DNA of 64,000 bases from Methanobacteriota archaeon (GTDB taxonomy: Archaea; Thermoplasmatota; Thermoplasmata; UBA10834). Position 1 is the stretch's first letter; every line of letters begins with the position of its first letter. Under the pieces are notes generated by a model. The model worked only from the letters and a program-made list of their open reading frames with translations, made no database searches and was not told where the DNA came from. The stretch spans positions 343,921 through 407,920 of the forward strand of contig CP070732.1 in assembly GCA_020347565.1 (NCBI GenBank). The letters are read 5' to 3'. Below, piece after piece: positions 1 to 64,000 of this stretch. The translations under genes were made by a program, and so were the position numbers.

Positions 1-171
1 GGGGGTATGGGGTAACCTGGGATCCTAACGGGCTCCAGTTATGGGAATGATTTCCGTTGGGTTTGCTGACCAGTGATGAGTAACTGGAGCGATGACCCAT
101 GTCTGAACGCGTGGAGTCGCTCTCCACGTGGTGGAAACCCGTCGATGGGGGTTCAAATCCCTCTGCCCCCA
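1..171 (+). tRNA. tRNA-Trp (CCA) with a 98-nt intron containing a box C/D guide RNA
   Basis: The 7-bp acceptor stem pairs positions 1-7 with 164-170 and the discriminator A is at 171. The T arm is GGGGG-TTCAAAT-CCCTC. The anticodon stem ACGGG (28-32) pairs with CCCGT (138-142), and the anticodon CCA lies at 35-37. A normal 7-nt loop requires removal of about 39-136. The gene begins at the first base of the window, so its promoter is not visible. Euryarchaeal tRNA-Trp introns are known to carry a C/D guide; the intron entry describes this one. Confidence 0.93.
39..136 (+). ncRNA. Box C/D guide RNA within the tRNA-Trp intron
   Basis: The terminal stem ATGGG (41-45) pairs with CCCAT (96-100). 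Inside are box C ATGATTT (47-53), a 12-nt guide (54-65), box D' CTGA (66-69), box C' GTGATGA (73-79), a second 12-nt guide (80-91) and a D box reading ATGA instead of CTGA (92-95). Both guides are exactly 12 nt, the usual archaeal spacing. The second guide pairs perfectly over ten bases (81-90) with the anticodon loop and intron start, and its fifth base before box D faces C34. The first guide's fifth base faces nucleotide 39. Both pairings span exon-intron junctions, so methylation would have to precede splicing. Confidence 0.85.
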
Positions 172-278
172 CTTCAAATCAGATCGTACGGACTTCGTGT
201 CTCACCATTTGATGGCCATCATGGTAGGTGTTATTAGCCTACAGTGAATTGCCCTCTCCGGGTGTCGAGGCGGAGGAC

Positions 279-968
279 ATGCTCCGAAGACTGACTTTGT
301 TCGCAGAGAGGAATCCAAGGGGCGCGGCGACGGCGATGCTTGCCATCGCCATCGCGCTGTGTGTTACGATCCTTGGCGTTCTAGTGGCTATCATTGAAAT
401 GGAGAATCCGTTCAGCCCACCATATGCAAACGAGGTGACTCCGCTGAGCTGGGATGAGAGCTTGGTGACATGGACATCAGTAGACACGGTCATATTCGAC
501 GGCGGAGGCGGATACTGGACGCACACAGGGGACCCTGCTGAAATGTATGAGATGCAAGATGGATTCGGGCGCAACTACAGCAGTATGCGCTTTTGCTGGG
601 AGTACTCTGATGGAGGCGTAGGCGGATCCTGTGCAAATGACTCGCGACAACTGGAGCTGAGCACAGGCACTGAGACTACCGTCGAGTGTTCGATAGTGCG
701 GGAATGGGAAGAGGATGTAGGGGAAATCAGATACAGCCTTGTGGTGACCGATCTGCAGGGAAACGGGGCGTTCGACAAGGGAGATAGCATAACTCTGAAG
801 AAGTCGCCCAGTGCGGGATTGTATGGGAATGATGTGTATACTGTCGCGCTGGTCTGCCTGTACCCGGTATTGGTGAAAATCGGCGAATTCAGCTTCGCTT
901 TCGATGATGGCGAGTTCTACTCATGGGAGAGCACACAGCTTGATTGGCACCAACCATGGTGGGAATAG
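279..968 (+). CDS. Pilin-like membrane-anchored secreted protein
   Basis: A protein of about 229 residues has one N-terminal hydrophobic segment (about residues 15-40) after a short basic stretch, followed by an extracellular domain. This resembles archaeal type IV pilin-like proteins (DUF1628 type), but no prepilin peptidase site is obvious. The mature part has several cysteines and a DxxGNGxFDxGD loop near residue 165 resembling a calcium-binding or dockerin-like loop, a motif seen in archaeal pilin-like surface proteins. The start at 279 is chosen over an in-frame start at 228 because GGAGG lies just upstream. It stands alone between tRNA-Trp and an ABC transporter. Function unknown. Confidence 0.6.
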   Translation: MLRRLTLFAERNPRGAATAMLAIAIALCVTILGVLVAIIEMENPFSPPYANEVTPLSWDESLVTWTSVDTVIFDGGGGYWTHTGDPAEMYEMQDGFGRNYSSMRFCWEYSDGGVGGSCANDSRQLELSTGTETTVECSIVREWEEDVGEIRYSLVVTDLQGNGAFDKGDSITLKKSPSAGLYGNDVYTVALVCLYPVLVKIGEFSFAFDDGEFYSWESTQLDWHQPWWE

Positions 969-1047
969 GTACGCGTCCCAACATGACTGCTAGGGCGGAC
1001 GAATCTCTGGCGAGCGCAACGCGCTATCTCAGGCTGGCCGAACCCCT

Positions 1048-1887
1048 TCAAACGTCCCTCTTCTGGAACGACCAGTAGGCAAGCGCGATCGGTATCAGTG
1101 TCCAAATCAGATGGGCGAGGACGAGCGTTCCGAGATTGACCCATGATGGGAGGCTCACGCTGTATCCCATGAGTTCCGTCTCTCCGAACGCGAGCATCGC
1201 GGCGGTACCGCTCCCATCTTGGGGGCTGAGGAACACCTCGAACCAGAACCAATCAGGGACTCCAGAAGTGTCTCCTTGGAGGAACGCCATGGCATCACCA
1301 CCAGTCCCCGCGTACATGCCAATCCATATGAAGCCGCATATCGCACCCCAGAAGAACACGACCACTCCCGCTCCGAGGGAGGTGACCCGCCTCTTCAGAA
1401 TCGATGAGATGCAGACCGAGACGCTTAGGTATAGCAAGCCCAGGAGCATGGTGAGCAGTATGAAGCCGATATACGAGCTCCACTCCGCCTGTCCTGTCGA
1501 CGCGGCAATCAGAACTCCCGAGATTCCGAAGCCGACGAATATCGACAGGCATATGACCGAACCGAGGCCAATCAGCTTGCCGAGGAGGACCTCTATACGT
1601 CTGATCGGGCACGCGAGGACGACGGACAGGGCGCCGCTCTCGGCTTCGCCTGATATCGTGGCGTATCCGAGCATGATAGATATTATTGGCACCAGCATGC
1701 TGGAGAGGGTTATCAGCACGCCAACTGTGACATCCATCTCTCCGACCCTGCCCAGACCAGCCACGAAGGATGCTGCGACCGCCAGGACCAGGAAGATAGC
1801 AATCAGGGAGATGACCCACTTGTTCCTGACGTTGTCAGCGAACTCCTTCTTCGCAATCACGTAGACCGGTCTGAGAGCGATAGGCAT
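1048..1887 (-). CDS. ABC-2 type transporter permease
   Basis: A protein of 279 residues with about six hydrophobic segments, beginning with a basic KKEFxDxxRNKW-like stretch typical of ABC-2 (NosY-like) permeases. It would form the membrane channel of an exporter with the ATPase encoded just upstream; its ATG directly follows the ATPase stop codon, so the two are one transcript and probably coupled. Substrate unknown. ABC-2 exporters of this type move drugs, lipids, polysaccharides or take part in copper-enzyme maturation, and nothing nearby narrows the choice. Confidence 0.85.
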   Translation of the reverse strand: MPIALRPVYVIAKKEFADNVRNKWVISLIAIFLVLAVAASFVAGLGRVGEMDVTVGVLITLSSMLVPIISIMLGYATISGEAESGALSVVLACPIRRIEVLLGKLIGLGSVICLSIFVGFGISGVLIAASTGQAEWSSYIGFILLTMLLGLLYLSVSVCISSILKRRVTSLGAGVVVFFWGAICGFIWIGMYAGTGGDAMAFLQGDTSGVPDWFWFEVFLSPQDGSGTAAMLAFGETELMGYSVSLPSWVNLGTLVLAHLIWTLIPIALAYWSFQKRDV

Positions 1888-2823
1888 CTATGACCCCTCC
1901 TTCTCGGATAGCAGTCTGACGAAAGCCTCCTCGAGCGATGGGTCGATTGTTTTGAAATCTCTTACCGCAACGTCCCTCTCACGCAGAACTGCCATTACCT
2001 TCATCCGAGCCTCTGCCTCGCAGGTGACCAGCAGAGCCTCATCGTTCACGGTCACTTCCTCGACACCCGTAATCGAACGGATTGCCGAGATCGTCTCCTG
2101 GTCGACACCGGAGGCCTCAATCCACAGCCGGGGCTTTATGCGCAGACGATCGCTGATGTCCTCGACTGTTCCCTCGACCACGAGCCTGCCCTTGTCTATG
2201 ATGGCAATCCTGTGACATAGGGCCTGCACTTCGGACAGGATGTGCGAGGAGAAGATGATGGTGGCGCCCTGCTCGTTCAATGCCCGGATCTTGTCCCTGA
2301 CGGCCTTCACCCATCTCGCGTCGAGCCCTCCTGTTGGCTCATCCATGATGTAGATTGACGGGTTCCCTATCATCGCCTGAGCCACGCCCAGGAGCTGTAC
2401 CATCCCCTTGGAGAACGTGCCCACCTTGCGGTTGGCGGCATGTGCCAGACCCACCTCTCCGATGAGCGAAGGCACGACCGACTTGTCGGCTCCGCGGAGT
2501 TCGCAGTAGAAGTTCAGCGTCTGAGTAGGTGTCAGGTTGTCGTAGAACGATATGCGCTCCGGCAGGAACCCTATATCCCGGCGGAGGTCGACGGAGTCCG
2601 GGCCAGCAGGCTTGCCGTTGATGAAGGCCGAACCCGAGGTTGGGTGGAAGAGACCCATCACCATCTTGATCGTCGTGCTCTTGCCCGCACCGTTCGGCCC
2701 AAGAAATCCGAATATCTCGCCCTTGCGCACCTTCAAGCTCAACGAATCCACTGCGAGGACGTCCTTGAAACGCTTTGTGAGATCGATTGTCTCGATTACC
2801 GAGCCGAAGGCGTTCACCGTCAA
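1888..2823 (-). CDS. ABC transporter ATP-binding protein
   Basis: A protein of 311 residues with Walker A (GPNGAGKST), a divergent signature (FSKGMVQ), Walker B followed by DEPTGGLD, and the switch histidine in SSHIL. A C-terminal domain of about 80 residues is typical of CcmA/NatA-type exporter ATPases. It energises the ABC-2 permease encoded directly downstream. The start is a TTG with a GGGGT-type ribosome binding site about 8 nt upstream; a GTG two codons later is the alternative. Confidence 0.92.
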   Translation of the reverse strand: MTVNAFGSVIETIDLTKRFKDVLAVDSLSLKVRKGEIFGFLGPNGAGKSTTIKMVMGLFHPTSGSAFINGKPAGPDSVDLRRDIGFLPERISFYDNLTPTQTLNFYCELRGADKSVVPSLIGEVGLAHAANRKVGTFSKGMVQLLGVAQAMIGNPSIYIMDEPTGGLDARWVKAVRDKIRALNEQGATIIFSSHILSEVQALCHRIAIIDKGRLVVEGTVEDISDRLRIKPRLWIEASGVDQETISAIRSITGVEEVTVNDEALLVTCEAEARMKVMAVLRERDVAVRDFKTIDPSLEEAFVRLLSEKEGS

Positions 2824-2913
2824 TCCCTACCCCTTTGAGCTTCAAGGTCTTGCGGTTTATAAAGGTAGGGAGGGAATTCCCGATTCTTCGGGGAGGCAGC
2901 ATTGTCAGCGTCA

Positions 2914-3792
2914 TCACTTGACGGAACCAGTGACCCCGTCCATCGTGAGTAGTGGGCCGTATAGATCTGGTCTTCTGTCCCTGAAAACGTGGAACGAGTG
3001 CCTCATCTCGACGATATGGTCGAGGTCGATCCTGGCCGTGATCGAGGTCTCCTCCTCTCTCCCCGCCTCGGCCAGTATGGACCCATCGGGCCCCGCGATA
3101 AACGAACTTCCGTAGAACGTTATCTCCGTCGACTCCCCCTTCTCGACACCTATTCGGTTGGAGGCGCACAGGGGGGTCATGTTGGCGGCGGCGTGGCCAC
3201 GCATAACCATCCTCCAGTGGCCTGCAGTGTCCACGTTGTAGACCGGTTCTGAGCCGATGGCTGTTGGATACATGATGATGTCCGCGCCCTTCAGCGCGAG
3301 TATCCTGGCTGTTTCAGGGAACCACTGGTCCCAGCAGATGCCTACGCCTACGCGACAGTACTTGGTCTTCCAGACCCTGAAGCCGGTGTCGCCCGGTGAG
3401 AAGCAGAACTTCTCCCAGTAGCCTGGGTCGTTCGGAATGTGACTCTTTCTATATACACCAAGGAAGGCTCCGTCTGAGTCGACCATCATGACCGAGTTGA
3501 AGTACGCCTGGTTAGCCTTCTCGAAGAAGCTGACGGGAATCACGACGGACAGCTCATCGGCCAGCTTGGACATCCTCTCCAAGAGCGGGTTTCCTTCCAC
3601 CGGTTTCGCTATGCCAAGGTCACGAAGGTTCTGATTCTGACAGAAGTAGAGCGTCTGGAATAGCTCCTGCGGCAGTATGACCTGAGCGCCCTTCTCGGCG
3701 GCCTCGCGTATGAGTCGCTCCGCCTTGTCGACGTTCTTGTCGGGATCGCTAACACAGGACATCTGCATCGCAGCGACGACCACTTCGACCAT
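2914..3792 (-). CDS. aguB: N-carbamoylputrescine amidase (nitrilase superfamily)
   Basis: A protein of 292 residues with the nitrilase-fold triad: Glu43 (LPQELFQ), Lys in YRKSHIPN and Cys in GVGICWDQWFPE. The ICWDQWFPE and YPTAIGSEP stretches and the FSPGDTGF segment match the N-carbamoylputrescine amidase subgroup, which hydrolyses N-carbamoylputrescine to putrescine, CO2 and ammonia. The subgroup is best known from plants and bacteria. The ATG at 3792 is preferred over one 10 codons upstream because family members start close to MVxVAxxQM. No agmatine deiminase gene is adjacent, so the pathway context is unproven. Confidence 0.82.
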   Translation of the reverse strand: MVEVVVAAMQMSCVSDPDKNVDKAERLIREAAEKGAQVILPQELFQTLYFCQNQNLRDLGIAKPVEGNPLLERMSKLADELSVVIPVSFFEKANQAYFNSVMMVDSDGAFLGVYRKSHIPNDPGYWEKFCFSPGDTGFRVWKTKYCRVGVGICWDQWFPETARILALKGADIIMYPTAIGSEPVYNVDTAGHWRMVMRGHAAANMTPLCASNRIGVEKGESTEITFYGSSFIAGPDGSILAEAGREEETSITARIDLDHIVEMRHSFHVFRDRRPDLYGPLLTMDGVTGSVK

Positions 3793-3940
3793 ATCGATAC
3801 GCCCCACACCGCTCGTCGACACTCAAGAAGGCTACCATCGATTTAGGCTTTTCTTACATGTGCTTCAGCAACCGACGTGAGCGCCATACGCAAGCTCGCC
3901 GGATTCAAGCTTATATCACAGGAGACTCCTTCATCCAAGC

Positions 3941-4279
3941 ATGCCGGGAATAGTGTTCCTTTCGACGATGATGCGCGAGGAGATCGTCGATTTCTACACC
4001 TCGAGGCTCGGGATGAAGATATGGATCGAACAGGAGGACTGCACGGTGCTGGAGAAAGAAAATCTGGCCCTCGGCTTCTGCCAGAGGGATTCTGCGGACA
4101 TCGGGGGCATCATCTGTTACTGGCTCGACAGCATGGAAGAAGTCGACGAGAAGCACAGGCAGCTCGCGGATATCGCAGAAGGACCGCCCAGGGAGAACGA
4201 GAAGTACAGGATATACCACTTCTTCCTCCGAGATCCTGAGGGGCGGCGACTCGAGGTGCAGAAATTCCTCGACCTCTGA
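3941..4279 (+). CDS. Glyoxalase/VOC superfamily protein
   Basis: A protein of 112 residues, the length of one VOC (glyoxalase/bleomycin-resistance/dioxygenase) unit. It shows the start pattern of a strand followed by VDFYTSRLGMK and the late DPEGRRLEVQ motif that carries a metal-ligand glutamate in many members. Such proteins are metal-dependent lyases, epimerases, dioxygenases or binding proteins, and the substrate cannot be read from sequence. It is a single gene divergent from aguB. Confidence 0.8.
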   Translation: MPGIVFLSTMMREEIVDFYTSRLGMKIWIEQEDCTVLEKENLALGFCQRDSADIGGIICYWLDSMEEVDEKHRQLADIAEGPPRENEKYRIYHFFLRDPEGRRLEVQKFLDL

Positions 4280-4300
4280 CCGTCCCGTGGGACTTGGGGG

Positions 4301-4947
4301 TCACGCGCACTCCGACCGGAACTGCTTGCGAGACGTGACGATGAGCAACAGTCCGACGATGCTAAGGAACGCACCGAACAGAAAACCGACGGCCAGGATG
4401 CCGAAGAATGCTCCCGTCAAGGACATGTCGAACCGGACTGGGTCAGCGCGAACATGCTCCCGAACACAGCGATGACTCCGAACAAGAAGACGCCGACCTG
4501 CAAGAGCACATAGTCGTCCAGGAACTCGTCCGTTGCGGACGCCCCTGGCACCAGGTCCTCGTACGCTTCCTTGAATCCTTCGCCCAGACCCGGGCTCAGA
4601 GCGAGTGACGCCTGGGCGATCCCAAGTACGCCTGCTATGAGTATCAGAACCCCTGCCATCATCACCCTCGCGGCTCTGCCAGAAGATGAAGGCTTATCTG
4701 ACCAGTGGACGCACTCCTGTTCGGAGGCCCCCTCCGGCAGGTTGCTCCGCACGATGTCCCTCAACGGCGTCTTGCATGAGTTGCATAGGTCGGCACCCTC
4801 GGGGTTCCTTGCACCGCACGACGCGCACACATAGGCCCCGTTCACGAACCTGTAGGAATGGACGAGGTGCTCCCCGCACATCCTGCAGTTCTTCGTGCCA
4901 GATGTGTTCATCGTTCCACAGCGCGGGCATTCTATTGTCTGCTCCAT
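4301..4947 (-). pseudogene. Double zinc-ribbon membrane protein, frameshifted
   Basis: The N-terminal part has two zinc ribbons (CPRCGTMN..CRMCG and CASCGARN..CNSCK), then hydrophobic segments near residues 95-115 and 145-165. The frame stops at 4417. Another frame continues at once with ADPVRFDMSLTGAFFG, a further membrane segment and a basic tail ending at 4301. That tail matches the usual end of archaeal zinc-ribbon/multi-TM proteins, where a basic loop is followed by a glycine-rich last helix and a TSRKQF-like end. The break lies near 4430-4450 and is either an assembly error or a real frameshift. Function unknown. Confidence 0.7.
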
Positions 4948-5108
4948 CGGAAGAGGTTAGAGAAGTCTCGCGGTAATATGTTCTCACCTGCGCCCTCAGG
5001 CCCGGGCCTCCTGGTCGGTTCCCCAGGCAATCTGTAAGAAGCGCGTCGGGGGGAGAGGACGCCGTATTCCACAGCTGTCTGCCTTTCTGTCCCGGATAGG
5101 CCCTGCCC

Positions 5109-5858
5109 TCAGAGCGGCCGTTCGAGGAGGTCCAATGCGTACATGAGTCCGCTGCTGCGCTCCCCCTCGAACCGAGTACCGAAATCGTCCTCAAACTGCG
5201 CAACCCGGCGAAAGCCGCGCTTCTCGTAGAATCTCCAGTTGCATCCTGGATCCGTCGTGTACACAGATATCATATGCACATCGCTCGACCTCGCCTGTGT
5301 GATGAAGTTGTCGAGGAGGCGAAGGCCGATTCCTCTACCCTGATATCTCGGGTCTACGACCAGGAAGGCAACCTCCCCATCGCTGCGCGGAGAGTTGAAC
5401 ATGATCTTGACCTCCGTCAGCAGGAGGGTGCAGAACATCGATGTCGACGTCCTGAGTGGCAGTTTGCGAGAGATGGAGCGCAGAAACGATAGGAATATCC
5501 TCACCTGGCTAATCGATTCACGAGTCGAAAGGGAGCCGCGTCGGCGTCCGAGCAGTACGCCCACTACCGAGGTGGACGCGCATGCAACCTCGCGTACATC
5601 GGAGTAGTCGTTCGCGATATCGAGCAACATTCCCCAGAAATCCGACGCTGTCCTGCCAGGAAGGCCGGAGCTCATCCGAGGCCATGCCTCGACAGACATC
5701 GTAACGCACCTGTCCCTGTCGGAAGGCAGATATGGCCGGATATAGACGGCGCTGCCTTCCTCTCGTGTCCTATCCTCGACCGTCACGGCGCCTACCATGG
5801 CCGAATCGCCTCCAAGTACCGATAAAGGCTTCTCCTGAATCCGAAGCGAGCGCATCAA
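5109..5858 (-). CDS. GNAT family N-acetyltransferase
   Basis: A protein of 249 residues. The acetyl-CoA binding motif A is clear as VDPRYQGRGIGLRLL, followed by the late CNWRFYEKRGF motif. The first 35 residues precede the GNAT fold (YIRPYLPSDRDRC) and may be over-called, with a later start possible. GNAT enzymes acetylate small molecules or protein N-termini; the substrate is not predictable. It lies just before the MttB-like gene on the same strand with a 12-base gap, so the two may be co-transcribed. Confidence 0.8.
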   Translation of the reverse strand: MMRSLRIQEKPLSVLGGDSAMVGAVTVEDRTREEGSAVYIRPYLPSDRDRCVTMSVEAWPRMSSGLPGRTASDFWGMLLDIANDYSDVREVACASTSVVGVLLGRRRGSLSTRESISQVRIFLSFLRSISRKLPLRTSTSMFCTLLLTEVKIMFNSPRSDGEVAFLVVDPRYQGRGIGLRLLDNFITQARSSDVHMISVYTTDPGCNWRFYEKRGFRRVAQFEDDFGTRFEGERSSGLMYALDLLERPL

Positions 5859-5870
5859 CCTCGGCCGACA

Positions 5871-7292
5871 TCACCCGCCTCTCGAGTACTCTGCGAGGAG
5901 CGCTTCGCCATCTCTTGCGACATCGCGGTCCAGGGCTGGAGGGTTGTGCGACCTCAGCACCTCGTCCGCAATCGCCGCTGCCCTTGGTGCCATAGACGCT
6001 GACAGAGTCGCCTCCAAGCTGAGCTTATCCTCGTCGTGGATCGCCAGCTCCTCCCTGAACTTCCTGGCTGTATGCTCGTGCATGAGGAAACTGTTGCCAT
6101 GACCGACTTCCCTGACGACATCGAGGGCCACCGTCTCTTCCGAGACCGTGAAGTCCCTCATGAAGGCCTTGAAGCCATCCCAGAGATTCGAATCGATGAC
6201 CATCTGCGCCAACGAACATCCCTTCGCATCGTCCAGGCCTCCGACGCCAGGGACGATGTCGCTGCCGGCGAAGACAGTGCCGAGATGGGCGGCCAGTTCC
6301 GTGAAGCTCGTCCGAATTCCCAGGCCCTTGGCGCCAGCACCCCAATCGGAGACCGTGCACGGCCTCCCAAGCCTCCTTGCGAGCTGGCCCGCGCTAGCAG
6401 ATATCAGGAGCCCCTCCGGAGCGGTGTAGTCAATCGACCCAGTTCTCATATCTATGGGCGTCGACGAGGAACCGTAGATATGAGGCGCCCCGGGGCGAGC
6501 GGCCTGCGATATGACGAGGCTGGCGAGGTTCTCCGCGTGTACGTTGGTCAGTGTCCCAGCGACTGTAACGGGGCTGGAGAGTCCGCTGAGGCTCATCGAA
6601 TGGCACAGAACGGGCACTCCGGCCTTGGCAAAGGCTACCTGGGCCTCGGCCGGGCCACCGTCGAAAGACAACGGAGCGACGGGATCGATCGCACAGGAGA
6701 ACACCGGCCGCTTGCCAAGTTCCTCGTCGCCGCCAACCACAAGCGATGCCAGGTTCATCTGTCTCCTGGCATCCTCCCCGCTCATGCAATCGCACTGAAC
6801 ATGAAGGCGACAGCTCCGGAACGACTCCCAGAGCTCGTAAAGGTTGTGAGAGTGCGCTGGCACGTCGGATATAGTCACGATCGGCCAGAAGAGGTCAATC
6901 TGGTCCAGGGCGTCTGCGAGCCTGGCGAACTGTGAGAAATCGTCGCGGGATGCGCTTCTGTCTTCTCCGCTCCGATGGTCTTTCACGTAGAGGGTAAGAC
7001 CGTCGGTCGTGAGATGAGGAAGGCCCTGTGACGGCATCGAGACATCTGCGTCCTTTTCACGACCACAGAGGGTGAACTCCCTGGAGGCTTTACCGAGCGC
7101 CTCGATCACGACAGACTCAGGTAGCAACGCTACCTGTCTCCTTCTGTCCACTTCCGCTCCGAACCCGGAGAGCATATCCAGCACAGCGTCGCTTCGTATC
7201 CGTACGCCTGTGGTCTCCAGAAGCTCGAGGCTCTTCACGTGAATCAGGTCTTCCTCGTCCCTCGAAAGCGCCTCTATCCTGGCCCTTGCCAT
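5871..7292 (-). CDS. MttB-family (trimethylamine methyltransferase-like) protein without pyrrolysine
   Basis: A protein of 473 residues related over its whole length to the MttB/MtgB superfamily of corrinoid-dependent methyltransferases (TIM barrel). Recognisable parts are the N-terminal SLELLETTGVRI segment, the DPVAPLSFD and GLSSPVTVAGTL stretches, and the GAGAKG and GHGNSFLMHEHT regions. The reading frame is continuous without an internal UAG, so it is a non-pyrrolysine member like the glycine-betaine enzymes. No cognate corrinoid protein (MttC/MtgC) or reactivase is adjacent. Likely a methyltransferase for a quaternary amine or related methylated compound; substrate unknown. Confidence 0.78.
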   Translation of the reverse strand: MARARIEALSRDEEDLIHVKSLELLETTGVRIRSDAVLDMLSGFGAEVDRRRQVALLPESVVIEALGKASREFTLCGREKDADVSMPSQGLPHLTTDGLTLYVKDHRSGEDRSASRDDFSQFARLADALDQIDLFWPIVTISDVPAHSHNLYELWESFRSCRLHVQCDCMSGEDARRQMNLASLVVGGDEELGKRPVFSCAIDPVAPLSFDGGPAEAQVAFAKAGVPVLCHSMSLSGLSSPVTVAGTLTNVHAENLASLVISQAARPGAPHIYGSSSTPIDMRTGSIDYTAPEGLLISASAGQLARRLGRPCTVSDWGAGAKGLGIRTSFTELAAHLGTVFAGSDIVPGVGGLDDAKGCSLAQMVIDSNLWDGFKAFMRDFTVSEETVALDVVREVGHGNSFLMHEHTARKFREELAIHDEDKLSLEATLSASMAPRAAAIADEVLRSHNPPALDRDVARDGEALLAEYSRGG

Positions 7293-7708
7293 CGTCTCAG
7301 TGTCCCTTGAGCGCGGCCCTGAACGGCGATGCTGTCAAACCGCCCGCCAAGAGCGAAGGCCGACGGTATAGCTAAGCCTTTCTAACGATTGCCCGCACAT
7401 TGCGCTGGAGGATGCCAGATTCCTTCAGCGCCCCTTCCGAAGCACCGAAGGGCAACGCTCCCCGTGCGACTTCGATGAATCTTCGGCCACGGCAATAGCC
7501 GAAGCTGAGCAGATTCCTCATCCCAGTCCCTGTGCAGACACGTCGGCTCGAATGGTGAAATATAACTACGCTATGTGTTACGAATGCTAGCCTGGGCCGC
7601 TCCTGCCGCGCCTGAATCAACGGCGTCCGGAAACGACGCGCGAAAGATACTGACTCGGGAGATATCATGAAGTCCGCGGACGGCATTACAGGGGCGGGGG
7701 AGCTTGCC
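7293..7708 (+). other. Intergenic region with a possible promoter for the C45-type hydrolase gene
   Basis: About 400 bases without a convincing gene. An AATATAAC-type TATA box lies near 7558-7566 and would leave a leader of over 100 nt before the hydrolase start at 7709. An antisense open frame (7372-7722) has no recognisable domain and is probably spurious. Confidence 0.35.
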
Positions 7709-9322
7709 ATGAAGAGATTCAAATCTGTCGGAGTTGGAGCATTGGTCGTGATGATGATAGCCGCCGTTCCAGGCTTGGCCTTGCAGGTCGCGGCGGCGGA
7801 AGGGGATCAGGATTCGATGCTAGTTGTGGTGCTCGACGGAAGCCCCGAGGAGAGAGGTTTCGACTACGGGAGGCTGGCTGGCGAGCAGATACGCGGGAAC
7901 CTCGAGCTGTTCTGGCTTGACGTGGAGGCGGAGGACATGAGCCCTGCCGGCGTGCGCCAGAGGGCGGAATGGAACGAGGCGACTGTCCCCGAGGACATGA
8001 GGAGGGAGATCAGAGCCATGGCGGCAGGAGCTGATGTCGACTACATAGACCTGCTCGCGATGAACATGTACGGAACTTCCGTGGGCGGCATGGGAGGATG
8101 TACGCAGTTCGTGGCCGCTGGCTCCGGCACCGTGGACGGCAACGTCGTAGCGTCAAAGAACCGCGACGAGAGCGGGGTGAACATTCTTATGGTGATGAAG
8201 CCCACGGAGGAGACCTACGGCTTCATCGCCGTCACGGAAGCGGGATACTGGGGCGTCTCGTTCGGCCTCAACGAGATGAGCCTCTGTGACGGCAACAACT
8301 GGATGCCCATACCGGACGACGCCTTCTTCGAAGGCGGGTACACCGAGCTGACATCGAACCGCATGGTGCTGGAAAGATGCGCGACCGTCGACGAAGCGAT
8401 CCAGATGATGGACGACCTGCCCAAGTACGGCGGCTCGACGCTCATGGTAGCAGATATGAACGAGGGCGCGTTCATCGAGACGGTGCCGTCCGACGGGGAG
8501 GGATACTGGCTCGACCCGGAAACGCCGGACATAGTAGCCGTCAAGGTGACAGATGGCATAGCATGCCACGCGAATCACTACCTGTACGAGCCGTACTACT
8601 CCATGGTCCTGTACGAAGGATTCGGGGCCATGTGGACGCCTTCGATCGCGAGGTACGACAACGGCATGAGGCTCATCGAGGAGGCGGGGAACGTCGTTTC
8701 CGCGGAACAGGTCATAAGCTTCTGCAGGGACCTAGAGGACTTCGGCAACTCGCACCCGAACTGGATAAAGGACGACCACCCGGAGATACCCTGGGAGTGC
8801 TGGGAAGACGGATGGCCTGGCTTCTCCATATGCAACGCGAGGACGGTGTCGTCCGGAGTCTTCGAGATGAGCTCCGAGTGTCCTGAGATGCTTTCGCGCA
8901 TGTGGACGGCCATATACAATCCGTGCTGGTGCCCGTATGTACCGCTCCACAACGCCCTCGTCAAGGAGCCCGAGGCGGCAGGTGAGGCCCTCATGCCTTA
9001 CAGGGACGGCACTGCCTGGCTCGTCTCGATGAGGCTCAGGAGCGTCAACGAGAACGAGTGGGGCTGCATGGTACCCACTTTCGAGGAATGGGAGGACGAG
9101 GCGAGGACCGCCCTGGCGGCGGACGAGACCTACGCTCTCAGCCTGATCGGCTCAGGCCAACCCGGAGAAGCGGCCGCATACCTCACGACTGAGGACTGTG
9201 CCAGAGCGTTGGACGCCATTGACCTGATGCTCTCCCTGGGGTCCTGGGTCGAGGGCGAGTACGACGAGAATTCGTCGGGAGAGGGGCTCAGATCGGGAGA
9301 GGTGGGCGACAAGCAGGCGTGA
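7709..9322 (+). CDS. Secreted C45-type Ntn hydrolase (acyl-CoA:6-APA acyltransferase-like)
   Basis: A protein of 537 residues with a signal peptide (basic start, hydrophobic core, AAAEG cleavage region). An early GFDYGRLAGEQI segment is followed by GGMGGCTQFVA, where Cys131 is the expected nucleophile freed by autocleavage, and by DGNVVASKNRDESG and NWMPIP. These fit the C45/phospholipase B-like Ntn-hydrolase family, which cleaves amide bonds. The start at 7709 follows a GGGGG-type ribosome binding site; an upstream in-frame ATG at 7667 would hide the signal peptide behind 14 extra residues. Probably exported or membrane-tethered for peptide or acyl-amide breakdown. Confidence 0.75.
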   Translation: MKRFKSVGVGALVVMMIAAVPGLALQVAAAEGDQDSMLVVVLDGSPEERGFDYGRLAGEQIRGNLELFWLDVEAEDMSPAGVRQRAEWNEATVPEDMRREIRAMAAGADVDYIDLLAMNMYGTSVGGMGGCTQFVAAGSGTVDGNVVASKNRDESGVNILMVMKPTEETYGFIAVTEAGYWGVSFGLNEMSLCDGNNWMPIPDDAFFEGGYTELTSNRMVLERCATVDEAIQMMDDLPKYGGSTLMVADMNEGAFIETVPSDGEGYWLDPETPDIVAVKVTDGIACHANHYLYEPYYSMVLYEGFGAMWTPSIARYDNGMRLIEEAGNVVSAEQVISFCRDLEDFGNSHPNWIKDDHPEIPWECWEDGWPGFSICNARTVSSGVFEMSSECPEMLSRMWTAIYNPCWCPYVPLHNALVKEPEAAGEALMPYRDGTAWLVSMRLRSVNENEWGCMVPTFEEWEDEARTALAADETYALSLIGSGQPGEAAAYLTTEDCARALDAIDLMLSLGSWVEGEYDENSSGEGLRSGEVGDKQA

Positions 9323-9389
9323 AGAGCGCCGCCGAGTGCTGGCCAAAGCGATAAATCAAGCGAATGCCATAGGCGCCCAGGTGTGGTGA

Positions 9390-10547
9390 ATGAAGGTAGC
9401 CCAGCTGGGATGCGGCATCACGGGGTTGGTCTGTGCAGAGTTACTGGCTGCACACCCAGGCATCGACCAGCTCGTCCTCGCCGACTCTGAGACGGACGGG
9501 CCGGAGAGACTATCCCACAGACTGAATGACGACAGGGTCACCGTCAGGAAGATGGACGCCAGCGATGCGGAAGACCTCGCCGATGTCGTGCGCGAGTCCG
9601 ATGTTGTCGTGTGCTCTCTACCTTGGGACCTGAACGATCGCGTGTTGGAAACAGCGGCGACGCACGGTGTGGACTACGTCGACTTCTGCCTCTCGCAGTC
9701 GGCGCTGAAGGACTTCGCGAAGATAGATGCGAAGTGCGGGGATGCTGGCATAACGGCGATCACTGCAGTCGGCCTTGAACCGGGCATATCGAACGTCCTG
9801 GCTGGATACGCGTCCAGCAGGCTCGACAGCGTCAGCGAAGTGCATGTGATAGACGGCGACAATGGGGTCATCGAAGGGCACGATTTCGCATCAACATGGT
9901 CGCCAGTGGACTGGATCGACGAGGTGAGTCTGCCCGCAGCCGTATTCAGAGACGGCAGGATCGAGTACGTTCCGCCGTTAAACGAGAGAGAGGTGTACGA
10001 CTTCCCGGAGCCTATCGGCCCACTTCCTGTCTACAAGACGCTCCACGACGAGACATTCCTGATACCTATGCACTTGAAGGGTGTAAGGAATGTGGATTTC
10101 AGGATCGCGATCGACGACGACTTCGCGAGCATGGCTAAGACCCTGAAGAAGCTCGGGCTGAACCGAAAGGAGCTGGTCGACGTCAAAGGCGTTAAGGTGC
10201 GGCCTCTCGACCTATTGGCGTCGCTGATGCCCAGGCCAGTCGACGTCGCAGGCGAGTTCAAGGGCCACGGCGGGACGGTCGTCGAAGTCATCGGAGAGAA
10301 GGGTGGGCATCCGACGATGGTGAAGGTGTGGGTGTTCGCTTCGCACGAGGAAGCCTATGAGCGGTTCCGGACCAACGCCACGGGACTTCTTGTGGGGGTC
10401 GGGGGGGCGATACCGACGGAGATGCTCGTCGAAGGACTCGTGGAAGGCAAAGGACTTGTAGCTCCGGACCAGCTCCCGGCGGACGAGTTCGTCAGGCGGC
10501 TGAGGGACAAGGGCTTGGAAGTGAACGAGGAGACGACGCCCCTCTAG
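9390..10547 (+). CDS. Saccharopine dehydrogenase family oxidoreductase (lysine-6-dehydrogenase-like)
   Basis: A protein of 385 residues with an N-terminal Rossmann motif (LGCGITG) and the GLEPGISN stretch characteristic of saccharopine dehydrogenase/L-lysine dehydrogenase relatives. The family uses NAD(P) to form or oxidise amino-acid secondary amines. Whether this one acts on lysine, saccharopine or another amino acid is not decidable. Its last four bases overlap the end of the convergent membrane protein gene. Confidence 0.8.
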   Translation: MKVAQLGCGITGLVCAELLAAHPGIDQLVLADSETDGPERLSHRLNDDRVTVRKMDASDAEDLADVVRESDVVVCSLPWDLNDRVLETAATHGVDYVDFCLSQSALKDFAKIDAKCGDAGITAITAVGLEPGISNVLAGYASSRLDSVSEVHVIDGDNGVIEGHDFASTWSPVDWIDEVSLPAAVFRDGRIEYVPPLNEREVYDFPEPIGPLPVYKTLHDETFLIPMHLKGVRNVDFRIAIDDDFASMAKTLKKLGLNRKELVDVKGVKVRPLDLLASLMPRPVDVAGEFKGHGGTVVEVIGEKGGHPTMVKVWVFASHEEAYERFRTNATGLLVGVGGAIPTEMLVEGLVEGKGLVAPDQLPADEFVRRLRDKGLEVNEETTPL

Positions 10548-11113
10548 TCCTCGGGATGGGGGCCCTCCTCCGTAAGCGAATTGGCCATCTCCCTCCTCAC
10601 GCCTACGTACACAACGGATGTGAACGCTGCGCCTATGAGAGCCCCGATCAACCCGAGCAACAGGATCGCCGCCCCTACCCAATCCGACATCCACCCTACC
10701 GTCCACTGCAGGAAACCTGGAAGCGCGGCGTCAACGTGCTCGAAATCGAACGGAAAGGACACCAGCAGCACTGCATGGGCGACGGACAACACCAGCAGGC
10801 TTGCGACGTCGAGCGGCCTCAGGATGTTCCGTCTTCGGACGATCAGCTTCAGTACTGCCATGGCCACGGCGAAGGCGCCAGCGAAGTACATCATGAACAT
10901 CTCGAGCGCGCCGAATTCGTCGGTGTAGAAGCCCGTATCCTCGAGCTTGTGAGCGACGAAGAACCACAGGAGCAGAGAAAGAACGATGGCCCCGACGAAG
11001 CCGCCGATTAGATCCTGCCTCAGCAGCCTGTCCTTCCGGGCCTCCTCCTTGCCTATCCTGTCTATCCAGCCCAGAGGGGGCGTCTCCATCTTGGTCTCCG
11101 CTTCCTCCTCCAT
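10544..11113 (-). CDS. Four-helix integral membrane protein, unknown function
   Basis: A protein of 189 residues with an acidic N-terminus, a charged amphipathic stretch, then four hydrophobic segments (about 38-55, 70-90, 100-118, 140-172) and an acidic C-terminus. No family recognised. It is convergent with the saccharopine-dehydrogenase-like gene and divergent from hypB. Confidence 0.65.
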   Translation of the reverse strand: MEEEAETKMETPPLGWIDRIGKEEARKDRLLRQDLIGGFVGAIVLSLLLWFFVAHKLEDTGFYTDEFGALEMFMMYFAGAFAVAMAVLKLIVRRRNILRPLDVASLLVLSVAHAVLLVSFPFDFEHVDAALPGFLQWTVGWMSDWVGAAILLLGLIGALIGAAFTSVVYVGVRREMANSLTEEGPHPED

Positions 11114-11189
11114 GCCGTCGGAGGGGATGTGATCCGACCGACATAAGGGTGTCGAGCGGAGGGGCGGGCTGTCTAGCGTGTTCGGGCGA

Positions 11190-11199
11190 AAAGATTATT
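11190..11199 (+). promoter_or_regulatory. TATA box of the hyp operon
   Basis: AAAGATTATT lies about 25-34 bases before the hypB ATG at 11224, a spacing that predicts an almost leaderless transcript. Confidence 0.5.
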
Positions 11200-11223
11200 C
11201 AGCGACGTCCGCTTCCCAGCATC

Positions 11224-11874
11224 ATGCACAAGGTCGTCACGGTGGAGGTGGAGAAGGACATCCTCTCGGCGAACAGGAAACTGGCAGACGAGAACATGTC
11301 ACTGCTCGACGAGCATGGGATACGATCATTCGACTTCCTGGGGGCCATCGGCTCGGGCAAGACGCTCCTGATCGAAAGGCTCATCGACCTGTTGAAAGCG
11401 AAGGGCAAGAGATGCGCTGCCATCGCGGGCGACGTCGCAGGCGATGACGACTTCAGGCGCTTCGAGTCTCACGGCGTGCCCGCGGCGAACATCAGCACAG
11501 GAAAGGAGTGCCACCTCGACGCCCATCTGGTCGACCACGCGCTCGAGAAGCTCCCGCTACATGACCTGGACTACCTCTTCGTGGAGAACGTGGGCAATCT
11601 CGTCTGCCCCGTTGACTTCCCACTCGGGTCGCACAAACGAGTCGTCGTGATCAGCGTCACCGAGGGAGACGACATGGTGAGGAAGCATCCGGCGATATTC
11701 GCGTTCTCGGATGTCATCGTGATCAACAAGATGGACCTCTCGGAGGCAATGCAGGTCGACCCCGACGCGCTGGAGAACGACGCCATGAGGGCCAACCCCG
11801 CGGCGAAGGTGGTCAGGACGGACGCGCGACGGGGGGAAGGGCTGGACGAACTGCTGGCGGCGCTGGGCATCTAG
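11224..11874 (+). CDS. hypB: Hydrogenase nickel incorporation GTPase HypB
   Basis: A protein of 216 residues. The P-loop GAIGSGKT lies near residue 40, followed by the GKECHLDAHLV metal-binding segment, VENVGNLVCPVDF and the NKMDL guanine-specificity motif. HypB delivers nickel to the large-subunit precursor in a GTP-dependent step with HypA. The N-terminal histidine-rich or CXXCGC nickel-store region of some bacterial HypB proteins is absent, as is usual in archaea. The ATG at 11224 is preferred to one 25 codons upstream because HypB starts there and a TATA box precedes it. First gene of hypB-F-C-A-D. Confidence 0.95.
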   Translation: MHKVVTVEVEKDILSANRKLADENMSLLDEHGIRSFDFLGAIGSGKTLLIERLIDLLKAKGKRCAAIAGDVAGDDDFRRFESHGVPAANISTGKECHLDAHLVDHALEKLPLHDLDYLFVENVGNLVCPVDFPLGSHKRVVVISVTEGDDMVRKHPAIFAFSDVIVINKMDLSEAMQVDPDALENDAMRANPAAKVVRTDARRGEGLDELLAALGI

Positions 11875-11881
11875 AGGACGC

Positions 11882-14092
11882 ATGATGAGGATAACGATCT
11901 ACGGGGTAGTACAGGGCGTGGGTTTCAGGCCCACGGTGTACAGAGTCGCGAAGACGATGGGGCTCAGAGGATACGTGCTCAACAACGGATCGAACGCCGA
12001 GGTCGTGGTAGACCGCGACCCCGAGCTCTTCCTGAAGAACCTGAGGCGATCGCTGCCGGCACTGGCCAGGATAGACCTCGTCCAGGTCGAGGAGTCCGAG
12101 GGACGCTACGACGACTTCTCGATAGTCGAGAGCAGGGAGGGAAAGCGCGTCTCACTGATACCGACGGACACGGCCATCTGCGACAGATGTGCCGTCGACT
12201 TCGCGGAGAAGGGCAACAGGAGGAACATGTTCCCCTTCACCAACTGCACGGAATGCGGAGCGAGGTTTACCATGATCACCGATGTACCATTCGACCGCAC
12301 GCGCACGACAATGAGCGATTTCCCGATGTGCCCGCTTTGCGAGAGCGAGTACTCGTCACCGTCCGACAGGAGATTCCACGCCCAGACGATGTCGTGTCCT
12401 GAGTGCGGACCCAGGTACACCCTCTACGACCGCGACGCGGGAGCGCTCTCCGATGAGCCGTTCGGCGGCTTCGCCTCCAGGATCGACTCGGGAGAGGTTG
12501 GCATGATGAAGGGGTGGGGCGGGATGCACATAGCATGCACGCTCGCCAGCTCCACCAGGCTTCGCAGGCTCTACAGAAGAGGCGACAAGCCGTATGCGAT
12601 CATGACAAGGGACATCGGCGTCGCGGAGAAATACGCGCTGGCGACGGATATGGACAGGAAGCTGCTCATGTCGCCTCAGAGGCCCATAGTGCTGCTGAGG
12701 AAGCGAGAGGAGGCCGGCGAGGCCCTCTCGCACGTATCGCCCGGCTTAGGCAACGTCGGCATGATGCTCCCGTACTCGGCTGCACACCTGCTCCTCTTCA
12801 GCCATCTGAAGGCGGACGCCATCGTCATGACGTCGGCGAACCCCCCAGGAGAGCCGATGGTCATCGAGAATCCGAAAGCCTTCGACATGGGCCTGGACTG
12901 CTACCTGATGCACAACAGGAAGATAATCCATAGATGCGACGACAGCGTCATGAAGCACATATCTGGAAGGCCCGCATTCCTGAGGAAGTCAAGGGGCTTC
13001 GTCCCGCTCCCCTTGAAAGCGAACCATCGCAGGGCGATCATCGGGGTGGGCGCTCAATGGGACGTCACGGGCTCCGTCACGAGGAACGGCGAGATGTTCC
13101 TGACGCAGTACATCGGCGAGTCACAGCAGCATCCCACTCTGCAGTATCTGGGTGATGCGATACGCCACCTGTCGAGGCTTCTGGGAACGACCGAGGTCGA
13201 GGCCGTCGCCCTGGACAAGCACCCGAAGTACTCGACCAGGATCATGGCCCGCAAGCTCGCGGAGGAGAATGGCTGCGACATGATAGAGACGCAGCACTAT
13301 CATGCGCACCTGGCGTCGCTGATGATAGACCATGGGCTGCAGGATCGGATGGTGTGCCTGACATGGGACGGTACTGGATATGGCGATGACGGCACCTCCT
13401 GGGGCGGCGAGACCCTGCTGGGTGGATACTCCACGTATACTAGACTGTGCACCCTGGAGGGGATCCCCCTGCTCGGTGGAGACAAGGCGGTCGTCGACCC
13501 GAGGAGGGTGGTGACCGCCATACAGCTCAAACTCGGTTCTCCTCCCACCTTCGCGGATGGCGACCAGGCAGAGGTGTTCTCGAAGATGATGAGATCCAGC
13601 GTGACCGCCTCGAGCATGGGCAGGGTCCTCGATGCAGTCGCTTGCATACTGGGCATATGCTGCAAGCGTACCTACGAGGGCGAGCCTGCGATCAAGCTAG
13701 AACGATGGCTTGAGGCGGGGAAGCCGACCCATGAATACGAGGTTGAGTTCGGCCGGAAGGACGGTTTGGATTACGCGAAGACCTTGCCGATGTTCGAGCA
13801 GCTGCTCGGGACGAAGGTGGAGTCGGACGCTCAGAGAGCAGATGAGGCGAGTTCGTTCGTGAAGGCGTTGACGACTGCTCTGTCTGATCGAGCTTGCGAC
13901 TTCGCTGAGGACCATGACATAAGAACTGTCGGCCTTTCCGGAGGCGTATCGTACAGCAACCCCATGGCCTCATGGGTCGAGGAGATCGTCGTGCGACGAG
14001 GGCTGGAGTTCGTGACGCACGAGCGTGTCCCGAACGGCGATGGAGGCATCTCCGTCGGCCAGAACGCGATTGCTGGCAGCCTGCTCGGCTAA
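11882..14092 (+). CDS. hypF: Carbamoyltransferase HypF
   Basis: A protein of 736 residues, normal for HypF. Domains in order: acylphosphatase (1-90, GVVQGVGFRPTVYR), two CxxC zinc fingers (about 100-185, CDRCAVDF, CTECGARF, CPLCESEY, CPECGPRY), a YrdC-like carbamoyl-adenylate domain (195-380) and a Kae1/TobZ-like carbamoyltransferase domain with HxxxH-type metal residues (QHYHAHLAS). It makes carbamoyl-AMP from carbamoyl phosphate and passes the carbamoyl group to the C-terminal cysteine of HypE for the CN ligands of the [NiFe] centre. It starts seven bases after hypB. Confidence 0.96.
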   Translation: MMRITIYGVVQGVGFRPTVYRVAKTMGLRGYVLNNGSNAEVVVDRDPELFLKNLRRSLPALARIDLVQVEESEGRYDDFSIVESREGKRVSLIPTDTAICDRCAVDFAEKGNRRNMFPFTNCTECGARFTMITDVPFDRTRTTMSDFPMCPLCESEYSSPSDRRFHAQTMSCPECGPRYTLYDRDAGALSDEPFGGFASRIDSGEVGMMKGWGGMHIACTLASSTRLRRLYRRGDKPYAIMTRDIGVAEKYALATDMDRKLLMSPQRPIVLLRKREEAGEALSHVSPGLGNVGMMLPYSAAHLLLFSHLKADAIVMTSANPPGEPMVIENPKAFDMGLDCYLMHNRKIIHRCDDSVMKHISGRPAFLRKSRGFVPLPLKANHRRAIIGVGAQWDVTGSVTRNGEMFLTQYIGESQQHPTLQYLGDAIRHLSRLLGTTEVEAVALDKHPKYSTRIMARKLAEENGCDMIETQHYHAHLASLMIDHGLQDRMVCLTWDGTGYGDDGTSWGGETLLGGYSTYTRLCTLEGIPLLGGDKAVVDPRRVVTAIQLKLGSPPTFADGDQAEVFSKMMRSSVTASSMGRVLDAVACILGICCKRTYEGEPAIKLERWLEAGKPTHEYEVEFGRKDGLDYAKTLPMFEQLLGTKVESDAQRADEASSFVKALTTALSDRACDFAEDHDIRTVGLSGGVSYSNPMASWVEEIVVRRGLEFVTHERVPNGDGGISVGQNAIAGSLLG

Positions 14093-14101
14093 AACTTTAT
14101 G
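14092..14101 (+). promoter_or_regulatory. Possible internal TATA box before hypC
   Basis: AAACTTTATG directly after the hypF stop lies about 27-36 bases before the hypC ATG, so hypC-A-D may also be transcribed separately. Confidence 0.35.
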
Positions 14102-14127
14102 AACGAACCGCTCATACCACCGATTCG

Positions 14128-14355
14128 ATGTGCCTGGCGGTTCCAGCAGAGATCAAGTCCATCGACGGAAAGACTGGAGAGGCTGACTTCGGCGGAGTCA
14201 GGAGATCGGTCAACCTCTCTCTGGTCGAGGCGAGTGTAGGTGACTACGTGATAGTACACGCTGGCTATGCGATTGAGGTCATGGACAGAGAAGAGGCCGA
14301 GAAAACCCTCGAACTGTTCAGGGAGATGCTCTCTCAGGAAGATGCTGGGGCATAA
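14128..14355 (+). CDS. hypC: Hydrogenase assembly chaperone HypC
   Basis: A protein of 75 residues that begins with the diagnostic MCLAVPAEI, whose Cys2 binds the Fe(CN)2CO unit and the large-subunit precursor. The VGDYVIVHAGYAIEVMD stretch is also typical. It acts with HypD as the scaffold where the iron ligands are assembled. The start at 14128 is fixed by the conserved N-terminal cysteine. Confidence 0.95.
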   Translation: MCLAVPAEIKSIDGKTGEADFGGVRRSVNLSLVEASVGDYVIVHAGYAIEVMDREEAEKTLELFREMLSQEDAGA

Positions 14356-14358
14356 CAC

Positions 14359-14733
14359 ATGCACGAAATCTCAGTCATGAGCGAGATAGTGAAGGGCATC
14401 ATCGACGAGGCGCAGAAGAGAAATGCCCTCAGGGTGGAGAGAGTATCTGTCGAGATCGGCGAATACACGATGCTCGGAGAGGAACAACTTCGGTTCGCGT
14501 TCAAAGTGATTTCAAAGGACACACTACTTGAGAATGCGGAACTGGACCTGCGGACGGTAGCTGGAACCATCGAATGCGAATGCGGGTTCAAAGGCGAGGC
14601 GTCTCCGGCAAGCGACACACCGCACAGGTCCGTGCCCGTGCTGGAATGCCCGAAGTGCGGCGGCGGGGCAAGGACTGTCGGCGGCCGTGAGTGCGTAATA
14701 CGCGATATCAGGATGGTGGTTCCAGACGTATAG
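14359..14733 (+). CDS. hypA: Hydrogenase nickel metallochaperone HypA
   Basis: A protein of 124 residues beginning MHEISVMSEIV, whose His2 is part of the nickel site. A zinc ribbon near residues 72-97 has CECGFKG and CPKCGG pairs. It passes nickel to the hydrogenase large subunit with HypB. It starts three bases after hypC. The spacing between the two cysteine pairs is longer than usual. Confidence 0.94.
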   Translation: MHEISVMSEIVKGIIDEAQKRNALRVERVSVEIGEYTMLGEEQLRFAFKVISKDTLLENAELDLRTVAGTIECECGFKGEASPASDTPHRSVPVLECPKCGGGARTVGGRECVIRDIRMVVPDV

Positions 14734-14749
14734 GTTCAGAGACAGGGAG

Positions 14750-15814
14750 ATGACGCGCAGAGTCATTGACGAGCTGAGGAAGATGAAGCTCGACATCACG
14801 CTCATGCACGTGTGCGGGACGCACCAGGACACACTCATACGGTTCGGCCTCGACGACGAGTTCAGAGACGTGGGAGTAGACATCAGACAGGGCCCTGGGT
14901 GCCCCGTGTGCGTGACACCTCCAAGCGAGATTGAGGAGGTACTGGCCTTGGCCCGCTCCGGGGTGACAGTGGCCGCCTTCGGAGACCTTATGAAGGTGCC
15001 TGGAGAGCGGGAATCGCTGAACGACGCGAAGGCTGAAGGGGCTGACGTCAGAATCGTCTTCGGAGTGGATGACGCCGTAGAACTGTCCAGAAGGATGAAG
15101 AATGATGTCGTCTTCGTAGCCATCGGCTTCGAGACGACTGCGCCAACAACGGCCATGGCGCTGCTTTCGAATCCGCCGGAGAACTTCTACGTGTTGAGCC
15201 TTCACAGAACCGTCCCGCCCGCGCTGAAGGCGATTGCGTCGATGGGCGAGATGAAGCTCCATGGGATGATACAGCCTGGGCACGTGAGCACGATCATCGG
15301 CACTGGACCGTACGAGTTTCTCTCAAGAAAGAAGAAGATGCCTCAGGTCGTGGCTGGCTTCGAGCCACTGGACCTGCTGATGGCCGTCTACATGCTCGCC
15401 AGGCAGATATCTGAAGGAAGAGCTGATGTCGAGAACGAATACGTCCGTGTCGTCAAGCCCGAAGGCAACCAGGCGGCGTTGCGAGCAATGGGCGACGCAT
15501 TCGAAGCGACGGATGCACCTTGGAGAGGATTTCCAACGATACAGGACAGCGGGCTGTCAATCAGGTCCAGACTCGAGGGACACGATGCGAGCAGGAGGTT
15601 CTCCGAAGTGATCGCCCCCGTGCTAGAGAGGGAATACGTCGAGCCAGAAGGATGCAGATGCGGCGAGATCCTCAGGGGGATCATAACGAGCGACGAATGC
15701 CCCCTGTTCGGCACGAAATGCACGCCCCAGACTCCCATCGGCCCTTGCATGGTCTCCCGCGAGGGCAACTGCTACATCTCGCACAGATACCGTCGGGGCG
15801 GAAAGCGCACGTGA
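14750..15814 (+). CDS. hypD: Hydrogenase formation protein HypD
   Basis: A protein of 354 residues with HVCGTHQDTL near the N-terminus, GPGCPVCVTP, AIGFETTAPTTA and a C-terminal cysteine-rich region (CRCGEIL, CPLFGTKCTP) that holds the [4Fe-4S] cluster. HypD with HypC is the iron scaffold on which CN is transferred from HypE and reduced to form Fe(CN)2CO. Last gene of the hypBFCAD run. Confidence 0.95.
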   Translation: MTRRVIDELRKMKLDITLMHVCGTHQDTLIRFGLDDEFRDVGVDIRQGPGCPVCVTPPSEIEEVLALARSGVTVAAFGDLMKVPGERESLNDAKAEGADVRIVFGVDDAVELSRRMKNDVVFVAIGFETTAPTTAMALLSNPPENFYVLSLHRTVPPALKAIASMGEMKLHGMIQPGHVSTIIGTGPYEFLSRKKKMPQVVAGFEPLDLLMAVYMLARQISEGRADVENEYVRVVKPEGNQAALRAMGDAFEATDAPWRGFPTIQDSGLSIRSRLEGHDASRRFSEVIAPVLEREYVEPEGCRCGEILRGIITSDECPLFGTKCTPQTPIGPCMVSREGNCYISHRYRRGGKRT

Positions 15815-15870
15815 GTATTCACTCGTAAATCGGCCCGGGCGGCCGCAACGGCCACGGTGTCCGGGTGACG

Positions 15871-15878
15871 ATATATAT
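15871..15878 (+). promoter_or_regulatory. Strong TATA box upstream of the hdr cluster
   Basis: ATATATAT within GATATATATC is a near-ideal archaeal TATA box. Predicted transcription start is about 15896-15900, inside the inverted repeat at 15890-15919, so that repeat could act as an operator. Confidence 0.45.
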
Positions 15879-15889
15879 CAATAGGAGAA

Positions 15890-15919
15890 CCCGGAAATCC
15901 GAGTTTCGAACATTCCGGG
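15890..15919. repeat. Inverted repeat at the predicted transcription start
   Basis: CCCGGAA (15890-15896) and TTCCGGG (15913-15919) are perfect 7-bp arms around a 16-base centre. It is either an operator overlapping the start of the upstream promoter or an RNA hairpin at the 5' end of its transcript. Confidence 0.5.
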
Positions 15920-16012
15920 AGATGTTCGCACGTACTACTACGCTTTATTAAGGTGCAATCTAACGATTATCGCTCAGGGAGCTGCGTTTTTCGAGACATG
16001 AACAACGAAACG

Positions 16013-16020
16013 TATATTAA
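16013..16020 (+). promoter_or_regulatory. TATA box nearest the hdr leader
   Basis: TATATTAA preceded by a purine-rich CGAAACG that could be a BRE. Predicted start near 16040, just before the structured leader and about 105 bases before the hdrA1 ATG. Confidence 0.5.
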
Positions 16021-16052
16021 CAGCTCCTTTATTACATCCCGCTGTAAGGATT

Positions 16053-16137
16053 GCCAGAGCCGAGTGGATGCGCCAGACTGACTTGGCGACCTCCGCGGGG
16101 TCACTCGGACTGAGCCAATTCGTCTGGCCTTGGCCAG
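16053..16137 (+). ncRNA. Candidate structured, switch-like leader of the hdr operon
   Basis: CCGAGTG (16060-16066) pairs with CACTCGG (16102-16108), enclosing helices CGCCA/TGGCG (16071-16075 with 16084-16088) and ACCTC/GGGGT (16089-16093 with 16097-16101). This is a compact three-way junction with almost no unpaired bases between helices. A downstream GTCTGGC (16122-16128) can pair with three partners: GCCAGA at 16053-16058, GCCAGAC at 16072-16078, or, in its CTGGC part, GCCAG at 16133-16137 beside the AGGAGG ribosome binding site. Competing helices of this kind are typical of riboswitch expression platforms. No known class recognised. Confidence 0.5.
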
Positions 16138-16147
16138 GAGGGAAATC

Positions 16148-18241
16148 ATGAGTTCACCTGAGCCACTCGGAGAGAACGACGCGGAACGACCTCAGGAGCC
16201 GCGCCGGAAGACCTCGCAGGCGCCGAGGATCGGGGTTTTCGTATGTCATTGCGGCAGCAACATCGCCGGCACGGTAGACATGCCCAAAGTCACGGAGGCC
16301 GTCGAGAAGGTGCCAGGCGTCGTGGTGGCGAAGGAGAACAAGTACACGTGCTCCGACCTGGGCCAGGACGAGATAATCAAGGCCATCAAGGAGAATGATG
16401 TCGACAGGGTAGTCGTGGCCGCGTGTTCGCCCAGAATGCACGAGCCCACGTTCAGGAGCTGCATCAAGGAGGCGGGCCTCAATCCGTACATGCTGCAGAT
16501 GGTCAACCTGAGAGAGCAGTGCTCGTGGGTTCATTCCCGCGAGAAGGAGAAGGCCACGGAGAAGGCAGCCGACCTCGTGAAGATGGGCATCGCGAAGGCC
16601 GCGAGGCTGGAACCGCTCGAAGCGAGAGAGGTCCCTGTCGAGCAGTCCTCGCTGGTGATTGGGGGAGGAGTCGCTGGGATACAGGCGGCGCTCGACCTCG
16701 CACAGATGGGATTCAAGGTGTATCTGGTCGAGTCGGAACCTAGCATAGGCGGGCGCATGGCCCAGCTGGACAAGACCTTCCCGACCGGTGATTGCGCGAT
16801 ATGCATTCTGGCTCCGAAGATGGTGGAGCTGTCGAGGCATCCCAACATCACGCTGTTGTCATACTCGGAAGTTGAGGACGTCACCGGGTTCATCGGGAAC
16901 TACGACGTGAAGATCAGGAGGAAGGCTAGATACGTTGTCGAAGACAAATGCGTCGGGTGCGGCGAATGTGCCGACGCGTGCCCGGTGAAGGTCGACAACA
17001 AGTTCGACATGGGCTTCGGGAAGAGGAAGGCCATCTACGTTCCCTTCCCTCAGGCCGTCCCTCTCAAGTACACAATAGACAGGGAGAACTGCATCTACTT
17101 CAAGACCGGGAAGTGCAAGTCCTGCGTCAAGGCGTGCGCGAACGAAGCGATCGACCACGAAATGGAGGATGAGATCGTCGATGTCAAGGTGGGCACGATC
17201 ATCTGCGCGACAGGTTTCGACATCTACGTCCCAATGAAGCGCGGCGTCTACAAGTATTGGGAGTACCAGAACGTGATCACGGGCCTGGAGCTGGAGAGGC
17301 TCCTGAATGCCTCGGGACCGACGGGCGGACATCTCATCAGGCCATCGGACGGGGAGACGCCGAGGCGGGTCGCCTTCATCCAGTGCGTCGGCTCCAGGAA
17401 CAAGAAGATCGGTACCGACTACTGCTCGCGCGTGTGCTGCATGTACTCCATGAAGAACGCACAGATAATCAAGGAGCACGAGCCAGACACCGAGATAGCC
17501 GTGTACTACAACGACATCCGTGCGTTTGGGAAGGGCTTCGAAGAGCTCTACCATCGGGTGAGAGAGGAGTATGGGATCGAGTTCATAAGGGGCCGGCCAG
17601 CGAAGCTCAGTGAGAACCCAGAGACCAACTCCATCACGATAAGGGCGGAGGAGACGCTTCTCAACAAGATCACGGAGAGGGAGTTCGACCTGATTGTGCT
17701 CTCCACCGGGTTAAAGCCGTCCGAGGGCAGCCTGAAGATCGGCAAGATACTGTCCCTTTCACTCAGCCCTGACGGTTTCTTCATGGAGGCTCATCCCAAG
17801 CTCAGGCCCGTCGACACGGCAGTCGAGGGCATATACCTCGCAGGCTGCGCCCAGGGGCCCAAGGACATCCCCGACTCGGTCGCCCAGGCGAAAGCGGCGG
17901 CGGCATCCGCCGCGTCGATAATGTCTGGCAAGAAGGTCAAGATCGAACCGCTGACCGCGCTGGTGGACGAGGAACTCTGCATCGGGTGCGAGCTCTGTGT
18001 GGACATGTGTCCGTACGGCGCTCCTGAGATGGTTGAGAGTGAGAAGGGAACCAGGGCGAGGATCGTGGAGGCGCTCTGTCACGGATGTGGAACCTGCGTC
18101 GCCGCGTGCCCCCAGAAGGCCATAAAGGCGAACCAGTTCACCGACGAGCAGATTGCGTCTGAGATCGTCTCGGCCCTTGAGGGCGAGGACGGGGCGACGG
18201 GAGAGGAACGTAAGGCCTCTAAGAAGGCGGAGGAGGCATGA
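16148..18241 (+). CDS. hdrA: Heterodisulfide reductase subunit A (HdrA1)
   Basis: A protein of 697 residues with the full HdrA layout: N-terminal cysteine domain (VCHCGSNI near 32, ACSPRMHEP), FAD-binding domain with GGGVAGIQAAL near 170 and [21 protein letters not shown], inserted ferredoxin clusters (CVGCGECADACP; CKSCVKACANEAI) and two C-terminal [4Fe-4S] clusters near 610-655 (CIGCELCVDMCP; CHGCGTCVAACP). HdrA holds the flavin where electrons from H2 are thought to bifurcate to ferredoxin and to HdrB. The ATG at 16148 follows AGGAGG six bases upstream. The gene overlaps hdrC by four bases. Confidence 0.95.
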   Translation: MSSPEPLGENDAERPQEPRRKTSQAPRIGVFVCHCGSNIAGTVDMPKVTEAVEKVPGVVVAKENKYTCSDLGQDEIIKAIKENDVDRVVVAACSPRMHEPTFRSCIKEAGLNPYMLQMVNLREQCSWVHSREKEKATEKAADLVKMGIAKAARLEPLEAREVPVEQSSLVIGGGVAGIQAALDLAQMGFKVYLVESEPSIGGRMAQLDKTFPTGDCAICILAPKMVELSRHPNITLLSYSEVEDVTGFIGNYDVKIRRKARYVVEDKCVGCGECADACPVKVDNKFDMGFGKRKAIYVPFPQAVPLKYTIDRENCIYFKTGKCKSCVKACANEAIDHEMEDEIVDVKVGTIICATGFDIYVPMKRGVYKYWEYQNVITGLELERLLNASGPTGGHLIRPSDGETPRRVAFIQCVGSRNKKIGTDYCSRVCCMYSMKNAQIIKEHEPDTEIAVYYNDIRAFGKGFEELYHRVREEYGIEFIRGRPAKLSENPETNSITIRAEETLLNKITEREFDLIVLSTGLKPSEGSLKIGKILSLSLSPDGFFMEAHPKLRPVDTAVEGIYLAGCAQGPKDIPDSVAQAKAAAASAASIMSGKKVKIEPLTALVDEELCIGCELCVDMCPYGAPEMVESEKGTRARIVEALCHGCGTCVAACPQKAIKANQFTDEQIASEIVSALEGEDGATGEERKASKKAEEA

Positions 18242-18822
18242 CCATGGGAGAAGCGGAGAAGACCTTCATCAGCGGCCTCCATGAGAAGCTTGTAGAGGAC
18301 AAGGTGATCGACGAGTCGCAGCTGGAACCCGATTTCGCCAAGGAGATCGTGAAGCACGGAGGCAAGGACGTCATGACCTGCCTCCAGTGTGGAAACTGCA
18401 CTGGAGTCTGTCCGATCAGCCTCAAGATCGACTACAAGACCAGAAGCATAATCAAGTTCTGTCAGTTCGGACTCAAGAAGTTCACGCTCGAGACCAGATG
18501 GGTCTGCGCAACGTGCTACAGATGCTACGAGCACTGCCCTGCCGACATCAACCCTGCCGAGGTGATGATAGCACTCAGGCACATCGCGATAAAGGAAGGT
18601 GTGATACCTCCGTTCATCAGAATGGCCGCGATGACCCTCGTCAATTATGGCCAGAGCATCAAACCAGACCCGGAGATAGAGCGCGTCAGGAGGGAGCTCG
18701 AGCTGGAGGACATGCCGTCGAGGAACCCGGAGTTCGCGAAGGTCGTGCGCGAGATCAACCTGTTGATCCGTTCGACTGGATATGACAAGCTCATAGGGAT
18801 CGAGAGCGAGGTGAAGAAGTGA
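18238..18822 (+). CDS. hdrC: Heterodisulfide reductase subunit C (HdrC)
   Basis: A protein of 194 residues with two [4Fe-4S] motifs, CLQCGNCTGVCP near residue 47 and CATCYRCYEHCP near 90, as in HdrC, which carries electrons from HdrA to HdrB. Helical segments follow. It overlaps hdrA1 and hdrB by four bases on each side, so translation is probably coupled. Confidence 0.94.
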   Translation: MTMGEAEKTFISGLHEKLVEDKVIDESQLEPDFAKEIVKHGGKDVMTCLQCGNCTGVCPISLKIDYKTRSIIKFCQFGLKKFTLETRWVCATCYRCYEHCPADINPAEVMIALRHIAIKEGVIPPFIRMAAMTLVNYGQSIKPDPEIERVRRELELEDMPSRNPEFAKVVREINLLIRSTGYDKLIGIESEVKK

Positions 18823-19736
18823 CCCAGTACACCTACTTCTTCGGCTGCATCATACCCAACAGGTACCCTGGCATAGAGTACGCCGTCAGGTGGGTCTGCG
18901 GAAAGGACGGGTTCGACCTGGACGTGGAGGACATCAAAGAGTTCTCTTGTTGTCCCGTTCCCGGCATCTTCTACTCCTCGGACAAGAACACTTGGCTGCT
19001 CCTAGCGGCGCGGAACCTCACGCTCGCTCAGAACGAGAGAAGGGAGATACTCACCGTCTGCAACGGCTGTCTGACCTCGCTCCTGAAGGCGACGGAATAT
19101 CTCGCGGATCCGAAGAACCTCGGGAAGGTCAACCGCGTCCTCTCCCAGATAGGGAGGAAATACACCGGTATCCCGAGGAAGACGGAGGGCAGACGCCGCA
19201 TCATGGAGCCCGTCAAGGTAAGGCACTACGTCGACGTGATGACGAACGACATCGGGTTGGAGGAGATGGCCGAGAAGACGAAGAGACCCCTGAAGAACAT
19301 CTCGGCGGCCGTGCACTATGGTTGTCACTACCTCAGGCCGACGGAGAACCAGACTATCGACGAGCCCAACGACCCTGTCAAGATAGACAGGATCATAGAG
19401 ACCTGCGGCGCGGCCAGCGTCGACTACGAGGACAAGCTCGACTGCTGCGGTGCTGGAGGTGGCGTACGGTCTCACGTCGTCGAGCTGGCCAATTCACTCA
19501 CCGAGGACAAGTGCAGAAACATCGCTGAGGCAGGTGCGGACTGCATAGTCACGGGATGCCCGTTCTGTCTGCTTCAGTTCGACAACGCTCAGAAGTCCTT
19601 CACGAAGGAGGGGATTCCTGTGATGCACGTGTCGCAGTTCCAGGCATTGGCGATGGGGATCGATCCGATCTCTCTCGGCTTCGACACGCATCACGTGTCC
19701 GCGCACTCGTTCCTCAGGAAGCTCAGGGGGACATGA
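18819..19736 (+). CDS. hdrB: Heterodisulfide reductase subunit B (HdrB)
   Basis: A protein of 305 residues with two cysteine-rich CCG domains: SCCPVPG (about 43) and CNGCL (about 80), then GCHYLRP (168), CCGAGGG (208) and CPFCL (247). In methanogens these hold the non-cubane clusters that cleave CoM-S-S-CoB. Here the acceptor may be that or another disulfide, as no methanogenesis gene is in view. It starts with GTG in a GTGA overlap with hdrC. Confidence 0.94.
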   Translation: MTQYTYFFGCIIPNRYPGIEYAVRWVCGKDGFDLDVEDIKEFSCCPVPGIFYSSDKNTWLLLAARNLTLAQNERREILTVCNGCLTSLLKATEYLADPKNLGKVNRVLSQIGRKYTGIPRKTEGRRRIMEPVKVRHYVDVMTNDIGLEEMAEKTKRPLKNISAAVHYGCHYLRPTENQTIDEPNDPVKIDRIIETCGAASVDYEDKLDCCGAGGGVRSHVVELANSLTEDKCRNIAEAGADCIVTGCPFCLLQFDNAQKSFTKEGIPVMHVSQFQALAMGIDPISLGFDTHHVSAHSFLRKLRGT

Positions 19737-20185
19737 AGATGGAGAAGGAAGCAGACCCCGGGGAGGAGCAGTCGACTTACGACCCCAAGATAATAGCATT
19801 CTGCTGCAACTGGTGCTCCTACGCTGGCGCTGACCTGGCAGGCACCACTAGGCTGCAGTATCCTACCAACGTCAGGATCATAAGGGTGATGTGCTCAGGC
19901 AGAGTGGACCCGGCCTTCGTCCTCAAGGCGTTCGCGCTTGGAGCGGACGGGGTGATCGTCGCTGGCTGTCACCCATCTGACTGTCACTACATCAACGGGA
20001 ACGAGAAGACCGCGATGAGGGGCACGTTTCTCACGGAGTTCCTCGAGGAGGCCGGTCTGGAGCCGCAGCGCTTTAAGGTGGAGTGGATCGCCGGCTCCGA
20101 GGGCCGGAAATTCGCGGACGTCGTGAAGCGAATGGTGGACGAGCTCCAGGTGCTGGGACCGATTTCCGAGGAGGGCGAGCAGTGA
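19733..20185 (+). CDS. mvhD: MvhD-like iron-sulfur subunit (MvhD1)
   Basis: A protein of 150 residues with the family hallmark [14 protein letters not shown] near the N-terminus, then GCHPSDCHY and a WIAGSEGRKF stretch. MvhD holds a [2Fe-2S] cluster and links the hydrogenase (MvhAG) to HdrA. The start is an ATG overlapping the hdrB stop (ATGA). It is the first of four MvhD-type sequences in the cluster and shares one base with the next start. Confidence 0.93.
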   Translation: MKMEKEADPGEEQSTYDPKIIAFCCNWCSYAGADLAGTTRLQYPTNVRIIRVMCSGRVDPAFVLKAFALGADGVIVAGCHPSDCHYINGNEKTAMRGTFLTEFLEEAGLEPQRFKVEWIAGSEGRKFADVVKRMVDELQVLGPISEEGEQ

Positions 20186-23100
20186 TGACAGAGAAGGAGC
20201 TCGTAGGCGCGGCCCTTGTCCTGGGCGGAGGACCAGCCGGGATGCAGGCCGCATTGGATCTAGCTGAATCAGGATACAAGGTCTACCTCATGGAGACGAC
20301 ACCGAGCATCGGCGGGACCATGGCCCAGCTGGACAAGACATTCCCGACGAACGACTGCTCGATGTGCATCCTCTCGCCGAAGCTGGTCGCGACCGGGAGG
20401 CACGAGAACATCACCCTGCTCACGAACGCCGAGCTCAAGAAAGTGGAGGGCGAGGCAGGCAGATTCCAGGTCACGGTCACGAGGCATCAGCGTTACATAG
20501 TCGAGGAGAAGTGCACGGGCTGCGGCGTGTGCGCTGAGCACTGCCCGGTCGAGGGCGCGAACTCCTTCGACAGGGACCTCGCACCGGCAAAGGCGGTGTA
20601 CGTTCCCTTCCCTCAGGCCGTTCCGCTCGTCTACACCATCGACAAGGGCCTATGCATAGGGTGTGGAATTTGCGAGAAGTTCTGCGAGGCGGGGGCGATC
20701 GAATACAGCATGGACGCCGAAGTCGACACGCCCATCGAGGTCGGGGCGATCATTCTTGCCCCTGGCTACGAGGTCTTCGACGCGGGGAGAAAGAGCGTCT
20801 ATGGCCACGGAGTCTACCCGAACGTGGTCAGCAACATCGAGTTCGAGAGGATGCTCAGCGCTTCCGGGCCGACTGAGGGACATGTGATCAGGCCCTCGGA
20901 CGGCGACATCCCGAAGAAAATAGCTTTCATCCAATGCGTCGGCTCCAGAGATGCCCAGACGCCGAACACTTACTGCTCGTCGTACTGCTGCATGGCAGCT
21001 CTCAAGCAGGCTGTGATAGCCCAGGAGCACGTGCCTGGGCTCAAGACGACGATGTTCTTCATGGATACGCGCGCCTTCGGCAAGGAGTTCGAGGAGTATC
21101 TACTCAGGGCGGAGAACGAGTACGGTGTCAGGGTTCTCAGGAGCAACCGAATATCGAAGGTGCAACAGGATCAGAAGACCGGCGACCTTGTGCTGAGCTA
21201 CATCGACGGCGCTGACATCGGCGAGGAGTCATTCGACATGGTGGTCCTCTCTGCCGGGGCGAGGCCGCCCGAGATGGCCCGACAGCTCGCCAAGATGCTA
21301 GGGATGAAGACGAACAAGTTCGGCTTCTGCGAGACGGACGAGCTGTCTCCGGTCGACACCAGCTCTCCAGGAGTCTACGTGTGCGGAGCGTTCTCGGGTC
21401 CCAAGGACATACCAGACTCGGTCGCCCAAGCGAGCGGCGCCGCGGGCAAGGTTGCTGCGCTCCTCGCAGACCAGAGGGGGAAGCTGGTTACCAAGAAGGA
21501 GTACCCAGAAGAGAAGAGCCTGGAGGGTGAAGAGCCCCGGATCGGCGTATTCGTCTGCCACTGTGGGATCAACATAGGGGCGGTGGTGAACGTGCCTGAG
21601 GTCATGAAGTACGCATCAGGCCTTCCAAATGTCGCCTACACGGAGGCGAATCTCTACACCTGCTCACAGGACACACAGAAGAAAATCAAGGAGATGATCG
21701 AGGAGCACAACCTCAACCGCGTCGTCGTCGCGAGCTGCACGCCAAGGACGCATGAACCGCTGTTCCAGAACACCGTGAGGGAGGCGGGGTTGAACAAGTA
21801 CCTCTTCGAGATGGCCAACATACGCGACCAATGCTCCTGGGTTCATCGGATGCAGCCCGAGGCGGCGACGAAGAAGGCCAAGGACCTCGTCCGAATGGCC
21901 GTCGCCAAGGCGAGCCAGCTGGAGCCGCTCCCGCAGCCCAAGATACCCGTGACGCCTGCTGCGCTCGTGATAGGAGGAGGCCTGAGCGGGATGACCGCCG
22001 CTCTGGAGGTAGCGAGAGCGGGATACGACGTTCACCTGGTCGAGAAGGACAAGGAGCTGGGCGGACATCTGAGGACGATTTACAGCACCCTCGCAGGAGT
22101 CGACCCCCAGGAGACGCTCTCCGACCTGAAGAAGCAGGTGCTCGACCACCAGAAGATCGATATTCATCTCGAGGACACCGTGGAAGAAGTCAAGGGATAC
22201 ATCGGCAACTTCGAGACCACCCTGAAGAGCGGAGAGAAGATAGAGCATGGAGCGATCATCGTCGCAACAGGAGCGATAGAGTACGAGCCCACCGAGTATC
22301 TGTACGGCGAGCACCCGAAGGTCATCAGGCAGACGGCTCTAGGCGGGATGCTGGCCAAGGGCGAGTTCGACGCTGGGAGCGTCGCGATAATCCAGTGTGT
22401 CGGATCCAGGAACGAAGAGCATCCGAACTGCTCACGCATCTGCTGCTCCACGGCGATGACCAACGCCTTGAGGATTAAGAGAGAACACCCCGACACGGAA
22501 GTGTTCGTCCTCTTCAGGGACATCCGCACGTATGGGTTCGCAGAGGAGAACTACAACGAGGCTGCTCGTCTGGGCGTGAGGTTTCTTAGATATGATCCCG
22601 AGGCGCCGCCTGAGGTGAGGGCGGACGGGAACGGCCTGGAAGTGCACGTGGACGAGAAGTTCATAGAGGAGAAGCTCGTCCTCAGGCCGGACTACCTCGT
22701 GCTCAACGCCGCAGTCCATCCCAATCCGGACAACAAGAGCATAGCACAGCTCCTGAAGATACCCCAGAACAAGGAGGGTTTCTTCCTCGAAGCGCACATG
22801 AAGCTCAGGCCAGTGGACTTCGCAACGGACGGGATATTCCTCTGCGGCCTAGCGCATTCACCCAGGCTGATAGACGAGAGCGTTTCGCAGGCTCTCGCAG
22901 CGGCTGCCAGGGTCAACACCGTCCTGTCTCGACCGTTCATCGAAGCCGAGGGTATCGTGAGCGTCGTGGACGAGGACAAGTGCATCGGCTGCGGAAGATG
23001 TGAGGAGATCTGCGAGTACGGCGCTCCCGTGGTGGAGGAAGTCTCTCCAGGCGTGTTCAAGTCCCGGATCAACGAGGCTCTGTGCAAGGGTTGCGGCTCC

Positions 23101-23220
23101 TGCGCAGTCGAATGCTGCACGAGGGCTATCCGGCCGAAGCACTTCAGGAGCGACCAGATAATCACGATGATAGAGGCGGCGCTCGCCGATAAGAAGCCGG
23201 AGCAGGAGGTGAAGACATGA
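20185..23220 (+). CDS. Tandem (fused) HdrA protein, HdrA2
   Basis: A protein of 1011 residues made of two HdrA units. Unit 1 starts directly at the FAD domain ([11 protein letters not shown]), without the N-terminal cysteine domain, and carries ferredoxin clusters [12 protein letters not shown] and [11 protein letters not shown]. Unit 2 begins near residue 450 with VCHCGINIG, then CTPRTHEP, a second FAD motif near 593 ([11 protein letters not shown]) and C-terminal clusters near 931 ([22 protein letters not shown]). It would hold two flavins and at least four [4Fe-4S] clusters in one chain. It starts at an ATG sharing its A with the mvhD1 stop and overlaps the next gene by four bases. Confidence 0.9.
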
Positions 23221-24812
23221 CGGAGGAGGAGTTCCAACCCGACATAGTCGCCTTCTGCTGCAACTGGTGCTCCTATGCCGGCGCTGACCTGGCAGGAGTG
23301 AGCAGGATGCAATACCCTCCGAACGCTCGCATCATACGCGTCATGTGTTCGGGCAGGGTGGAGCCGTACTTCGTGTTGAGGGCGCTCGAGCTGGGTGCAG
23401 ACGGAGTGCTCGTGGCAGGATGTCATATCGGTGATTGCCACTACATATCGGGAAACGTCGAAGCGGAGAAGAGGATGAAGGCCACGCAGGACCTGCTCGA
23501 CGTGGTCGGCATCGGCAGAGAACGCATGAGGCTGGAATGGATCTCCGCCTCCGAAGGGCAGAAGTTCGCCTCGACGATGAAGGAGTTCACCGACAGCATA
23601 CGAAAGCTGGGCCGCAACCCGATGCCCAGCCTTCCGAAGAGGGCGTACGACCCCACCAAGCTGAAGACGAACGTCAACCGTCTGATAGAGGATACGGGAG
23701 CCTTCGACTGCGTCGAGTGCGGGAAGTGCACGACCGTATGTCCGGTGGCCAAGTACGACCCTGAGTTCGCGCCAAGAACCATCGTTCTTAAGGCGACCGA
23801 GGGGCAGGCCGATTCCATCGTTGCCAGCAAGGACATCTGGACCTGCATCACATGCGAGCAATGCAATTCGATGTGTCCGTACAAGGTGGACTATTCCGGC
23901 TTCATAAGGGGACTCAGAACCGAGGCTGCTGCGAACGACGTCACGCCGGCGTGCAGCCAGGGCGGTCTCATTCAGGGTATGATTCGGATGCAGGCGCATG
24001 GCGACTTCAAGCAGAACAGGCTTGGGTGGCTCACGCCAGAACTGAAGGTTGCAGACAAAGGCGACGTCTTCTATTTCACCGGGTGTGTGTCATACTTCGA
24101 CGCGCTCTTCCGCGACAGAGACCTCAACCTCGCGGGCATACCACAGGCGGTTGTCAAGATGATAAACGCCGCGGGCATCACGCCGGTCGTGAGCAACGAC
24201 GAGGTATGCTGCGGGCACGACCTCAACTGGACCGGCGACGAAGAGGGGATGAAGAAGCTCATGGACAAGAACGTGGCACTGATCAAGGCGTCTGGTGCCA
24301 AGACTGTCGTGTTCTCCTGTCCGGAGTGCATGAGGACCTTCGACATGGACTACCAGGACTTCCTGGGAGATTTCGATTTCGAGGTGGTCCACATATCGGA
24401 GTTCGCAGAGGACCTGATACAGGACGGCAAGCTGAAGTTCAAGAAAACGGCCGACAAGCTGACATTCCAGGATTCGTGCAGGCTCGGTCGACATCTGGAT
24501 ATCTACGATCCGCCACGGGATGCGATGAAGGGCATGGGCGCGGAGGTCGTCGAGATGGAGAACTCGAAGGACAAGGCCATCTGCTGTGGTGTAAGCTCCT
24601 GGGCGACCTGCGACGACATCGCTCGCAAGCTGCAGGTCGAGAGGCTGAAGGAGGCCAAGAGGACAGGGGCGGACTGCCTGGTAACCGGGTGTTATAAGTG
24701 CCTCATCCATCTGGTTTGCGCCAGAGACAACAAGCTCGAGGGCGTCCCAAAGGAACAGGTGGACGTCAAGATAAAGGACCTGAGCGTCGCGATAGCGGAG
24801 GCGCTGGAATGA
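23217..24812 (+). CDS. MvhD-HdrC-HdrB fusion protein
   Basis: A protein of 531 residues. Residues 1-140 are an MvhD unit ([14 protein letters not shown]). Residues about 160-230 have two ferredoxin motifs ([24 protein letters not shown]). The rest is CCG-domain sequence: [21 protein letters not shown], then [14 protein letters not shown] and CYKC, resembling HdrD/GlpC-type subunits. The chain thus carries electrons from MvhD to a disulfide or quinone-like reduction site in one polypeptide. It overlaps the tandem HdrA gene by four bases. The acceptor is unknown. Confidence 0.88.
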
Positions 24813-24838
24813 CCCGAGGAACCGGTGGCGCTCGCCGC

Positions 24839-24856
24839 ACAGGTTTCGTCACCTGT
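24839..24856 (+). terminator. Hairpin between the two halves of the hdr cluster
   Basis: ACAGGT and ACCTGT form a perfect 6-bp stem with a 6-nt loop, 26 bases after the mvhD-hdrCB stop. No T-run follows directly. A TATA-like ACATAAAAG is at 24867-24875, so this 160-base gap may hold both an end and a new start of transcription. Confidence 0.3.
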
Positions 24857-24972
24857 CCAACGAAACACATAAAAGAAGAGACTCAATACCGCAAAGGCAA
24901 AAGGGGTTCGCTGATTGCAGTAGGCACCTTGCAGATACGAGTGAACATGAGATTTGAATAGGGGGGTTTTGA

Positions 24973-27678
24973 TTGAAGAAATCCGTATTGGTGATCGGAG
25001 GCGGAATCGCCGGAATACAGGCTGCTTTGGACCTAGCCGACAAGGGAATTAGCGTCGATGTCGTGGAGAAGCTGCCGAGCATTGGCGGAAGGATGGCGCA
25101 GCTAGACAAGACCTTCCCCACCAATGACTGCTCGATATGTATTCTGGCGCCCAAGATGGCGGACTGCTACGCGCACCCCAACATCAACGTGATGACCTAC
25201 TCGGAAGTCAAGGAGATCTCCGGAAGCGCTGGGGATTTCAAGGTTGACGTGCTGAAGAAGGCCAGGTTCGTCGATGAGGAGAAGTGCACGGGCTGTGGCG
25301 ACTGCTTCAAGGTCTGCCCTGTCAGTCTCCCGAACGAGTTCGATATGGACATGAGGGAGAGACCTGCGATCTACATGCCGTTCCTGCAGTCTGTCCCGAG
25401 AGCAGCTACCATAGACAGGGCGGGAGTGGCGCCATGCTCCGACAAATGCCCTGCTGGCTTGAGCGCGCAAGGGTATGTGGCGCTCATAAGAGCGGAGAAG
25501 TTCAAGGAGGCAGTCGACCTCATAAGACGGACGATCCCCCTACCGTCAGTGTGCGGTCGGATCTGCCATCACCCGTGCGAGGACGGCTGCAACAGGAAGG
25601 ATGTAGACGACCCGGTTGCGATAGCCGGGCTGAAGGCGTTCGTCGGGGACTTCGTCCGAGAGCAGGGCAAGGACACGCCAGCCGAAATCGAGGAGGACCG
25701 CAAGGAGAAGGTGGCAGTCGTCGGAGCTGGGCCTGCCGGCCTCGCGGCGGCTTACAGGCTCGCATTGAAGGGATTCAAGGTCAAGATATTCGAGGCCACA
25801 TCCAAGCCAGGTGGAATGCTGTGGTGGGGGATACCCGACTACCGTCTGCCCAAAGATGTGCTGTCGGCCGAGGTAGACTACCTGCTGGCGCATGGAATAG
25901 AGATCGAGTATGGAAAGACCGTCGGCAAGGACCTGACATTGGACGACCTGAGGAAGGACTACGACGCCGTCTTCCTGGCCATAGGGGCGCAGAGGAGCCT
26001 GAAGCTGGATGTGCCCGGCGAGGACCTCAAGGGAGTCGTCCACGGCGTCGACTTCCTTCACAAGGTGGCGGCAAAGGAGGAAGTCGACATCGGGAAGAGG
26101 GTTGCGGTCATCGGGGGAGGCAACGCCGCAATGGACGCCGCGAGGACCGCCCTCCGCATGGGTTCCGATGTGACGGTAATCTACCGTCGGACGAAGAACG
26201 AGATGCCCGCGATAGCGGCGGAGATCAAGGGCGCGGAGGACGAAGGGGTCAAGTTCGAATTCCTGGCATCGCCCACGAAGATCGAGGGTAAGGACGGCAG
26301 TATAACGGCCATTGAATGCATCAGAATGAAGCTGGGAGAGCCGGACAAGTCCGGCCGACCCCGGCCCGTCCCGGTCGAGGGGTCGGAGTTCACCGTCGAG
26401 GTTGACACCGTGATACCGGCAGTCAGCCAAGCGCCCGACCTTGCCGCGCTCGGATCGAAGGACCTAGCGGTCACCAAGTGGAACACCCTGGAGGTCAACC
26501 CTGACAACCTCAGCACCAACGTCGACGGCATCTTCGCAGGAGGAGACGCCGTGTCTGGACCCGCGTCGGCCGTGGAAGCTTTCGCTGCTGGCAACAAGGC
26601 AGCGCGGTACATCGAGAAGAAGCTGAACGGGGAGAGCATCGAACCGGAGCCGGAGGAGAAGGACGAGCACGTCATCACGCTCGAAGACATAAAGGCCCGC
26701 ATGAAGGGGGAGATCACCAAGAGCGAACGCGTCATGAGGCAGCACCTTCCGGACGAGAAGCGCAGGACCACTTTCGACGAGGTCGAGAAGGTGTTCACGA
26801 AGGAGGAGGCGCTCAAGGAGGCCGCCAGATGCGTGAGCTGTGGACCGTGCTCGCAATGCGAGGCTTGCGCTCCGGCCTGCGGACCCGACGCGATCGACTA
26901 CAACATGAAGGACCAGGTGGTAACGTTGAACCCGGCGGCCATCATCGTCGCTACTGGCTTCGATGTGTGGGACCCGTCTTCCGCCTCGGAGTACGGGTAC
27001 AAGAAATACCCGAACGTCTACACGGCTATGGAGTACGAGCGCATGATCAACGCCGCAGGACCGACGGGAGGGCACATCGTCAGGCGGTCCGATGGCGAAC
27101 ACCCGAAGAAACTGGCGTTCATCCAGTGCGTCGGATCGAGGAACCCCCAGGTCGGGCACCCCTACTGCTGCGCGGTGTGCTGCATGCACGCCACCAAGGA
27201 GGCGATGCTGGCCAGGGAGCACTACGACGACATAAACTCGACGATATTCTACAAGGACATGCGCGCATGCGCAAAGGGATTCAACGAGTACGTCGAGAGG
27301 GCGAAGAGCGACTACGCGGTCAGCTACGTCAACTCCGACGCGACCGTTCAGGAAAACGCGCAGAACCGCAACCCGGTCGTCGTCTTCGACGTCGGGGGGA
27401 AGCAGCAATCCGAGGAGTTCGACGCGGTGGTACTCGCCACGACCTTGGTCCCGAGGAAGGAGACCGTAGATCTGGCCGAGAAGCTCGGGCTCAAACTGAC
27501 GGAATTCGGCTTCTTCGAGTCTCCGGACGGGATTCTCGACTTCGGCAGAAGCGAAGTGCCCGGGGTGTATCTGGCCGGATATTGCGCCGGCCCGGCGGAC
27601 ATACCGGAATCCGTGGCACAGGGCTCGAGCGCCGCTGCCAAGGCGGCGGAGGTCCTTGCCAATTCAGGAGGGGGGTGA
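24973..27678 (+). CDS. HdrA with an inserted GltD/NfnB-like NAD(P)H oxidoreductase domain (HdrA3)
   Basis: A protein of 901 residues. Residues 1-150 are an HdrA FAD start ([32 protein letters not shown]) with one ferredoxin motif (CTGCGDCFKVCP). Residues about 152-620 are a glutamate-synthase small-subunit type module: CSDKCPAG and CGRICHHPCEDGC cluster cysteines, FAD motif GAGPAGLAAAY, NAD(P) motif GGGNAAMDAARTA and FAGGDAVSGPASAVEA. HdrA sequence resumes at CVSCGPCSQCEAC and runs to the end. The N-terminal cysteine domain and C-terminal clusters are absent; the next gene supplies them. The TTG start has a GGGGGG ribosome binding site. Confidence 0.9.
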   Translation: MKKSVLVIGGGIAGIQAALDLADKGISVDVVEKLPSIGGRMAQLDKTFPTNDCSICILAPKMADCYAHPNINVMTYSEVKEISGSAGDFKVDVLKKARFVDEEKCTGCGDCFKVCPVSLPNEFDMDMRERPAIYMPFLQSVPRAATIDRAGVAPCSDKCPAGLSAQGYVALIRAEKFKEAVDLIRRTIPLPSVCGRICHHPCEDGCNRKDVDDPVAIAGLKAFVGDFVREQGKDTPAEIEEDRKEKVAVVGAGPAGLAAAYRLALKGFKVKIFEATSKPGGMLWWGIPDYRLPKDVLSAEVDYLLAHGIEIEYGKTVGKDLTLDDLRKDYDAVFLAIGAQRSLKLDVPGEDLKGVVHGVDFLHKVAAKEEVDIGKRVAVIGGGNAAMDAARTALRMGSDVTVIYRRTKNEMPAIAAEIKGAEDEGVKFEFLASPTKIEGKDGSITAIECIRMKLGEPDKSGRPRPVPVEGSEFTVEVDTVIPAVSQAPDLAALGSKDLAVTKWNTLEVNPDNLSTNVDGIFAGGDAVSGPASAVEAFAAGNKAARYIEKKLNGESIEPEPEEKDEHVITLEDIKARMKGEITKSERVMRQHLPDEKRRTTFDEVEKVFTKEEALKEAARCVSCGPCSQCEACAPACGPDAIDYNMKDQVVTLNPAAIIVATGFDVWDPSSASEYGYKKYPNVYTAMEYERMINAAGPTGGHIVRRSDGEHPKKLAFIQCVGSRNPQVGHPYCCAVCCMHATKEAMLAREHYDDINSTIFYKDMRACAKGFNEYVERAKSDYAVSYVNSDATVQENAQNRNPVVVFDVGGKQQSEEFDAVVLATTLVPRKETVDLAEKLGLKLTEFGFFESPDGILDFGRSEVPGVYLAGYCAGPADIPESVAQGSSAAAKAAEVLANSGGG

Positions 27679-27684
27679 GCAGAC

Positions 27685-29562
27685 ATGACCGATGAAGCGA
27701 ACGGCGAGAAGAAGAGTCCGAGGATCGGAGTGTTCATATGCCACTGTGGGTCCAACATCGGCGGGTTCGTCGATGTCAAGGCCGTGACGGAATATGCGGC
27801 GACACTTCCAGACGTCGCGTATGCGACGGACAACCTCTACACCTGCGCCGAGGACGGCCTCAACAACATCAAGGAAAGCATCAAGGAACACAACCTGGAC
27901 AGGGTCATCGTTTCCAGCTGCACGCCGAGGACTCACGCCCCGCTCTTCCAGCGTACGTGCGAGGCTGCTGGTCTGAACAAGTACATGTTCACGTTCGTGA
28001 ACATCCGCGAGCACTGCTCCTGGGTCCATATGAAGGACAGGGAGAGGGCGACCCAGAAAGCGAAGGACCTCGTCAGAATGGGCGTTGCGAGGGCCAGGTT
28101 CCTGGAGCCTCAGGAGGAGACGAAGATAGACGTCACGCAGGCGGCTCTGGTAGTCGGCGGAGGCGTCTCTGGCATGACCGCGGCGCTCTCCCTCGCGAAC
28201 ATGGGATTCCCGGTGCACCTGGTCGAGAAGGACAATGAGCTCGGCGGGTTCGTCAGGAACCTCCACGGACTGATGAATACGAAGAAGAGCGCCGGCGAGA
28301 CGATCGAGCCGTTGATCGACAAGGTCAATGCCCAGAAGAACATCACGCAGCACCTCAACTCGCGTGTCGCCACTGTCGAGGGGTTCATCGGAAACTACGA
28401 CGTCACCATAGGCGGTGATGATGCCGAGCCGAAGGAGGTCAAGGTCGGCACGATCATCGTGGCGACCGGCGCAGTCCCGCTGGTACCCGAGGGGTTGTTC
28501 GGATACAAGGAGCACCCCAATGTCGTGACGGCGACAGAGTTCGAGGAGCTCTGCAAGAAGAAGGATATCCCCAAGCTGAAGAACGTCGCCTTCATACAAT
28601 GCGTCGGCTCGAGAGGACAGAAGGTGTCCTACTGCTCGAGGATCTGCTGCAATGTCGCTATCAAGACTGCGATAAACATCGCCGAGAACCGCGACAACAT
28701 GCTCGGTGTCACCGAGGAGAAGCCCGCAGAGGCGGGCGGCCAGGCCGTCGAGGAACCCGCGGCGGACATGAAGGCCGAGGAGGGTACCGAGAGGAGACGA
28801 AGGAGACGCGGCCGAGGCAGGCGGGAAGGTGAAGACGCGGTCGAGGAGGGTGCTGCCCCGTCTAGCGGCGTCGAGATCACGGTATTCAACAGGGACGTGA
28901 TGGCATACGGAGTCGAGCACGAACTCGAGTTCAACAAGGCCAGGGAGAAGAGGGTCAAGTTCATCAGATACGTCCCAGACAACCTGCCGAAGGTGACGAT
29001 GAAGGACGGGAACCTGGAGGTCGGATACTTCCACGAGACCCTCAAGATGGAGAGGTCCATGCCTGTCGATATGGTGATACTGTCGACCCCGCTGGTGTCC
29101 CAGCCGGACGCTTCCACGCTGTCGCAGTTGTTGAAGGTCCCGCTTGGACAGGACGGCTTCTTCCAGGAGGCGCACGTCAAGCTCCGGCCGGTCGACTTCG
29201 CGACGGACGGCGTCTTCGTCTGCGGGACCTGCAGGGGACCCGCGGACATCGCGGAGGCTGCCTCCCAGGCCGCCGCGGCGGCGTCCAGGGCGGCGATACC
29301 CCTCGCGAACGGATTCGTCCAGGCGGAGGCACTCACATCAAGAGTCGACGAGACGAAGTGTACCGGCTGCGGAACGTGCGTCGAGGTCTGCCCGTACGGT
29401 GCTCTCAGGAAGAACGAGGAAGGAATCAGCGAGGTGATCGCCGCGGCATGTAAGGGTTGCGGCTGCTGCGGGGCGACCTGCCCCGAGGGCGCCATCACTA
29501 TGACGCACTACACGGACCAGCAGCTCCTTGCGGAGGCCAAAGCGGCCTTGGAGGAGGGGTGA
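27685..29562 (+). CDS. HdrA protein with an arginine-rich insertion (HdrA4)
   Basis: A protein of 625 residues with the N-terminal cysteine domain (ICHCGSNIG near 19), FAD motif GGGVSGMTAAL near 158 and two C-terminal [4Fe-4S] motifs (CTGCGTCVEVCP; CKGCGCCGATCP). It lacks the internal ferredoxin clusters, like the second half of the tandem HdrA proteins. Residues about 336-396 form an Ala/Glu/Arg-rich low-complexity insertion with a run of six arginines, absent from the other HdrA sequences here. It starts six bases after hdrA3, so the pair equals a split version of the tandem HdrA. Confidence 0.88.
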   Translation: MTDEANGEKKSPRIGVFICHCGSNIGGFVDVKAVTEYAATLPDVAYATDNLYTCAEDGLNNIKESIKEHNLDRVIVSSCTPRTHAPLFQRTCEAAGLNKYMFTFVNIREHCSWVHMKDRERATQKAKDLVRMGVARARFLEPQEETKIDVTQAALVVGGGVSGMTAALSLANMGFPVHLVEKDNELGGFVRNLHGLMNTKKSAGETIEPLIDKVNAQKNITQHLNSRVATVEGFIGNYDVTIGGDDAEPKEVKVGTIIVATGAVPLVPEGLFGYKEHPNVVTATEFEELCKKKDIPKLKNVAFIQCVGSRGQKVSYCSRICCNVAIKTAINIAENRDNMLGVTEEKPAEAGGQAVEEPAADMKAEEGTERRRRRRGRGRREGEDAVEEGAAPSSGVEITVFNRDVMAYGVEHELEFNKAREKRVKFIRYVPDNLPKVTMKDGNLEVGYFHETLKMERSMPVDMVILSTPLVSQPDASTLSQLLKVPLGQDGFFQEAHVKLRPVDFATDGVFVCGTCRGPADIAEAASQAAAAASRAAIPLANGFVQAEALTSRVDETKCTGCGTCVEVCPYGALRKNEEGISEVIAAACKGCGCCGATCPEGAITMTHYTDQQLLAEAKAALEEG

Positions 29563-29566
29563 TGAC

Positions 29567-30376
29567 ATGACCCACCACAGCAAGAAGAAGCACGAGTCCG
29601 AAGGCGAGTGGGAGCCGAAGATCATCGGCTTCCTCTGCAACTGGTGCTCCTATGCCGGCGCTGACCTCTGCGGTGTCAGCAGGTTCCAGTACCCCACGAA
29701 CATACGCCTGGTCAGAGTGATGTGCTCCACCAGGATCAGCCCGCATCTGGTCCTCGACGTGTTCGAGGCGGGCGCCGACGGGATACTCATCGGCGGCTGC
29801 CACTTCAACGACTGTCACTACATGACGGGCAACTTCCACACCGAGAAGCGCGTGGGCCTCATGAAGAGGCTGCTCAAGGAAGCGGGAGTCGACGAGAAGC
29901 GGCTGAGGCTGGAATGGGTTTCCGCCTCAGAAGGGGAGAAGTTCTCGAAGGTGGTCACGGAATTCACCGAGGAGATCCAGAAGCTGGGGCCGTGCAAGGC
30001 GCGCACCGACGACATGGTGAAGGCTAAGATCTCGGCGGCCGACGACGCCTCGGAAACATTCAGATTGAAGGCGTTGGTGGGCAAGGAGTACAACCTCCTA
30101 TCCAAGGGCAATGCCTACGGCGAGGAAGTGGACCCTGAGAAACTCGGCGGCATAATCGATGCTGCTTCACGGGACGAGTTCGAGAGGGCGCTCATCCTTG
30201 AGCTCGCCAGGATAAGACCGATGTCGGTCAAGCAGCTGGGAATGGTGATGGACGTCCCTACCGACAAGATACTCAGACACATCGTCCTCCTGAGACAGAA
30301 CAGCAAGATCGCGATGGAGCATCCCGAGGGATTCACTCCGGTCTACAAGACCATCGCTATCGGAGGTGAGCAGTGA
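29567..30376 (+). CDS. MvhD fused to a winged-helix-like domain (MvhD3)
   Basis: A protein of 269 residues. The first 150 are MvhD ([23 protein letters not shown]). The C-terminal 110 residues have a helical segment (KEYNLLSKGNAYGEEV) and a helix-turn-helix-like part (MSVKQLGMVMDVPTDKIL). They align with the separate protein encoded at 33875-34258. The start at 29567 is chosen as the first ATG after the hdrA4 stop. The extra domain may mediate complex assembly or regulation rather than DNA binding. Confidence 0.85.
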   Translation: MTHHSKKKHESEGEWEPKIIGFLCNWCSYAGADLCGVSRFQYPTNIRLVRVMCSTRISPHLVLDVFEAGADGILIGGCHFNDCHYMTGNFHTEKRVGLMKRLLKEAGVDEKRLRLEWVSASEGEKFSKVVTEFTEEIQKLGPCKARTDDMVKAKISAADDASETFRLKALVGKEYNLLSKGNAYGEEVDPEKLGGIIDAASRDEFERALILELARIRPMSVKQLGMVMDVPTDKILRHIVLLRQNSKIAMEHPEGFTPVYKTIAIGGEQ

Positions 30377-33300
30377 TGGCATCAACCGACAAGGTCGGCG
30401 CGGTCATGGTGGTCGGAGGCGGGATATCAGGCCTTCAGTCCGCACTCGACCTGGCCGACTCTGGATTCAAGGTATATCTAGTTGAGAAGCAGCCGAGCAT
30501 AGGCGGCACGATGGCGCAGCTTGACAAGACGTTTCCGACGAACGACTGCGCCATGTGTATCATGGCGCCGAAGCTCGTGTCGACGGGAAGGCACCACAAC
30601 ATAGAATTGGTCACGAACGCCGACATCATGGCGGTGGACGGCAAGGCCGGCGATTTCAAGGTCACGGTTAAGCGGAGGGCGCTGAGAGTCGACCCGACGA
30701 AGTGCACTGGCTGCGGCTCGTGCGCGCAGACCTGCCCCATCGAGACCTCAGACGAGTACAACGAGAACACGAAGGTGCGCAAGGCGATTTACGTGCGGTA
30801 CCCTCAGGCCGTCCCTCTGGTGTACTCCATCGACAAGGACAAATGCATAGGCTGCGGGATATGCGCGGAGGAGTGCAAGGCCAAAGCGGTCGTGTACGAC
30901 CAGGAGGAGAGCACCTCGGAGATCAATGTCGGCTCGATCATTCTATCGCCTGGATTCGACGAGTTCGATGCGCGACTGAAGGGGGAGTACGGATATGGCG
31001 TCTACAAGAACGTCGTTACCAGCATCGAGTTCGAGAGGATGCTCAGCGCGACCGGGCCCTACTTCGGCACTGTGATGCGGCCGTCGGACGGTGACATACC
31101 CGAAAAGATCGCGTTCATCCAGTGCGTGGGCTCCAGAGACGAACAGGTCGGGAACGAGTACTGCTCAGGCGTATGCTGCATGTACTCCATCAAGGAAGCG
31201 ATAATCGCCAAGGAGCATGGCGGAGACATCAAGCCCAAGGTGTTCTTCATGGACATGAGGGCGTTCGGCAAGGAGTTCGATGAGTACTACAACAGGGCGC
31301 AGAACGAGTACGGGATAGAGTTCGTGCGCTCGAGGGTCGCCTCCGTGTTCGAGAACCCGGAGACGAAGAACCTGGTCGTGAAGTACGTGGAGAAGGGAGA
31401 GCCAAAGGAAGAGGAGTTCGGCCTCGTGGTCCTCGCGGTCGGCCTGAGACCGCCGGAGGATGCTGAGGCGCTCAGCAAGGTCATAGGCTTCGACCTGAAC
31501 TCGGACGGATTCTGCCAGACGACTGCCCTCGACCCGATCAGCTCATCGAAGGCCGGCGTGTTCGTCAGCGGGGCGTTCTCTTCGCCCAAGGACATACCGA
31601 TGACCGTCGCTGAGGCGAGCGGAGCCGCGGCAAAGGCCGCAACAGAGATCGCATCCGCGAGGGACAGCCTTGTCACGAAGAAGGAGTATCCGGCAGAGCT
31701 GGACATATCCGGTCAAGAGCCGCGGATCGGCGTGTTCGTCTGCCATTGCGGCATCAACATCGGGGGCGTCGTCAAGGTGCCCTCTGTGGCGGAGTACGCG
31801 AGGACTCTCCCGAACGTGGCGTACGCCGAGGAGAACCTGTACACATGCTCCCAGGATACGCAGGAGAAGATCAAAGAGATGATCAAGGAGCATGAGCTCA
31901 ACCGCGTCGTGGTCGCGAGCTGTACGCCGAGGACGCACGAGCCACTGTTCCAGAACACGATCAAGGAGGCGGGTCTGAACTCGTATCTGTTCGAGATGGC
32001 GAACATACGCGACCAGTGCTCGTGGATTCACATGCACGAGGCCGAGGCCGCCACGAAGAAGGCTAAGGACCTCGTACGGATGGCTGTCGCGAAGGCACGT
32101 CTGCTGGAGCCGCTCGAGAACCTGACCATCGACGTCAACCAGCAGGCCCTCGTGATCGGAGGAGGTGCCACCGGAATGGTCGCTGCGCTCGAGCTGGCCA
32201 AGCAGGGAGTGAAGGTGCACATAGTCGAGAAGGATGAGAACCTCGGGGGCAACATGCTGAAGCTGCACTACCTGCCATCCGAGGAGGACCCGACCGAGCA
32301 CGCCAAGGCGCTCGCGGACGAGGTCGCCTCCAACGACGACATCACGGTGCACACCGGAACTGGCGTGAAGAGCATCGAGGGATACGTCGGCAACTTCAAA
32401 ACCGTGCTGGAGAGCGGCGAGGAGATCGAACACGGCGTCGTGATACTGGCCGTTGGCGGGCAGGAGTACAAGCCAGAGGGGGAGTATCTCTATGGAGAGA
32501 ACCCGAACGTCCTGACGCTCCTCGAGTTCAAGGACAAGCTGAAGAAGGGAGAAGTGAAGGGCGATTCGTACGTGTTCATTCAGTGCGTCGGCTCGAGGGA
32601 GGAAGGACATCCGAACTGCTCGCGCGTCTGCTGTACCGGTACCATGACGGCTGCGATCAAAGTCAAGGAGAAGAACCCAGACGCAGAGGTGTACGTCCTC
32701 TACCGAGACATAAGAACCTACGGTTTCAGGGAGGCCTACTACAAGGACGCCGCCGAGAAGGGAGTGACGTTCATCAGGTTCGAGGACGACGTCAAGCCCA
32801 AGGTCGAGGACAAGGGCGGCAAGCTGCAGGTGACGGTGACGGACGAGGACACCGACAAGGAGGTCGTGCTGGTCTCGGACTACCTGGTACTCGCGTCGGG
32901 CACCCGGCCCTACCCGGAGTCGGAGGCACTGGCGCCGATGCTCAAGGTCCCGATGACCAAGGAGGGGTTCTTCCTCGAGGCCCACATGAAGCTCAGGCCG
33001 GTGGACTTCGCCACGGAGGGAGTGTACCTCGCAGGACTGTCGCACGGCCCCAAGTTCCTGGATGAGTGCATCGGGCAGGGGCTCGCCGCTGTCGCGAGGG
33101 CGATGACGATACTGTCGAAGAAGACCCTCGAGGCCGAAGGCATCGTCGCTAGCCTCGACGAGACGCTGTGCGACGGATGCGGCATCTGCGTCCCGACATG
33201 CGAGTACAAGGCGCTCGAGATAATCGTCGACAAGAAGGACGAGACGAAGAAACTGGTCGACGTCAACGTGGGTCTGTGCAAGGGGTGCGGCGCATGCGTC

Positions 33301-33414
33301 GGCGCTTGCCCGTCCGGAGCGCTGACCCAGAAGGGATTCAAGGACGAGCAGATCGTCGCCATGATAGACGCCGCGCTTGAGGGCGTCATGGACAATGAGG
33401 AGGTGAAGCAATGA
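30376..33414 (+). CDS. Tandem (fused) HdrA protein, HdrA5
   Basis: A protein of 1012 residues with the same design as the one at 20185. Unit 1 has FAD motif GGGISGLQSAL and clusters CTGCGSCAQTCP and CIGCGICAEEC. Unit 2 starts near 455 with VCHCGINIG, has FAD motif GGGATGMVAAL near 591 and clusters CDGCGICVPTC and CKGCGACVGACP. It differs from HdrA2 at many positions, so it is an older duplicate rather than a recent copy. The ATG shares its A with the mvhD3 stop; a GTG one codon earlier is possible. The end overlaps mvhD4 by four bases. Confidence 0.9.
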   Translation: MASTDKVGAVMVVGGGISGLQSALDLADSGFKVYLVEKQPSIGGTMAQLDKTFPTNDCAMCIMAPKLVSTGRHHNIELVTNADIMAVDGKAGDFKVTVKRRALRVDPTKCTGCGSCAQTCPIETSDEYNENTKVRKAIYVRYPQAVPLVYSIDKDKCIGCGICAEECKAKAVVYDQEESTSEINVGSIILSPGFDEFDARLKGEYGYGVYKNVVTSIEFERMLSATGPYFGTVMRPSDGDIPEKIAFIQCVGSRDEQVGNEYCSGVCCMYSIKEAIIAKEHGGDIKPKVFFMDMRAFGKEFDEYYNRAQNEYGIEFVRSRVASVFENPETKNLVVKYVEKGEPKEEEFGLVVLAVGLRPPEDAEALSKVIGFDLNSDGFCQTTALDPISSSKAGVFVSGAFSSPKDIPMTVAEASGAAAKAATEIASARDSLVTKKEYPAELDISGQEPRIGVFVCHCGINIGGVVKVPSVAEYARTLPNVAYAEENLYTCSQDTQEKIKEMIKEHELNRVVVASCTPRTHEPLFQNTIKEAGLNSYLFEMANIRDQCSWIHMHEAEAATKKAKDLVRMAVAKARLLEPLENLTIDVNQQALVIGGGATGMVAALELAKQGVKVHIVEKDENLGGNMLKLHYLPSEEDPTEHAKALADEVASNDDITVHTGTGVKSIEGYVGNFKTVLESGEEIEHGVVILAVGGQEYKPEGEYLYGENPNVLTLLEFKDKLKKGEVKGDSYVFIQCVGSREEGHPNCSRVCCTGTMTAAIKVKEKNPDAEVYVLYRDIRTYGFREAYYKDAAEKGVTFIRFEDDVKPKVEDKGGKLQVTVTDEDTDKEVVLVSDYLVLASGTRPYPESEALAPMLKVPMTKEGFFLEAHMKLRPVDFATEGVYLAGLSHGPKFLDECIGQGLAAVARAMTILSKKTLEAEGIVASLDETLCDGCGICVPTCEYKALEIIVDKKDETKKLVDVNVGLCKGCGACVGACPSGALTQKGFKDEQIVAMIDAALEGVMDNEEVKQ

Positions 33415-33872
33415 GCAGTACGGCTCCGGAGACCGGGGGCGAGCACAAGGTGGGAGAGGAGAGCTTTGAGCCGAGGATCATCGTCTTCTGCTGCAACTGG
33501 TGTTCCTATGCGGGCGCGGACCTCGCCGGCGTGAGCAGGCTGCAGATGCCTCCGCACTTCAGGGTGATCAGGGTCATGTGCTCCGCGAGAGTGGACCCGG
33601 AGTTCGTCCTGAGGGCGTTCCAGAAGGGTGCGGATGGAGTGCTTGTCGCTGGATGCCATCCGGCGGACTGCCACTACATCGGCGGCAACTACCGGACCCG
33701 CAGAAGGATCGCGCTTCTGAGGATCCTGCTCCAACAGTTCGGCTTCGACCCGGGAAGGCTGAAGCTCGAGTGGATCTCCGCCGGAGAGGGTGAGAAGTTC
33801 CAGAAGACGATCGTCGAGTTCACGGACACGGTCAACGAGCTTGGGCCGTCTCCGATGAAGGGCGGTGACTGA
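33411..33872 (+). CDS. mvhD: MvhD-like iron-sulfur subunit (MvhD4)
   Basis: A protein of 153 residues with [34 protein letters not shown] and WISAGEGEKF. As the MvhD nearest the hydrogenase genes it is the best candidate for the true MvhAGD partner. It overlaps hdrA5 by four bases and is followed by the winged-helix gene two bases later. Confidence 0.92.
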   Translation: MSSTAPETGGEHKVGEESFEPRIIVFCCNWCSYAGADLAGVSRLQMPPHFRVIRVMCSARVDPEFVLRAFQKGADGVLVAGCHPADCHYIGGNYRTRRRIALLRILLQQFGFDPGRLKLEWISAGEGEKFQKTIVEFTDTVNELGPSPMKGGD

Positions 33873-33874
33873 AG

Positions 33875-34258
33875 ATGACTCCGCGAAAGGCGAAGATACG
33901 GGCCGCTCTCAGGACGCTCGAGGGAGAGCGCATCCGATGGCTTCTGGGCAAGAAGGAGAAGCTGACGACCGAGGAGAACGTGTTCGGCGAGGCCATTACC
34001 GATGCCAGATACGACTTCATACTCCAGAAGGCTGCCGCGGTCGAGCTGGAGCGGAATATGCTGCTGCTCCAGATGGAACAGCAGTCGAAGACCGTGCATG
34101 AGCTCCACGACTCGACCGGAATACCAAAGCCGGAGATCGTCCAGCACATCATAGCGCTGAAGAGGTGGAGGATGATAGAGCAGGTCGGCACGACGGGACA
34201 GTCCCCGCAGTACATGGCCGTCCCGAAGAAGCGGTCTTCGGCAGAGGAGGTGAGCTGA
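33875..34258 (+). CDS. Winged-helix-like protein of the hydrogenase cluster
   Basis: A protein of 127 residues: basic N-terminus, a helical region (LLGKKEKLTTEENVFGEAI), a helix rich in leucine and glutamine, then KTVHELHDSTGIPKPEIVQHIIALKR in two stretches typical of a winged helix. It aligns with the C-terminal domain fused to MvhD3. Lying between mvhD4 and mvhG within a tight operon, it is probably an accessory or regulatory part of the complex. A classical transcription factor role is also possible. Confidence 0.7.
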   Translation: MTPRKAKIRAALRTLEGERIRWLLGKKEKLTTEENVFGEAITDARYDFILQKAAAVELERNMLLLQMEQQSKTVHELHDSTGIPKPEIVQHIIALKRWRMIEQVGTTGQSPQYMAVPKKRSSAEEVS

Positions 34259-34259
34259 G

Positions 34260-35276
34260 ATGGCAGACAAGATCAAGATAGCGCAGTACTGGGGAGCTGG
34301 CTGCGGAGGATGCGACGTGGCCCTTCTGGATATAGACGCGAAGATCCTGGACGTTCACGCCATTGCGGAGGTGGTATTCTGGCCGATCGGGTTCGACGGG
34401 AAGCTGCACGAGATCGAGGCGATGCCGGACAAGTCCATCACCGTGTCCTTCTACAACGGCGCGATACGGAACAGCGAGAACGAGCACGTCGCGAAGGTGC
34501 TTAGGGAGAAGTCGGTGGTCCTGATAGCGTTCGGGTCGTGCGCGTGCTTCGGCGGGACACCGGGCCTGGCGAACGTCACGAACAGGGAGGAGGTGTTCCA
34601 GACGGTGTACAAGGACACCGCATCGACAGACAACCCGGACTTCGTGACGCCGAAGCCGCACCTGACTGTACCGGAGGGCGAGGTCGACCTCCCGCAGTTC
34701 TACGACAGCGTCAAGACCCTCGACGAGGTTGTGGACGTCGACTACTTCATGCCCGGATGCCCGCCGACGGTGAACCTCATCGCGATGGCAGTCGACGCGG
34801 TGGCGAAGCATGTCACCGAGGGAGCGGACCTCCCGCCCAAGGGCGCAGTCATCGCCTCGGACAAGACCCTGTGCGACGAGTGCGACCGGGAGCGCGTGGA
34901 GAAGGACAGGCGCATCGAGAAGATCTACCAGGCCTATGAGATTAAGGCGGACCCGAAGAAGTGCCTTCTGGACCAGGGGATCATCTGCATAGGCCCTGCG
35001 ACGAGGGCGGGATGCGGCGCGATGTGCCCCAACGCGAACATGCCGTGCAGAGGCTGCATGGGCCCAACGAAGGCCGTCATGGACCACGGCGGGAGCATGT
35101 TGAGCGCGCTGTCCTCGCTGCTGAACATCACGGATTCGGAGTCAAAGTTAAGTGAGGAGCAGATAATGGAACTGATGATGCAGGTGAAGGATCCTCTCGG
35201 GACCTTCTATGCCTTCACACTACCGAAGTCGCTGCTCAAGAGGACTGTGACCGAGAAACGCAAGAGGAAGGGGTGA
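34260..35276 (+). CDS. mvhG: F420-non-reducing hydrogenase small subunit MvhG
   Basis: A protein of 338 residues. The proximal-cluster motif GAGCGGCDVALLD is at the N-terminus, then FGSCACFGGTPG and PGCPPTVN. Later CxxC pairs (CDECDRER, CIGPATRAGCGAMCPNANMPCRGC) fit medial and distal clusters. It passes electrons from the [NiFe] site to MvhD. It begins one base after the previous gene. Confidence 0.94.
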   Translation: MADKIKIAQYWGAGCGGCDVALLDIDAKILDVHAIAEVVFWPIGFDGKLHEIEAMPDKSITVSFYNGAIRNSENEHVAKVLREKSVVLIAFGSCACFGGTPGLANVTNREEVFQTVYKDTASTDNPDFVTPKPHLTVPEGEVDLPQFYDSVKTLDEVVDVDYFMPGCPPTVNLIAMAVDAVAKHVTEGADLPPKGAVIASDKTLCDECDRERVEKDRRIEKIYQAYEIKADPKKCLLDQGIICIGPATRAGCGAMCPNANMPCRGCMGPTKAVMDHGGSMLSALSSLLNITDSESKLSEEQIMELMMQVKDPLGTFYAFTLPKSLLKRTVTEKRKRKG

Positions 35277-35282
35277 TCCAAG

Positions 35283-36797
35283 ATGTCAGGACCAATCATA
35301 AACGACGAGACGACGAAGACAACGGAGAAGAAGATCACGATCGACCCCATAACGAGGCTCGAGGGGCACGGAAAGATAGAGATCTTCCTGAACGAACAGG
35401 GGAACGTGGCCAGAGCGTACTGGCAGGTCCCCGAACTCAGGGGCTTCGAGAGGTTCTGCATAGGCAGGCACGTTCAGGAACTGCCAGTACTCACCAACAG
35501 GCTCTGTGGCGTCTGCCCGGCGGCGCACCACATCGCCTCGACGAAGGCCCTCGACGCGGTCTTCGACGCCGAGCCGACAGAGACGGCAAAGAAGCTCAGG
35601 GAGCTGTTCTACATGGGACAGTACACCCACAGCCACATTGCACACTTCTACGCGCTGGCGGCGCCCGATTTCGTTCTGGGTCCATCCGCGCCCTCCAACA
35701 AGAGGAACGTCCTCGGCGTTGTCGACGCCGTCGGCGTGGAGATCGGAGGAGAGGTCATCAAGCACAGATCTTACGGCCAGAAGGTGCAGGAGATAGTTGG
35801 GGGAAGAGCAACTCATCCGTGCTTCGGCCTCCCTGGCGGCGTTTCCAAGCAGATAAGCGAGGAGGAGCGTGCCCAGATGGAGGAGATGGCCAAGTCGTGC
35901 GTGGAATTCGGTAAGTTCACGGTGAAGCTGTTCCACGATGTCGTTCTGGGCAACCAGGACTACCTCAACCTGATACTCAACCAGGACGCATACTACCTGG
36001 AGACGTACAACATGGGCATGGTCGACAAGGACAACAAGAGCAACTTCTACGATGGTGATATTCGCGTCGTCAACCAGGTGGGAGAGGAGGTAGCCAAGTT
36101 CAAGCCGAGCGAGTACCTCGATGTCATAGCCGAACATGTCGAGCCGTGGTCTTACATGAAGTTCCCTCACCTCAAGAAGGTCGGCTGGAAGGGCTTCGTG
36201 ACGGGCCCTTCGAGCGGTATCTACAGAGTCGGTCCGCTGGGCAGGATCAACGTCTGCGAGGGGTACACGACGCCTCTCGCACAGGCAGAGTACGAGGTGC
36301 TGGCGAAGACGGTGAAGGACCTCGGAGTCACCGGACCAGTGCATCACACGCTGGCCTTCCACTGGGCGAGAGTGATCGAACTCCAGTATGCCACCGAGAG
36401 GATGCTGGAGCTGGCGAGCGACAAGAGCATCACGAGCGACGACATCCGCGGACCGTTCAAGGAGCCGACTGAAGGCGTAGGAATATGCGAGGCGCCGAGA
36501 GGAACGCTCATACACCACTACACCTCGGACAAGGACGGCCTGTGCACAAGCATCAACATGATCGTCGCCACCACGAACAACAATGCGGCCATCAACGCCA
36601 GCGTCAACCAGGCGGCGCAAGCTCTGATCAAGGATGGCCAGGTCTCCCAGGGCCTTTTGAACAAGGTGGAGATGGCCTTCAGGTGCTACGACCCGTGCAA
36701 CTCGTGCGGCACGCATGCGCTGAACGGCTCGCCCGCGCTCGAGATAACCGTGAGGCGCGCGGACGGTTCGACGCTGAAGACTCTCAGAAACTTCTGA
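35283..36797 (+). CDS. mvhA: F420-non-reducing [NiFe]-hydrogenase large subunit MvhA
   Basis: A protein of 504 residues holding the [NiFe] centre: N-terminal RLCGVC (Cys75, Cys78) and C-terminal DPCNSCGTH (Cys472, Cys475, His478). The 26 residues after His478 form the tail removed by the maturation protease encoded next. Sequence and neighbours place it in group 3c (Mvh type), which oxidises H2 for the HdrABC complex in the cytoplasm. All metal ligands are present, so the enzyme should be active. Confidence 0.95.
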   Translation: MSGPIINDETTKTTEKKITIDPITRLEGHGKIEIFLNEQGNVARAYWQVPELRGFERFCIGRHVQELPVLTNRLCGVCPAAHHIASTKALDAVFDAEPTETAKKLRELFYMGQYTHSHIAHFYALAAPDFVLGPSAPSNKRNVLGVVDAVGVEIGGEVIKHRSYGQKVQEIVGGRATHPCFGLPGGVSKQISEEERAQMEEMAKSCVEFGKFTVKLFHDVVLGNQDYLNLILNQDAYYLETYNMGMVDKDNKSNFYDGDIRVVNQVGEEVAKFKPSEYLDVIAEHVEPWSYMKFPHLKKVGWKGFVTGPSSGIYRVGPLGRINVCEGYTTPLAQAEYEVLAKTVKDLGVTGPVHHTLAFHWARVIELQYATERMLELASDKSITSDDIRGPFKEPTEGVGICEAPRGTLIHHYTSDKDGLCTSINMIVATTNNNAAINASVNQAAQALIKDGQVSQGLLNKVEMAFRCYDPCNSCGTHALNGSPALEITVRRADGSTLKTLRNF

Positions 36798-36861
36798 ATG
36801 CCTTCTGGTGGTAGGGGGCCGAACCCCCCAGCAACACCTTTTTATCCTTCACTGGTATGAG

Positions 36862-37353
36862 ATGATTCGCTCCATGACGGACACCATGAACCGCAGTGGC
36901 AGGAGAACCCTGGTGGTCGGCGTAGGCAATCCGATCCTGTCGGATGACGGCGCTGGCATACACATAGCTCGAGCCTTGAAGGACATGGGGCTGCAAGGAG
37001 TCGACGTCGAGGAGTTGCCCGCCAGCGGGCTGGAGCTCCTGGACATGGTTCTCGATTATGACAGAGTCATAATCGTGGATGCGATCGTGACTGCGAAGGG
37101 GGCCCCAGGAGAGTTGCGCGTGATGGAAGAGGACGATTTCGAGAATACCGTGCACGGCGCGTCCCCTCACGGCATCAACATAGCCACTGCTCTGGCCCTG
37201 GGAAGGCAATTGGCCGCCGAGAGGATGCCTTCGGACATACGATTCTTTGCGATCGAGGCGGCTGACGTGGTCAACGTCAGCGAGAAGCTGACGCCGGCGG
37301 TCGCCGCTGCCATGCCGTCAATCATCGAGAAGATACTCGCGGAGCTCCAATAG
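36862..37353 (+). CDS. Hydrogenase maturation protease (HyaD/HycI family)
   Basis: A protein of 163 residues with GVGNPILSDDGAGIHIA, whose aspartates bind nickel in the precursor, VDAI at the second metal-ligand position, and SPHGINI. It cuts the MvhA tail after His478 once nickel is in place. A TTTTTAT TATA-like box at 36838-36846 would put transcription start near the ATG at 36862 or the next at 36874, so the gene may have its own leaderless promoter. Confidence 0.9.
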   Translation: MIRSMTDTMNRSGRRTLVVGVGNPILSDDGAGIHIARALKDMGLQGVDVEELPASGLELLDMVLDYDRVIIVDAIVTAKGAPGELRVMEEDDFENTVHGASPHGINIATALALGRQLAAERMPSDIRFFAIEAADVVNVSEKLTPAVAAAMPSIIEKILAELQ

Positions 37354-37377
37354 GTGCAGACATACGAATAGAGCCGA

Positions 37378-38424
37378 TCAGCAAATCCTCGGGACGGGGT
37401 CGCCCACAGGGGGCTCGATGAGCCGCCTTCCTCCCGTATGGGTCTCCAGGACGACGCCGTCTATCGCTGATGTCGCCTCACCGATAATCCCCGCCTGGCG
37501 TCCTTCTGGTGAGGTCCTTATCGCCTTCAGAACGTCCTCCGCGGCCTCCGGGACAACAGCCAAGACGACCTTTCCCTCGTTGCCGATTTCGAGCGGGTCG
37601 ATCCCGAGCATCTCGCATGCGGAGATGACGCTCGGGTTGAGAGGTATGTCCTCTTCCCTTACGGTCAGGCCGATGCAGGATTTCTCAGCCCACTCGTTCA
37701 GCAGGTTGGCAATCCCGCCTCTAGTGGGATCCTTCATTGCCGTCACCCCTCCGGCCTCCAACGCGGATTCTATCAGGCGGTTCAGGGGGGCGGCGTCGGT
37801 CTTCACAGAAGTCTCGAATCCATATCCCTCACGGAACGACAGCAGGGCAACGCCGTGGTTGCCGACCTGGCCAGATGCGATCAACACATCTCCGTCCGCT
37901 ATGGCGGAATCGTTCGGCCAGCTCCATTCGTATTCCCTTGAAGCGCGTACGCGCTCGATGTTGCCGTCCAGGTGCTGTGAACGGCGGCCTATCCCGCTCG
38001 TGTTGACGAAGAGACCGTCAGCAGCACCCTTCTCCACGACCTTGGTATCTCCGGTCACGAAGCTCACGCCAGCATCGTCAGCGGCGGCGCTCATGCTTCT
38101 CATTATCTTCAGGAGGCCATCCTCATCGAATCCCTCTTCGACTATCATGGCACAGGAAAGGGCCATTGGAGTAGCGCCCATGACCGACAGGTCATTGACT
38201 GTCCCCGCTACTGCAAGGAGACCTATGTCCCCTCCGGGGAAGAAGAGCGGCTTGACCGTGTAGGTGTCGGTGGTGAACACGATGCCCTCGACGACGGCAG
38301 CGTCGTCCAAGGCGGATAGTGGTATCTCGCCTATGTCGTGTCTGAGTTCACTCAATACGAACTTCCTGATGAAGTCCTGCATGCGCTCGCCGCCAGCGCC
38401 CTGAGCCATCGTTATCTTCGACAT
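37378..38424 (-). CDS. hypE: Hydrogenase expression/formation protein HypE
   Basis: A protein of 348 residues of the PurM/AIR synthetase fold. It starts MAQGAGGERMQ and ends in DPVPRIC, with the terminal Cys348 that accepts the carbamoyl group from HypF and is dehydrated to thiocyanate. DDAAV and TGDTKVV are ATP-binding segments. It is convergent with the maturation protease and completes the hypABCDEF set, whose other genes lie 22 kb away. Confidence 0.95.
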   Translation of the reverse strand: MSKITMAQGAGGERMQDFIRKFVLSELRHDIGEIPLSALDDAAVVEGIVFTTDTYTVKPLFFPGGDIGLLAVAGTVNDLSVMGATPMALSCAMIVEEGFDEDGLLKIMRSMSAAADDAGVSFVTGDTKVVEKGAADGLFVNTSGIGRRSQHLDGNIERVRASREYEWSWPNDSAIADGDVLIASGQVGNHGVALLSFREGYGFETSVKTDAAPLNRLIESALEAGGVTAMKDPTRGGIANLLNEWAEKSCIGLTVREEDIPLNPSVISACEMLGIDPLEIGNEGKVVLAVVPEAAEDVLKAIRTSPEGRQAGIIGEATSAIDGVVLETHTGGRRLIEPPVGDPVPRIC

Positions 38425-38460
38425 TCCCTTCTCCGAGTTCGTGCACGAGATTGCTCTGCG

Positions 38461-38466
38461 ATTATA
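38461..38466 (+). promoter_or_regulatory. TATA box upstream of the mobA-like gene
   Basis: ATTATA followed by a T-rich stretch. The predicted start about 25 bases on falls at a short open frame (38486-38524) that overlaps the mobA-like start. Confidence 0.45.
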
Positions 38467-38485
38467 ACCTTTTTGGCGGCCAGCG

Positions 38486-38524
38486 ATGGCCAGCGGAGCA
38501 GACGGCCACTGGAAACGTTCATGA
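38486..38524 (+). CDS. Possible 12-residue leader peptide before the mobA-like gene
   Basis: ATG at 38486 opens a short frame MASGADGHWKRS whose TGA overlaps the ATG at 38521 as ATGA. It begins about 20-25 bases after a TATA box, so it could be translated from a leaderless transcript and coupled to the next gene. No composition typical of an attenuator is seen. Confidence 0.35.
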   Translation: MASGADGHWKRS

Positions 38525-39159
38525 ACGACCAGCTATTACATCCGCTTGCGATGATCACCGGGGCAGTACTGTCCGGCGGCAGCAGCTCGCGTTTCGGAGC
38601 CAGTAAGGGGCTTGTCAAGCTCGACGGGAATCCAATGGTCTCGCACGTCGTGAGAGCATTACGAGAGGTCGCGGACGACATTCTTGTCGCCGTCGCTCCG
38701 GGAACGGCCTCCAGCTACTCAGACATCTTGGACGAAGATGTCCTGATAGTCGAAGATGAGCGAACCGGAGAGGGGCCGTTGCAGGGACTGATTACATCGC
38801 TGGAGCCAGCGCATGGCGAGCGGGTGATAGTCAGCCCATGCGATACGCCGCTTCTCAGGACCGACGTCTGCAGGCTGCTGATTGAGATGTCCGACAGAAG
38901 GGACGGAGCGGTGCCGATGATCCGAGGCTATCTCGAGCCGCTTCACGCGTGCTACGTCAGAGACCCGTGCCTCAAGGCCTTCAGGAAGACGCTCACGAGC
39001 GGACGGAGAAAGCCTAAGGACGCGTACGAACACCTTGACATCCGCGTAGTGGAAGAGAAGGAGATTGCGGCAATCGATCCCGACTTCGACAGCTTTCTGA
39101 ACATTAATTCCAGACGCGAGTTCGACATCGCAGAGGGGCGACTATTGCAGAGACGCTGA
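38521..39159 (+). CDS. Molybdenum cofactor guanylyltransferase-like protein (MobA family)
   Basis: A protein of about 212 residues of the nucleotidyltransferase fold with the MobA signature LSGGSSSRFGASKG, a lysine in VKLDG and SPCDTP with the metal-binding aspartate. MobA attaches GMP to molybdopterin. Related transferases of this fold use other substrates, so the role is probable, not sure. The start may be 38521 (overlapping a short leader frame) or 38551 (MITGAVLSGG). Confidence 0.75.
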   Translation: MNDQLLHPLAMITGAVLSGGSSSRFGASKGLVKLDGNPMVSHVVRALREVADDILVAVAPGTASSYSDILDEDVLIVEDERTGEGPLQGLITSLEPAHGERVIVSPCDTPLLRTDVCRLLIEMSDRRDGAVPMIRGYLEPLHACYVRDPCLKAFRKTLTSGRRKPKDAYEHLDIRVVEEKEIAAIDPDFDSFLNINSRREFDIAEGRLLQRR

Positions 39160-39804
39160 TTAGCCCTTGCTCCTGCGACGCTCCATCAACTCTCCCACCC
39201 TCGCCCTGGCTTCCGGCACACGGAGCGTCTCGACGAAGTGGTCGATAGTTGTGTGGTTCAGGTAATATGCGCCGGCAGAAGCTATGAGGAGTCCGCCTAT
39301 GGTATCGAATAGAAGGTCCTTCATCGTATCATCTAGTGAGTACTGCAGACGGCTAGTCGTCGCCGAGTCGATGATGTACTCGACGAGCTCCCAGATCACG
39401 CCGACGGCCATCGTGAACATTACGATGAAGACGGCCAAAAACGTCCTTGGCAAGTAGATGCTGTCGGCGTACTTGTCTATCGCGACAACGACCACGAAGC
39501 CGAGGGCGGCTATGAGGGATGCCGACATGGCGTGGGTCAGATGGTCCCATCCTGGCAGGTTATCGTAGAACCCGGAGAAGCTGCCGAGCACATGCAGGAA
39601 GAGGGCAAGCGCGATCCAGAAGTTGAGTTCGATCGGAAGCACGAGCTTCAGGTCCCTTCGTATCAGCGTCGGGAGAGCGCTGATGATCAGGGCTGCGATG
39701 GCCGCCGGGATGTACGTGTACTCTCCCGTCACCACGCCAGCGAACGCCAGTACGACCATGCCCATCTGCATGCCTCTTGATGCCAGCCTCAAGCTCCGGT
39801 CCAC
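39160..39804 (-). CDS. YjdF-like integral membrane protein
   Basis: A protein of 214 residues with about six hydrophobic segments and the conserved GWDHLTHAMSA and GVIWELVEYIIDS stretches with D-x-TMKDL(L)FDTIGG, as in the YjdF/DUF2238 membrane family of unknown function. It follows a related but diverged gene with a two-base gap and lies in the same run as a sensor kinase, so the set may form one operon. Confidence 0.7.
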   Translation of the reverse strand: MDRSLRLASRGMQMGMVVLAFAGVVTGEYTYIPAAIAALIISALPTLIRRDLKLVLPIELNFWIALALFLHVLGSFSGFYDNLPGWDHLTHAMSASLIAALGFVVVVAIDKYADSIYLPRTFLAVFIVMFTMAVGVIWELVEYIIDSATTSRLQYSLDDTMKDLLFDTIGGLLIASAGAYYLNHTTIDHFVETLRVPEARARVGELMERRRSKG

Positions 39805-39806
39805 GG

Positions 39807-40502
39807 TTAGACCTCCCAGAGATGTATGAATCCCAGGGTCTCAAGCCGCTCATCGGACATGGCCCGGATGTATGCCGCGTACATGAAGCCCATGATGACC
39901 CCGCCCACCAGGATCCAGAGCAGCTCGCGCATGACGGAGTCGTTGGACACGAGGTTGGCCGTCCCGAAGAGCGTGTCACCCACGTATTCCCCGAGCATCC
40001 AGAACCCAGAAGACGCGAGCGTGAACATCAGCACGAAGAAGACCGAGAAGCCCCTGTTCATCCGCACGCTGGTGTACATGTGCAGCTCAACGGTCAGGAG
40101 GAAGCCTATCGTGGACAGCGAGAAGGCGAAGGCGAGCGAGGTCAGGTCGCCCCACCAGGCGAACCTCTCGCTCATCATGCGCGAGCCCTCGGAGATGTGC
40201 AAGAGTATCGGGGAGGAGAGGAGTATGGTCATCTCCCAGGGGAGAGCTCTGAACGGATCGCGCATGGTCACTATCGGCAGGACGTACAGGGATAGGGCCA
40301 TGATCCCGAACACTATCCAGAGAACGTCCAGCTTGACCACGACGTAGACGGTCGAGAAGAAGAGAACCAGGCTCGATATCCACGATAGCTGCGCCTCAAG
40401 CACGCGCTGTCGGGATTCCTGACCGAGCACTTGATACGGCGGGCTACGACGTTCCATTCCCTTAGGCTCCTGTCCTTCGAACGAACGCAGGCCTAATAAC
40501 AC
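39807..40502 (-). CDS. Integral membrane protein, diverged relative of the next gene
   Basis: A protein of 231 residues (or 216 from an ATG at 40457) with about six hydrophobic segments. Conserved-looking GFWMLGEYVGD and SNDSVMRELLWILVGG match in position and pattern the ELVEYIID and DDTMKDLLFDTIGG stretches of the downstream protein, but the DHLTH motif is missing. Probably an old duplicate with altered function. It directly follows the sensor kinase gene. Confidence 0.6.
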   Translation of the reverse strand: MLLGLRSFEGQEPKGMERRSPPYQVLGQESRQRVLEAQLSWISSLVLFFSTVYVVVKLDVLWIVFGIMALSLYVLPIVTMRDPFRALPWEMTILLSSPILLHISEGSRMMSERFAWWGDLTSLAFAFSLSTIGFLLTVELHMYTSVRMNRGFSVFFVLMFTLASSGFWMLGEYVGDTLFGTANLVSNDSVMRELLWILVGGVIMGFMYAAYIRAMSDERLETLGFIHLWEV

Positions 40503-42308
40503 TTAGGTTTCGTCGGAAACCGCGCCGAAGTGATACCTGTCCTTCGGGATGCGGATCTCGAACACCGCGCCCTTGCCGTGCTCTCCGACCTCCCGAATGG
40601 TCATGCCATAGGTCCTGAGTAGCTCGCGCGTGATGTGGAGGCCAATGCCGATGTTCTCACCGAACCCGCGCTCGAATATCGCCTCCTTGTCTCCATCGGG
40701 TATCCCAACGCCGTCGTCCTCGATATTGAGCATCAGGGAGTCGGTTGTCTCCTCACAACCTATCCTGATCCTGCTCACGTGCTGGCCGTGCCTCGCGGAG
40801 TTGTCAAGCATGTTGCGGAGCACCCTGCCGAAAACTGGATCAGCCAGGACATACAGGTCGGCGGCTTCGCAGAGAACCTCCACGTCGCTATCGGCCAGCA
40901 CGGCCTTTGCATCCTCCACAGCCTCGTTCACAGACATCCATTCACTGCCTGCTGCTCCGATGCTCTCATAGTCCGCAGCGAACTCGAGCTGGTCGCGCAG
41001 AGCGTCCATCGCCCGTCTCATCTTCTCCAGGCTCTCGGTCCGCTTGCTATCCTCGCAGGAGGACGTCGCCAGAGACAGCCATCCGTGCAGGGCGGCCAGC
41101 TGATTCAGGGCGTCATGCCTGGTCAGATCGCCGAGTATGCGCAGCTTCTCATTGGCCGACACGAGCGCTTGCTCATACCGCCGGATGTCGCTCACGTCGA
41201 CAGAGACGCCCCCGAGCAAGCTGCATTCGCCGGAGAAGTCCATGATAGGAAACCTGAAGGTAAGGAGCTCGTGCGGTCCGTCCGAGCGTTCCACGACCTC
41301 GACGGTCTTGACTGTCTCCCGCTCCTCCATAACGCGCTCGTCTACCTCACGTGACTCACTCGAGGACTCCGAGAGCCAAAGCTCTTCGTCGGTCTTTCCG
41401 ATTATGTCGTTCCGGTCTATACCCAGGGACTCCTCAAACCTCTGATTGGCGTAGACGTATCTGCCATCCCTATCCTTCATGTACACGAACGCCGGACTGT
41501 AGTCCATGAAGAGGTCGAACCTCTCCTCCAGAGATCTAAGAGCGGTGACGTCCCTGATGTATTGAATGACCCCGCCCGACTCGCCGGGCTCCCTCTTGGT
41601 CAGCGGAAAGCTGACTATCTCCGAGTAGCCGACGACCTTGCCTTCAGGGTCCTTTCTCGGGAGCACCTTTCTACTCATGCAGGCGGACGACAATGCTCCG
41701 AGACCGGAGCAATCCTCAGCCTCATCTTCGGAGTCTGGATGGAAAACATCACCGCACTTCTTCCCTACAAGAGGGCTGAGATGAGGGTACCACGCCTCTA
41801 TGGCAGGGTTCACGTACTTGATCGTGCGGTTGCCGTCCAGGACGCAGACGCCATCGGTTATGCTGGTCAACACCTCTGTGAGGATTCGGTCGCTGTTCGA
41901 CGCCGATTCTATGGCCTTCTTCCGCGCGACGCTCTGGCGTATGGAGTTGGTGATGTCCATCTGCTGCGTCCTCGGATCGACACCCTTCCGGACATAGAAG
42001 TCCGCCCCGGAGTTCAGGGCCTCGATCGCGATGTCCTCCCTGCCTCTTCCAGTCAGGATTATGAATGGTATGTCGCTCCCTCGCGCCCGTACTATCTTGA
42101 GCATGTCGAGTCCATCCAGGTCCGGCATGAGGTAGTCTGAGACGACCGCGTCGAACTCATCTTCTTGAAGTCTCTCTAGGCCTTCTCTCGCCGAGTGAGC
42201 GGTCTGGACGTCCATCGATTCACTTCGCTCGAGGAGGTACTTCGTGAGATTGAGGAATTCAGGCTCATCGTCCACGAGCAGGACGCGTACACGTTCGCTT
42301 TCGGCCAT
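40503..42308 (-). CDS. Soluble sensor histidine kinase with receiver and PAS domains
   Basis: A protein of 601 residues: receiver domain at 6-120 (VLLVDDEPEF; phosphoacceptor Asp in VVSDYLMPD), two PAS domains about 140-260 and 265-385 (FVYMKDRDGRYVYAN), an archaeal-type H-box LTRHDALNQL near 395, and a HATPase domain ending in DDGVGIPDGDKEAIF, ERGFGEN, IGLHITR. No membrane segment is seen, so it senses an internal signal. Followed by two membrane-protein genes that may be part of the same pathway. Confidence 0.9.
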   Translation of the reverse strand: MAESERVRVLLVDDEPEFLNLTKYLLERSESMDVQTAHSAREGLERLQEDEFDAVVSDYLMPDLDGLDMLKIVRARGSDIPFIILTGRGREDIAIEALNSGADFYVRKGVDPRTQQMDITNSIRQSVARKKAIESASNSDRILTEVLTSITDGVCVLDGNRTIKYVNPAIEAWYPHLSPLVGKKCGDVFHPDSEDEAEDCSGLGALSSACMSRKVLPRKDPEGKVVGYSEIVSFPLTKREPGESGGVIQYIRDVTALRSLEERFDLFMDYSPAFVYMKDRDGRYVYANQRFEESLGIDRNDIIGKTDEELWLSESSSESREVDERVMEERETVKTVEVVERSDGPHELLTFRFPIMDFSGECSLLGGVSVDVSDIRRYEQALVSANEKLRILGDLTRHDALNQLAALHGWLSLATSSCEDSKRTESLEKMRRAMDALRDQLEFAADYESIGAAGSEWMSVNEAVEDAKAVLADSDVEVLCEAADLYVLADPVFGRVLRNMLDNSARHGQHVSRIRIGCEETTDSLMLNIEDDGVGIPDGDKEAIFERGFGENIGIGLHITRELLRTYGMTIREVGEHGKGAVFEIRIPKDRYHFGAVSDET

Positions 42309-42400
42309 GGGATGTACCTACCCTGGTTGCCAGCGGGAATCCGTGGACGTCGTATTTAAGCGTTTCACAGCGTTAACTCATGGGTGCCATACGGCTGGAG

Positions 42401-42506
42401 CGCTGAGGGGGAGATTTGAACTCCCGAGGCGCAGAGCGCCACGAGCTGACTGTCTTGATAAGTCAAGGCTCCAGGCTCGCGCCTTACCGGGCTGGGCCAC
42501 CTCAGC
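42401..42506 (-). tRNA. tRNA-Ser (GGA) with a 21-nt intron
   Basis: The acceptor stem GCTGAGG pairs with CCTCAGC, and the discriminator is G, usual for archaeal tRNA-Ser. A long variable arm GGCGC-TCT-GCGCC and the T arm GGGAG-TTCAAAT-CTCCC are clear. Anticodon GGA lies at 42470-42472 (complement). The intron is 42448-42468. A relaxed bulge-helix-bulge forms from CTG/CAG plus a G-A mismatch and the intron helix CTTGA/TCAAG with 3-nt bulges at both splice sites. Confidence 0.92.
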
Positions 42507-42529
42507 TCGGATACCTTCAAAAAAGTGTC

Positions 42530-42538
42530 CATATATAA
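42530..42538 (-). promoter_or_regulatory. TATA box of tRNA-Ser
   Basis: CTTATATAT on the complement lies about 25-32 bases before the tRNA-Ser 5' end at 42506, a correct spacing. Confidence 0.6.
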
Positions 42539-42588
42539 GGATATCCGAGGCCAGACCAGACGTCGATTATCAGAGTCGGAGAACGCCT

Positions 42589-43431
42589 TCAGTCCTTCGG
42601 CCTGCTCACCCCTCCGAGTCCCAGCTCGGAGCGCAGGCCATCGACGACCTCGGGGCGAATATCCCTCGCGAGCGGGCGAGACCTGCGGGCCAGCTCAAGA
42701 TCCGTAAGCTCTATCTCGGCCTCGACGATGTCCTCCTTGAGGTTCTCTGCCCTGGCTATCGCCTCGCCCGTCGGGTCGTAAACGACGCTTCCGCCGCTGA
42801 ACACCAGGCTGCCGTGTACGCCGACCATGTTGACATAAGCCACGAATACGCCGTTCTCCACTGCGCGCGCGGGCATAACGCGCTCGAAGCTGTTCCTTGA
42901 TGTCGTCGGAGCGGCAGATATGTTCACTATCATCTGAGCACCTCTCAGCGCCTCCAGCTTCACCAGCTCGGGAAAGAAGATGTCGTAGCAGACCGTCATG
43001 CCAATCCTCGCATGCATTCCATCGGCAACCATCGCGTTCCTGCCCCCAGCGAAGAAGACTCTCTCCTCGAACGGGCCGAAGGTCGGGAGGTACATCTTAT
43101 CGTATCTGAAGAGGTCGCCTTGGCCTGTCGCCAGTAGACAAGAGTTGTAGATATGACCGTGAGCCCTTTCATCCTTCATCGGCATACCGAACACGACATC
43201 CTTCTGAGCTTCCTTCGCGAGCGAAACGACCTTGCGGACGAACGGCCCCTTCTCCGTCTCGGCCAGCTTGAAGAGGTCGTCCCGGGGCATGTAGCCAGTC
43301 ATGTTCAGCTCTGGGAAGATGACTATCCGGCCCTTCGAGCTGGTGACTACACTGCGCATCTTCCGGAAGTTGGAATCCTTGCTGTGTAGCCGACAGTTGA
43401 CCTGCGCCAGCGTCACGGTCGTTTTGGTCAT
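42589..43431 (-). CDS. Nitrilase-superfamily amidohydrolase, possible glutaminase partner of NadE
   Basis: A protein of 280 residues with the triad Glu in FPELNMTGY, Lys in YDKMYLP and Cys in GMTVCYDIFFPE. It resembles the glutaminase domain of glutamine-dependent NAD synthetases more than the aguB product. It is divergent from nadE with a gap of about 100 bases, so it may supply ammonia to NadE as a separate subunit. Another amidase role is possible. Confidence 0.7.
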   Translation of the reverse strand: MTKTTVTLAQVNCRLHSKDSNFRKMRSVVTSSKGRIVIFPELNMTGYMPRDDLFKLAETEKGPFVRKVVSLAKEAQKDVVFGMPMKDERAHGHIYNSCLLATGQGDLFRYDKMYLPTFGPFEERVFFAGGRNAMVADGMHARIGMTVCYDIFFPELVKLEALRGAQMIVNISAAPTTSRNSFERVMPARAVENGVFVAYVNMVGVHGSLVFSGGSVVYDPTGEAIARAENLKEDIVEAEIELTDLELARRSRPLARDIRPEVVDGLRSELGLGGVSRPKD

Positions 43432-43501
43432 CAGAGTCGCAAACGGGCTTGCCGGTAGATTATGATTGGGCCTTCGCAGGAGGCCACACGACCATAACGG
43501 C

Positions 43502-43507
43502 TATATT
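43502..43507 (+). promoter_or_regulatory. TATA box of nadE
   Basis: TATATT about 25-29 bases before the ATG at 43531, predicting a leaderless or nearly leaderless transcript. Confidence 0.5.
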
Positions 43508-43530
43508 CGGACCAGTCCATCCACGCGTTG

Positions 43531-44349
43531 ATGTCCGGCGGCAATGCGAGTCCCGAGACTGTGGACGTGATACGCCACTTCCTGTCCGAGAAGCTGCGCA
43601 AAACAGGCTCGAAGGGCTACGTCCTCGGCGTCAGCGGAGGAATGGACTCGGCTGTGGTGCTTAAGCTCGCAACGAAAGCAGTCGGGAATGGTATGGTGCT
43701 TGCCCTGCTGATGCCGGATAAGGACTCGTCCAGGGATGACGTGCGCCTGGCGAAGACACTCTGCGAAGCGGAAGGCGTTCGATATAAGATCATCGACATC
43801 TCGGCTATGATGGACGCCTTCAGAGGGGCCGTCGGCAGGAAGGCGGGCAGGGGCAGCCTGGCGAACGCGAAGGCAAGGGCTAGGATGATGCTTCTGTATC
43901 ACTACGCCGGCACGGAGAGGAGACTAGTCCTCGGTACGACGAACAAGAGCGAGCTACTGATCGGCTACTTCACGAAGTACGGAGACGGCGGAGCGGATCT
44001 CGAGCCGATTGGAGACCTCTACAAGACGGATGTGCGACGCCTGGCCGAACGGCTGGAGGTTCCGAAGGAGATCATGGACCGGCCGCCGTCGGCCGGACTC
44101 TGGAAAGGGCAGACCGACGAAGAGGACATCGGCCTTCCTTACGAGAAGCTGGACGTCATACTCCGCGGAATTGAGCTCGCAATTGACGAACGGACGAATG
44201 CCCGGAGAGCGGATGTCCCCGTTGGAGAAGTCAGGAGGATATCGGACCTGGTCAGGCTCTCCTCGCACAAACGCAAGTTCCCTCCTGTCGCCAAGATCGG
44301 TTACAGGACCCCTGGATTCGACTGGAGAGAGGGCGACGAGGACCTGTGA
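43531..44349 (+). CDS. nadE: NAD+ synthetase
   Basis: A protein of 272 residues with the PP-loop motif GVSGGMDSAVV near residue 35 and GTTNKSELLIGYFTKYGDGGADLEPIGDLYKT, diagnostic of NadE. It amidates nicotinic acid adenine dinucleotide using ATP. It lacks its own glutaminase domain, so it uses free ammonia or ammonia from a partner such as the nitrilase-like protein encoded divergently. The ATG at 43531 fits the TATA box better than the TTG one codon upstream. Confidence 0.94.
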   Translation: MSGGNASPETVDVIRHFLSEKLRKTGSKGYVLGVSGGMDSAVVLKLATKAVGNGMVLALLMPDKDSSRDDVRLAKTLCEAEGVRYKIIDISAMMDAFRGAVGRKAGRGSLANAKARARMMLLYHYAGTERRLVLGTTNKSELLIGYFTKYGDGGADLEPIGDLYKTDVRRLAERLEVPKEIMDRPPSAGLWKGQTDEEDIGLPYEKLDVILRGIELAIDERTNARRADVPVGEVRRISDLVRLSSHKRKFPPVAKIGYRTPGFDWREGDEDL

Positions 44350-44459
44350 ACGGCCCATTCGAATGGATATTTTCGCTCAGGGACATATTAATAGTCAGTA
44401 GGCTATAGAGGCGGCCAGCAATAGCCCTGAGAGATGACCAGTAGCGGGGCTCCGGGGGG

Positions 44460-45665
44460 ATGAACATCAGGCGTCCATCGATTTGCTTGTGTGCCTGCAC
44501 CCTGTTGACGATCATCCTGATGACTCCGAGCATCGTCGTCGGAGATCACGCGATGTGGCAGGGGCCGCCAACAGAACCGAACAGGAAGCCCGATGGCGGA
44601 CAGGGCGCTTCGTGGACAGTAGCCCTTTTCGTCAGCGGGGACAACAACCTCGAGAAGTACTGGGGCGAGAACAGCCGGCTGTCGCTGGAGAACTTGCCGG
44701 AGAGCTCTGGCATGAGTGTTGTTGCGTTGATGGATTGGGTGGAGCAGAATGGCACCTTCCTGTACGAGATATCAGGAGGTGTGACCACTGAGGTGGCGGC
44801 GTTCGACGAGATGAACTTCGGCGACGGCGCCACGTTCCAATGGTTCCTCACTGAGATGAGCACGAGATACCCGTCGGACAGACTCGCGGTGATAGGCTGG
44901 GACCATGGATACGCATGGAGATACTTCAGCGATGACTCGACGTCCGGCGATAGGATTACAATGCCGGAACTCCAGGCGGCGGTCGAAGGCGCAGGAGTCT
45001 TCATTGACGTGTTGGCGTTCGACGCGTGCAACATGGCCTCCATAGAAGTAGTGTACCAGATGTCGCTGACGAACCAGGTCGGCATACTTGTTGGCTCTGA
45101 AGAGTCTATTCCTCTGGACGGTTACCCGTACGACCTCATGTTGACCCCGTTGGCGGAAGACCCATCTAGGACGCCCGAGCAATTGGCAGCAGACATGGTG
45201 TCTGGCTGGGGTGAGTTCTATGGTCCGGAGACATGGGCCAAGACCAATTGCCTGTCCGCAACGGACGTGCGGAGCCTGGGGATGCAGGGCGCCGTGCTCG
45301 AGGATTGGTGCAGAGCCATGCACGACAGACTCGATGAGTACGAGTGGAACTACAAGAGCGCGCTCAAGGCGTCAATCAGCGCGTGGGCCACTTGCGAGCA
45401 CGTGGACGTGGGAGACCTCTGCGTCCAGTTGCTGGCGGATGATGGCATCACCGATGAGGCTCTGAGGACAGCGACCGTCTCGGTCGCGGACACTATAGGG
45501 TCGTCGGTAATCGCCTTCTGGAACGCCGAAGAGGTGGCGGCCTTCACCGGGCTGACGCTCTACTGGGGCCTGGCAGGGGACTGGACGACTTACAGCGACG
45601 CCTACGCAGAAGTGGCTTTCGCGGAGGACACGGGCTGGTGGCTGTTCCTCGACGAGTACAACTGA
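44460..45665 (+). CDS. Secreted clostripain-like (C11) cysteine protease, copy 1
   Basis: A protein of 401 residues with a signal peptide (IRRPSICLCACTLLTIIL). The C11 catalytic pair is His149 in WDHGYAW and Cys190 in FDACNMA, and SGDNNLEKYW near residue 60 and GSEESIPLDGYPYD are typical. Likely exported for extracellular protein breakdown. A GGGGGG ribosome binding site is directly upstream and a TATA-like CATATTAATAG lies near 44383. A paralogue lies 1.7 kb downstream. Confidence 0.87.
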   Translation: MNIRRPSICLCACTLLTIILMTPSIVVGDHAMWQGPPTEPNRKPDGGQGASWTVALFVSGDNNLEKYWGENSRLSLENLPESSGMSVVALMDWVEQNGTFLYEISGGVTTEVAAFDEMNFGDGATFQWFLTEMSTRYPSDRLAVIGWDHGYAWRYFSDDSTSGDRITMPELQAAVEGAGVFIDVLAFDACNMASIEVVYQMSLTNQVGILVGSEESIPLDGYPYDLMLTPLAEDPSRTPEQLAADMVSGWGEFYGPETWAKTNCLSATDVRSLGMQGAVLEDWCRAMHDRLDEYEWNYKSALKASISAWATCEHVDVGDLCVQLLADDGITDEALRTATVSVADTIGSSVIAFWNAEEVAAFTGLTLYWGLAGDWTTYSDAYAEVAFAEDTGWWLFLDEYN

Positions 45666-45699
45666 GGCCCCGGGCGTTATTCGACAGGGCTTCGATTCA

Positions 45700-46575
45700 T
45701 CAGAGGCACGACTTCGGTACGATCATCTTGGCAGCCACGAGCGGGTCCACGACCTGAGATATCGCAAGGTCGCATGTCGCACTTGCCAGCAGGTACGCCT
45801 CCTCGAAATCGACCCCGGAAGCGCGCATGATCAGCGAGATGGCGTCCAAGGTCGCGAGCCTGGCAGCGTCGTCCAGTGTGTCCGCAGCCGCATAGCATAT
45901 CCAATCCGTTGGCGTTTCGATCAGGGGGCGCTTGACGTCCACGTCCTCTGCTCCGCTGAAGGTCGCCTCTATCTCGGCAGAGACTTCTATCCCGGTACCG
46001 CTGACCTCTCCGTCGCCCATCACAGCGTGGACGTCCCCCAGCGACACCATCGCACCGTCCACGAACGTTGGGAGGTATACCTTCGCCCCCTTCCGGGCCT
46101 CCTTCGTGTCCATGTTGCCTCCAAAATCGCCCGGGTGGAATGTGGGAATACGCCCGGACGGCGGTGACACGCCTATCACACCTACGTGAGGGTCAATTGG
46201 CAAGGCTATCGAATCCGACCAGTGCGCCCTATCGTCGCGAATCTCGACGACCTTCGTCCTGGAGCGCTTTACCAGCTCGGCCAGGTTGCCGAGCTTGGAG
46301 GAGCACGCTATGACTCCCCAGGCCCCGCACCTGATGTCTTCTAGGTCTGCGCAGAGCGTGTCCCCCTTCGAAAGGCCTCTGACGCATATTGGACCCGTCG
46401 CGGGGTTGACCGCGGACATATCAACGTCGTCGAAGAGCTGATCTGAGGAAGTGAGCTGGCCACTGAACGCGTCCTGCGTCTCTATAAGCACCCGTTCGCC
46501 CTCGTCGACGTGATATGCCGGTTCGTTCTCCGCAGCGAATTCGTATATCGCCCTCTCCTTGCTGAGACGGTTCAA
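45700..46575 (-). CDS. Acetamidase/formamidase family protein
   Basis: A protein of 291 residues of the FmdA/AmdA family: PATGPICVRG near the N-terminus, PHVGVIGVSPPSG, HPGDFGGNMDTK and GDVHAVMGDGEVSGTGIE. Family members hydrolyse formamide, acetamide or similar short amides to ammonia and acid. It starts with TTG, with ATG-less upstream sequence; the start is uncertain by some codons. It is not in an operon. Confidence 0.87.
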   Translation of the reverse strand: MNRLSKERAIYEFAAENEPAYHVDEGERVLIETQDAFSGQLTSSDQLFDDVDMSAVNPATGPICVRGLSKGDTLCADLEDIRCGAWGVIACSSKLGNLAELVKRSRTKVVEIRDDRAHWSDSIALPIDPHVGVIGVSPPSGRIPTFHPGDFGGNMDTKEARKGAKVYLPTFVDGAMVSLGDVHAVMGDGEVSGTGIEVSAEIEATFSGAEDVDVKRPLIETPTDWICYAAADTLDDAARLATLDAISLIMRASGVDFEEAYLLASATCDLAISQVVDPLVAAKMIVPKSCL

Positions 46576-46684
46576 TTCCTCACCATCGCGGGATGGGACC
46601 GTCCCTCACCCAAATCTACCTTTGCCCGGAGAGAGTTGCCCCCAAAGTTTATGTAATGTTCCTCGATTTGGATGCTTCGACCAG

Positions 46685-46788
46685 GCTCCCGTAGTGTAGT
46701 CCGGCCAATCATTCGAGCCTCTCGCGGAACACCCGGAAGTCGGCTCCGGAGCAAGCTCGATACCCGGGTTCGAATCCCGGCGGGAGCA
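46685..46788 (+). tRNA. tRNA-Glu (CTC) with a 29-nt intron
   Basis: The acceptor stem GCTCCCG pairs with CGGGAGC and the discriminator is A. T arm CCGGG-TTCGAAT-CCCGG. The D arm closely resembles archaeal tRNA-Glu. The anticodon stem CGAGC/GCTCG encloses CTC at 46721-46723. The intron is 46725-46753. A good bulge-helix-bulge forms: exon CTCT with intron GGAG as the 4-bp helix, and 3-nt bulges at both splice sites. A TATA-like GTTTATGT lies at 46648-46655. Confidence 0.93.
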
Positions 46789-46816
46789 CTCCCCCTTGCG
46801 GATTCTCACAACCGCT

Positions 46817-47230
46817 TCAGCGCTTGGTCTTGCACTCGTCGGATCCCTTGAGTTCTATGAGCGACTTCCTGAGCGTGACAACATCGCCGTAGCCAGCTAT
46901 CGTCTCCACTGGCAGACATATCTTCACTGAGCCAAGGAGAGGCTTGTTGAATCCAAGCTCGCGAGTCGCATCATCGCTGAGTCCGACCTTCAGATGCGTT
47001 ACCCTCCACTGCTTCGGGTCAACGTTCACGCCATCCACCTCTCCAAGGGTGTATGAATCTGCAGCTATCACTCTCACTCCGTTCAATCTTGTTGCGTCCA
47101 TCACCTCGGCCACCTCCACCTCTAGCGGTCGAACACACGGATAACCGTTGTCCCGACAGGATTCGGCCCTCTTCCTTTCGCCACACACATCAAGAGATAC
47201 ACACCGCTCCGAAGCTGCCTCACTGACCAT
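46817..47230 (-). CDS. PRC-barrel domain protein
   Basis: A protein of up to 137 residues. The C-terminal 90 residues are a PRC-barrel: NGVRVIAADSYTLGEVDGV, then VTHLKVGLSD and PVETIAGYGDVVTLR. Archaeal single-domain PRC proteins are about this size and are thought to bind RNA or proteins. The first 43 residues hold several cysteines and have no family match; a start at 47101 (MDATRLNGVRV) would remove them and may be the true one. Confidence 0.7.
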   Translation of the reverse strand: MVSEAASERCVSLDVCGERKRAESCRDNGYPCVRPLEVEVAEVMDATRLNGVRVIAADSYTLGEVDGVNVDPKQWRVTHLKVGLSDDATRELGFNKPLLGSVKICLPVETIAGYGDVVTLRKSLIELKGSDECKTKR

Positions 47231-47316
47231 GAGGATTGGGCAAGCATTTTTCTATGACTTCGGTCATCGGGGAAGGGTCAGTATCCAATGATGACACTGA
47301 CTCAGGGGGGAGCTAG

Positions 47317-48516
47317 TTGAATGTCAAGAGGATGATAAGCTTTGTCTCCGTGATGGCGGTCTGCTCATTGACGATGACCAGCATGGCCCAGGGCAAGCAG
47401 GGCTCTTCTCATCCGGAGACTTGGACGGTGATGTTATACGTAGCTGCGGACAACGACCTAGAGATGTACTGGGAGGGCGCTAGCCTGGCGGCGCTCCTGA
47501 ACCTGCCGAGCACAGATGCGGTGACCTTTGTCGCGTACGTTGACCTCATGAGCACGCAGGGGACGCAGATCATCGAAGTCGACGGCGCTGACCAACAGGT
47601 CCTCGAGACTCTGGAGGAGAAGAACTTCGCCGACGCGGAGACGCTCGAGTGGGCACTGTCGGACGTCGCCGAGAGGTTCCCATCGGATTACCTTGCCGCA
47701 ATCGCTTGGGATCACGGCAGCGCGTGGAACGGCTTCTGCGGCGACTACACCTCCGATGATTGGATGTACCTCGACGAGCTGTACGAGGCAGTCGTCGGAG
47801 CGCAGGTACACATAGACATCATCGGATTCGACGCTTGCGCGATGGCCAGCGTCGAGACGATATACTCTGTCGCTACGACGGGACTGGTCGACATAGTCGT
47901 GGGATCAGAGGAGCTCGTCGCAGGTGACGGATTCCCCTACGACCTGATGTTCGCTCCGCTTGTGGAGGAGGAGGGCAGGACGCCTGTTCAGGTCGCGTCG
48001 GACATGATCGACGGCTGGGAGGCGTACTACTCTGAGATAACTTGGGGGTGGTACGCGACGCTCAGCGCCGTAGACACCAGCTCGATACACGACACCGTGG
48101 GCGTCATAGGCGACTGGACGGAAATCATGTTGGACAGGCTGGAGTCCTACCGCTACGACTACAGGACGGCTCTCAGGGACTGCGAATGGGTGTCGTGCAT
48201 ATCACACTACCAGGTCGATATGGTCGACCTTGGGAGACATCTGATATCTAGTTCATCCATCGCCGACGACGATGAATTCATCGAGGCCACCGAGGACATG
48301 ATGCGGTGCGTGACAGACGCCGTCATCGCGATGTACAACCCGGAGAAGAAGGCGGATTGCGGAGGCGTATCGATGTACTGGGCATATCACAACTGGGAAT
48401 GGAGATACTACTGGGTGGATTACATGACCAACGTCCCGTTCGCTACGGAGACGGTCTGGGGTGACTTCCTCTACGAGTACAACTCCCTCACTTGCGGCTG
48501 GTTCCCTGTGAAGTAG
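47317..48516 (+). CDS. Secreted clostripain-like (C11) cysteine protease, copy 2
   Basis: A protein of 399 residues with a signal peptide and the same C11 design as the copy at 44460: AADNDLEMYW, His133 in WDHGSAW and Cys174 in FDACAMA, GSEELVAGDGFPYD. The two share order and motifs throughout but differ at many residues, so the duplication is old. The start is TTG with GGGGGG upstream. Confidence 0.87.
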   Translation: MNVKRMISFVSVMAVCSLTMTSMAQGKQGSSHPETWTVMLYVAADNDLEMYWEGASLAALLNLPSTDAVTFVAYVDLMSTQGTQIIEVDGADQQVLETLEEKNFADAETLEWALSDVAERFPSDYLAAIAWDHGSAWNGFCGDYTSDDWMYLDELYEAVVGAQVHIDIIGFDACAMASVETIYSVATTGLVDIVVGSEELVAGDGFPYDLMFAPLVEEEGRTPVQVASDMIDGWEAYYSEITWGWYATLSAVDTSSIHDTVGVIGDWTEIMLDRLESYRYDYRTALRDCEWVSCISHYQVDMVDLGRHLISSSSIADDDEFIEATEDMMRCVTDAVIAMYNPEKKADCGGVSMYWAYHNWEWRYYWVDYMTNVPFATETVWGDFLYEYNSLTCGWFPVK

Positions 48517-48549
48517 GCTGGCACAGCACCAACGGCAGCGGCTCGCCCG

Positions 48550-48942
48550 TTAGCCGACGGGGCTTGAGGTGGATATGAAGCGTATCGAGCGGACGCCTCT
48601 TATCTTCCGGACCTTTCGCAGTATCTCCCTGAGTGCGGTGTTCGGTCCCCGCGCGATGATCAGCTCCATGCATTGACCGCGCTCCAGATGGAGATGCAAC
48701 ATCATTTGTATCTCCTCGTACCGGTGTTGCAGGACTGAGAGCTCGCCCCTCGGACCGTGCTCGTCGTATATGGCGGTGATCACGAGCTGATTGGCCCCGT
48801 CCGAGCGCTCCCACTCCGCCTCGTCTACGAACGATCGTATCGCCTCTCGCATGCCGTCAGACCGGGAGTTGAAGCCCTTGGAGGTCAGAACCTCATCGAA
48901 TCGCACCAGTAGCTCCCTTGGTATCGACAGGCTCACTATCAT
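48550..48942 (-). CDS. nikR: NikR-like nickel-responsive transcription regulator
   Basis: A protein of 130 residues: an N-terminal ribbon-helix-helix (IVSLSIPRELLVRFDEVL, RSDGMREAIRSFV) and a C-terminal ACT-like domain with nickel ligands His73, His83, His85 and Cys91 in the spacing of NikR (HLHLERGQC). NikR represses nickel uptake or hydrogenase genes when nickel is plentiful. No nickel transporter is in the window; the [NiFe]-hydrogenase and hyp genes are its likely link. Confidence 0.88.
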   Translation of the reverse strand: MIVSLSIPRELLVRFDEVLTSKGFNSRSDGMREAIRSFVDEAEWERSDGANQLVITAIYDEHGPRGELSVLQHRYEEIQMMLHLHLERGQCMELIIARGPNTALREILRKVRKIRGVRSIRFISTSSPVG

Positions 48943-49012
48943 CAGTGCTGTGAAGGAAGCTGCGGATATTTCAGGGTTATTAGGCTGTCGGCCGAAAGAT
49001 AATAATCGGCCT

Positions 49013-49681
49013 TCACATTCTATTCAGCTTGCCGAGGAGCGTCTCTGAGTTCGTCACGAGCGCCTCACGCACGGCCTCGGAACCCAGTCCTGCGCCTCGC
49101 GCCACCGAAGTGGCGGACGCCATGGTGCTCATATCCTCCGGTCCGTGAAGGTCCGTGTTCACCAGTAGTTTCGCCCCGGTCGCTTCGGCGACCCTTGCGA
49201 TATGGCCGTTCGCCAGCGAGTGCCCCTTTCTGCAGCTGATCTCAAGGTAGACGCCGTTGCCCTCGGCCAGCTCAGCGTCCTTCTCTGATATCACGCCCGG
49301 GTGCGCGAGGATGTCCACCTCCGGATTCGACGCCGCCGCTCGGTTCGTCCCAGGCTCCACTGGCTCCACCGGAGTCTCGCCATGCACGACGATAAGCTCC
49401 GCACCTGCAGACCTTGCCAGCTTGACCGCTTCATCGATGAGGGCTACGGGAACGTGGGTTATCTCAACACCTGGTATCGCTTCAATCCCCCACGCGCTCA
49501 CCTTCGCACAGTCCTTAGCCACGTGTCGGACGACCCATTCTATGCTCGAGAACGAGGCGTGGTCTGTGATAGCCACGGCCCGGTGGTCTGCCACCGCTGC
49601 CCTTCTGATGAGCTCCATCGGTATCAGCTCGCCGTCGCTGAAGAGGGAATGCGTGTGGAAATCGCATCTCCTGGCCCTCAT
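49013..49681 (-). CDS. PHP-domain phosphoesterase, probable histidinol-phosphatase
   Basis: A protein of 222 residues of the PHP fold with [12 protein letters not shown] at the N-terminus, [19 protein letters not shown] and a late NTDLHG that supply metal ligands. As the last gene of the histidine operon, overlapping hisIE by four bases, it most likely removes phosphate from histidinol phosphate, the one step no other gene here covers. A PHP-type tRNA or polymerase-related function is less likely. Confidence 0.75.
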
Positions 49682-50265
49682 TTTCGTCTCTCCTCCAGTT
49701 CTTTGTAGATGTCCTGTATCGTTATGCCCTCGTCGTACAGCAAGACGAGCAGATGGTATATCAGGTCCGCCGCCTCGCAGATGACTTCGTCCCTGCGCTT
49801 GTCCTTCGCCGCGATTATGACCTCTGAGGATTCCTCAGCCACTTTCTTGAGTAGCAGATTCCTGTTTCTGAGTAGTTTGTATGTGTACGAGTTCTCTCGT
49901 TGGGTCTGCTTCCTATCCTCGAATACCCTGAACAGCTCAGCGATTATGTCGTTCGGGCCTATCGGCTTGTCTAAGAAGCACGAGTACGTGCCGTTATGGC
50001 ATGCGACTCCCGTCTGCTCCACCCTGGCAAGCAGCGCGTCCTCGTCGCAGTCTTTGAGCAGTTCCACGACCTTCTGTACGTTGCCGGATGTCTCGCCCTT
50101 CTTCCAGACCTGTTGCCTGGAACGGCTCCAGTAGTGCATGTACCCTGTCTTCCTAGTGAGCTCCAAGGCTTCGTCGTTGGTGTACGCGACCATCAACACG
50201 TTGTTGTTCCTCACATCCTGCACAACGACCGGTATCAAGTCATCAGCGCTGCTCAACAACACCAC
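49678..50265 (-). CDS. hisI: Bifunctional phosphoribosyl-AMP cyclohydrolase/phosphoribosyl-ATP pyrophosphatase HisIE
   Basis: A protein of about 195 residues. The N-terminal half is HisI ([36 protein letters not shown]), the C-terminal half HisE ([34 protein letters not shown]). It does steps two and three of histidine synthesis. The GTG start at 50265 overlaps hisF by 13 bases; a TTG at 50258 in a TTGA-type overlap is also possible. Confidence 0.93.
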
Positions 50266-51020
50266 CTCACAGGGATGCCCTTCTCAGCAAGGGTTCGTTT
50301 GACATCCCCCACTGAGTACTGATCATAATGGAATATGGAGGCTGCCAGAGCGGCATCGGCCTCGCCTATGGAGAGCACATCCACGATGTGTTGGACCGTG
50401 CCGCAGCCTCCAGATGCGATCACAGGGACCGTCACGGCTCGAACGACACTTCTCGTGAGCTCGATGTCATAGCCACTCCTGACGCCGTCACAATCCATGC
50501 TAGTTAGGAGTATCTCACCGGCGCCCAGCTCGCAGACCTCCTTCGCCCACTCGACAGCATCACGCTCGGAGGAACGCGTGCCTGAGTGCGTGTGGACCTC
50601 CCAACCTCCGTCGGTTTTCTTGGCGTCGATCGCTACGACGACGCATTGGCTTCCGAACGCTTCGGCGCACTCGGTAATCAGCGCAGGTTCCGCCACCGCA
50701 GCCGTGTTGACGGAGACCTTGTCGGCGCCGACCCTGAGCATCTTCCTGACGTCGTCGAACGACCTCACGCCACCCCCCACTGTCAAGGGCACGAACAGCC
50801 GCTCCGCTGTCTTCCGAACGGCGGCTCTCAGGGTCTCATCGCCCATGAGCGAGGCTTTGACGTCGAGGAACACTATCTCATCGGCGCCCTGCTCCTGATA
50901 CTTCACGGCCAGCTCCGGGGGGTCTCCAACAGCGGTCAGCCCCTCGAACCGGACTCCTTTCACGACGACTCCGTCGCGAACATCTAGGCACGGGATTATC
51001 CTCTTAGTTAGAGATATCAT
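50253..51020 (-). CDS. hisF: Imidazole glycerol phosphate synthase subunit HisF
   Basis: A protein of 255 residues, a TIM barrel with [15 protein letters not shown] at the N-terminus and [10 protein letters not shown] and ASGGCGT phosphate-binding loops. With HisH it makes imidazole glycerol phosphate and AICAR. The ATG at 51020 overlaps the hisB stop as ATGA, like other joins in the operon, and is preferred to the upstream start at 51032. Confidence 0.95.
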
Positions 51021-51583
51021 CTCACCTCCCACTTCACCGAGGATTTCGTCGACAGTGTCCTCCCCGCCGGCGCCATCGCCTCGCCCAACGCTCTGCCGAG
51101 CGCCTTGAAAGTCGCTTCGATGATGTGATGGTCGTCATTGCCCCTGAGCACGACGGTGTGGATGGTGGCCCTCAGCTCCATAGCAAACGACCTGACGAAG
51201 TGCGTATACATCTCATCCGGGATATCGATGTGAACAAACGGTCGGTCGATTAGGTCCACCGTGGCCTGCACGAGCGCCTCATCCATCGGCACGACGGCGT
51301 TCGCCATCCTGCGTATCGCCGCATCTCCTATCGCCTCCCTGTAGGCCCGGCCTAGAGTTATGGCAACGTCCTCCACCAGGTGATGGGCTATGTCGCCTCT
51401 GGCGGTCACAACCAGATCCACTTCGGAATACCTCGCAAGCGTTTCGACCATGTGCCGCAGGAAATCGTCTCCGATGTCGCAATCGATCGCTCCAGCTCCA
51501 TCGACGGAGAGCTCGACCTCCACCCGGGTCTCCCTCGTCTCCCTCACGACATGGGCTATCCGCTTTCCCTCCTCCTGGCTCAC
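51017..51583 (-). CDS. hisB: Imidazoleglycerol-phosphate dehydratase HisB
   Basis: A protein of 188 residues with the duplicated manganese-site histidine motifs HHLVEDVAI and DDHHIIEATFKALGRAL. It dehydrates imidazole glycerol phosphate. It is a stand-alone dehydratase with no phosphatase domain, which fits the PHP phosphatase at the operon end. Confidence 0.95.
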   Translation of the reverse strand: MSQEEGKRIAHVVRETRETRVEVELSVDGAGAIDCDIGDDFLRHMVETLARYSEVDLVVTARGDIAHHLVEDVAITLGRAYREAIGDAAIRRMANAVVPMDEALVQATVDLIDRPFVHIDIPDEMYTHFVRSFAMELRATIHTVVLRGNDDHHIIEATFKALGRALGEAMAPAGRTLSTKSSVKWEVR

Positions 51584-52290
51584 GGGAACTCCCTCACGAC
51601 TCGTCTGAAGTTAATCGCGCCTGTGTATATCGCCATACCCACGACGACGGAATCAACGCCCAAGTACCGAAGCCGTTCCAGGTCGGACCTCGTCGTGACG
51701 CCCCCCGACACGATGAGAGGCTTGAATGTGGCCCTGATGAGCCCTTCGATGGGCGCTGGGTTGATCCCCTGCAGCCTGCCCTCGACCTCTACGTTCGTGT
51801 AGAGGAACCCCCAGATGGGCAGCGCCTCCAGGTCCTTTGCGACTGAGTAGATGTCCTTTCCGGAATCCTCCTGCCAGCCCTTTATGAGGACCCTGTTCGC
51901 AGCGCTATCCAGAGCCACGACTATCCCGTCCGTGTACTCGTTGGCCAAGTCCTCGACGAATTCGCGCTCCTGTATGGCGCGAGTGCCGATGATAACCCTC
52001 TCACATCCGATCTCGAACAGTCGGTGGACCTTGTCGGAAGTCCTGATGCCTCCTCCTACCTGAACCGGTATCGACAACGCCCCTATCACATTCTCGATCA
52101 TCTCCTCGTTGTTGCCCGTCCCCATCGCAGAATCCAAATCGACGATGTGAATCATCTCGGCGCCATCGGCCTGCCATCTTCTAGCAACGCCGGTGACATC
52201 GTCGATCATCACGCGTTCCGTACCGGGCCTTCCGCCTACGAGCTGGACGCTCCTTCCGCCCTTTATGTCGACCGCTGGTATGACCTTCAT
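51580..52290 (-). CDS. hisA: ProFAR isomerase HisA
   Basis: A protein of 236 residues, a TIM barrel of the HisA type: IPAVDIKGGRSVQLVGG, IVDLDSAMG, VGGGIRTSDKV and SGGVTTRSDL. It isomerises ProFAR to PRFAR. Four-base overlaps join it to hisH and hisB. Confidence 0.94.
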   Translation of the reverse strand: MKVIPAVDIKGGRSVQLVGGRPGTERVMIDDVTGVARRWQADGAEMIHIVDLDSAMGTGNNEEMIENVIGALSIPVQVGGGIRTSDKVHRLFEIGCERVIIGTRAIQEREFVEDLANEYTDGIVVALDSAANRVLIKGWQEDSGKDIYSVAKDLEALPIWGFLYTNVEVEGRLQGINPAPIEGLIRATFKPLIVSGGVTTRSDLERLRYLGVDSVVVGMAIYTGAINFRRVVREFP

Positions 52291-52886
52291 GCCGTCCCCT
52301 CCGATAGCCTTATGAAGTTCGACAGCAGCCTGAGACCAGGCTCGCTGCTCTTCTCAGGGTGGAACTGCACGCCACATGTTCTACCCTTCCGCACAGCAGA
52401 CGGGAACCTCAGACCATATTCCGTCTCAGACAATGTGACCTTTTCGGTGGGAACACAGACGTATGAGTTGGCGAAGTAGAACTGAGTGTCCTGCTCTATC
52501 CCTTCGAAGAGCGCGTCGCTGTTGTGTCGTACCTCGTTCCATCCCATATGCGGCACCCTCGGCGCGTCTAGGCGACGCGCTTCACCCTTCAGCACGCCGA
52601 TTCCTTCGCCTGCGGACTCCTCGCTCCTCTCGAAGAGCACCTGCATGCCGAGGCAGATGCCAAGCGCAGGCACGCCACCCGTTATCGCGTCGCGGATCTC
52701 ATCGATGGCAGGCCTGAGGACCTGCATTGCAGCGCCGAAGGCGCCGACACCTGGGAATACTATGCACTCTGCCCTGGCGACGTCGTATGGGTTGGAAGAA
52801 ACTGCCGCTCTCGCGCCCGCTCGCTCCAACCCCTTCGATATGCTGTGGAGGTTCCCGACGCCGTAGTCGACGACCGTTGCTTTCAT
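52287..52886 (-). CDS. hisH: Imidazole glycerol phosphate synthase glutaminase subunit HisH
   Basis: A protein of 199 residues of the class I glutamine amidotransferase fold: VDYGVGNLHSI, FPGVGAFG, the nucleophile in GICLGMQVLFE and the His-Glu of FHPEKS. It feeds ammonia to HisF. Confidence 0.95.
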   Translation of the reverse strand: MKATVVDYGVGNLHSISKGLERAGARAAVSSNPYDVARAECIVFPGVGAFGAAMQVLRPAIDEIRDAITGGVPALGICLGMQVLFERSEESAGEGIGVLKGEARRLDAPRVPHMGWNEVRHNSDALFEGIEQDTQFYFANSYVCVPTEKVTLSETEYGLRFPSAVRKGRTCGVQFHPEKSSEPGLRLLSNFIRLSEGTA

Positions 52887-53947
52887 GACATCTCCTTCGA
52901 CACCATCGGCTCGAGCACCTCAAGGAATCTTGCCATCATCGGCCTGGGGCCAATGGTCACTCTGACGTGGTCCTTGAGCATTGGATAAGCACCACAGTCC
53001 CTGATGGCAATGCCTCTCTCCCTCAAATCCTTTACCAGCCCAGGGCCCTCGACTGGACTCTTGCACAGTAGGAAGTTGCATTCGGACGCCTGGACGATGA
53101 AGCCCAGGGAGTTCAGCTTCCCCGCAAGGTAGCTTCTCTCCGCCTTCATCTCTGCGACCTTTTCCGTCATCCACTTGATGTTGTCCAATGCGGCGACGGC
53201 CACGGCCTCAGTGAACGAGTTGAGGCCGAACGGCGTGCGGACTCGCCGCATCTCGTCGACCAGCTCCTTCCTCGCAATCGAGAACCCCGCGCGCAAGCCA
53301 GCGATTCCGTACGCCTTCGAAAACGTCCTGACATCGATCCCGCGTTCGCAGCCCAGGACAGCATCGAGCGCACTCGAAGCGCAGAAATCCCCGTACGCCT
53401 CGTCCACCAGGACGATGCCGTCGGACTCGCACAGCACTCTCCCAACGTCCCGCGCGTCGAACAGGTTGGCTGTTGGGTTGTTCGGTTGGCATAGAGCGAT
53501 GAGCTTGGCCTCCTCGCCGAGGATCGCATCCACGGGGAGAGAGAAGTCCGCCAACAGCGCCTTCTCACGGATGCTCGCCAAGTTGACCGTCGCATAGAAC
53601 TTGTACATGCTGAAGGTGGGCGTTGGCTGGCACATGACGTCGCATTGGTTGATGAACGTCTTGCATACAACATCGAGCAACTCATCCGACCCGTTGCCGA
53701 CTATGACCTCGTCTGAACTGACCCCGTACTCTGAGGCGAGACGGTCCCGCAACACGTCCGAGTTCTCGCTCGGGTACGCCCATAGCCTGGTGAAGTCGAA
53801 CGCCTCCGCGACCGCTTCCACTGCGGGGTTCACGCCGAACAGGTTCGCGTTGTCGTTCAGCAGAAGCATATCCTTGTTCGTCAGCGAGTACGATGGCCTG
53901 CTCAGGGTCTCAAGAGCTCGCCTCCGGAGTTCGCCTGCGGACGTCAT
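52883..53947 (-). CDS. hisC: Histidinol-phosphate aminotransferase HisC
   Basis: A protein of 354 residues, fold-type I aminotransferase with VGNGSDELLD, QPNNPTAN, VDEAYGDF and the PLP lysine in TFSKAYGIAGLR. It transaminates imidazole acetol phosphate. Four-base overlaps join hisD and hisH. Confidence 0.94.
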   Translation of the reverse strand: MTSAGELRRRALETLSRPSYSLTNKDMLLLNDNANLFGVNPAVEAVAEAFDFTRLWAYPSENSDVLRDRLASEYGVSSDEVIVGNGSDELLDVVCKTFINQCDVMCQPTPTFSMYKFYATVNLASIREKALLADFSLPVDAILGEEAKLIALCQPNNPTANLFDARDVGRVLCESDGIVLVDEAYGDFCASSALDAVLGCERGIDVRTFSKAYGIAGLRAGFSIARKELVDEMRRVRTPFGLNSFTEAVAVAALDNIKWMTEKVAEMKAERSYLAGKLNSLGFIVQASECNFLLCKSPVEGPGLVKDLRERGIAIRDCGAYPMLKDHVRVTIGPRPMMARFLEVLEPMVSKEMS

Positions 53948-55230
53948 TCTGAACCACCCGAACGTCTGGCTTCCGCTGCCGTGGCGTGGTTCGGCAGGTC
54001 CTCTGCCCTTGCGATCGTGCCAACGACGGGCGCCAATCGGTCGACGCCTCGGCGGGTTAGACTTTGGTACGGTATCGTCTTGAGGAAGTCGTAGACGGAG
54101 AGGGACGACTTCGTCCTCGCGACACCCATTGTCGGGAGAATGTGGTTCGTTCCCGCGCAGTAGTCGCCGAAGGCGACGGAGGACTCCTCGCCCAAGAAGA
54201 CGGAGCCAGCGTTCCTGACGGTCCGGAGCTGCCTCTCCGGCTCCTTCGTGGCGATGAGGAGGTGTTCAGGAGCGAACCGATTCGATAGCGCCATGGCCTG
54301 CCTGAGGCTCCTCGTCTTCACGAACTGAGCGCCGTCCTTTGCTGCGGAGCGCACGATGGCCTTCCGGCCCACATCGCTCATCAGCGTCGTCAGGGCCTCT
54401 GCCGATCTCCTCAACAGCGCTTCGGACGGCGACACCGTCACAGCGATCGACTGAACGTCATGCTCGAGCTGTGCGATCATCTCAAGCGCGATCAGCTCCG
54501 GGTTCGCCGACCCGTCCGCGATAATCATCACCTCTGACGGCCCGGCTAGGAAGTCGATATCGCAATCGTCCCTCACCAACAGCTTCGCGGCAGTGACCAC
54601 TGGGCCACCTGGGCCGACTATCTTGTCGACAGCTCTAACCGACTCCGTCCCGTAGGCCATCGCGGCTATCGCATGGGCCCCACCAATCGAGTAGACTTCG
54701 TCGATCCCAGATATGTGGGCGGCGGCGAGGACGACGTCGTCCACGGCGCCTCCCCGCGCTGGGGTCGCCAAGGCGATCTCCCTCACTCCGGCGATTCTCG
54801 CAGGGACAGATGCCATGAGAACAGTCGACGCGTAGCTGGCAGTCCCTCCAGGAGCGTATATGCCGACCCGGTCCAGAGGAACGACCTTCTGTCCGAACGT
54901 GCCGCATGAATCTCTGAACTCGAAAGGCTTGAGCGTCTGGCGAGAGTGGTACTGCTTCACCCTTCTCAGGCTCTCCTTCAGCGACGAGATGAGCGGCCTG
55001 GGGAGGCGCGATTCTGCAGCAGCGAGCTTCTTCTTCGGCACTGCGAACGAGCCGCCCGCAAAGCCGTCGAACTTCATGGCCATCGTTGCGACAGCGGAAT
55101 CACCGCCCCGCCTGACGGCTTGTATGATGGGGCGGGCCTGAGAGATCGCTCTGCCCAAGGACAGAACGCGTCCTGTGAAGAGGGCTCTGATGTTCACCTC
55201 GTCGTCGCCGGAAGCGTCGTGGAATCTCAT
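53944..55230 (-). CDS. hisD: Histidinol dehydrogenase HisD
   Basis: A protein of 428 residues with [39 protein letters not shown] and the zinc-site NRFAPEHL. It does the last two oxidations, L-histidinol to L-histidine, with NAD. It begins one base after hisG. Confidence 0.95.
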
Positions 55231-55231
55231 C

Positions 55232-56077
55232 TCAGAGTACCATCCTTTCTATCGGGCAGATGAGGATCCCGGTCCCACCTATCTCCTTGAGAACCGCGAT
55301 TATGCCGTTCACCTCATCGTCGTTGACCACCGCGTGTATGGCGACCATGTCGTCTCGACCTATTATGTTCATGACTGTAGGCCCCGAGATGCCAGGAAGC
55401 AGGTTCTCCAGGTTGGGCATGGTCTCCCTCGGGACGTTGGCCATTAGGTATCTCTTGCGAGCTGCACCTATCACGCTGTCTATCGCGCTCGTGACCTCCT
55501 CTATCCTCGCTGACTTTTCCGCGAGCGCTTTCTCGTTGGCTATCAGGGTGGCTTTCGAATCCAGTATGACTCCTATCTCCCGGAGGTGGTTCAGCTTGAG
55601 GGTGGAGCCCGTCTCGGTGAGGTCGGTTATCACATCGGCGAGCCCAATACCTGGCGTCACCTCGGCTGCACCGCTGACACACGCTATGTTAACCTTCTTC
55701 CCCAGCCTTGCGAAGTGCTCCTCGGTCAGCCTCGGAAAGGAGGTGGCCACGGTGGACCCGTCCTCGATCTGCGAGGCGTCCCTGGTGGGCGATTTGTCCG
55801 GCACGGCGACGACGAGCCTGCACCTTCCGAAGTCCAGGTCCCTGAGGCGCTTGACCTTCCTGTTGGTCTCGAGTATCAGGTCGAGGCCGGTTATTCCCAG
55901 ATCCGCCGCCCCCATCTCAACGAACTCAGGTATGTCCTGTGCTCTGGCCAAGAGCACCTGATAGCGTCCCTTGCTGAACTCGGCGATCAGCGTCCGGCTC
56001 CCCGTCTCGGGCACTGGGAATCCTATCCTGTTCATCAGTCTGACCGAGCTCTGATTCAGTCTTCCTTTGTTGGGCAC
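55232..56077 (-). CDS. hisG: ATP phosphoribosyltransferase HisG (long form)
   Basis: A protein of 281 residues from a GTG at 56077. It has PNKGRLNQ at the start and a C-terminal domain of about 75 residues that binds histidine in the long-form enzymes, so it should be feedback inhibited. The usual family start LRIAVPNKGRL runs past the GTG: LTSLRIA is encoded upstream, and a CTG at 56098 lies six bases after GGAGGG, so the real start is probably that CTG (288 residues). First gene of the his operon. Confidence 0.93.
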   Translation of the reverse strand: MPNKGRLNQSSVRLMNRIGFPVPETGSRTLIAEFSKGRYQVLLARAQDIPEFVEMGAADLGITGLDLILETNRKVKRLRDLDFGRCRLVVAVPDKSPTRDASQIEDGSTVATSFPRLTEEHFARLGKKVNIACVSGAAEVTPGIGLADVITDLTETGSTLKLNHLREIGVILDSKATLIANEKALAEKSARIEEVTSAIDSVIGAARKRYLMANVPRETMPNLENLLPGISGPTVMNIIGRDDMVAIHAVVNDDEVNGIIAVLKEIGGTGILICPIERMVL

Positions 56078-56364
56078 TGCGATTCTAAGCGACGTCAGCC
56101 AAATCCCTCCTCGAGCGGGCCGTCCAGCGGGCGGTCGGATCGAATCCTCCGCGGGCTCACGCTGGACTTCAGACTCGCATAATCAAGATCTCGAGAGGTG
56201 TGACTGGTGCATGCGGTGTCACGCATGAAGACAACCAAACACGGTCTTCCAAAACGCCATGTTCGACCCCTCAAGTAACGCTTCGAGTGCTCGGATGGTA
56301 TTTATTGATTTCGCTATGTCCCGCAGAGACGACGTACACTTCTGTGCTGCGTCGTCGTGCGCGT
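56078..56364. other. Region upstream of hisG
   Basis: About 290 bases holding the likely hisG extension (56078-56098), its GGAGGG ribosome binding site (56105-56110 on the complement) and AT-rich stretches. No further gene seen. A his promoter is likely here but no TATA box stands out. Confidence 0.4.
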
Positions 56365-56532
56365 TCACGTGGGGTATAGGGCGCCCAGGATGAGGACAAC
56401 GGCGGAGGTTACGATACAGAAACCGACGACGAGCCAGGGATTGACCTTCAGCGCCTTGTCGTCTTCCGAGTCGAAGTATCGGATCAGACCCGCGGCCGAG
56501 TGGAACCCCTCGTTCTTCTTGTTCTTCGGCAT
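56365..56532 (-). CDS. Protein translocase subunit Sec61-beta (SecG)
   Basis: A protein of 55 residues with the archaeal Sec61-beta pattern: basic PKNKKNEGF, SAAGLIRYFDSEDDKALKV, and one C-terminal membrane segment (VVGFCIVTSAVVLILGALY). It is the small non-essential subunit of the SecYE channel. The start at 56532 is set by this pattern and by a TATA box about 30 bases upstream; an ORF starting at 56574 is too long. Confidence 0.9.
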   Translation of the reverse strand: MPKNKKNEGFHSAAGLIRYFDSEDDKALKVNPWLVVGFCIVTSAVVLILGALYPT

Positions 56533-56562
56533 ATCCGTCCCGAAGCTCCATTGAAACAGGTT

Positions 56563-56570
56563 GTATTTAA
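56563..56570 (-). promoter_or_regulatory. TATA box of the Sec61-beta gene
   Basis: TTAAATAC on the complement about 30 bases before the ATG at 56532, giving a nearly leaderless transcript. Confidence 0.55.
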
Positions 56571-56640
56571 GCATTTAGAAACGGGCCAGGCGCCTCCGTT
56601 GATGACCATCCAGGAGGTGGTAGCGACATTAGGAAAATCA

Positions 56641-56649
56641 TTATATAAG
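56641..56649 (+). promoter_or_regulatory. TATA box of the receiver-protein gene
   Basis: TTATATAAG, a strong box. It would leave a leader of about 95-100 nt before the receiver gene. Confidence 0.5.
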
Positions 56650-56770
56650 TTGCAGTATAATTACCATAATCCTGCCTGGCCGTGCCACCCCGCACATCGT
56701 CCAGACGACAGAATGGCATGAGAAAAGACATGAGACAGGGCATCCTATCGGAGGTTGTAGCATCGCGACC

Positions 56771-57133
56771 GTGTTCCTGGTAGACGATGAGAAATTCATC
56801 GTCGAACTGTACAGAGACATCCTCGAGGCGAACGGCCACAAGGTCGTTGATGTCGCATCGGACGGCGAGGAGGCCGTCAGGAAGTACAGGGAGATGAAGG
56901 AGAAGCCCGTCGTCATTATCATGGATCAGAGAATGCCCGTGAAGGATGGTGTCAGCGCCACGCAGGAGATACTACGCATGAATCCCGATGCGACGATCTT
57001 CTTCGGCAGCGCGGACTTGCACATCGAGAAGGAGGCTCTGGCCGCAGGTGCAAGGGGCTTTCTCCTCAAGCCGTTCCGTATTGAGGAGTTGCTTGCCGCG
57101 ATAGAGGACGCCGAGAGCAAGAGGAAGCGTTAG
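56771..57133 (+). CDS. Stand-alone response regulator receiver protein
   Basis: A protein of 120 residues, one receiver domain: FLVDDEKFIV acidic pair, phosphoacceptor Asp in IIMDQRMP, conserved Lys in LLKPFRIEEL. No output domain, so it may act by protein contact, as CheY does. GTG at 56771 is the first standard start, but the ribosome binding site GGAGG (56749-56753) is 8 bases before an ATC codon (56762) that would give the usual IATVFLVDDE start. Confidence 0.87.
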   Translation: MFLVDDEKFIVELYRDILEANGHKVVDVASDGEEAVRKYREMKEKPVVIIMDQRMPVKDGVSATQEILRMNPDATIFFGSADLHIEKEALAAGARGFLLKPFRIEELLAAIEDAESKRKR

Positions 57134-57224
57134 CGAAGCCCTGGACCGCGGGCTTCGACCGATTCTGGTGAGTGATATGTCAGTGGCAGACAGAGTGATT
57201 CTCGACAGCGGCCGGCGGCGGCTA

Positions 57225-57234
57225 CTTTTAAGTA
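57225..57234 (+). promoter_or_regulatory. TATA box of lysS
   Basis: CTTTTAAGTA about 45-50 bases before the lysS ATG, giving a leader of about 20 nt. Confidence 0.45.
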
Positions 57235-57277
57235 CGCCTTCGGGATATGAGACCGCATCCAGCAGAGGAGATGACTG

Positions 57278-58762
57278 ATGCCTGAGCAGGAGAGCGACCT
57301 CAGGGTTCACATGAGGGAGAACCTTGAGAAGATGCGGGCCCTGGGCCAGGACCCTTACGAGGTGTACAGATACGAGCGGACGCACACGTCCCAGCGCGTG
57401 CTCGATGAGTTCAAGGACATCGGCCCCGAGAAGAGCGCGGAGGTCGTATCCGTCGCCGGCAGGATGATGGCCAAGAGGACCCATGGCAAGGCTGGCTTCG
57501 CCGACCTGGTCGACAGGGACGGCAAGATACAGCTCTACATCCGGAGGGACGACGTGGGTGAGGAGCAGTGGCAGCTCTTCGACGCGCTCGACAGAGGAGA
57601 CATGGTAGGGGCCGAGGGGCGCGTGTTCAGGACGAAGTCCGGCGAGATCACCGTCGACGTTTCCCAGCTGAACGTGCTGAGCAAGGCGCTGATTCCGTTG
57701 CCTGAGAAGTTCCATGGCCTCCAGGACGTCCAGACGAGGTATCGACAGCGTTACCTTGACCTGGTCATGAACGAGGATGTCAGAGACCGGTTCATCAAGC
57801 GCAGCAGGATGATCGCCTTCATGCGGTCGTGGCTCAACGAGCGGAGATTCATCGAGGTGGAGACTCCTATACTCCAGCCGCTCTACGGAGGCGCTCTCGC
57901 GCGCCCGTTCGTCACACATCACAACTACCTCGACCTGGACCTCTACCTCAGGATCGCGCCGGAGCTGTACCACAAAAGGTGCATAGTGGGAAACCTCGAG
58001 GGCGTATACGAGATAGGAAAGAACTTCCGGAACGAGGACATAGACGCGCAGCATTACCCCGAATACACGTCCATGGAACTCTATAAGGCGTACGCCGACT
58101 ACAACGACATCATGGACCTGACAGAGTCGTTGCTCTACGACACCGCGATGCACATAGTCGGGTCCGACCAGATCGTCTACGGCGACAGGACTCTGGACTT
58201 CTCGAAGCCTTGGCCCAGGGTCACGATGGCCGACGCGATAAGGAAGTACACCGAACTGGATGTTGACTCGCTCAAGACGCTAGAAGAAGCGGTCGAAGCG
58301 GCCGAGCAGATAGGCGTGGAGGATTTGGACGGATGCTCGGACATCGGCAGGGTGATCTTCGAGATATTCGACCAGAAGGCGCAACCCAACCTCCAGGACC
58401 CGATATTCATCATAGACCATCCTATCATCGTCTCACCGCTTGCGAAGCGGAAGCGAGGGGACCCCTCCCTAGTGGAGCGTTTCGAGCTCTTCATAAGCGG
58501 GTGGGAGCTGGCGAACGCCTTCTCCGAGCTGAACGACCCGGTCGAGCAGGAACAGAGGTTCAGGGAACAGGACCGGCTCAAACAGACCGGGGACGAGGAG
58601 GCGCATCCCATAGACACGGACTACGTACGAGCGCTCGAATACGGCCTCCCGCCGACGGGAGGACTGGGCATCGGCGTAGACAGGTACGCCATGCTCATGA
58701 CCGACGCCCCATCGATCAAGGAGGTCATTCTCTTCCCCCACATGAGACCCGACATCGCCTGA
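57278..58762 (+). CDS. lysS: Lysyl-tRNA synthetase, class II
   Basis: A protein of 494 residues. The N-terminal OB-fold anticodon domain (VSVAGRMMAKRTHGKAGFADL) is followed by the class II core: motif 1 with RYRQRYLDLVMNED, motif 2 FRNEDIDAQHYPEYTSMELY and motif 3 GGLGIGVDRYAMLM. It charges tRNA-Lys. Many archaea use the unrelated class I enzyme, so the class II form is informative for taxonomy. It starts 13 bases before the end of a short leader. Confidence 0.96.
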   Translation: MPEQESDLRVHMRENLEKMRALGQDPYEVYRYERTHTSQRVLDEFKDIGPEKSAEVVSVAGRMMAKRTHGKAGFADLVDRDGKIQLYIRRDDVGEEQWQLFDALDRGDMVGAEGRVFRTKSGEITVDVSQLNVLSKALIPLPEKFHGLQDVQTRYRQRYLDLVMNEDVRDRFIKRSRMIAFMRSWLNERRFIEVETPILQPLYGGALARPFVTHHNYLDLDLYLRIAPELYHKRCIVGNLEGVYEIGKNFRNEDIDAQHYPEYTSMELYKAYADYNDIMDLTESLLYDTAMHIVGSDQIVYGDRTLDFSKPWPRVTMADAIRKYTELDVDSLKTLEEAVEAAEQIGVEDLDGCSDIGRVIFEIFDQKAQPNLQDPIFIIDHPIIVSPLAKRKRGDPSLVERFELFISGWELANAFSELNDPVEQEQRFREQDRLKQTGDEEAHPIDTDYVRALEYGLPPTGGLGIGVDRYAMLMTDAPSIKEVILFPHMRPDIA

Positions 58763-58775
58763 AAGGAACTCCGAG

Positions 58776-59618
58776 ATGAAGGACGACGAGTACGCGATTC
58801 ACAAGTTGCCCCCCGGGCGGTTGGACGACCTGGTTGAGGCACAGAGGGAGATCTTCTCGGACTATATGGTGCCGATCACCGTCTCCCGAGAGTTCATGGA
58901 CAGCTTCATGCGGTCCGTCGGCGGCAAGACTGAGAACATAGTCGTCGCAACAGACGACGGAGGGATCGTCGGATTCGTCAACCCCGTCGTGGATGGCAAG
59001 GAGGCCTGGATCGGTGGGCTAGGCGTCGCTGCACGCGCGCGCAGGCGCGGGATAGGGAAGAGGCTGATGGCAGCGGCGGAGGACATCGCGAGAGACGGAG
59101 GGGCAGAGGTTGTTCTCCTGGAGGTGATCGAAGGCAACCTGCAGGCGATGAGCCTCTACGCGAGCCTGGGATATTCGAAGACCGCGTCGTATGTCTCCGC
59201 TGAAGGACTGCCTCAGCAGTTCGCTGGATACGGCCCTGAACCGATGAAGGCCACAGTCGATGAGGTCAGGAGCATCCATTCGGAGGCGTATTCAGAAGCC
59301 TGCTGGCAGAGGCGAAAAGCGAGCGCTCTAGTGGAGTCTGGCGGCAACTCTGAGGTGTACCGCGTCGACAGAGGCTTCGTCGCGTTGCGTCGAGTGGGTG
59401 CCACGGGGTTCATCCCGTTCATAGGAGTCGCTCCAGGCGAGAGACGGAAGGGCATAGGCACTTCGCTCGCCAAGTTCGCGCTGAACCGTCTGTGGGAACT
59501 CGGCGCTTTCAAGGTCGCTCTGTACAACGTGAACGACGACCTCGTGACGAGCAGGATGCTCGACAAGTTCGACTTCAAGGTGACGTTGAGGCAGGTCGAG
59601 ATGAGGAAGGCCATCTGA
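58776..59618 (+). CDS. Double-domain GNAT N-acetyltransferase
   Basis: A protein of 280 residues with two GNAT units. The first has GVAARARRRGIGKRLM and SLYASLGY; the second VAPGERRKGIGTSLAKF and a late SRMLDKFDF. Both acetyl-CoA loops look intact. Substrate unknown. It starts 13 bases after lysS and may be co-transcribed. Confidence 0.85.
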   Translation: MKDDEYAIHKLPPGRLDDLVEAQREIFSDYMVPITVSREFMDSFMRSVGGKTENIVVATDDGGIVGFVNPVVDGKEAWIGGLGVAARARRRGIGKRLMAAAEDIARDGGAEVVLLEVIEGNLQAMSLYASLGYSKTASYVSAEGLPQQFAGYGPEPMKATVDEVRSIHSEAYSEACWQRRKASALVESGGNSEVYRVDRGFVALRRVGATGFIPFIGVAPGERRKGIGTSLAKFALNRLWELGAFKVALYNVNDDLVTSRMLDKFDFKVTLRQVEMRKAI

Positions 59619-59627
59619 TAGGCGAAG

Positions 59628-60518
59628 TCACTGCCTGCACTGGGCGTACTTCTCGTCCGCCTCCCATTTCTTCATTACCCAGTCCTGGAGACTCTTCACA
59701 TCCTCCTCGGACATGTGTCTGAACCGGCCCTGTGGCTTGAGGTACTCTGCCACAGGGGTCATCTTGGGCTTCTTGCTTATCGTCACCTTTCCGTTCTCGG
59801 ACTCGTACAGCGTCCACATTCCGGTATCCACAGCGAGCTTGGCGATCTCGACCGTCTTCGCCGTGTCGTGCCTCCAGCCTGTGGGGCAAGGCGTGAACAC
59901 CTGGATGTATCGGAACCCCTTCATGCTCTTTGCCTTCTCAAACTTCCTTATGAAGTCCTGGATGTGCCCGACCGAAGCTGTGGCGACGTAGGGCACATTG
60001 TGAGCCATCATTATCAACGGCATGTCCTTCTTGAAGTTCGACTTCCCGGCCTTTACCTTTCCGACCGGCGTGGTTGTCGTCCACGCGCCGAACGGAGTGG
60101 AGCCAGAGCGCTGTATGCCCGTGTTCATGTATGCTTCGTTGTCGTACATGACGTAGAGCATGTTTTCGTTCCGCTCCGCGGCCCCCGACAGAGCCTGTAT
60201 GCCTATGTCGGCCGTGCCCCCATCCCCCGCGATGCCCATGATTAACGTCTCGTCCTTTCCAAGCACCTTCATGGCCCTGGACATACCTGTGGCGCACGCT
60301 GCCGTGTTCTCGAACGCTACGTGGTGGAACGGCACCTTCCAGGCCAGATACGGGTATGTCGCGCCGAATATCAGAAGGCAGCACGCGGGGTTCACCACCA
60401 TGGTGTTCGGCCCGAGAACCTTCATCAGGTTCCTAACAGCAATCGCCGCCCCACAACCCGCACATGCGGTGTGCCCGCGAGTGAACAGCTCCTCGTCCGG
60501 CAGGTCCTTGAGCTTCAC
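59628..60518 (-). CDS. porB: 2-oxoacid:ferredoxin oxidoreductase beta subunit
   Basis: A protein of 296 residues with CAGCGAAIAVRN near the N-terminus, NPACCLLIFGATYPYLAWKV, GIAGDGGTADIGIQAL (thiamine diphosphate motif) and NEAYMNTGIQRSGSTP. Additional cysteines fit a [4Fe-4S] cluster. It is the TPP-binding subunit; sequence type is closest to pyruvate:ferredoxin oxidoreductase. It overlaps the alpha gene by four bases. Confidence 0.92.
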   Translation of the reverse strand: MKLKDLPDEELFTRGHTACAGCGAAIAVRNLMKVLGPNTMVVNPACCLLIFGATYPYLAWKVPFHHVAFENTAACATGMSRAMKVLGKDETLIMGIAGDGGTADIGIQALSGAAERNENMLYVMYDNEAYMNTGIQRSGSTPFGAWTTTTPVGKVKAGKSNFKKDMPLIMMAHNVPYVATASVGHIQDFIRKFEKAKSMKGFRYIQVFTPCPTGWRHDTAKTVEIAKLAVDTGMWTLYESENGKVTISKKPKMTPVAEYLKPQGRFRHMSEEDVKSLQDWVMKKWEADEKYAQCRQ

Positions 60519-61705
60519 TGGCTCACCCCTCTTGTTCCTACCCAGGTGACATCACGTCTGACCTCTCCGGTCTTCGCGGCGTCGAGGAGCTTATCGTACA
60601 TGTACCTGATGTCCGCAAGCGACACATCCCTTCCTCCGAGCCCGCCTATGAAGTTCAGCACGGGCAGGTCAATCCCGAACACCGCGCTCTTGAACTCGAT
60701 GAACGAAGGGCCACCCACTCCAAAGGACACGGCCCTATCGAAGACCCCTACTGCCTTGACCTTCTCGGCGATCGCCCTCATCTCCGTCATCGGGTAAGGG
60801 CGCCAGAACCTGAGTTTGACCAGGCCGACTTTCTTGCCCTCAGCCCTCATGTCGTCCACGACCTCGTGCGCCGTCGAGCTGGCCGTCCCCATGGTGATCA
60901 GCACGGCGTCGGCGTCATCGACCATGTACGGGTCGATCAAGCCGCCGTGGTCTCGGCCGAACTGCTTCGCGAAAGCGGCGTTGACCTCGCCAATGACCTC
61001 GACCGCGCTGCGCATGGCCTTGTCTGTCTGCCAACGACATTCCATCACGTAATCCGGAGGCGTGAAAACGCCGACAGCATTGACGTCATCGGGGTCGAGG
61101 ATGGGACCGGTAGGCTTGTACCTGGGGACGAACCTGTCTGCGTCGGCCTGCTCGATCAGATCCACAGGCTCCACGGTATGGGACAGGATGAACGCGTCCA
61201 GACAGACGGTCATCGGCAGGGAGACCCTCCTGTCCTCGGCTATGCGGTAGGCCTGAAGTACCATATCGAGCACTTCCTGGTTGTTGTCGCAGAACACCTG
61301 CATCCATCCGGAGTCGCGCTCCGGCATTATGTCGTTGTGCTCCACCCAGATGTTGATCGGCGACGCGATCGCTCTGTTCACAACCGCCATAACGACAGGG
61401 AGCCTCATGCCGCTGGCTATCGGGAGGATCTCGTGCATCAGCGCGAGACCCTGCGACGAGGTCGCCGTGAAGGTCCGTACGCCAGAAGCGCTCGCCGACA
61501 CGCATGCGCTCATAGCCGAATGCTCGCTCTCGACCTCGATGTACTCGCAGTCCATCTCTCCGTTGTTGACGAACTCCGATATGTGCTCCACGATGAAGGT
61601 CTGCGGCGTTATCGGATAGGCGGCGACTGTCCTTACCCTCGAGCGCATCGAACCATACGCTGCGGAGTAATTTCCAGTGCAAATCTTCGACACCATGGAG
61701 TTCAC
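60515..61705 (-). CDS. porA: 2-oxoacid:ferredoxin oxidoreductase alpha subunit
   Basis: A protein of about 396 residues with [32 protein letters not shown] and [17 protein letters not shown], typical of PorA. It completes the active site with PorB, splitting pyruvate (or a related acid) and CoA into acetyl-CoA, CO2 and reduced ferredoxin. GTG at 61705 overlaps the previous stop; an ATG three codons later is also possible. Confidence 0.93.
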
Positions 61706-62586
61706 CTCACCATCCTTATCGCGTCAGCTGGGCATTCGTTCGCGCAGATGCCGCATCCCTTGCAGTAGTCCATGTCGAAATCCATGTGATCCTCCTTCCG
61801 GTAGATGCACCCCTCGGGACAGTAGAACCAGCAGAAGTTGCACATGGTGCACTTCTCCGTGTCGTACTCGGGTCGGAAGACCTTCCAGGTACCAGTCTTG
61901 TTCTCCACGAACGAACCTGGGCCGACCGCTCCTGCCGAAGTGCTCATCGGGACGCCTGCCACTCCGATCGGTAGCTCCTTCACGTCCGGTAACCACTTCT
62001 CCGCGGACTTCAGCTCTCTCTTGCCGTGCGACTCGCCGACGAGGGTTCTGTCGTATGCGACCCTTGCGGCCTTCGCGTTCTTCTCGCCTATCTTCGGCCC
62101 CAGTCTGTCGCCGAACACCTGGAGTATCCCCTTCTCAATCGATTCGATGCTGACAAGGCCCGTCGCCTTCGAAAGGGCACCGAGGATGGATGAGTTCGTC
62201 GCGGGCTGCTTGAGGACTTCCAGAGCGACGCTCGTCGCATCCACTGTCGCCATCTTGACATCGATGCCGACGTCGACTTCAGCGGGCTGTTTTGAAGAGT
62301 TGACGAGGACCATGCCGCCCTCCTTTAAGCCTTCAACTACATTCACCGTGTCCAACAGGCTTTCGTCGAGGACGACGACGTAGTCGGGCTCGTAGACCTG
62401 CGTCTTTCGATAGACCCTCTTCTCGTCTATTCTCGTAAATGCCAGCACTGGCGCGCCTCGTCTCTCGGCTCCGAAGAACGGGAACGCTGTTGCGTAGCCA
62501 CCTTCGCTATGAGCAGAGCTCGCGAGCGCCTGAGCGGCCATGACGGCGCCCTGACCGCCGCGACCGTGAAAACGGATTTCGTACAT
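61702..62586 (-). CDS. porG: 2-oxoacid:ferredoxin oxidoreductase gamma-delta fusion
   Basis: A protein of 294 residues. The gamma part has [27 protein letters not shown] and [13 protein letters not shown]. The last 70 residues are a delta-type ferredoxin with [16 protein letters not shown] and [16 protein letters not shown]. Fusing gamma and delta gives a fixed path from the TPP site to ferredoxin. First gene of a three-gene operon. Confidence 0.93.
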
Positions 62587-62834
62587 CCTGTAACCCCATC
62601 ATGTTTCGAATAGATGGCAGCGCCTTAAGGGTTTCTGAGCAACCCTCATTAAGCTGACGGCGAGCGGCGTCGCTACCATGATGGCATTAGTTCGACGATG
62701 GCGCCCCCGCAATCAAGGAAGAAAGACGAAGTACAGACATGAGAAGGCATCGGAAGACGAACAACCTCCGTGTTCCGGCGCGTCCGTGCGCTGCGCCCAA
62801 ACCTTTTTGGACAGCCCGGAAGATTACGCGTTAG
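62587..62834. other. Divergent promoter region between por genes and cdc48
   Basis: 248 bases without a gene. A CCTTTTTGG T-rich box near 62800-62809 is about 25-30 bases before the cdc48 ATG, so that gene may be leaderless. Confidence 0.35.
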
Positions 62835-64000
62835 ATGTCAAGAAAGGCACCGGATGAAATCACCCTCAAGGTCGCCAGGGCTCACCACCAATCGGAAGTG
62901 GGCCTCGGGCGCGCACGGATAGACAGCGCGACCAGAAAGAACCTCGGAATCGACGTAGGAGAGATAATCGAGATAGAGGGGAAGAAGAGGACGGCGGCAA
63001 AGGTTTTCAGGGCCGCACACGAGGACGAGGGCAAGGGAATCATACGCATCGACGGAATGATCCGTGGAAACTCCGGCATCTCAATCGGCGAGAAGGTGTC
63101 GGTACGGAAGGCGGTTTCCAACCAGGCGAAGAAGGTCGTCGTCGCTCCCAAGATACCTCACGGAAAGAGGGTGAGGTTCGGACAGGGCGTCGAAGGACTG
63201 TTCAAGAAAGGGCTCCTCAACCGCGCGGTCGTGAAGGGGGACGAGATAATCATCCCGAACATCGCGCTTATGGGCGGTTTTCTGCCGTTCGTCGTCGCGT
63301 CGACTACGCCCAGCGGCATCGTCCAGATTGGCGATTTCACGGAGTTGTCGGTGAAGACGGAGCCGGTCGAAGTCTCCGTGCTGACGAGGCCGTCTGTGAC
63401 CTATGAGGACGTCGGAGGGCTCGAGGGGGAGCTGCAGAGGATACGGGAGATGATAGAGCTGCCTCTGAAACACCCTGAGATATTCTCGAGGTTGGGAATC
63501 GACCCCCCAAAAGGGATATTGCTCTACGGTTCCCCAGGTACTGGAAAGACGCTCATCGCCAAGGCCGTGGCGAACGAAGCCGGTGCAAACTTCTTCACGA
63601 TTCAAGGCCCGGAGATAATGTCGAAGTTCTATGGGCAGAGCGAGGAGCGCCTTCGGGAGATCTTCTCCGATGCGGAGAAGAACTCGCCATCCGTCATATT
63701 CATAGACGAGATAGACTCGATCGCACCGAGACGAGACGAAGTACAGGGAGAGGTCGAGAGGAGGGTCGTCGCCCAGCTGTTGACGCTCATGGACGGTATG
63801 ACCTCGCGCGGGAACGTCATAGTCATCGCCGCGACCAACCGTGAAGAAGCGATAGACCCTGCCCTGCGGCGTCCTGGCAGGTTTGACCGTGAGATAGAGA
63901 TTGGCGTTCCGACGGCGGAAGGCAGGCTTGAGATATTGATGATCCACACCAGGGGCATGCCGATCGCCAAGTCCGTCGATCTCGAGAGAATCGCTGAGAT
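62835..64000 (+). CDS. Cdc48/VAT-type AAA ATPase (cut by window end)
   Basis: The visible 388 residues hold the N-terminal double-psi barrel region ([19 protein letters not shown], then [15 protein letters not shown]) and the D1 ATPase: Walker [15 protein letters not shown], Walker [15 protein letters not shown], sensor [20 protein letters not shown]. The second ATPase ring and the stop lie beyond 64000. VAT unfolds proteins for the proteasome and other partners. The open frame has no stop to the window end. Confidence 0.96.

Follow-up and report, generated by a model that had tools for sequence, protein, structure and literature searches.

Does the short leader in front of an archaeal hdr operon carry a functional RNA and, if so, how could it act on the operon? 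The question is raised by an uncultured Thermoplasmata genome, assembled as a single contig, which carries the window considered here (the whole stretch of 64,000 nucleotides that was analyzed). In this window hdrA1 is followed by hdrC, hdrB, a gene for a FlpD/MvhD protein, hdrA2 and a FlpD-CCG fusion, with hdrB and FlpD assigned by Pfam and hdrC by position and sequence only. Upstream of the operon lies hypD (Pfam), which is itself preceded by other hyp-like genes. The original prediction, made from this one sequence, placed a compact three-way junction before hdrA1 and proposed that a nearby segment, GTCTGGC, changes partners and thereby switches the ribosome binding site on and off. All coordinates that it gave for the junction, GTCTGGC, AGGAGG and the ATG are correct (Table 1). 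Comparison with relatives indicates that the part of the junction formed by helices P1 and P2 is a real structure and more than a chance fold. The explanation we favor, with moderate confidence, is that the hdr leader carries a new, lineage-specific, cis-acting structured RNA that tunes the operon message; a regulatory role of the leader fold in the hdr operon is likely.

Table 1. Features of the hdr leader and its surroundings, in window coordinates.
Feature	Position	Strand	Description and evidence
AACGATTATCGC DNA motif	15962..15973	+	upstream of promoter; candidate regulator site; upstream sequences of 17 genomes
TATA box TATATTAA	16013..16020	+	conserved across the family; spacing fits archaeal promoters
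Initiator-like motif GTAAG	16044..16048	+	inferred transcription start; 31 nt after first T of TATA box
P0b 5' strand GGATTG	16048..16053	+	pairs with CAATTC 16116-16121; RNAalifold, five members of the window's genus
P0a 5' strand CAG	16055..16057	+	pairs with CTG 16110-16112
P1 5' strand CCGAGTG	16060..16066	+	7 bp with 16102-16108
P2 5' strand CGCCA	16071..16075	+	5 bp with TGGCG; invariant G next
P2 3' strand TGGCG	16084..16088	+	evidence as for P2 5' strand
Joining strand ACCTCCGCGGGGT	16089..16101	+	near-invariant CGGGG; site of proposed third helix
P1 3' strand CACTCGG	16102..16108	+	evidence as for P1 5' strand
GTCTGGC	16122..16128	+	segment of the proposed three-way switch; relatives do not keep the complementarity
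Shine-Dalgarno AGGAGG of hdrA1	16136..16141	+	sequence
hdrA1	16148..18241	+	first gene of hdr operon, ATG at 16148; ORFs and Pfam

Conservation and pairing of the leader element

Taken by itself, the stretch 16045-16150 gives an ordinary fold (z = -1.14), equalled by 26 of 200 shuffles, and a single sequence therefore cannot decide the matter, while comparison can. The minimum-energy fold of this stretch differs from the three-way junction. The predicted transcript, taken from 16044 to just past the ATG, favors P1 and P2, each with a mean pair probability of 0.93. Across genomes, single-sequence folds favor P1/P2 in some and other folds in others.

Conservation in relatives had been named in the original prediction as a test, and 17 of the 19 family genomes examined carry the P1/P2 core ahead of the hdr operon. 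Their upstream regions share, in this order, CCGAGTG, GCGCCAGA, TGGCG, CGCGGGGT and CACTCGG, or variants of these. A covariance model built from ten family upstream sequences returned one strong copy in each of 15 family genomes (E 7e-5 or better), three of which (G014, G012 and G009) were neither in the model nor aligned earlier. The copy in G006 is much changed, with P1 and most of P2 retained, and reaches 22.6 bits at its own locus; it was missed by the genome-wide model search and was placed by synteny. The G001 copy, in which P2 is kept and P1 is partly broken, has no model match and was likewise placed by synteny. A full-length hdrA1 match is present in 14 of the 19 family genomes, and in G009 hdrA1 lies in two adjacent pieces. 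G012 and G014 lack hdrA1 at this locus and have the element directly before hdrA2, from which it follows that the element is tied to the operon rather than to hdrA1 as such. Behind the leader at these two loci (L119 and L112), a short piece similar to the start of hdrA1 is still found.

Beyond the family, the sister family gave only a chance-level partial model score, and nothing convincing was found in two overlapping samples, one of 300 genomes from the class and one of 390 from the phylum. Weak matches in these samples were few (best E 2.5e-4) and came mostly from one family rich in first-look candidates. Among the relatives sampled, the element thus appears to be confined to its family.

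A structural alignment of 17 sequences was padded by hand to match the P2 strands, with P2 in mind, which favors P2; P1 needed no such help. Across the alignment, 96.6% of the cells in P1 are paired, as are 90.6% in P2 when it is counted as 16070-16074 with 16085-16089 (one outer pair added). Both sides have changed in four P1/P2 pairs, three of them in P2, and in one pair of P0a. RNAalifold returned P1, P2 and the third helix of the proposed junction (ACCTC 16089-16093 with GGGGT 16097-16101, 5 bp including one G-U), with z = -3.5 and none of 400 column shuffles doing as well. The pairing was also compared with a tree null, in which the observed substitutions were moved over the tree of the hypD region. 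P1 is 96% paired against 74% expected and P2 is 90% paired against 68%, and joint covariation exceeds the null at p = 0.013; no individual base pair is significant among these 16-17 related sequences. The third helix is not supported: neither its paired fraction (p = 0.29) nor its covariation (p = 0.82) exceeds the tree null. P1 and P2, the other two helices of the junction, are conserved with compensatory changes.

The core is also better conserved than hypD. When genera g1 and g3 are compared, identity is 85% for the P1/P2 stems and 89% for GGGGU, but 44% for the third codon positions of hypD and 65% over a segment centered on hypD. The loop of P2 varies in sequence and length between genomes. 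A paired core kept at a constant position ahead of orthologous genes is what would be expected of a structured cis-acting leader RNA, and such a core is seen here.

Outside P1, the pairing extends differently in different genera. In the other two genera, most members have TGG/CCG as the 3-bp extension P0a, with A-U exchanged for G-C by changes on both sides between genera. P0b is an extension at the level of one genus only, and its shuffled-flank energies are not significant. A longer outer stem formed from the flanks was rejected, since its energies are ordinary against shuffled flanks (mean z -0.41). At L008 (G006, of the same genus), ATATGAA near the start of the leader is complementary to TTCATAT just past the start codon, and other members of the window's genus have shorter complementarity of the ATATGAA/TTCATAT type, with G-U pairs.

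The length of the core differs between genomes by non-multiples of three, which disfavors a coding role. An upstream ORF was rejected on these length shifts and on the aligned leaders, several of which lack the ATG. In the window, a leader ATG at 16068 opens a frame of 27 codons (16068-16151), the TGA of which overlaps the ATG of hdrA1.

Promoter and predicted transcript

A BRE-like CGAAA precedes the TATA box, and an AT-rich element, TTTATTA (16028-16034), follows it. The initiator-like motif is GTAAG in the window and GTCAG(A) in most relatives, and 16 of the 17 genomes place it 30-32 nt from the TATA box. Archaeal promoters have their TATA box centered about 27 nt upstream of the start (PMC5316973), and the spacing at the hdr promoter is consistent with this. 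The transcript is predicted to start near 16044, so that the window's leader would measure 104 nt. Since the TATA box and the initiator-like motif put the predicted start there, and not downstream of 16110, the entire fold would lie within the leader, and the structured leader is probably transcribed. The fold ends about 40 nt 5' of the start codon.

P1 begins 14-19 nt past the predicted 5' end of the transcript in every genome (about 16 nt in the window). Such a position would suit a passive 5' stabilizer or translation-setting leader, in which a stable fold close to the 5' end would shield the message and sense nothing. A generic stable hairpin would nevertheless have no need of the near-invariant unpaired CGGGG, and we consider a purely passive role rather unlikely.

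Because P1 is a perfect inverted repeat (CCGAGTG/CACTCGG) in most genomes, and because other conserved DNA motifs lie upstream, the same letters could instead be read as an operator, bound by a protein on the DNA. Three observations make this very improbable: the spacing between the halves of the repeat varies between genomes, P2 inside the repeat keeps its pairing too, and the repeat lies downstream of the inferred start.

Among the upstream motifs, AACGATTATCGC is identical or near-identical in most family genomes (17 upstream sequences), and the exact 12-mer occurs as a single copy genome-wide. It is followed by a TTTTCGAAA-like sequence. The core of the motif, CGATTATCGC, was rejected as a genome-wide regulator site: it has 21 exact copies, and nearly all of those away from hdr fall in coding sequence, which speaks against a regulon. 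One copy, L154, was scored as intergenic under a 90-aa ORF cut-off. In the intergenic part adjoining hypD, conservation is seen in just one of the six relatives compared, the nearest.

Comparison with known RNA families

The original prediction held that known archaeal riboswitches, the fluoride class included, do not match the leader by eye, and this is borne out by searches of Rfam. At gathering thresholds there were no matches in the window; a relaxed search of 15830-16160 returned only a snoRNA match, which lies outside the element (E 2.6); and the loci of five relatives gave none. No description of the element was found in the literature on archaeal leaders and Hdr. The element marks a central energy-metabolism operon with a structure that matches no Rfam family, and it offers a short, testable RNA with which to ask whether archaea regulate Hdr after transcription.

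Two archaeal RNAs invite comparison. The flpD RNA motif (RF01737) is a candidate structured RNA of Euryarchaeota (Weinberg et al. 2010, PMC2864571). It bears the name of flpD, and the hdr operon likewise encodes FlpD/MvhD proteins, a likeness of genomic theme only. The hdr element differs in having no match to Rfam even in the relaxed search, the comparison being one by covariance model, and it sits at the head of its operon, before hdrA1. The fluoride (crcB) riboswitch (RF01734) is a class present in archaeal leaders (PMC2864571); it has no Rfam match here, and the hdr operon is not among the gene types reported for it in that study.

A selenocysteine insertion element (SECIS) was also considered for this leader. 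HdrA is a selenoprotein in some methanogens. An archaeal SECIS can occupy the 5' leader and has an asymmetric loop of GAA opposite A, flanked by G-C pairs (PMC11881835). Inspection of the aligned core by eye revealed no such GAA/A loop. The frame of hdrA1 is open without internal stops and holds no in-frame UGA, the TGAs reported in L016 and L017 falling outside hdrA1, and no tRNA-Sec match (RF01852) above the cut-off was found in the genome, which is estimated to be about 90% complete. An archaeal SECIS was excluded because hdrA1 has no in-frame UGA and no tRNA-Sec scores above the cut-off.

Possible modes of action

In the explanation favored here, P1 encloses P2 together with the conserved CGGGG-bearing joining strand, and the fold most likely acts in cis, after transcription begins. 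It would present a conserved surface made up of the bases that follow the 5' strand of P2 and the CGGGG of the joining strand. A protein or small-molecule partner could meet this surface, and the translation or stability of the operon message would be tuned as a result. A protein-binding leader and a riboswitch are two specific forms of this explanation.

In the first form, a product of the operon, by feedback, or an RNA-binding protein would bind the leader. The conserved unpaired CGGGG would suit such a site, and confinement to a single operon of a single family would agree with a dedicated protein. No kink-turn-like motif was seen by eye, and we regard protein binding as a tentative possibility.

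In the second form, an Hdr-related ligand such as a thiol, flavin, iron, nickel or the redox state itself would toggle access of the ribosome. The position in a leader, the compact conserved core, the near-invariant unpaired bases and an operon devoted to a single metabolic system are all in keeping with a riboswitch. Were ligand binding true, the element would be a new archaeal riboswitch class, held by one uncultured Thermoplasmata family and controlling the hdr operon through a redox-, metal- or cofactor-related ligand. The evidence on a switching mechanism makes this a possible but rather unlikely reading. Predicted accessibility of the ribosome site shows no consistent direction of change with P1 on or off, which also counts against the on/off switch originally predicted at that site. 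The joining strand pairs with the ribosome site no better than expected by chance and was rejected as an anti-Shine-Dalgarno (own versus permuted pairs, p = 0.26; versus shuffled letters, z = +1.0). The pairings tested as expression platforms, between the joining strand and the ribosome site and between GTCTGGC and its partners, are not conserved; a different platform may serve instead. A single target operon in a single family also weighs against a riboswitch.

The mechanism first proposed, in which GTCTGGC alternates among three partners and so opens or closes the ribosome site, fares worst. Its three complementarities, to 16053-16058, to 16072-16078 and, through the CTGGC part, to 16133-16137, are all present in the window. 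They are not conserved: in relatives the segment reads GACTAGC, CACCGGC, GACACGC or GTCTAAC, and segment and partners are not kept as complements. Pairing with a genome's own partners is at most weakly better than with those of other species, with a slight excess for the partner before P1 (permutation p = 0.034) and p = 0.15 and 0.07 for the others, all uncorrected for three tests. When leaders of the same composition are shuffled, 21% contain a perfect 7-nt complement pair, and a 7-bp alternative pairing is therefore unremarkable on its own. We consider this switch extremely improbable.

Two further stretches of the window drew attention. An intergenic stretch at 24813-24972, 5' of the next hdrA-like gene, aligns with two of three relatives of the same genus and is possibly a second promoter or leader. 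At 33415-34259, 845 bases without a listed main gene align with all six relatives compared, at coverages of 26% to 100%, and may hold an unlisted gene.
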